The position numbers and the translations under genes are program-made. A stretch of DNA of 35,183 nt from Funneliformis mosseae (taxonomy: Eukaryota > Glomeromycota > Glomeromycetes > Glomerales > Glomeraceae): NCBI GenBank assembly GCA_910592005.1, contig CAJVPP010000352.1, positions 1-35,183 on the forward strand, in the 5' to 3' direction. Positions 1-35,183 of this stretch are shown here, one piece after another (positions within the stretch are counted from its first letter, which is position 1; the number at the start of each line of letters is the position of its first letter). Below the pieces are notes generated by a model. The model saw nothing but the letters and a program-made list of their open reading frames with translations, did not search any database and was not told where the DNA came from.

Positions 1-3000
1 TAACTTTTATAACCTTTCGTTTAACAATTTTTTTTTGTAGAATGTGGCATTTTAGTTGAATAAAAAAAATTTTTTTACGATTTATGTGATATTTGATGAT
101 TAACGTAATTAACGATTATGAAATTTATTGATGAATTAGTAGAATTTTAGATTATACATTGTAAGTTAGTCAAATATACCCAAAAATAAGCAATAATATA
201 ACAAAAATATGTTACTTGGTTTTAGAGAAATACAGTATGTCATTTTTATTTTTAGTTTTCTATTTATTTTTATTTATTTTATAATATTTGATATTTCTAA
301 GGAACTAACATCTCTAGTTTAGTTAGTAATAACTAAACTCTTATTATAAGACACACTGCGATAACCACAGATTCAAGTTTTAGCTGAGGCATAAAACTAG
401 ATGATTTTTATAAGAATTTGTATATAACTAAATACGTAAATACAATATTATTATAAAATGTTGATGAAACACTGATGAAACATAGATAGGACATTTGAGA
501 TATAGTATGGGACAGGTTGGGATATATAGCTAGAACATATAGCTAGGAAAAAAAATTTCTGAAACATCAAAAATGTATATCACTGCATAGGTATATATAT
601 TAATATGTATTAGAAACTAGTCAATCAATCCATCAATCAATATTGATCATGCCTAAATACTGAATCTTATAGAACAAGTTGATGTAAATAAAGTTAAAAA
701 TTGATAGAAACTTAACCTTTACTGACAAGTCTATAATAGATACTGTCTCATGTTTTTAAATTCAGGGGCTTTTACATTAGTAAGGAAGTGGTTAACCAGT
801 AATTAGTAGATTAGGTACTACCTTAGGATAGCTATGATAATAATAGACTGTATTATACTATTGTAATATCATCTAATTGAGCTACCATTAGGGTTAGAGG
901 TTAGGTTAATTCTCAGGTGAATTTGATAATATGGATACAACAGCTATCTACTTTTTTGAGATTCTATAAAAATGATAACATTTAAATCTTTTCAATTATG
1001 TGTAAAAATATCCTGATATTGGGCAAAAGTAATAGTAATCCAAATATGGTATTGGTAAGTGCAGGAAAAAAGTGACATAAGTATCTGTAGCTAAAAGTAA
1101 TCATTTTATTCAAATTTGACAGTAGTTTCAAGATATAGAAGTCCTAAGGTTTACTCTTAAGGATGTTATCTAGAGGTAAACTTTGTATCAGTATTTCAGA
1201 GACAGATTCTGATTAGCAATGTCTAATTATGACTTAAAAAGTCTAAATGATTAGCATTAGACTATCTAGTAATCCTAGACATGTATATAATCACTCATAA
1301 AGATTTTTAGTGTCTTTAATACTAAAATTATCAAAAAAAAAATATTATTTAATATTTCTATTTCTAATTCTTCCTCAATATTTTTTTATTTTCATTCTCA
1401 ATTCTTTTTTAATATTTTGTATTTTTATTTTCAATTTTTTTTTAATATTTTATATTTTTATCCTAAAGATTATTATATTATTATTATTATATATTATGTA
1501 TTATATATTATTATTATATTATATTTATTTTTAGATATTTTTTATTCCATTTTTATTCTTTTATTCTTTCACATTCTTTATATTTTGTATAGTAATTTTT
1601 CTTTTTCTTTTGCATCTTTAAATATATTCATATTTTTTTTTTTTTGTTATTTTTAGCAATCTTTTTTGAATATATAGGTTATACAAGTATTTTATAATTT
1701 TATGTTATTAGCTTCTTATAACTTTTATACATATTTATCATTTTTTTTTTCTATTCTAAAGATTTTTTTATTATTTTTTTCCTTATAGTTTTAGTAATTT
1801 ATTTTTTTATATTTTGTAATTTATTTGTATCTTATAATATATTTATATTATTTATTATATGATTTATCTTTAAATTATATTATATAATTTACTATTTATA
1901 ACATATAATTTTAGTTAATTGTTTATTCATTATAACTTTTATTTAATTAATTATTTTTTAATCTCTTAATGTTATAATTTTTTATAATATTTTTTTTATT
2001 AATAAAATTATATGATATATTGTTTTATAATTTCTTGACTTTAAAATATATATAGAATACTATTATATCATATTACCTTTAGCTGGTAAAAATCCTTTTT
2101 ATAATCAATTAATAAAATTATATATAAAAAAGAAATATTTTATAATTTATAAATTTAAAAAAATATATATAATAAAATAAATAATTTAGCAAATTAAAGA
2201 TTTAAAATAAAAATTAAAATTTTAAAATCAATAAAATAATTTGTAATAAAAATAAATAAATAATATAATAAGAATATATCATTATTAATAATTAAAAATA
2301 TTAATAATTTATAAAATTGGATTTTAATAACTTATAATAGATAAATATATATATATTGAATGATAATACTAATAAATACTTAATATAAGGTAATTTTAAT
2401 AGTTTAAATGCTATTAAATAAAAAATAAAAAAGCTTTATATTATTGAAAAAATTAAATTTGAAAATCAGTTAATAATTTATAAAATTTAATTAATGATTT
2501 AAAAAGGTTTTAAATATAAATATTAATTTTTTATAAAATATAAATTACAATAATTTTTATTAAGTTTAATAAGAATAAAATAATTTTTAAATTAAAATTT
2601 AAAAAATATATTATAGCATTTTTAAAATTTTATTATGTTTATTTATATATTAATTAAATAGAAGCTTTATAGTAAAAAAAAAAAAAAACTTTAAATCTGA
2701 ACTTATTTTATTAAAAAAATTATATTTAGCTTATAATATAAAAAAAAAAAACTTTTTTTGGTAGTTTTTTTCTACTACAAAGAATCTAAATTATTTTATT
2801 ATTTATTAAAATTATAATAATAAAATTTTTTTATAATTGATTTTATATATAAAAATTTATTTAAATTTATTTATATTTAAAAAATACTTTTTGTATAATT
2901 AATTTTTAATAAAGCTTTATTTATATGATAATATATATTCTATTGTTGATATAAAAAAATTCATAAAAATTTTCGTGGATGCCACTGCTTTTTCTAATAT

Positions 3001-3259
3001 TTAATCTTTCTGGATGTATACAAGAAAAATTTAAATATAGTTTGATTTTCGAGATCACGTGATCAATTTACCATTTTACCTTGTCTTTAACGACAATTAT
3101 TTTCCTGCCTTTACATTAAAAAATTTGGTTTGCTGCGGCGAATTTTCTGATCATGTGAAATAAAGCAAGGTGAATGGCTAAAATAAAAATTCGACCGCAA
3201 AAAAAAGATCGGATTTTATCAACTACTTTTCTGAATTCTTTCATAAATAAATTTAAAAA
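1..3259. other. AT-rich gene-poor left flank
   Basis: I find no credible gene here. Bases 1-1300 have mixed composition with short direct repeats, for example atatagctag near 526 and 540. From about 1300 to 2950 the DNA is almost only A and T, with T-rich runs up to about 2050 and A-rich runs afterwards. The open frames in 1310-1656 are Phe/Ile/Tyr-rich strings that follow from this composition, so I do not call them genes. Composition becomes more balanced from about 2975 onwards, which I read as the promoter region of the gene starting at 3260. Confidence 0.7.
3053..3064. promoter_or_regulatory. Palindromic E-box upstream of the RWD gene
   Basis: The 12-bp sequence gatcacgtgatc is a perfect palindrome with a CACGTG core, about 200 bp upstream of the start codon at 3260. 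CACGTG is the core bound by bHLH factors of the Cbf1/Pho4/Tye7 type in fungi. Function is inferred from position and symmetry only. Confidence 0.4.
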
Positions 3260-4520
3260 ATGACTGGTAATTAAGAAGCGTTTTTATATGTTTAATTAAT
3301 TAACAAATTGAAAAGATTTTTAATTGTAATATATTATAATAATTATACAGATTATAAAGAGGAACAAGAACAAGAATTAGAGGTGTTAAAATCGATTTAT
3401 CCAGATGAATTCGAGGGTAAATTTCAATCAATTATGAAAGAATTAATGTTTCTATTCTATGTAATTACATGTCTTGAATATTCAATTGTCTGTTTAATAG
3501 AAATTGCGGAAGGGGAATTTCGTATTCGACTTGAACCCGAAGAACCAGATAGTACAGCACCGCGTAAGGTTTTTATATCATTTTTATTATTATTTTTTTT
3601 ATTTTTATCTTTTAATCACTTCTATATATTAAAAAAAATTTTTTGTTTAAACAATTCTGACTTATTCGTTCGATTATAACAGTGACTTTAGCTTTACATA
3701 TAAAATATACACCAACTTATCCGGAAGAAGTTCCGGAAATATCAATCGATACACTAGATGGATCTATTGAGGCTGATGAAACTGAGAAATTACATTCAGA
3801 ACTGATGAAAGAGGTATACCAATATATGTTTGTATATTATATTTGTTTTGAAAGATTTCTAAAAATTTTTATTTTTCACGGAATAAAATTTATTAACCTT
3901 TTTCTTTATGAAATTCAAGGCACAAAGTTCATTAGGAATGGCGATGGTATTCACATTATCATCATTGCTTAAAGATTTGCTAACAACATTTGTGATGGAA
4001 AGAAATAATCGGAAAAAGAAAGACGAAGAAGATCGAATTAGAAGAGAAATTGAGGTAAATAAACATTCGAGTTTAACGTCATGGTAAACATACCTTTCTT
4101 AAGATTATTCCATGATTTATAGATAGAACAAGCCAAATTTCAGGGAACAAAGGTCACAGTTGCATCATTTTTGGAATGGAAGGAAATGTTTGATAAAAAA
4201 TTAGCGGATAAGGAGAAGGCTTCTAAAAATTTATTAGCTATAAAGAAAGAAGAAGCCAAAAAATTAAAACTTACAGGTAAATCAAGAATTTTTTTTTTTT
4301 TTTTTAAACAAATTTTTTCTAATTAGTTTTTTTTTTTTTATTCCTTTTAGGACGACAATTATTTGAACAAGATGAATCTCTTGCTAATTCAGATATGAAG
4401 TATATCGAAGAGGGAGATGTTACAGTGGACGTTTCATTATTTGAAAGGGAGGTTGATATGAGCGATGAAGATGAGGAAGATACTAGTGTACTTGATCTGG
4501 TCAGGAATGACACCGATTGA
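3260..4520 (+). CDS. GIR2: RWD-domain protein, RWDD1/Gir2 homologue
   Basis: Seven exons join in frame to 241 aa: 3260-3266, 3351-3416, 3501-3563, 3683-3813, 3920-4054, 4123-4276 and 4351-4520. The first exon has only 7 nt (ATGACTG) and is needed to give the family N-terminus MTDYKEEQEQELEVLKSIYP. Human RWDD1 starts MTDYGEEQ and is of nearly the same length (243 aa as I recall). The RWD domain covers about residues 1-115 and has both hallmarks, SIYPDEF (17-23) and YPEEVPEI (58-65). A charged helix rich in Glu, Arg and Lys follows, then GTKVTVASFLEWKEMF, GRQLFEQDE and an acidic tail, the same order as in RWDD1. Yeast Gir2 binds the GTPase Rbg2 and Gcn1 and acts on translating ribosomes and the general amino-acid control response; this role is inferred here. 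An E-box palindrome lies upstream, and the gene converges on FAHD1 with 116 bp between stops. Confidence 0.93.
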
Positions 4521-4636
4521 TTTATTTACTTTATTTATTTATAAGGCAAATCGTTATTTAATTGGTTTGATATTTAATAGATTAATTATTTTTAAAGATA
4601 AATAATTTGTTTGAAGAATTTAAATTTAAATAATCA

Positions 4637-5844
4637 TTATTGTTTATATTCAAATAATCCAACTCTTTCCACAACAGAAAATTTAATTGTAGATATATTT
4701 TTATTATCAGCATTTAATCCTGCAGTAATTACTTGACCTGGAAGAATAGGTCCAACACCTGAAGGTGTACCTATAAATAATAAAAAAAAAAATTTAAAAT
4801 GTTTTACAAGATACTTTTAATAACGTTTGAAGGAAATAAAATATTTCTTTACCCGTTAAAATCAAATCACCCTTTTCTAGGGTCATGATTGAGCTTATAT
4901 ATTCGATTAATGTAGGAATCTTGAATATCATGTCTTTCGTTACACCATTTTGTTTAATTTCTTCATTTAACTAATCATAATAATAAAAATCATGAGAATT
5001 GGCACTTTCATATTAATTTTGTATTAGAAAATATCTTAAGTTGTACCTTAAGCCATAAATTTACATTATGAGGATCTTTGATTTCAGATTTTGGAATAAA
5101 TTCTCTAAAAAAAAATTAAGTTAATATTTATTGTACTTTTAAATTAATGCAAAGTGTCCTCGACTTACCCGACCGGAGTAAATGTATCAAAACCTTTCGC
5201 TGCACTCCACGGTAACCCATTTTTTTTTGCTGCATCCTACAATTTACAGGTACAATCTAAATAAAGTATAGGAAGGTTGAATTATAACGTGAATATTTAA
5301 CAATTACTTGGAGATTACGCGCTGTCATATCAATACCAAGTGCGTATCCTAAATAGAATTTTATTTTAAAAATTGTCAACACATTATTATTAGCAAGGAA
5401 CAAGGTTTACGCGTCTCGATTACCTTCTACATAATCCATTGCTTCGGATTTTCGAATATCTCTTCCTCCTTTACCAATTACTACACCTAATTCGACTAAT
5501 GGTATAAAAAAGCTCAATAATATAGTCAGGTATATAAATAAGGTTAGATAATTATGTACAACATACCTTCATGATGAACAACACAACCTTTTGGTATTTC
5601 TACTTCACCTGATAAAAGGTAAGAGGAGGTTGGTTTAAGAAAGAAGAATGGAGTTGTTGGAACTGCATTACCGAGTTCCTTTGCATGCTCACTTTATTAT
5701 ATTTTATTTTATTTTTATTTATTTAAACAAATAATATATGAACAAGGATAATGAGAGCATAACAATCAATTATTGCGGTTAATACCTAAAATTACGACCA
5801 ATCGCAATGATTTTTTTTCCAAGTTTTGTAAAGTTTTGCATCAT
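4637..5844 (-). CDS. FAHD1: FAHD1-like acylpyruvase / fumarylacetoacetate hydrolase family
   Basis: Eight exons on the minus strand join in frame to 224 aa: 5844-5786, 5691-5567, 5495-5424, 5348-5308, 5236-5169, 5104-5047, 4970-4853 and 4770-4637. Family landmarks appear in order: [25 protein letters not shown]-like [28 protein letters not shown] with the HxExE metal-binding set, [47 protein letters not shown] and [15 protein letters not shown]1 (yeast Fmp41) is mitochondrial, needs Mg2+ and hydrolyses acylpyruvates and decarboxylates oxaloacetate. The total length equals that of human FAHD1. The start is the first of two adjacent ATGs. I see no long targeting peptide ahead of the domain. The gene is divergent from the coiled-coil gene at 6302. 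Confidence 0.93.
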
Positions 5845-6301
5845 GAATTTTTAAAGAGAAAGTTTTTACTCGCGTTACGCGTTGATCATCCTTTTGATTC
5901 TTTTATTCTTTTTTTTCAGGTGTAATACCACATTTATTATCTTGTGAAACATTTGATGATGATAATGATTAACATGTCTTCTGATATTTTAGCAACTTCT
6001 ACTAAATTCAAAATCGGACTTAAAATCGGTCTTTGGGGGATGATCATTGAAGATCGGACGGATCCTACACGTGTCGTAACATGGTATTAACCTTATTTGG
6101 AATATAAGATATATTTGGGGGTCGCGTGGAAGAACAACGTAATTCTTTCTTCATATGATTGATTAAAATGTTAGGGATAAGTTACACGGATCTTGCAATC
6201 GCCATAAAAGTTGCATATATATCGTTATACAGTTTAAACATTTTCTTATGGATTTATTTCATGTTCGTATTTTGAACTTGCTTTTTATAATATTCGTTTA
6301 A
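5845..6301. promoter_or_regulatory. Shared divergent promoter region with CACGTG
   Basis: This 457-bp gap separates the starts of the FAHD1-like gene (-) and the coiled-coil gene (+). It has higher GC than other spacers and no open frame of note. A CACGTG hexamer sits at 6068-6073. Two copies of the motif gatcgga/gatcatt-like sequence lie at about 6040-6065. A bidirectional promoter is inferred from gene orientation. Confidence 0.45.
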
Positions 6302-6910
6302 ATGTTAAGAAGTGAAAGACCTTTTTCAGTAGGTTCGGTGAAGGAAGTAAAGCTGGATTCACAGAAATCACCTGAAGAGAAAATTGTTGTTGATAAAAAA
6401 GACCTCAAGGTGAGCGTTGCTCTGAGAGAAAATATTATATATGATTTTATAAAAATTTAATAATTATCAATCTCGTGTATTTTTTTTTTCCCACAGATAG
6501 AAACCGAGCTCGCAATTAAAAATTCTCGATTAACACCAGCAACATCATCTGAACAACATTCCGAGTTCTTACATTTTATAGCAAGGAAAGAACGTAAAGT
6601 TTTGGAATTACGAGAAGAATTAAAAAGACATGAAGAGGAATTACGATTATTAAAGAAACAATGGGAAACTTATTTTGCGAAAAATATTGATGAAGCAAGT
6701 AATAGTAATTCACCTTCATCACCATCATCAGCATTTTCTTTTGCAAGTACTTCAGAAGAAGAAGGTAAGGGGTTTATGGACGGTTTAAGTAAAGGAATCG
6801 CAGGTGTTATTGGTGGAATACAGAAAGTGAAAGAAAGTGAATTGTACGTATTTAATCTCGTTAGTCATGGTACCAAAATGTAGTTGACGTTGAAGTTAAG
6901 ATTTAATTCC

Positions 6911-6941
<31 letters not shown>

Positions 6942-7431
6942 AACTTTTTTAGAACACAAGAAAAATTGACACAGATTAAAACCGTAGTTACAGATGTTGC
7001 CAATTCGCAATCGTGAGTTTTGTCTACTTAATTTCTATCAGCACATTATGTGTCTAATATTAATAATTTATCTCTAGAATTCAACAGACAAGACGTAAAA
7101 CAGCTGATATTACATCAAGTGCATGGCATAGTTTGAGCAAAGGACTTTCCTCTTTAGCATCATCTGAAACGTATGTCAATTTTATTTAAAATTTTTTTGT
7201 CATCAATATTTATATAATTAATATACATAAATATAATTTGTTAGAATTCAAAATGCTAAGAAAAAAACTTTGGAAACAGTAAATACAATCAATGAAGCAT
7301 TGATATCACCGAATCCTTCATCAGAAGATTCAACAACAGCTACAACAAAATCTAAATTAATTATTACTGATTCGCCATCAGAAGAAATCAAAGATCCCAT
7401 ATTACATGTTATTGGAGATGATATGATATAA
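6302..7431 (+). CDS. Uncharacterised fungal coiled-coil protein
   Basis: Five exons join in frame to 264 aa: 6302-6409, 6497-6843, 6953-7012, 7078-7170 and 7245-7431. Residues about 60-92 form a strongly charged helix predicted to coil (core ARKERKVLELREELKRHEEE, then LRLLKKQWE). A Ser/Pro linker (SNSPSSPSSAFSFAS) follows. Next comes a Gly-rich stretch, GFMDGLSKGIAGVIGGIQKV, and repeated short amphipathic segments (LTQIKTVVTDVANSQS, TADITSSAWHSLSKGLSSLA). The C-terminus is acidic. The KERKVLELREEL block resembles the conserved part of fungal DUF4048-type proteins as I remember them, but I cannot verify that. There is no signal peptide and no clear membrane span. Function is unknown. The intron at 6844-6952 contains a run of 24 T followed by A. 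Confidence 0.8.
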
Positions 7432-9432
7432 TGTGAATTAGAATAGTAAAAAATTGTTGAAAATGAAATATAATTATGATTATTGATGTTTTTAAATGCA
7501 ACTTATTACAAAAACAAATTTTTTTAATTCCGCCTTGAAAATCGAAATAAGTGGAGATCACGTATATTCCGATTATATATTGGTGGATCTATATTTAAGT
7601 TTTTTTTACTTGAATCATTAAAATTTAAAAAAAAATTACAAAAAAGAAAATACTTAATAATTTTAAAATCTGAGTGAGTAATTTCTAATAATGAATTTAA
7701 ATGATACGAAAAATTGATTAGCTTATCATTCAGTTAAGGAAATGTGATTAACTTGAACGCTAGTTTTTTTTCTTTTAAAAAAAATAAAAAATAAAAAAAA
7801 ATAAAAACATAAAGAACTCCGGGTATCTTTGTAATGAAATTAATGATACAAATATTTCCCGATCGACGACACATTCTTTTATTGAAGCTTATACTAAATT
7901 ATAAAGGAGAAATGGTAATGATGGTGTGTAATTTATTCAAGACCGTATAACTAAAGTTAGACATTTTCTGCTCTTATGCGTTCGAAGAAACCGTTGACGG
8001 ATTAATAAACTGCTTGATAAACGACACGTCTAGCATTGGAATCGAATCATTGGAGGATTGCAATTAGACTGATCCTATTAACTCCTTCTTAGATAAGTAT
8101 AATAGTAATTAATAAAGAAAACGACCGCAACCAATAGTCTCCTTTCGTTAACTCCAGTGCACCATTTTTGTCGTAGACCTCCTGAGATGAATTGCGATTC
8201 AACTACATAATTCAAGAATTAAAAAGATGCGGATATTTAAACTAAACTTACAAATTGAAAATGTTTAAAAATCTGGTATTAAGGCTGACTACAGTCAATA
8301 AAAAAATATTAAAAGGACATTAAATAATTAACAGTAGAGACAAAAAACACGCTGATAACTTCACTTACATAACACTGCAACCAACGCCAATTACCCAATT
8401 TGTCTAGTATAATTTTTGCTTCTTTAATACCTAAATAATTTTTTTTTTTATTACAGTTTAGACTTTGCAAGTCACATAACAGTTTTAATATTTGAGGATT
8501 TGCGAGCGCGAGTTCTGGATTTTGTTATTCAAAAAGCACGTTTTTTTTTTTAATTCTGACGTAACCGTCACGTGAATTCCGATAATTTCCATTCTAACTT
8601 TATTATTTGATATATATTGTGAAATATATGGCTCCAGGTCGGAAAAAAATAATTAGTAAATATAGTGCGCGGCTATTTATAATTATATCTAACGTTATTC
8701 ATTGTTAAATGATAGTGGGATCCATTGTTTCGAATTTTAAACCTGAAAGGGGGCGATTTCGTTCATGTTAAAGACCCAAATCCTAAAGGTAAAAACTAGC
8801 ATTAATGCGCAATACTGTATATAAAAACTTATTGTATATACGCATTATATATAACAGTAAAATAATCATAAGCGGAGTTATATTTTGATATGTGTTTGCT
8901 TCCAATTCCAAAGAAAATACGTAAGCAGTAATTAATTATTGTTGTTATTTCGTAATTGCGTGATAGAACAAAGTAACTTATTAAGATAGGCAACTATTAC
9001 AAATGTTTCCCGCCAATAATATTTCCGCGGAGCAGTACGAAATTACTAAGAATATCATCCGATATTGGATCTTGTCAACGTGTGATAGGAATCAGAATAA
9101 TTCGTGTAATCCAGTTCTGTACAAATCGTACGATAAAATTTTTAACAATCGCAAATAGATATGAAAGGCTTTGTTGTATCGGAGTATCGGACCTAATATA
9201 GTCGAAAATACTATATGACCATGTGATTTTGTTTGCATTATTTCATCTAAAGAAATGTCTCGTTTCTTAAACAAAAAAACATCCCAATATTTTCTCTTCG
9301 GACAATCAGCTGATTCACAATTATAGTATGATACCAGGCCACCTGATTATCTTGCAATTTGCTCTTTGAATAAATATAAAATATAACAATCACTTCCTAG
9401 TAACTAACATTTTTCACACTTAAAATCGAAAC
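7432..9432. other. Intergenic, no recognisable gene
   Basis: No multi-exon or single-exon gene is supported on either strand in these 2 kb. A CACGTG lies at 8569-8574. A short minus-strand frame at 9092-9274 lacks family features. The last part (about 9000-9432) has moderate GC and is the presumed promoter of the kinase gene starting at 9433. Confidence 0.6.
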
Positions 9433-11280
9433 ATGCTATCCGAAAGTCAATTTGATATTTTAGATAGTTTAGATTTATATAGTAACAATAATGAAAAACC
9501 TTTCGGTCATTGCCCAGGCTGCAAAAAAACTTGCTATGCTCTAGCTTGGTGTGATGCATGCGATCGAAAAGCACTTGTTGATAAATTTGATACATGGTCC
9601 AAGGAAAATAAAAATAAAGATATATTATTATTAATTCAGGAATCTCAAAGATGGGCTACGGATTATTACAATTATTTGGAATTCATCCCTTACAATCATT
9701 TTAAAGATATTAAATATATAGAAGAAGGTGGTTTCGAAGCAATTCCTAAGGCGACTTGGCTTGATGGAAGTAGAATCGCAAATGGTTTCGGAGAAATTTC
9801 TAAGGCGACTTGGAATGATGGCATTAGAATCGTAAAAAAAGTTGATGGAACTTGGATAAAAACTCGTAGTGAGCCATGTGCCATTTTATTAAAGGAGATT
9901 AAGGAATCAGGAAATATTGATCAAGACTACATTAATGAGGTGATTTTCAATATTTATCCAATCTTAAATCTTTCAATTATATTCTTAGTATTATTATTTA
10001 TTTGTTAGTTAAAGGCCTATATCGCGTTTCACCGGTCAGATAATTGCAGATATTATGGAATTACGCAAAACCCAAATACAAAGAATTTCTCATTAATAAT
10101 GGATTATCCACATTTCGGTTCTTGCTCAAATTGTAACAAAGAATTCCATGCCCCTGCTTGGTGCAATACATGCGATCGAAAAGCACTTATTGATAAATTT
10201 GATATGTGGTCGTCAGGAAATGAAAATATTGATCTATTAATTCAGGTATCCCAAAGATTGGCTCCGAATTATGAAAATTACTTGGAATTCATTCCTTACG
10301 ACCATTTTAAGAATATTAAATTTATAAAAAAAGGTGGTTTCGGAGAAGTTTCTAAGGCGACTTGGATTGATGGAATTAGAATCACAAAGAAAAAGTTTTT
10401 AAATCAATTGAAAAAGAATAATGATATTTGGTTCAAAACTCGTAGTAAACCATATGTCGTTTCATTAAAAGAGATAAAGGAATCAGAAAATATTGATCAA
10501 GACTACATTAATAAGGTAATCTTTCATATTCAACTAATCTTTAAAAATTGGTGCAATATATTGATTCAATTATTCTTTTTAGGTATTATCATTTATTTGT
10601 AATTTAAAAGCCGAATTTGATTTTTACAGTTCAAATAGTTGCAGATATTATGGAATCACGCAAAACCCAAATACAAAGAATTTCTTATTAGTAATGGATT
10701 TAGATATTGACGAAAATTATCCAAATTTCGGTACTTGCCCAAGATGCGAAAATGAATTCAATGCCCCTGCTTGGTGCGATACATGCGATCGAAAAGAACT
10801 TAATGATAAATTTAATACATGGACAACTGGAAATGACAATATAAATCTATTAATTCGGGAATCTCAAAGTTCGGCTCCGGATTATTATAATTATTTGGAA
10901 TTCATTCATTATGATCGTTTTAAAGATATTGAAAAAATAGCAGAAGGTGGTTTCGGTGTAGTTTTTAAGGCGACTTGGCTTGATGGCATTAGAATTGCAA
11001 AAAAACAAGATGATGGGATTTGGATCAAAACTCGTAGCGAACCATGTACCGTTGCATTAAAGGAGATTAATCGTTCAGAACATGTTGATCAAGAATACCT
11101 TAATGAGGTAACTTTTCATATGTATCTTTATATTGTATTATTTTTCAATTATATTCTTAGGCATTATTATATTTTATCAGTTAAGGTCCAATATCGAGTT
11201 TCACAGGTCAGATATTTGGATAGTTTGCAGATATTATGGAATCGCACAAAACCCAAATACAAAGAATTACATATTAGTAA
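9433..11280 (+). repeat. Tandem triplication of a ~612-bp kinase 5' module
   Basis: The first knuckle Cys codon recurs at 9511, 10123 and 10736, giving a period of about 612 bp. Each unit spans exon 1 (knuckle plus N-lobe), its intron, and the start of exon 2 up to the codons for NPNTKN. The first two units end in taatggat, where the LVM-E-Y of a normal exon 2 (attagtaatggaatat, 11274-11289) switches to the M-D start of the next exon 1. The shared ATGGA at the two places is a natural crossover site. Copies have diverged by substitutions and small indels, so the event is not recent. Confidence 0.85.
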
Positions 11281-11915
11281 TGGAATATCTACCAAAAGGT
11301 GATATTAAAAAGGAATTATTTGTTCAAGGGAAAGACCGATTGAAGTGGCAGAAAAAACTTCAGTATTTGTATTTTATTTGTAACGGCATACGTGGCATTC
11401 ATCAGCTTAACTACGTACATGGTGATATTCATTGTGGGAATATACTTTTAAAATATACCAGTGATATCTGCATCACAGATCTTGGTTTGTCTCGACCTGC
11501 AAATTCTAAAGAAGCATCTCAAAATAAATCATCTGATGATCCTCCTGCGGGAAATATTCCATACTTAGCACCAGAGTTATTAAAGAAATATCCCAAATCA
11601 AAAGCATCTGATATTTATGCAATTGGTATTCTAATGACTGAATTTGCCTCGCATGATCGTGCCTTTGAAAATTACAATAGCACTGATCTCAAAATTGACA
11701 TTTACCGCGGTGAACGACCTAAATTCCCTCCTGAGACGCCAAACTGCTATGTCGAATTAATGAAAGAGTGTCTAGATGATGATCCAAACAAACGTCCGAC
11801 CGCCGAGAAATTAGTGAAATCTATTTCAGGATGGCTCAAATCTGATTGGAAATCAAAATCCAATCCATTTAATATTGCTGATAAGCAATGGAGTCGCAAT
11901 GTATCTAAAGGTTAA
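9433..11915 (+). CDS. Three-headed kinase: triplicated zinc-knuckle/N-lobe module plus one kinase C-lobe
   Basis: Four exons join with all junctions in phase 0 to one 757-aa protein: 9433-9939, 10009-10515, 10583-11107 and 11181-11915. Each of the first three exons carries a CxxC...WCxxC knuckle, a conserved linker (NYLEFIPYxHFKxI), a Gly-loop (GGFGEVSKATW in copy 2, GGFGVVFKATW in copy 3) and a beta-3 Lys (SLKEI, ALKEI). Exon 4 supplies the rest of the kinase: YVHGDIHCGNIL (catalytic D595), ITDLGLSRP (DLG at 613-615), YLAPEL and the SDIYAIGILMTEF helix. The third copy with exon 4 alone would be a normal-size 382-aa kinase starting at 10694, with K123, D220 and APE 268-270. So either one long protein is made or copies 1 and 2 are relics and translation starts at 10694. 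The open frame through both fusion points favours the long form. Kinase activity looks possible for the last copy; substrate unknown. Confidence 0.7.
9730..9837 (+). repeat. 54-bp in-frame duplication of the Gly-loop in copy 1
   Basis: Bases 9730-9783 and 9784-9837 are adjacent 54-bp copies. They encode GFEAIPKATWLDGSRIAN and GFGEISKATWNDGIRIVK. Copy 1 therefore has two successive Gly-loop strands before its beta-3 Lys, which should disturb a normal ATP pocket. The frame is preserved. Confidence 0.85.
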
Positions 11916-12049
11916 AATAAAATTACAGGAAAGCCTTATTTAAGTTGATATTAAGTTATCTCTATACAAAGATAAACATATTTATTTTATATTTAAGTTA
12001 TTTAAATAGTAAAATTATTAATAAAATAAAAATTTAAATTAAGATCTAT

Positions 12050-13949
12050 TTATTGTCTTTCATAATTGAGATATAGAGTGTTAAGATCTCTAGAAACTTG
12101 TTTAATACTGGGTCGATCTTCTTGTTTTAAGGAGCCACAACTATCGATTATATTTTTAAACTTTAGAGGCGTATCATCGCCAATTTTGCCTGGATTTTTA
12201 CCAGTTTGCAATTGTTCCGGTAAAATTTCTAATAAATTTTCGGTTGAAATATTCTCAAATGGTTTTTTTCTTGAAGCAATTTCCCAAAGCAATACTGAAA
12301 AACTGAAAAAAAATTGAACCCCTAATTAGTGTATTTATTAATAAAATATTGACTTCGGCATTCTTATATTTACCTATACATATCACAATTTTTACACCAT
12401 ATATGGGTTCCGCCTTTAAATCGTTCTATTGGATAATACCTATTTTAAAAACAAGATAATTCTTATTAAATATCAAAACTTATATAATGAGAATATGGAA
12501 GTGTTTTCCATAGAAAGAAAACAATATTTTATAAAAAAAAGGACTACTTCATAAGTCTATATGTCATTCCAACAACCTGATAATTCTTTTCTATAGAAAA
12601 CACCATAATAATGTTGCGTATAAAGATTACCGCATTCCATCTTGGTCAGATAAAGGTCGAGTTCCTTCGAAAGTAAACTTAGCTTGCTCAAATCCAGTTA
12701 GCTTAGCATTTTTGTCTTTATCAATTAAGACATTTATACTAGTATTGCAAAGAAAAAAATAGTTAATTAATATTTAAATGTTTTAATAATCTTAGGAATC
12801 TTAAGGCAAATAAATTAATTAATTACCTACGAAGATTATGATGTAGTATTTGACTATTATGACAGAATTGAATCGCGGAAGCAATTTGTGTTGAAAATTT
12901 AATGCGTTCGGACCAGGGAATTACAATATCTTCTTGAAGATACAGTTCGAGGTTCCCGTATTCAGCCCATTCGGTTACAATATACATATTTCCGCATGAA
13001 GCAAATGTTCCTTTGCTATAAGGATAAAAAAGAACAATATAACATTGTAGATCTTTCATCCAGATAATTTTTCGTGAAAAATTGGCAGGCATTCGAGCCC
13101 TATTTAACATAGAAGAATACTTACAATCTGATAATCGAATTACATGCACTAAGTTTCAAATGATATGTAGCTGCTCTATTAACCTTTTCTACTTCATTTT
13201 GATTTTGTGGATATTTAACTTTTATTATAGCAACTGCTTCCCCATTATAATATTTTTTTTGAACTCGGCCACTTTTACCTCGAATTACCTTGTCGTTATC
13301 ATCAGGATCCTCGATGTCTGTGTCACTAAGTATAATTAATTTCACATCTTTGGGATTTGGATCAAACCCTCTATTTAAGTAAGCCAAGCTCATCAAAGAA
13401 TCCACTTTATCGCTTATAGTACCTATAATACTGTACATTTCCATGTCCATTTCAAAATGAAATTCTTTCATTGCATCTTTAAGTTTCTTTAAAAGTTCCC
13501 TATAAACTTCATTCATCTGTGTGCATAAAGTAAAGTTTGATTTAAAACAATCTCTTTAAGGGACGGTCATTTTAAATGACAATACTCACGTTAGAAGCTT
13601 TTACAAAAGAAAGAAGCTTCTTTTGAATTTTATTTTTATTATCCGGACCTTCTTTATTCACCATGTCTTGGATATATAGATCAATATATTTTAAAACTTC
13701 AATGTAATTTTTGTATGCTCGATTATATTTTCTTTCATCAAGTTTATGACCGCTCAGTTGTTTTTGCGCTTCGCAGACTTTCATCTTAATGTCTTCCTGA
13801 ATTTCTTCATTTTCTATTTGAAATTCGAGTTGCACTTGAATTTGTTCCACAATTGCAGAAGCCGTTTGTAATAATGGAACATTTTTCCCAATGTCTAGAA
13901 TCCTTTTGAATATCGAGCATCCCATTTTCAATTTCATACCATTGACCAT
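12050..13949 (-). CDS. MLKL-like protein: N-terminal helical bundle plus pseudokinase
   Basis: Six exons join in frame to 455 aa: 13949-13590, 13516-13125, 13015-12827, 12738-12631, 12439-12374 and 12302-12050. An in-frame stop lies just upstream of the start ATG. Residues 1-150 are all helical in pattern, with segments such as LLQTASAIVEQIQVQLEF, YKNYIEVLKYIDLYI and LLSFVKASN-MNEVYRELLKK, like the N-terminal bundle of MLKL/HeLo-type domains. Residues 195-455 form a kinase fold: RGKSGRVQKKYYNGEAVAII with K219, MYIVTEWAEYGNLELYL, ILHHNLRSINVLI, KLTGFEQAKF, and SFSVLLWEIASRKKPFE. The HRD aspartate is N311 (HHN), DFG is GFE (329-331) and APE is PIE (353-355), so catalysis is very unlikely. Residue N316 of the loop and K219 remain. 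A signalling or membrane-acting pseudokinase is inferred. The gene converges on the three-headed kinase, 134 bp apart. Confidence 0.85.
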
Positions 13950-14571
13950 TTTCAGCGAGTTTTTTTCTTGAATTTCGTTAAGTTATTATATTAGATGACT
14001 TGACAAGAGGAAACATAGATTCTATTTATACGAGTTAAATTTTAATGGCATCATGTCTAAATATATATTATTATTTTTATTTTTTTTTAGGGTGGTGGTA
14101 TGATATCTAAAGACTTAAATCATATGATGCTCAATTTATCATGCGATAAAATGGTAGATTGATCATTTTCAATAGAATGTCAAGTTTATGAAAAAGTGCA
14201 TTTAATTTTACTGAGAGCTCCGAGATGAATAAACAAAAAAATATCAGTGAGTGAAACGAATTCAAGATGGAAGAACCGAAAAGGAGAAAGTTTATGCATA
14301 AATTTCGAAAAAATTCTTCTAATCTAATAATTTTAAAAATTACAACTAGAAATATTAAATGTAATAAAAAGTAAAGCTAGGTGATATTTATGTCCGGCAT
14401 TATTGAAAAATTTATATTATAATGCTTATACTTTATAGTTAAATGTAATTTATTTTTAAATATGAAATCTATTATAATGAATCTAATAATTAATTGCTTT
14501 TAAGATTAAATAATTAACTTAATTAACTAAAACATTATTTTTTATATAAATCTAAAGTTTCACATCTTACC

Positions 14572-14734
14572 ATATGGAAAATCTGCTAGGAAAATCAGGC
14601 ATTAAGAATTTTTTGATTAAAATTAAAAACCTTATTATATTTTTAATCTAACAATGTCAAAAACTAAAATGCAATAAAAATAAAATTTTGTTAAATACTT
14701 CCTAAAACCTGATTTTCTAGCAATCTTCCCATAT
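14572..14734. mobile_element. MITE-like element with ~28-bp imperfect terminal inverted repeats
   Basis: The left end at 14572-14599 and the reverse complement of the right end at 14708-14734 match over about 27 bases with a few mismatches or gaps. Both contain tgctag followed by aaaatcagg. The element is 163 bp, has no coding capacity and lies in AT-rich DNA. I cannot fix a target-site duplication, so family assignment is open. Confidence 0.55.
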
Positions 14735-15005
14735 ATTACTAACTTAAAAATATTTATATATATTATATTTTTATATAAAAACATCATAAAATTAAAGTAT
14801 AAATTATATATAATAATTAATTAAAAATTCTTTCTATTAAATAATAATTTATTTAATCTAACTTTTTTTTTTATTAGAAAATCATCTTTTTCAATTTTTA
14901 AATTTTATAAATTTTTTATTTTTTATTATTAATTTTATTATTTAAATCTTAAAAAATTAAAAAATTCATTTTATATATTTTTAATTCTTTTAATCAGATT
15001 TTATT

Positions 15006-15103
15006 AAATTTATTTAAAATAATAAAACATTATTTTATTATAATAACATTTATAAAATTTATTTAAAATAATAAAACATTATTTTATTATAATAACATTT
15101 ATA
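15006..15103. repeat. 49-bp tandem repeat, two near-identical copies
   Basis: The unit at 15006-15054 is repeated at 15055-15103. Each copy contains the small inverted repeat aaaataat / attatttt around aaaac, so each can fold into a hairpin. It is AT-only apart from a few C residues. Confidence 0.85.
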
Positions 15104-16847
15104 AAATTTTTTTATGAATTAATTTAAATATTTTATAAAATTTTTTTATTTGAAATACATTCATTTTTAAATATAAATATTATATATTTTATTTCTAAAT
15201 ATATCTTTATCAATCTTAAATTATAAAAAATTTTCTTAAATACATATTTTTCAAATTTCTAAAAAATGTATTTAAAAAAAATTTTATATATTAATTTTTT
15301 TTTTATTTATTTTTATACTTGTTTTTTTATTTTTTAAATAATTTATTGATTTTAATTTTTTAGTTTATTGTTTTACTTTTGATTATTATATTATATAATT
15401 TTTTTATTATTTTAATTTTTAATAATATTTATTTCAATTACTTTTAATAGTTTGAATTTTTAATAAACTTGTAATTAAACAATTTATTAATAATAAATAT
15501 TTTTACATAAATTTATTTTTACCTTTTTAAATTTAATAAAATTAAATTAAATTTTAAATTCATTTTATTTATATAATTACTAATAAAATTTATACTATTT
15601 TAAAGCTATAAAATATTTAAAAAATATATAAATTTTGTTATATATTTTATATGTAATTTATATATTACTAATAGTAATAGATTTGAAATGTTTTAAATTA
15701 TTTTATTAAATTTATAACCAATTACTCTAAAATAATTTAATTTTTATTAGTAATATATAAAGTAAAATATTATGTATTATAAAACTTTTAATAGAAGTAT
15801 AAAAATTTTTATAAAAGTTTAATTATATATGATAGATTTTTAATATAAATTTTTCAATTTATAATTAATTAATGTATTTTTTTTTTAGTTTTAATATATT
15901 TTGATAAATTATATTTTTTATATTCAATAATGATTCTTTAAATATGATTATATGAAATATAATTAGTTTAAAATTTTAGTTTTTTAATATATTTAATAAA
16001 TTCCATTATCATTAAAATGGTTAATAAAATATAATTAAAGTTTAATGAATAATAAAATATTAATTAACTTGTTATTTATAATATACAATTTTATTTAAAA
16101 TATCAAAGATAATTTTATTAAAAAAATTGATTTAAAGAAAACATTTTCTGGTTTTGAAGAATTTGGTTAAGAAAACTAAAACTAAATATTCATGCAATTA
16201 TTATTATAAAAATCATTCCTTTAACTAAATCTTTTTATTTTATACAGTATCTTAACAGTTTGTTGTTTTTCTATTTATTTTTTTTTTTCACTCATATAAT
16301 GATAAGCAAAAAGCATTGTCAAAATGATGCAAGGGGATTCTAAATCAGGTATGATCCACCCTGTCGATCATTTTCCGTCTACACTCCAAGAAAGTTTTAT
16401 GTAAGAGACGCCAAGTCATATTGTTGCATTCCATAAATAAATTCATAGACTTTGACAGTTAAGTACAAAAATGTAAGGATGGGCGAGAATGGTTGTGGAA
16501 CCCCGACATAACCGTGGCGTAGAATATCCGAGGTAAAGCCTCACTTTCTAAAGCGCATAGCTCAAATATGGTGGTTTTCACGCATTTATTGGTTTTAAAA
16601 TCAAAATTGTATGATTCAATATAAAGTCATGACATATGGAAATGAAATGGTTTATTTTATTTTTATTTTATTTTTTTTTCTTTTGAAGAATTGCCATGAA
16701 ATGTGATAATAAATAAATAAAAAAAAATAAAAAATGCAAGAAAAATATACAAATTATAAAATTACAAAAAAAAAAAAATTCTAAGAGAGAGGAAGAGAAA
16801 AATGAAGTTGTGCTTATAATGAAAATTTAAATGTTAAAAATGTTATT

Positions 16848-18572
16848 TTACGAAAAACACGACATTTTCTTAAATATTTTTGAGATTTTTGATTTAAATT
16901 TCTTAAATCCTTTTTGTTTTTTGAACTCTTCGTATTCTTTATCCATTCTAGCTATTGTATCCGGAGATATTGGTTCGCTAAATACATAAAAGAAAATTGG
17001 TTTTAAGTATTATAAAAGATTTATAGATATAAGTATAGAAGATATATTATTTACCTTAAATTAGCGTCTTGATATTTGGATATCGGAACTTGTAATGGTA
17101 ATGGTTTTTCGGCCATTGAATCTTGATTTACTTCGTCTTGTGAATCTTGTGAATTTTGTGAAGAAATTTGGTGTAGGTAATCATGAGATTTCCTTGATTC
17201 TTCAGATGACGCTCTTATATCTAAAAATAAATAAATAAATTTATTTAATTTTTTTTTTTTTTTCATTCGTTTAATTTAAAAATTCTATATGACAATTACC
17301 AGCAATAATCACGCTATTTCCAACTTTAACGGGATCATCGTATGGGATACCATCTAATTGATCACAAATTTGTTCAATATTCGGTCTCAAGTTGGGTTCA
17401 TGATCCCAACATTGTTGATATAACTGTATATATTCTTCAGAAGTGTTTGGGACGGGTTGTTCGCGGGTTTTTCTGACCATTATGGCCATTGTAAGTATAA
17501 CTTGGCTTCCAGATTTGCCAAATGGTGGTTTACAACTAGATATCTCCCACAAGATTACGCCTAAGCTATAAATGTCTGAACGTTGGTCAGGTTTATGTTT
17601 CATGTCTCCCATAACTTGTGGGTCAACGTATGGTATCGTGGAAAGTATTGCGCTATTTAATGATGATGATGATGATGTTTCGTCATCTTCAAAACCGAAT
17701 AATCCCGGGTCTCTGATAACCGCTTTGCCGTCGTCAATAAAAACACTTTGTGCATGCTAAATATAATAATTAAATGATAAATATTCGGTTTGGTAAAATG
17801 AGATACGGCAAAAAAAAAAAAAAAAAACTAACCAAATCTCCATGAACAAATCCTGATCGATGTAAATGTCTGATTCCTTGAGCGATGTCTTTAGCTAAAT
17901 TCAACTTTTTGAACCATTCTAAATTTGGGTGCCGAGCCAAATATTCTCTTAGAGTACCATCGTTAGGATGTTGTATTACAAGTATGGCGCTTTTATCTGA
18001 TGGATCTAAAAGGATTTTTTTTTTTTGTCGAAATATTAATCAAACCATAATGTTTTTTTTTCTCACATATATGCATAAAAGGATGGTGCATACCTTCGGA
18101 TACTCCGAGTAATTGTATTATATTTTCACAGTTCTGATTCAGTGACGCACGTCGAATCTATTTAGCATCAAAGATTAGAAGATTTACAATTAGTTTTTTT
18201 AAAAAAATTTTTTATTTTCTCGCAATGAGAAAAAGACGTGCACAGCGGTATAAAATGATTGTGGTCAGGGGATTTTACCTCTTCAATCAATTTTTTATGG
18301 TGGTCTTCAATACTATATCCGGGGACGGATTTTAAGAAAACGGGACATAATTTTTCTTTCCATACGGCTTTTCTCACATTATCACCATATAAATCACTTT
18401 TTATTTCGCTAACGTTGGCAAATTCGTTGAAGTTAATAAACTCAACATTCATTTCGAGAGCAATTTCTTCAATTGCATTTGAATAAGATTGTTGTAATTT
18501 CAAGGATAATTCATTACTTTTTAATAATAATGAATTTGAGATATTTGTGGATACATTTATTACTTGTGACAT
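16848..18572 (-). CDS. Divergent kinase-like protein with polybasic C-terminus
   Basis: Six exons join in frame to 427 aa: 18572-18279, 18157-18094, 18005-17833, 17756-17300, 17220-17055 and 16977-16848. The kinase fold runs from about 45 to 320. Visible parts are a degenerate Gly-loop (KSDLYGDNVRKAVWKEK), VFLKS with K81, ENIIQLLGVSE, SAILVIQHPNDGTLREYL, GFVHGDLHAQSVFI, AVIRDPGLF, IPYVDPQV, SDIYSLGVILWEISSCKPPF and a PNLRPNIEQIC end. Catalytic D176 is present, but the loop Asn five residues later is S181. DFG is DPG (193-195) and APE is DPQ. Activity is therefore doubtful. Five Ser codons (TCA repeats) lie in the activation segment. The tail has a Ser/Gln/Asp-rich linker, then a Lys-rich helix KFKSKISKIFKKMSCFS ending near a Cys, which could bind acidic membrane or be acylated. 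Start choice: the MSQ methionine; an in-frame upstream Met would add a Phe-rich decapeptide. Confidence 0.85.
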
Positions 18573-19364
18573 TTTTATTATGTGAAAAAAAAAAAAATAC
18601 AAGAAGGGGATTGAAAAGTATTAGAAAGTATTAAAAATCAAATTGTTTGATTAACTCTTCACGGGTGAAGAAAAAAATTGGGTATGATCAAATTTTATTT
18701 TATTTTTTTTTTGTATTTTTATAAAAAAAATTTTAGGGAGGGCCAAGCAAAATTTAGAACTTATATAATCAAATTTTTTTAAACTGCCGATTATAACTCC
18801 TTTTTATTATTATAATAACCTTTTTGTAAATTAAAAGTAATACAAGTATTGCATCATATAAAAATATCAATAAATAAGCTATTTCATGTAAATCAAAATC
18901 AAATAAATAATGAGAGCATGACAGCATTTTACACCCAAAGGAATAAATTATGCCCGATGAAATTCACAGTATAAAAGTTTTACCCAAAGTCGATGACGGG
19001 TCTATCGTCATTTAACGAGAAAATCAATATTTATTTCGTTAAAATCCTTTGGAAGTTTGAAATTTATCAAAGAGGATATTTAGTACACGTCAACGATGTT
19101 TAGATTAAATGCATATAGTGATGCATATTAAAAAGATAAATGAACTACAAACAGATAATGACAGGTAAAAAAAATTTTCTCTTTCATTTCTGATTAACCA
19201 ATTAAATTAATTTCCTGTTTGCAAACAAGAAATTCGGTAACGATTTTCCGCATTTTACATTTTTTTTTTGTTCCGCGAATACTTATAATCACTTGAAAAT
19301 ACCGTTTGTACTCTCTCCATTAAATTCATATTTGATTGTTCTCGTTATGATCGAAAACTTGATT

Positions 19365-19400
<36 letters not shown>

Positions 19401-21401
19401 CACGAGATAACAATACAATCTCAAAAAGAACTGATGATTTTAATGTTTGAAACTCCTGATCTCAATCTTCTTTCAACTTTTTAAAAAATTTTTATTTATA
19501 GAAAAAAATTTCCGATACAATGGATCTCTTTTATATAATATAAATATAAATATAGATATACATACACATGTGTGTATAAATATATAGAATAGAATCTCCT
19601 AACTTCTAATATGGAACATTATGAACATAATCAAAAAGAGCGATCATATTCGAATTTCTTTTTACTTGCATACATTTGCATACGATGTTTTGATTGTGAT
19701 TTTTATTATTTGTTTATTGTAAATAATTTAATTTTGGAATTTTGTGGAGAAATTATTTTTTCCATTTGATAAGTCTGGAGACTATGGAATTTTTTTTTAA
19801 TTTCTCCGAGAAAATTCTAATAGTTGGAGGAAAAAAAAGGGTCAGGAGACAGATTCGCAAGTGACAAATCTTTTTTTTTTTTTTTTTTTTTATTTTCGAA
19901 ATTATTGTTTTTTTTTTTTTTTGATATTCAATAGAATTTAATATGGTATAGATAATAATGAAATTTTAGAAATTCTGATATTCGGTTTCCTTCTAAACTG
20001 TAATTTTCCCTTCTGAATAAAGGCTGATTGTTAGATAATCCTGTTTAAACACATCATTTACACATTATTAGCACAAATATAGTGAATTGATTGTCGTTCT
20101 TTAAATTTTTTTTTTTTTCAGATGGAAATAAGGTTGAATGATTTCAATTGTCCCATGTCGATACATATCATGCATGACATCTTTCTTGATTTAATCGTAA
20201 CGGAAACAAAGAATATGAGAAAAAAGGTCAGAGAAAAGTAAAGATGTGTGAAACGTGAGATGGGGAAGAAACAATGTGTTCAATGCGGAGTGTTTGTGGA
20301 GGAAAGCACGTTCAGTATGCAAAAATAAAGTGGGGTTTCGCAGCTTCTTGCAAATCGACATGGTTTATGCTTATTATATAATGTTGATGTAGTATGTGCT
20401 GCGTCTCGATACGATATAATATACTGGACCTGCTGCTGCGGCGAACATGATGCAAATCGGGCGGGGATTTCATTTCTCACATCTCGTTTCGAAAGGAAAA
20501 AAAAGGGTGTATCCGAACCTTCATCATTCATCCCAATCAGTCCGAGATTCAAAAGATGTGACCGTAATATACAATCTTTTGGTGTAATAAATCTCCAAAA
20601 TCGGGCAATACATATTATGACATCAGAATCTCTGAAACAACGAAAGAGAAAAAAAAGAAAAATATTTTTTTTTGCGCTCTTGTGCTCTTGTGATACGTAA
20701 AACATTTGTCTAACCGGAATTAGATACCTTTTTTGAATGGAATTTCTTTTTTTTTTTGTTCGACCTTTTGATTTTAAATTGGAAAGTATTTTTATGAAAG
20801 AGCTCATTAAAGGATTAGAGTGATCAACACCCGAAATGTTCAATTATTATTATTATTATTTAATGACATTGTTGTTATAGACCGTAATGATTGGTTCTAA
20901 TCTTGACACGCCTTGGTGAAATTAAAGTTTGGATTACAGAAAATTTGGTTACATTGTAACAATACATACATAGATAGAATGTTCAAATACAAATAATCAA
21001 ATAATCAAAAAAAAAAGGGTCGATCCGTTTCTATTCTTCTAACCATACTATTGAATGAAAAAATATTTACTTCTAGAAACAATATTAAAATCTTTTAGTA
21101 ATGAAAAAAAGATTTCATAAAAAAGATATTATTGTTCTTACAGAGAGAGTGTGTGAGAGAGTGAGAGAATAGTGAGAAAAAAAATAATAAAATAAAAAAA
21201 TGATAAAGGGATGAATGTCAGTCCGAATTTAATGTTGTAACCTTGCATAACCTGACATCACACTAAATGGGGATAATGTTTTTCCATTAAAGTTTCTTTG
21301 ATCTTCCCTTGCCGAATAAATTAATCTCAATCAATCTGTCAATATTTCAAATATTTTCGATTCAAAATTGCGGCATCCTTACTAATTAATTAAATTCATC
21401 G
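18573..21401. other. Gene-poor spacer
   Basis: There is no confident gene in 2.8 kb. It contains a run of 31 A (19366-19396), several long T runs (about 19870-19921) and a GC-richer patch at 20280-20640 that lies inside a minus-strand open frame described separately. The 19293-19484 plus-strand frame is built around the poly-A run and is not credible. Confidence 0.6.
20280..20843 (-). CDS. Hypothetical ORF, 187 aa, unrecognised
   Basis: An unbroken frame of 187 codons from ATG to TAA is long for this AT-rich DNA, where stops are frequent, and that is the main reason to list it. The product is basic with scattered Cys (for example RFASCSPQQQVQYIISYRD and KPCRFARSCETPLYFCI) and has no motif I know, no signal peptide and no clear membrane span. 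The codons in the middle pass through T-rich runs encoding Phe. It could also be chance, or the less AT-rich stretch could hold a noncoding RNA. Confidence 0.22.
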   Translation of the reverse strand: MNISGVDHSNPLMSSFIKILSNLKSKGRTKKKRNSIQKRYLIPVRQMFYVSQEHKSAKKNIFLFFLFRCFRDSDVIICIARFWRFITPKDCILRSHLLNLGLIGMNDEGSDTPFFFLSKRDVRNEIPARFASCSPQQQVQYIISYRDAAHTTSTLYNKHKPCRFARSCETPLYFCILNVLSSTNTPH

Positions 21402-21623
21402 TTATAATGAAACGACAAAGCTATTTCCAATTATCGTCAAAACCTTTGTGTCGGTACTCGTTCCACCATTAATGGCACTATTTCCTAAGCTCCATATACA
21501 TCCCCCAACGAAATAAACCGTGACCACCGTCAAACAGAATGTCCATAACACTTCAAAAATTAATGATAAAATTGCCTTAACCACATCAAAATTAAAGGAC
21601 CTTTTTAACATTATAAACCAACT

Positions 21624-21626
<3 letters not shown>
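21402..21626 (-). CDS. Small membrane protein, 74 aa
   Basis: This single-exon frame begins MSWFIMLKRSFNFDVVKAIL and contains one long hydrophobic stretch of about 24 residues (core IFEVLWTFCLTVVTVYFVGG), then a Gly/Ser/Thr-rich segment and a second short hydrophobic end (VLTIIGNSFVVSL). Codon use is balanced rather than homopolymer-driven. Just upstream of the ATG (on the plus strand) is a run of 33 T, so the 5' leader would begin with a poly-A stretch. I do not recognise a family. A tail-anchored or two-span membrane microprotein is possible. Confidence 0.5.
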
Positions 21627-21662
<36 letters not shown>

Positions 21663-22300
21663 AAAAGTTCAATAATCACAACAATTTTCTTTTTCAATCG
21701 TTTCTTGGTAATGTTTACGTTTAAAATTCTGTTATATTTGACGAAACTTTAGATCAAGTTTTTTTTTATTTTTTTATTTTTATTTTTTTAAAAGAAAAAA
21801 CCTTTTTTTTCAAAGAATTAAGTGCCATTTTATAACCAAACGGTAAGCCCGGAACAAAACGCCCGTTACCAAAATAAGCTTGTCTTTTAAGGGAGATTTA
21901 ATTAACTTTACCCAACCACATTTTTAAAAGTATCGGAAGGACCATAAATATCCCGAATTTTAAAATATTAATTAATAATATTAATAATTTGTAAACCAGA
22001 ATTACTAAACTAGTTACGTAAAATATCTACCGTGTATCACACGTATGAAACCAATCGTTTCTTTTTTAACGTTTTTCAAATTTCAAAACAAACAAGTTAA
22101 TATTATATTATTTTATTTTTTTCCAAACATGGAACTGTTGAATTAATGAATTAATAAGATAGTTCACAAGACATAATGTGAAAATCCGCAATAAGGAGAA
22201 GAATTATATACTATTTTTAGAATAAATTGTTTTCTCAATTTAAGGTCAGAAGTGAAATAATGAAAAAAAAGGGTACATAAAATAATTTATTATTGATCTT

Positions 22301-22390
22301 TGTAAACCTTTAACAAGAATACAAAATTCAAAATTTTTCGTTATTTTTAATCATGAAAACCTTTTAACAAGAATACATTTTGCAATTTTT
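22301..22390. repeat. Short imperfect direct repeat
   Basis: Bases 22301-22338 and 22354-22390 share aaacctt(t)taacaagaatac followed by a similar A/T end. The two copies are about 53 bp apart and differ at a few positions. Confidence 0.6.
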
Positions 22391-23360
22391 TCAGCGCTAA
22401 AAGTTTTTTGTTCATTGGTAAAGGTAATATGTCACATCATTAAAATAGCCCAAATGGACTAACAAGTTCAATTGGTTGCTAAAAATATGATATGTACTAG
22501 GATATCGCGAGCTCTTAAAAATTTTGTCATTCTCAAAGCGTTATGACACAAAATTAACTGGGTTAGCTAGTTTTAAATCGAATATCATTTCGAAGATCAA
22601 AGATTTTCTAATTACAAAAAGATCCAATGGTTATAATTGTGACAAGTTTTACAATCTTTATACCTTGAAGAATATAACCGGTTATTCAGCATAGGAATTG
22701 AAATTTGTAACGATGAATTAATATTCTCTTTTTTTTTTTTTTTTTTTTTAATCAAGAATATTAGAAGATTCTTTTGTTGTTAAAACAACTTAGAAAGGAA
22801 ATCTAGGTAATCTGTGTATGCGAATTTTTTTCTGTATGCATTGTATGTAACATTCATTATGTGGCATATTTTTAGATTGATATTGTTCCTTTCATTATTT
22901 AATTTTAAGGATTTGGAATCGAGATAAGAGAAAATTAAAACTTGATGAGGGGTTTTGTTCATTATGATGTAGATACAGTCATATGTTACCCGCTTCATAA
23001 ATAGATAAGTTTACATCAAACCTACTTTTTGCATTTCAAAAAAATTCCCAACATAAAAAAAAAAAAAAAATTACAATATGCATTGAGCACGTGTTAACTT
23101 CTGGCATTCCTCTCCCCACTTTTGTCAAATCTAAGACAAGGAAAATGATCATATTGATTTGATTTCTAATTCCTAAATAATGAAATTGAAATAACCTTTT
23201 TTTTTGGTTTTTTTTGTTTTGAAGATCTCTTTATCTTGTAACTAAATCATTCAACATTTACCAATTGTAGCATTTTACTCCTTTGATAATCACGTCTATT
23301 AAAAGTTTTGATGAATCGGAAAGACTTAGTAGTATCATTGATTGGTAAATTGTGTATAGA

Positions 23361-23421
23361 ACACAAAAAATTATGGGACACTTTTCAACTTATAAGAAGT
23401 TGAAAGTGACCCATATTGTGT
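23361..23421. repeat. 61-nt near-perfect inverted repeat (foldback)
   Basis: The arm gggacacttttcaactt (from 23375) pairs with aagttgaaagtgaccc (ending about 23412) around a five-base loop, and pairing continues outward through acacaa / ttgtgt with a small bulge. It lies 150 bp upstream of the MFS start. It may be a foldback or solo transposon end, or a regulatory cruciform; the sequence does not decide. Confidence 0.75.
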
Positions 23422-23570
23422 GGAATCTTTTCGCAGGTTAAACTAACTTATTTATTATTCATTTTTTAAAAAATAAATAATACCTAATATCTGGAGAGTT
23501 ATTTTCATTGCAAATTTATTGTAATTTTTGAATCCTTTTATAACAAAAAAAAAAAAGAAGATATTTAATC

Positions 23571-25763
23571 ATGATCAATAATAATAATGATTCTTCAACG
23601 AATGATAATGATGAACTAAATACCGATAAAGAAATCCCAAAATCCTTGATCATCAGCATCGATGAAAGGAGTTCAAGAGATTCAAAAAAGATAACTGCAG
23701 AATTGACGAACGTAATTGAGGAAAAGGAAGTTAATGAGAATTCTGAAGATAATCCATTTAATTGGCCCAAAAGGAAGAAATGGTTAACTTTGGTGGTACT
23801 TTCATGTGGTGCCATTATCTCTCCCATTTCATGCTTGTAAGTCATCTGATAATATTATGTAAGGAGATTCCCATTATTTTAACCACGCGACTTTTTTGAT
23901 CGAAAATAAAATAGTTTGTTTTATCCCGCAGTATTGGAAGTTCGAAAACAATTGCATACAACTAGCATATTGACAAACGCGTCAGGTGAGTACATAAGAA
24001 AAATTTTAAAAAAGATTATTATTATTTTTATTATTTTTATTATTTTTAATATCAATATACATTTCCTTTTTTTTATGTAAAGTCTCAATATTTATCATTT
24101 TTCAGGGCATTGGAGTAAGTAAAGCGCACAAATACTTTTGAAATCATTTATCAAAAATGAAGTTAATTTTTGTCTTAATTTAGCCATTGGGATGTGCAGC
24201 CTATTCTGATTCCAGACAGACTCGTAGACATGTTTATATATTTTCCCTAATTCTCTTCATCGTAACATCAGTGATATGTGCGATAACAAACAATATTTGG
24301 TTGTTGATTTTAATTAGAAGTGTTCAAGCATGCGGTTCCAGTGCTTTGCATGCAATCGGGCCTACTACAATAAGTGATATGTTTGTTGCCGAGGGTATAT
24401 TTTTTGTTTTTATATTTTTTTTTTTTTCTTTCTTTTTTTTTTTTGACTTTTTATTTTTTTTTTCAAAAAAAAAAAAAAAAGCGCGTCAAAATTCAATACT
24501 TGACTGCGCCATACTTTGCACGATTCATTAGAACTTGGTAACGCATTCGGATTCTTTTATTTATTCCCAATTTTTGGACCTTTAATTGGACCGGTTATCG
24601 GAGGTTATGTTACAGAATATCTTGGCTGGAGATGGTAAGTTAAAAACGTAATCGTACGTTATTGAAACGGGGAATATTTATATCGATCGAAGACCCGTTC
24701 AAACCTTAACACGTCAGACCACTTAAATTTAAATTTATGTTTCTTTCTTTTTTTTTTTTAGGATATTTTGGTTAATGGCAATCATGGGAGTTATAGTATT
24801 AATATTTATATACTTTTTCGTTCCTGAAACTTATCCGAAACGAAAATCCATACCTCACCCCACCACAATCAACACGACCACCACCTCCGCCTCTTCCCCA
24901 AATTCCTCCAAGAGAAAATTTATAAATCCATTTGCTCCTTTAACCCTCTTTCGATATCCAAATTTATCCATAGTGACACTATATATATCGATATTACTTT
25001 CATTTATCTACATGCAAGGATCATTAATACCGATCGAATTCAGCAAGGTCTATAACTTAACCGCCTCGAAAATTGGTTTGGTGTTTTTATCTCCCGCATT
25101 GGGTTATATGCTTGGTAGTGTAATCGGTGGTAAATATACTGATTACGTTTTGAGAAAGGCAAAACGAATCGCTTTAATCGCTCAACAAAAGGAAATCGAA
25201 AAAATAATTGAAAAAGGTGAGAATGATACGATTATGTTGGAATCGGTTCAGGTTGAACCTGAGATAAGAATTCACGGTATTTGGATAGGTGTCATCATTA
25301 TACCTACAAGTTTTTTGGCATACGGTTGGTTATTAGAAAATCGAATTTCAATAATATTTCCATTAATCTTGATGTTCCTTGGTAAAAGATTTTTTTTATT
25401 TTATTTAAAGTTTTATTTTTTTTTTTATCATTGATTCTTATTCCCTTTCATTTTTTTTTTTTTTTTTTTTTTTTTACAGGAGGATTTGGACAAATCTTGG
25501 TATATACAACAATGTTTACTTACCTGGTGGAATCATTTCCAACTCAATCCGCTTCAATTGCTGCGAATTCAAATTTTTCAAGGCAATTGGTCGCTGGGTT
25601 ATTATCTCTGTTCTCGGTACCTATATATGAAGCGTTAGGTGTTGGATGGACTTTTAGTTTGGTAGCGTTTTTGAAAATTATTGGAACTTTATTGGTCATT
25701 GTCGTAATATTTAAAGGTAAACAATGGAGGTTAAAATTTAAACAAGATTTTAATTTAAATTAG
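23571..25763 (+). CDS. MFS transporter, DHA1-type drug/polyamine exporter
   Basis: Seven exons join in frame to 528 aa: 23571-23836, 23915-23985, 24083-24114, 24184-24394, 24532-24634, 24762-25381 and 25480-25763. A hydrophilic N-terminus of about 65 residues leads to DNPFNWPKRKKW, typical before TM1 in fungal DHA1 carriers. Next come FLFYPAVLEVRKQLHTTSIL, SIFIIFQGIGPLGCAAYSDS with the motif-A-like YSDSRQTRRHVYIF, RSVQACGSSALHAIGPTTIS, and the antiporter motif C GPLIGPVIGGYVTEYLGWRW. A cytosolic loop of about 45 residues separates the two six-helix halves. The second half has GYMLGSVIGGKYTDYVLRKA and TYLVESFPTQSASIAANSNF. All twelve spans appear present, so the gene looks intact. It would sit in the plasma or vacuole membrane and expel small molecules by proton antiport; the substrate cannot be told. 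Introns carry long T runs. Confidence 0.9.
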
Positions 25764-26587
25764 GAATAATTGATATAAAACTTTATTATTTTTATTATTG
25801 TTTTGTTGTTGTTGTATTGTTATTTGATTATATAAATGTTTAATATGTAATATTCTTAAAATCTATTACCATATTTGTCTTATCTATGAATCTATAAAAA
25901 AATCGACCCTAACTTCTTAAAAAATAAATAATAATTCAAAAAAATAAAAAGCAAAAACATCAATAAAGATGAGCAAGTAATTAATTTAATTAATTATTAT
26001 TCTTATTATTATTTACAAATTTCTTTTTCTGAATCCCTTTTTTTTTTATTTTTTTTTTTTAAAAAAAAAAAAAGAAAAAATAACCCTTCGCAAAACAAAT
26101 TTAAAGTTCAATGGTTATACTAAATGATTACATAAGAAAAATGTAATATTATAAGTATAAAAAAAAATGTTTTAAAATTGATGAATGTGAGAATGTAAAT
26201 AATATCATTATGGTACATGAATGAGTAATTTTCTAAATATGAAAGTACTTCTAAATTTAAATAATAATACATTTGTATTAAATTTTTTTTTTTTTTTTTT
26301 TTTTTTTTTGCGATGAAATTAGGTTAAAAATCATGAAAACAAAACTAGCATACCTTTTTTTTAAAAAAAAAATAAAGAAAGAAAAAAGGAAAGGAAAAAA
26401 GAAAAGAAAAGGTAAGGTAAAAAGATTGTACAAAAAAAGAAATTCACAAGTTTTTTTTCTTTAACCCCAAAATGGCGAATCTCAATCATGTCCCGCATGT
26501 TCGGTTTCTCGCTAGTTTATTAGAAAAATTTTCTGTTGATTGTGTGATGAAATCATAAGGATAGTTTAAAATGTGCTGATGAGGTTT
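25764..26587. other. Convergent intergenic region
   Basis: This 824-bp gap lies between the 3' ends of the MFS gene (+) and the PX-AGC kinase gene (-). It is A/T simple sequence with no open frame of interest: a T/A palindromic run at about 26038-26080 and a run of 27 T at 26283-26309. It presumably holds both polyadenylation regions. Confidence 0.7.
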
Positions 26588-29500
26588 TTATTGATATTGG
26601 GGGAACACGGATGTCAGGTTTCCCCTACGATCTAACTTTGTCGATGAAGATGAGGTCGATACGGTACTATTTCCTCCGTATGGAGCTACTTCCATGAATT
26701 GTGATAATTTGGGATTGAGGTAAGAATTCCGAAATTTCATGTTGCTGTCCCCTAAAATGATGGTGTGACGTTTAGAGTAATGACTATGTTGATCTAATTC
26801 ATACTCGCTAATATCATCCGATGCGGTGGTTTTTCCATCATATTCGTAATCCCATTCACGTTCCTTGTCATAATAATCGTAACCACCGGGTAAAGTCATC
26901 GAAGAACGACTCCCGTGTGAAGGTATGCCAGCAAGTGAACTAGTTATGCTTTTTCTGCTTGCCTCGGATCTAAAATATAATGACGATGGAGATCTTTGAG
27001 GAAATCTTTCCGAGAATGAATATCCAGCAAAGCATTGCTGTAAGCTATCATCCATCGTTTCCTGTTTGTGTATTGACAATTTGGGTGACATGCTAACGAA
27101 TGTATCATCGAAATTTTGAAGATCTGTCTCGTGTTCAATTGTTGGGATGTAAGGGGCGCGGATACGCTTATGGTAAACATTATCCCAATTAACGTAACTA
27201 AAATATGCATGCGCTTTGATTTCCATTGAGCCGGCTGGTCCGCATCCAAGGCGGTTCATTGGATTACGTTGTAATAACTGAATCGAAAAATAAGTTTGAA
27301 TAAATTAATTTATAATTCGTATTCGTATTTCTAATTGCTGAATTTCAAATAATGCCTGCACTTACTCCACGCAATACGTCCATGGACTCAAACATCATGC
27401 CGTCTGGAAATATAAGCTCATCTTCTAATACGCGTTGATACATCATGTTCTGATCGTCGGACCAGAATGGTGTCTGCATAAAAAATATTCATATATATAT
27501 ATATTGATAGGTTAAAAACGTATTTCACAAGATAATGACTTTATTCGAATAACACCTACGATTCCGGTCATCATTTCGTAAAGCAAAGTTCCGAGACTCC
27601 ACCAATCAACCGGGTAGCTGTATTCTTCGGCTCGTATTATTTCTGGAGCCTATTAATTAATCGAAAGGATTATTACCTTTGTGCATACATCATGTATATA
27701 ACGAGTTCATTATATGTTTTCTGTCTGCTTACCAAATATTCAGCCGTTCCGCAGAATGTACTTGTCTTTTGCCAGTTTGGTTCGAATTGTTTTGATAAGC
27801 CAAAATCCGTGAGCACTATGTGTCCATCCCGACCAATTAGAATGTTTTCCGGTTTTAGGTCACTAAAGATATAAAGGATAAGTAAACTAGGCTAAAGAAG
27901 TAAAATGTCAAATGTCAAGAATTTTTTCATTAAAATACGTACCGATATACTATGCCCAGACGATGCAATTCTTCTATCCCTAAAACAATTTCTGCTGCAT
28001 AGAACAGGCATCTTGCGTCATCAAATTTGTGCCATTTGGCAAGCTGAGTCGCAATGTCACCTCCAGGAAAGTAATCCAACACAAGGAAAAGCTGGTTGGT
28101 GTCTTGGAATGATTCGTGTAACTTAATCAGGAATGGATGTGATATCGTTGCAATTGAAGCAAGGATGTCCCTTTCCGTTTTGGTATGTTCGACTTCTTGC
28201 CGAAATACAACCCATTCCTTGGAAATTGCTTTTAGCGCAAATAGTTTGTTAACATGCTTCTCACGGGATAGAAACACCTAAGCGTGAATGATGATAATTT
28301 TATATAAGATCTCGCTGCTGAAAAACAACACATACAATACATATATGTAGATCATATATATAGATTTATTATATGACGGGCATAAAAAAAAAAAAATTAT
28401 ATATATATTACCTTCCCCATGCACCCTTTGCCAAGAACTTTTATTAAATCGTAATCATCGATTGTCGCTTTATAACACGATGATCGCAGGACCCTTGACC
28501 TTGATCGGCGCAATGGTGACGGTAAATTTTCGGATCTCGCGTTTAATGCCGGATCTTTCCATCTTATGCTATCCTTATCATTCTTGACGCTGAGGAAATC
28601 TTTAAGCACAGAAGAATGTTTCAAGTTGATGTCGGATAATACTTTTCTCAAGTAGCTTTCGAGTTTTTCCGCGGTAGATTTTCGGAAAAAGAAATGCTTT
28701 GGTAAGAGGAAAGCCCTTCGACGGTCATCTAACGAAGGCAAAGTCGGGCGTGGTTTTGGGAATTCTTGTCGTAGCTATTACGAGATCAGGATCGAAGGGG
28801 CAAGGTTTTAGAATTAGGTCCGAGGAAAAAAAAAAGATTCAACCTAACTAAAAATGTAACACAAAACCTTTTGATCGAATTCGACAAATTCCGTAATAGT
28901 TCTAGTGATGCTCAATATTTGAAGTTTATCTTCAATGGTTACTATGAATACCTATATTTATAGTAATTAAAATAAAAACGAACCAAGTTGATTCGTCCAT
29001 AATTAATAAAGAATTCACCAATAGGATAACAACTGTTATAGATCCACAATGGTGGCACGATTGCGTAACCGAACCATTTGCATGATCAACCCTCATAACC
29101 CTTATTAAAAAAAAAAGGAAAGAGCTTTCCCCTTTTAAATTTTTTTTTATTTGTGAAACGGAAAAAACTTACATCCGGTGAACTTGATTTAGACTTCTTT
29201 GGTGTGTTGGAACTCTTAGTGCCATTACTTATGTTACTAAAGCTTAGAACAAATTTTTTGCTTCCTTTTTTTCGAAGTTGAGTGAGGCCATTTGAATTAT
29301 TCGAGGTTACGGTGATTGTACTTTCAGTTGTGGCGGTTGTGGGTATTTGAGAGGTTGCTTTTTGATTTGATTGCTCTTGGACGGCTATTCTCAAGTTTTC
29401 TTGATCCGTAACGGTGAAGGGAAACTCTATCCTACTGTTTCTACTCGTTACACTCGTCTTTGTCATGATGTGAGAAAGTACATTTCCGACCACGCTTCCA

Positions 29501-29601
29501 CGTCGGCTTGCTCCGGAATTTTGAAAGAGTCTTCGTGGACGAAAAGTTACAGCTTTAACCGTTGACCAAGGGGTTCCAAATTTGTATGTAGAACGCGTCA
29601 T
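26588..29601 (-). CDS. PX-domain AGC protein kinase, SGK3-like layout
   Basis: Eight exons join in frame to 742 aa: 29601-29173, 28951-28868, 28774-28412, 28277-27943, 27862-27733, 27649-27560, 27473-27366 and 27277-26588. Residues 1-143 are Ser/Thr- and Arg/Lys-rich. Residues about 144-233 look like a PX domain: [31 protein letters not shown] with R160 in the phosphoinositide-binding position, a Pro-rich loop PRPTLPSL, and SYLRKVLSD. The kinase follows: [15 protein letters not shown] with K308, [21 protein letters not shown] (D405), TDFGLSK (D423), T-loop [14 protein letters not shown] (T439) and [16 protein letters not shown]. The AGC tail has NFDDTF and the hydrophobic motif FAGYSF (596-601). 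A further 140-residue Ser-rich tail is present. PX domains bind PI3P on endosomes; regulation by PDK1 and TORC2-type kinases is inferred. All catalytic residues are intact. The PX start may be incomplete (see findings). Confidence 0.88.
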
Positions 29602-31201
29602 GGTTTATTTTGACTTTGTTTAAGAATATCAGAAGAGTCGTTGATTATTTAAAAATGATTTTTAGGAGGAGGAATCAACCTTTTTTTTTAAAGAACTCTT
29701 TTTTTTCTTTTTAGATTAGCTGATGGGAAATATATAAAAGTTGATTGATATACAGGTTTGATTACAAGTTTCGTGACAAAAAAGGGCAGGATAATGCAGT
29801 AACGGAATTTAGTATATCCCAATGCAAAATTGTGAATTAATCAGGCGGAAGGGGATATTAAAAAAATTTTTTTTTGTGAACCAATAAATCGTTAAATTTA
29901 AAGTTTTGGTGATATAGGAAAAAAAAAAAAAAAAGATGTCGTAAAACGTTAATTTTTTTTTATGTTTGATGATTAATGGTTAATAAATAATATAATGGAT
30001 GATAAAAATAAAAAACATATTGTCACCTATTTTTTACCCATAAAAACTTACGTGTATGGAATTGAAGAAAATCAAAAATGTGGAATGTGGGCGTGCAGGA
30101 AAGCTTACGATAGATAAAATACTGACGCAGATTAATCAAAATAAGTATAATCCTTTTTTTTCTTTCCCGGCTCCGGTTATATATGGTTTGGTGTGATAAC
30201 GTTGCGATAAAATGTTAAAATGCGATTTTTTTTTTGTTTTTTTTTTTTTGATTATATAAAAAATGATTTCTTATCCCAAACCAGTGGGAGAGAGGAAAAT
30301 TTTGTGCGGGTTGAGAGAGTATTTAAAATGATTAAAATTTTGTAAAACGCGACAAAGGATGAGGGTTATATATAGAAAACTCGATGAATGTTTGTGCGAT
30401 ATTAGAGTAATTAAACAAAAAAAGATTTCGGGAAATTTTTTATGTGTAAATTTTGATTCGATAACGATTTATGCTAAAAGGCAGCAAACGAACGAATAAC
30501 GATGGTTGATAGGTGAGATAAATTAAACCGGATAAAGTATTTAATACGAAATAAATAAATAAATAAATAAATTGATTATCGTCTTTTTTTTTTTAAAAAA
30601 AAAAAAAGAAAATAATATAATAAATAAATATTGCAAAAGTGCGTATGGATTTTACGCGTTGAAGAATATAAATAATAATGTTATTATTTAAATAATGTAT
30701 CTTTTCTAATGTGTTGAAAAATACAATAATTTGTTCTTCCACGGGGTTTTCCTTTTGACCAAGGAGCTTTTGGTTATAAACAATAGGGGGAGGCGAGAAT
30801 AAAATAAAAAATGTTTTAAAGAAATAAATAAATTATAATTAATGTATGTTATTTAAATACTTTTAATGGATAATAATGAGCTCTTGATTACAAATAAAGA
30901 GAAATGCTCCGAGGGTTTGAAATTTAAATTTTTCTTTGTTTCAACAATATTTTTTAATCAAAAAAATATATTTAAACAATGAAAATGTAGAAAAAAAATA
31001 AAAATAAAAATAAAAATAAAAAAAAAAAAAAGAAAAAAGAAATAATTATAAAATTATATATTTTGTGAGGGAAAAAAAAGAGAAGAAAATTGATGACCTT
31101 TGAAGAACAATTGGGTACATCAAAAGGAAAATTTTTATTTAGTCAAGAATAAAAATTGAACCCGGAGAAGAAAAATTCCAGAGAACAGATTTACACTTTG
31201 A

Positions 31202-31237
<36 letters not shown>

Positions 31238-31321
31238 GGATCATGCATTGCATGATATATATATATAGAATGTTTTTTTTATTTTCTCTTGTTTATAAAT
31301 ATTTAAATATGTTTCCTATAT

Positions 31322-31655
31322 TTAGTGACAACTTTCGCTGGAATTCCTGGATTTAATTTCACATTGTACTCCATTGAACGCCGCACTAACCTTTTTCCCA
31401 ATTAACTGCGGTTTGCGTATGACCAAAATATTATCAAAAAAGTATTCAACAAAAACCAATTGGTTAGTGGCAAATGGGGACAAGTTTCCTTGTTTACACT
31501 TACTATTTCCAAATACATGTTTGGGTAACACAACGTGGGTCAAAAAAAAAAGAAAAAAAAATATTTTTAAATTAAGAATTCAAGGATGGTGTCATGTATT
31601 AAAATACCTCATGATCATACGTGCAATCATTTCTTCTTTCATATGCTGTTGAAAG
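31322..31655 (-). CDS. Possible small two-exon gene or fragment
   Basis: The 3' open stretch ends at a TAA at 31322-31324 and encodes, after an acceptor AG near 31521, KCKQGNLSPFATNQLVFVEY followed by FFDN, a hydrophobic/basic segment and NGVQCEIKSRNSSESCH. A short upstream exon on the minus strand (about 31652-31611, starting MKEEMIARMIM) can be joined in frame through a GT donor, giving about 70 aa. Three Cys and the mixed composition look protein-like, but there is no family match and no signal peptide in this model. Confidence 0.22.
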
Positions 31656-33463
31656 ATTTTTTTTTTTTTCGTCTTCTTCGGAAACTTATTTAAACCGTGT
31701 TTTTCGATTTCTAACATTTGATGTTTATAGAAAAAATTAATTCCATTAGAAGAGCTTTACTGATGATAACATATTACATAGATTGTACGTCCATCAAAGC
31801 AGTGCTCTTGAACATCAAACAAACATTAAATTTTTGAGTGTAACTTTCACTCACAATGGCGCCTTTCCGAAATCTCAGTTGATTAATCCCCTCGAGAGGG
31901 ATAAAATAAAGACGCGTCAAGATATTAATCACGTCAACCTCGTTGATAACCATCCTTCCTTTCTATAAATCTTAATTGTGTATGTCTCTTGATGCTTCAC
32001 GTTTAATTGCGCATTATAAAGATCAAAATGTAATAAAAAAAAAATTCTTTGCAGTAAAATTTGTTTATTCATGCATTAATTGTTACACATTATTGAGATG
32101 TATTATCTTCTTTCAGATGATAACCATTATAACAATTATCTCTTTTTTATAACAAAAGGGATGTGACTTTATTTGCAGATAAAAAAAAAACTAACGAACC
32201 GATATAAAAAAACATTTTTTTTTTTTCTTTTTTTTTTTTTAAAAAAAAATTTTTTAAGTTTACGCACACTAATTTTCTCCGTAATACAAATTAATGAAAT
32301 TAATTCAACTCTCATTTGTTCGTCTATTAATTGCTACATTTGTGGCGGGGTTTAATCAAAAAACAATCGCCAAAAAAAGGAAAACATTATTATTACTCGA
32401 GAAAAGGAAGGGGAAAACGAATGTTTTCTTTTCGCGTTTTCTTGTTGTTATGTTAAAAAGAATCGTGTAACAATTGGTAGTCAAAAAAAAAAAGACGCAA
32501 TAAATACAAATATTTGTTGAAGAAGCATAAAGCTGAAGTTTTTTTATTACCACAGTTTAAAGTGAATCCATTGGGTTCCTTTTTTTTATTTTTTTATTTT
32601 TGATTACTTGTTTGTTTTTGATCGGTACAACCGACTCGTTTGTTGCATTTGTTGTCATGTAATTCGTTCGTAGATCCTTTATAAATCAAGCAATCAACCC
32701 TGAAAAAATAAGCACATATTTTAAGGGTATGGCAAAGACCGGATTTAACATTTAACAAAATGAAAGGAAGTGACACAACGCTTGCTTTGATAGATCTCAA
32801 ACAAAACAAAAGGAGACGTAATAAATTGAATCAGGCCAAGTATGGAGAATTTTTTTCTACTTGTGGGGACAGCCCCGCATGTAAATGTCATTCATCAATT
32901 ACGAAATGAAAAAAAAATTTTCCATGCGGTGGTATTCTATCGCGACAAAAAAATATAGCAGCAATAAGCTTCATTAATTATTTACCGTTTGAAATTTAGC
33001 CCACCAGATTACATTGCATGATAATTATAATTAAACTTGAAGCTAAAATTAGGGGCCATTCTATGATAAATCTGGCAAAAAAAAATTATAAAATGACACT
33101 TTTCCAGATTTATTTTTTATTTTTATTTTTATCTTTTTTTTTCAATCCTGCAGTTTGCATCTTGATAATTTTCGCATACAGACACGCTATCGGTCACCCT
33201 GGACTGAGAATAGCTCATCTCTCAGTGAATGGTCACTAAAACTGGCAACCTATGTGCTTGCTTTTTTTTTTTTTTTTTTTTTTCTTCTTTCCTTTGAAAT
33301 CACGATAAAATGACCAAGATGCATCATCCATTAATGTGCAATTTCGAATTCATTGAAAGATTAGATTCACACGAAAATACTCAATGGCATACGCAAATGA
33401 CCTTTTTCATTATTATTAAGAAAAAAGGTTATTTTGAAACGAGATATCATTGAAACAAAAAGA

Positions 33464-33710
33464 CTAAATGAAAGCGAGCATGAGAAACTGACTCAAAAGG
33501 TCACATTCTACATTGCATATATTCGGATGCGTATTTAAAGCTTCAATAATAACTTCAGTTTGATTCATGTTTAACGTATTGCTTGTTAATTGGCTTGATT
33601 TCCCCCTACATATCGCAATCCGTACCGTGTTTCCCCGCAAATTTCCAGCTTCCAAATTCTGATAAAAAAAATTAACTCCGTTCCTCACTTGTTTCATTCT
33701 TATGTCGTAT
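33464..33710 (-). pseudogene. Unrecognised coding-like fragment
   Basis: An open frame of 77 codons (ATG at 33697) encodes NFFYQNLEAGNLRGNTVRIA, then a Ser/Thr segment, TEVIIEALNTHPNICNVECD and a short hydrophobic end. The same frame continues upstream as GWLYDIRMKQ until a TGA near 33722. A second frame over the same bases ends sensibly too, so the real reading frame is uncertain. The broken upstream frame suggests decay. No family recognised. Confidence 0.25.
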
Positions 33711-33919
33711 AACCATCCTGTTCAATGGACATACATGGAAAATATTCCAACGACAGATATTTATTCCAAAGATTCTTTTTTCTGTTAAATAAAGTTTTAT
33801 ATTTTATTATGGAGAGTTTCTTTAAGCACTAATTTTTGGAAAATAACTCATTGTACATGACGTCTTGTTTATTGAAAACAAAAAAAAATAAATTAAAATA
33901 CGGCTCATTTCGACTTTGG

Positions 33920-34105
33920 TCAACATCTAAATATCTTTTTACCGAGTTCAATGAACATCCCACCCAGGGCTGCCAGGGGTAAACATCCGCCGTTATTAGG
34001 ACCATTTGGGTTTTCTGGAGATGTGAATGGCTCAGGAGTTGGTTGATAATCAGGGTTATTTGGAACGCTTTGATCTATATTTTGTGAATTCTTGGACGTC
34101 ATCAT
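33920..34105 (-). CDS. Small Pro/Asn-rich protein, 61 aa
   Basis: This single-exon frame starts MMTSKNSQNIDQ, continues with a disordered Pro/Asn/Glu-rich stretch (NNPDYQPTPEPFTSPENPN), and ends in a short hydrophobic segment GGCLPLAALGGMFIELGKKI followed by a terminal Cys. The even codon use and the clear division into disordered head and amphipathic or hydrophobic tail make it more credible than other short frames nearby. It could be a tail-anchored or peripheral membrane peptide. No family is recognised, and no signal peptide is present. Confidence 0.45.
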   Translation of the reverse strand: MMTSKNSQNIDQSVPNNPDYQPTPEPFTSPENPNGPNNGGCLPLAALGGMFIELGKKIFRC

Positions 34106-35110
34106 GTAAATTATATAATTGTGAATAAAAAAAGAGACCGTTTTAGAAAAAGGATGTACCGGAGATTACTGATGTATGTTGTGGTTTTCAAATTAGGTTA
34201 AAGAAATAATGCGATTGATTATTTTTAATCTAAAATATTTCTTTTTTACGTTTTGAACTTTAAATCTTCGTTTCCATAAAGAAATAAGATATAAATAACT
34301 TTTTTTAAATTCATAAATAAAGTATAAGGGCGTATATTAAATTAAAAAGTATAAGTAACGTGATTATTACCTCATTGCATGGTAAATAATGACGTTTTAT
34401 GATCAAATTCTTTAATAACGTGTACATCACGGGCGAATTTCATTCTCGTCTTGGATAAAATAGAGGCGTTTTTTTTTTTCAAAATACTTTAATGGATAAA
34501 AAAATCTCAAATTTAATCATTTTTAATCAACTTAAATTTATATAAATCTTTGAATTCAAAATCTCATGTTTATTAAACAATTTTTTTATAAGTATCAATT
34601 TTAGCAATTTAAAATCCAAATTTGTATAAGAAATTTTAATTTAATAGTAGAACTGTAAAAAATAAAACAAAATCATTTGCATATTATTAGTTAATGAAAA
34701 TGCTTTATCATACAAGATTATAGAATAAATTGATAACATAACATTATGTATTATATATAATTGGAATTGATTATAATCATTTTAAAAGAAAATTAATAAT
34801 TTCAATCTTAATTCATTAGTTTAATAAAAATGTTAATTACCTCTTATTGAATAAATATTTGATTTAAGGTTATTATATTTACAATATAAAACTAAAACTA
34901 ATATATATATATATCAATTTAAAAAAAAAAAAATAGATAGATTAGTATCTTAACATTTGATAAAATTTATTTATTTAAATATTTAAAATTTGAATATTAA
35001 AAAACTATTTTAGATTAATTAGATATGAATTTGATATAAAATAAAATCAAATTTAAATGCATTAATACTATTAGTTTAATAAAAAATATCAAAATATTTA
35101 ATTATCAATA
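34106..35110. other. AT-rich right flank
   Basis: No gene is supported. The first 350 bp have moderate composition and probably include the promoter of the small minus-strand ORF. From about 34480 onward the sequence is nearly all A/T with stops in every frame. Confidence 0.65.
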
Positions 35111-35183
35111 TACACTACCCTATCAAAAGTATCTGGTCAATCAATTTAAAAATTATATTTTATTATAATATTATAAATTTTTA
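35111..35183. mobile_element. Possible Tc1/mariner-like terminal repeat, cut by the window edge
   Basis: The sequence tacactaccctatcaaaagt followed by atctggtcaatca stands out from the AT-only DNA. It begins after a TA and has the CAAAAGTAT-plus-TGG core often seen at ends of Tc1/mariner elements. Only one end is in the window and no transposase is visible, so this is a suggestion. Confidence 0.3.

Follow-up and report, generated by a model that had tools for sequence, protein, structure and literature searches.

A three-headed, single C-lobe kinase gene predicted in Funneliformis mosseae, with a layout that recurs in Glomeromycotina

Within the window, i.e. the whole stretch of 35,183 nucleotides of Funneliformis mosseae DNA analysed here, we describe a locus that is fairly likely to be a single gene encoding a multi-headed TK/TKL-like kinase. 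Its heads 1 and 2 would be non-catalytic pseudo-N-lobe arms, head 3 together with the sole C-lobe would be the active unit, and the arms would serve partner binding or regulation. Proteins with several such heads and one C-lobe form a class that is large in arbuscular mycorrhizal fungi and that has apparently not been described so far.

The locus reads as an open frame of 757 amino acids, made up of four exons (9433-9939, 10009-10515, 10583-11107 and 11181-11915; 507, 507, 525 and 735 bases, each divisible by 3) that are joined in phase 0 without a stop across GT..AG introns of 69, 67 and 73 bases, as a preliminary description of this DNA had proposed. The predicted protein has three heads, each a four-cysteine module with a kinase N-lobe, followed by one C-lobe. 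Every head follows the same order, CX2C-x9-CX2C, a short helical stretch, the N-lobe strands to aC, the intron, and b4-b5 to the hinge. The copies are direct repeats with a spacing of mostly 606-613 bp and 60-85% DNA identity by segment, and the first three exons carry them. An assembly error in the window was considered and rejected, since the heads are only 60-64% identical to each other in protein. The features of the locus are:

9433..9939, + strand: exon 1 with the start codon and head 1 (four-cysteine module, stalk, N-lobe strands to aC); open frame, ATG shared with the annotated product P0001
9502..9561, + strand: four-cysteine module of head 1, CX2C-x9-CX2C (sequence)
9727..9735, + strand: GGF of the head 1 glycine loop, followed by E (sequence)
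9729..9836, + strand: 54-bp tandem duplication in the Gly-loop/b2 region of head 1 (repeat analysis; common to the F. caledonium and F. geosporum proteins)
9940..10008, + strand: intron 1, phase 0, 69 bp (GT..AG)
10009..10515, + strand: exon 2 with the end of head 1 (YYGITQNPNTKNFSLIM, b4-b5), the junction, and head 2 to aC (open frame)
10099..10104, + strand: junction 1 (LIM-D), hinge Met joined to the Asp of the next head; possible internal ATG (sequence)
10114..10173, + strand: four-cysteine module of head 2 (sequence)
10333..10341, + strand: GGF of the head 2 glycine loop; the aC Glu is Lys in this head (sequence)
10516..10582, + strand: intron 2, phase 0, 67 bp (GT..AG; the downstream VLSFI is also found in the F. 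caledonium and F. geosporum proteins)
10583..11107, + strand: exon 3 with the end of head 2, the junction, and head 3 to aC (open frame)
10694..10699, + strand: junction 2 (LVM-D), hinge Met joined to Asp; alternative start in the preliminary description (sequence)
10727..10786, + strand: four-cysteine module of head 3 (sequence)
10946..10954, + strand: GGF of the head 3 glycine loop (sequence)
11108..11180, + strand: intron 3, phase 0, 73 bp (GT..AG)
11181..11915, + strand: exon 4 with the end of head 3 (b4-b5, hinge) and the sole C-lobe (Pfam PF07714)
11418..11426, + strand: catalytic loop HGD (sequence)
11478..11486, + strand: DLG at the DFG position (sequence)

A Pfam scan of the window protein gives one kinase match (PF07714, residues 454-727, E 5e-44), which begins in exon 3, and leaves heads 1 and 2 unrecognised. 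Head 3 and the C-lobe carry a full TK/TKL-like (PF07714) set of motifs, GGFG, ALK, LNE, HGD, DLG and APE. With its single C-lobe the protein holds only one complete kinase domain, fewer than the two or more that define plant-type tandem kinases. The four cysteines had been described as a zinc knuckle. CCHC zinc knuckles are spaced CX2CX4HX4C, whereas all three heads show C-x2-C-x9-C-x2-C, and weak sub-threshold Pfam matches point to Stc1 and Zn_ribbon_6. From these cysteines, the module appears ribbon-like and putatively zinc-binding.

The preliminary description further held that a frame kept through two fusions, three introns and a later 54-bp duplication would hardly survive by chance if copies 1 and 2 were dead. 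The frame is open, with no stops, whereas the two alternative forward frames of every head exon contain 8-27, yet the argument is weaker than stated. The joins do run through the duplication junctions LIM-D and LVM-D, at 10099 and 10694, but both junctions are homologous (hinge Met, then Asp), and thus it is enough to assume a single in-phase fusion, with a chance of 1/3, and subsequent growth of the array, without two lucky in-frame fusions. In a neutral simulation the probability of no stop was 0.11-0.14 at 40 substitutions and 0.02-0.03 at 80, so the open frame by itself is only moderate evidence. Frame preservation is also made easier by an intron that is common to the family. Among the intron-bearing units of four other F. 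mosseae arrays, a stop-free GT..AG join of 60-90 bp was found in phase 0 in 13/13 and in phase 1 or 2 in none, indicating that this is the phase-0 intron of the family. The donor lies directly after Asn-Glu in 8/13 units, and likewise in introns 1 and 3 of the window.

F. mosseae has further arrays of this kind, each with one downstream C-lobe: C2094 with eight heads, C794 with five, C282 with three and C83 with two. C794 (L033 4385-6112) contains an intronless frame of 576 codons that spans three complete heads plus the first part of a fourth, without a Pfam match above cut-off. In C282, an intronless 441-codon frame comprises two heads and the start of a third, the first head lacking its first two cysteines. 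Multi-headed reading of these two arrays is therefore independent of splicing. Own-genome searches, with 150 candidates scored each, point to C346 and C982 as possible additional two-headed loci.

The layout was looked for elsewhere by means of a profile of the head that was derived from 12 seed heads and iterated twice, and the 300 proteins fetched are those listed among 72, 611 and 307 matches. In the protein searches that gave 72 and 611 matches only candidates sharing most words were scored, so that with partial listings the class counts are lower bounds and no census. At least 132 proteins (132/300 of the relatives listed) combine a minimum of two full heads with exactly one C-lobe, and the C-lobe lies C-terminal to every head in 133/133, the window included. 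Neighbouring heads are separated by a median of 2 residues (561 pairs in the fetched set). The window follows the same plan, with its heads before one C-lobe and head-to-head junctions at the kinase hinge. Two or more heads without a C-lobe were seen in 39/300 listed proteins, and two C-lobe matches in 11/300. The species among the matches listed are mainly Rhizophagus clarus, R. irregularis, R. diaphanus, Glomus cerebriforme, Gigaspora rosea and Acaulospora morrowiae. The proposal of a new kinase layout thus stands as far as one gene with three heads and a single C-lobe is concerned, but the window is no one-off, because the layout is widespread in Glomeromycotina.

Before the glycine loops were counted, 11 proteins with a head pair of more than 97% identity were removed as possible model or assembly duplicates (the Diversispora proteins P0260, P0264 and P0300, and eight others). 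This lowered the upstream heads from 669 to 636 and the last heads from 117 to 112, and left 126 proteins with 2 to 13 heads each and one C-lobe. The Diversispora proteins with one C-lobe fall among these near-identical cases; P0260, P0264 and P0300 are two-headed models whose near-identical copies are probably assembly or model duplicates. After the removal, 38 fetched proteins have heads and no recognised C-lobe (P0192, P0193, P0195, P0197-P0199, P0204, P0205 and others), and several of the C-lobe-less proteins are marked partial, so truncation is possible. On the head repeats of P0086 and P0192, Pfam reports LINES_C, ILVD_EDD_N and MlrA_C above cut-off, matches that are apparently spurious.

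A clear rule emerges for the glycine loop of the class. GGF is present in 108/112 last heads, while in upstream heads it is found in 0/636 by alignment column and in 2 by plain text. The N-lobe core is kept in the upstream heads of the class despite this loss; the aC Glu is found in 57% and the b3 Ala in 28% (the latter from the set before removal of the 11 proteins). Where letters stand at all four cysteine columns, the four cysteines are complete in 411/419 upstream, 78/82 last and 40/42 single heads. When gaps are counted as losses these scores become 65%, 70% and 91%, and 217/636 upstream heads are gapped in at least one cysteine column, partly through cut ends. A plain pattern search was unsuccessful on 278 of the heads examined. 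For one upstream head a kinase N-lobe fold was predicted, and Foldseek on whole proteins returned mostly kinases, JAK chains among them, which is of little information on single heads. P0205, which was folded alone, bears GGF in its last head and probably represents a truncated gene model.

The window is an exception to this rule, as GGF is found in 3/3 heads. Heads 1 and 2 also retain the b3 Lys, and head 2 of F. geosporum has HGF at the loop. It is as if the loop in the window were perhaps starting to erode, if head 2 without the aC Glu and head 1 with its duplicated loop region stand early in that order. The retained GGF and b3 Lys would suit the earlier suggestion that the extra heads are nucleotide sensors. 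However, an N-lobe alone is without half of the known kinase nucleotide site, and in the class the loop is lost from nearly all upstream heads, along with the reduced aC Glu and b3 Ala. Nucleotide sensing is thus unlikely for the class, and we regard additional nucleotide sites in the upstream heads as highly improbable.

Three retained loops would also be expected if each head served in turn as catalytic N-lobe. Any donor (9939, 10515 or 11107) could then be joined to the acceptor before 11181, giving alternative single-headed kinases. All joins are in phase 0, the internal exons are symmetrical, and the joins 9939-11181 and 10515-11181 restore the order from head to C-lobe. Annotated gene models can be read in the same way, since they splice the heads differently and partly skip them. 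The annotated F. mosseae product P0001, which matches the exons of the window, uses the same ATG (9433) and has pieces of all three heads and the C-lobe with parts skipped. P0002 from F. caledonium combines head 1 and parts of head 2 with the C-lobe, and P0003 from F. geosporum combines parts of all three heads with it. Against such switching, exons 2 and 3 retain b4-b5 of the preceding head, which is useful only for serial reading, and window head 2 lacks the aC Glu. The heads of C794 and C282 are fused without introns and hence unswitchable, and the loopless upstream heads elsewhere would yield dead kinases. The intronless arrays and the loop loss oppose switching for the class, for the window locus not decisively, and we consider it an unlikely account of this locus, though the most serious of the competing ones.

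The signs of constraint on heads 1 and 2 are weak to moderate. The comparison of substitution rates proposed beforehand gave a between-copy dN/dS of 0.62-0.77, with bootstrap intervals past 1 for two of the three pairs and up to 0.99 for the third, and codon-position counts of the window copies revealed no third-position excess. Between heads of other arrays the ratio is 0.30-0.41 in C794, 0.16-0.63 in C2094 and 0.63-0.75 in C282 (intervals past 1). A further signal comes from columns conserved at 0.85 or more in the upstream heads of the class, where changes are rare compared to other columns: 3/31 vs 35/111 in head 1 (p 0.010), 2/31 vs 39/111 in head 2 (p 0.0009) and 2/29 vs 23/100 in head 3 (p 0.04). 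With the threshold set at 0.75 and 0.80, head 1 gives p values of 0.029 and 0.025, head 2 values of 0.0001 or below, and head 3 values of 0.22 and 0.11. F. caledonium head 1 was left out of this test, as an insertion misaligned columns 110-112.

If only head 3 and the C-lobe were used, from a start at 10694, heads 1 and 2 would be decaying partial duplicates. The in-frame ATG at 10694 is there, the between-copy dN/dS is little below 1, and compared to F. caledonium head 1 changes faster (10/138 aligned residues differ) than the C-lobe (2/194). Yet substitutions in heads 1 and 2 avoid the conserved columns, and relative to F. geosporum the heads (79, 80 and 74% similar) are conserved about like the C-lobe (80%). 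The absence of stops, the lengths of the exon copies, which differ by multiples of 3 while the introns measure 69, 67 and 73 bases, and the annotated start at 9433 likewise speak against decay, which we judge improbable. Copies 1 and 2 are thus probably alive, as had been claimed.

The array appears to be older than the species in which it was found. The 54-bp internal duplication of copy 1, noted beforehand, is present, and the matching 18 amino acids of head 1 are also duplicated in the proteins of F. caledonium and F. geosporum. A midpoint-rooted tree of 103 heads, in which several deep nodes have poor support, places the window heads, F. caledonium head 1, F. geosporum head 2 and the R. 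irregularis protein P0004 in one clade with support 1.0, separate from the remaining arrays of the tree. The grouping of the Funneliformis heads suggests that the array predates F. mosseae, F. caledonium and F. geosporum, and it probably arose separately from the arrays of Gigaspora, Rhizophagus and the other F. mosseae loci. P0004 is 74% identical over 51% of the query, and its N-terminus (MLSE..FDILDSLD) resembles copy 1; by this and by its clade it is like the window, from which it differs by having a single head. Within the clade, head 3 pairs with P0004 (0.987), so a loss of heads in R. irregularis is possible. Single-headed P0004 is likely close to the ancestral state.

We therefore propose that the ancestor would have been a single-headed kinase like P0004, to which extra heads were presumably added by in-phase tandem duplication of a unit that extends from shortly behind the N-terminus as far as the kinase hinge. 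The active kinase would consist of head 3 and the C-lobe. Heads 1 and 2 may have been retained as non-catalytic arms of zinc module and pseudo-N-lobe, which, if the full-length protein is translated and zinc is bound, might bind partners and position or regulate the single active kinase. Non-catalytic kinase domains set kinase activity in other systems. In JAK, a non-catalytic kinase-like unit stands ahead of the active one, as is proposed for the window. JAK JH2 is a complete pseudokinase with two lobes, whereas the upstream heads of the class described here have no C-lobe. Plant tandem kinase proteins such as Pm57 resemble the window in having duplicated kinase pieces in one chain, inactive beside active, and their inactive part is discussed as a possible decoy (PMC11153570). 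However, Pm57-type proteins repeat kinase domains (PMC11153570), while the Glomeromycotina class repeats only N-lobe and zinc module, with up to 13 heads per C-lobe.

An expansion of the PF07714 kinase family in arbuscular mycorrhizal fungi has been reported (PMC6123716; PMC8647823), and the kinase domain is reported as the commonest motif among expanded R. irregularis genes (PMC6123716). These kinases share the fungal group and the C-lobe family with the window, but the portions of both papers at hand describe copy-number expansion and contain no repeated heads (PMC6123716; PMC8647823). None of the sought terms is present in the available part of PMC3937382. The open-access matches listed contain no description of a repeated half-kinase layout, which may be described elsewhere, and no paper on Funneliformis kinases. 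If the proteins are made, the expanded kinases of these fungi have so far been read mainly through their C-lobe. Pfam left the upstream heads unrecognised in the proteins scanned, and head-rich stretches carry no Pfam name or apparently spurious ones. The loop rule, kept by the last head and lost by upstream heads, permits a direct test of pseudo-N-lobe function. A wider reading is offered tentatively, as one we hold to be possible rather than probable: tandem half-kinases of arbuscular mycorrhizal fungi, with 1 to 12 heads of zinc module and pseudo-N-lobe from which the ATP loop was selectively removed, might act as diversified arms for recognition or as decoy N-lobes, competing or co-operating for one C-lobe. 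Hinge-to-N-terminus duplications would have produced such arrays on more than one occasion, and the arrays might supply a repertoire with which plant, bacterial or nuclear partners are sensed, in loose analogy to the decoys of plant tandem kinases.

Other kinase-like sequences lie in the same window. Beside the array, open frames are found on the minus strand at 12823-13949 and 17271-17612, and two carry kinase-like motifs, ILHHN at 12823-13149 and SDIYSLGVILWEISS at 17271-17612. Kinase-like gene pieces at 27930-28741 (-) resemble what we take to be an AGC-type kinase, and the open frames at 24187-25763 (+) presumably belong to a major facilitator transporter.
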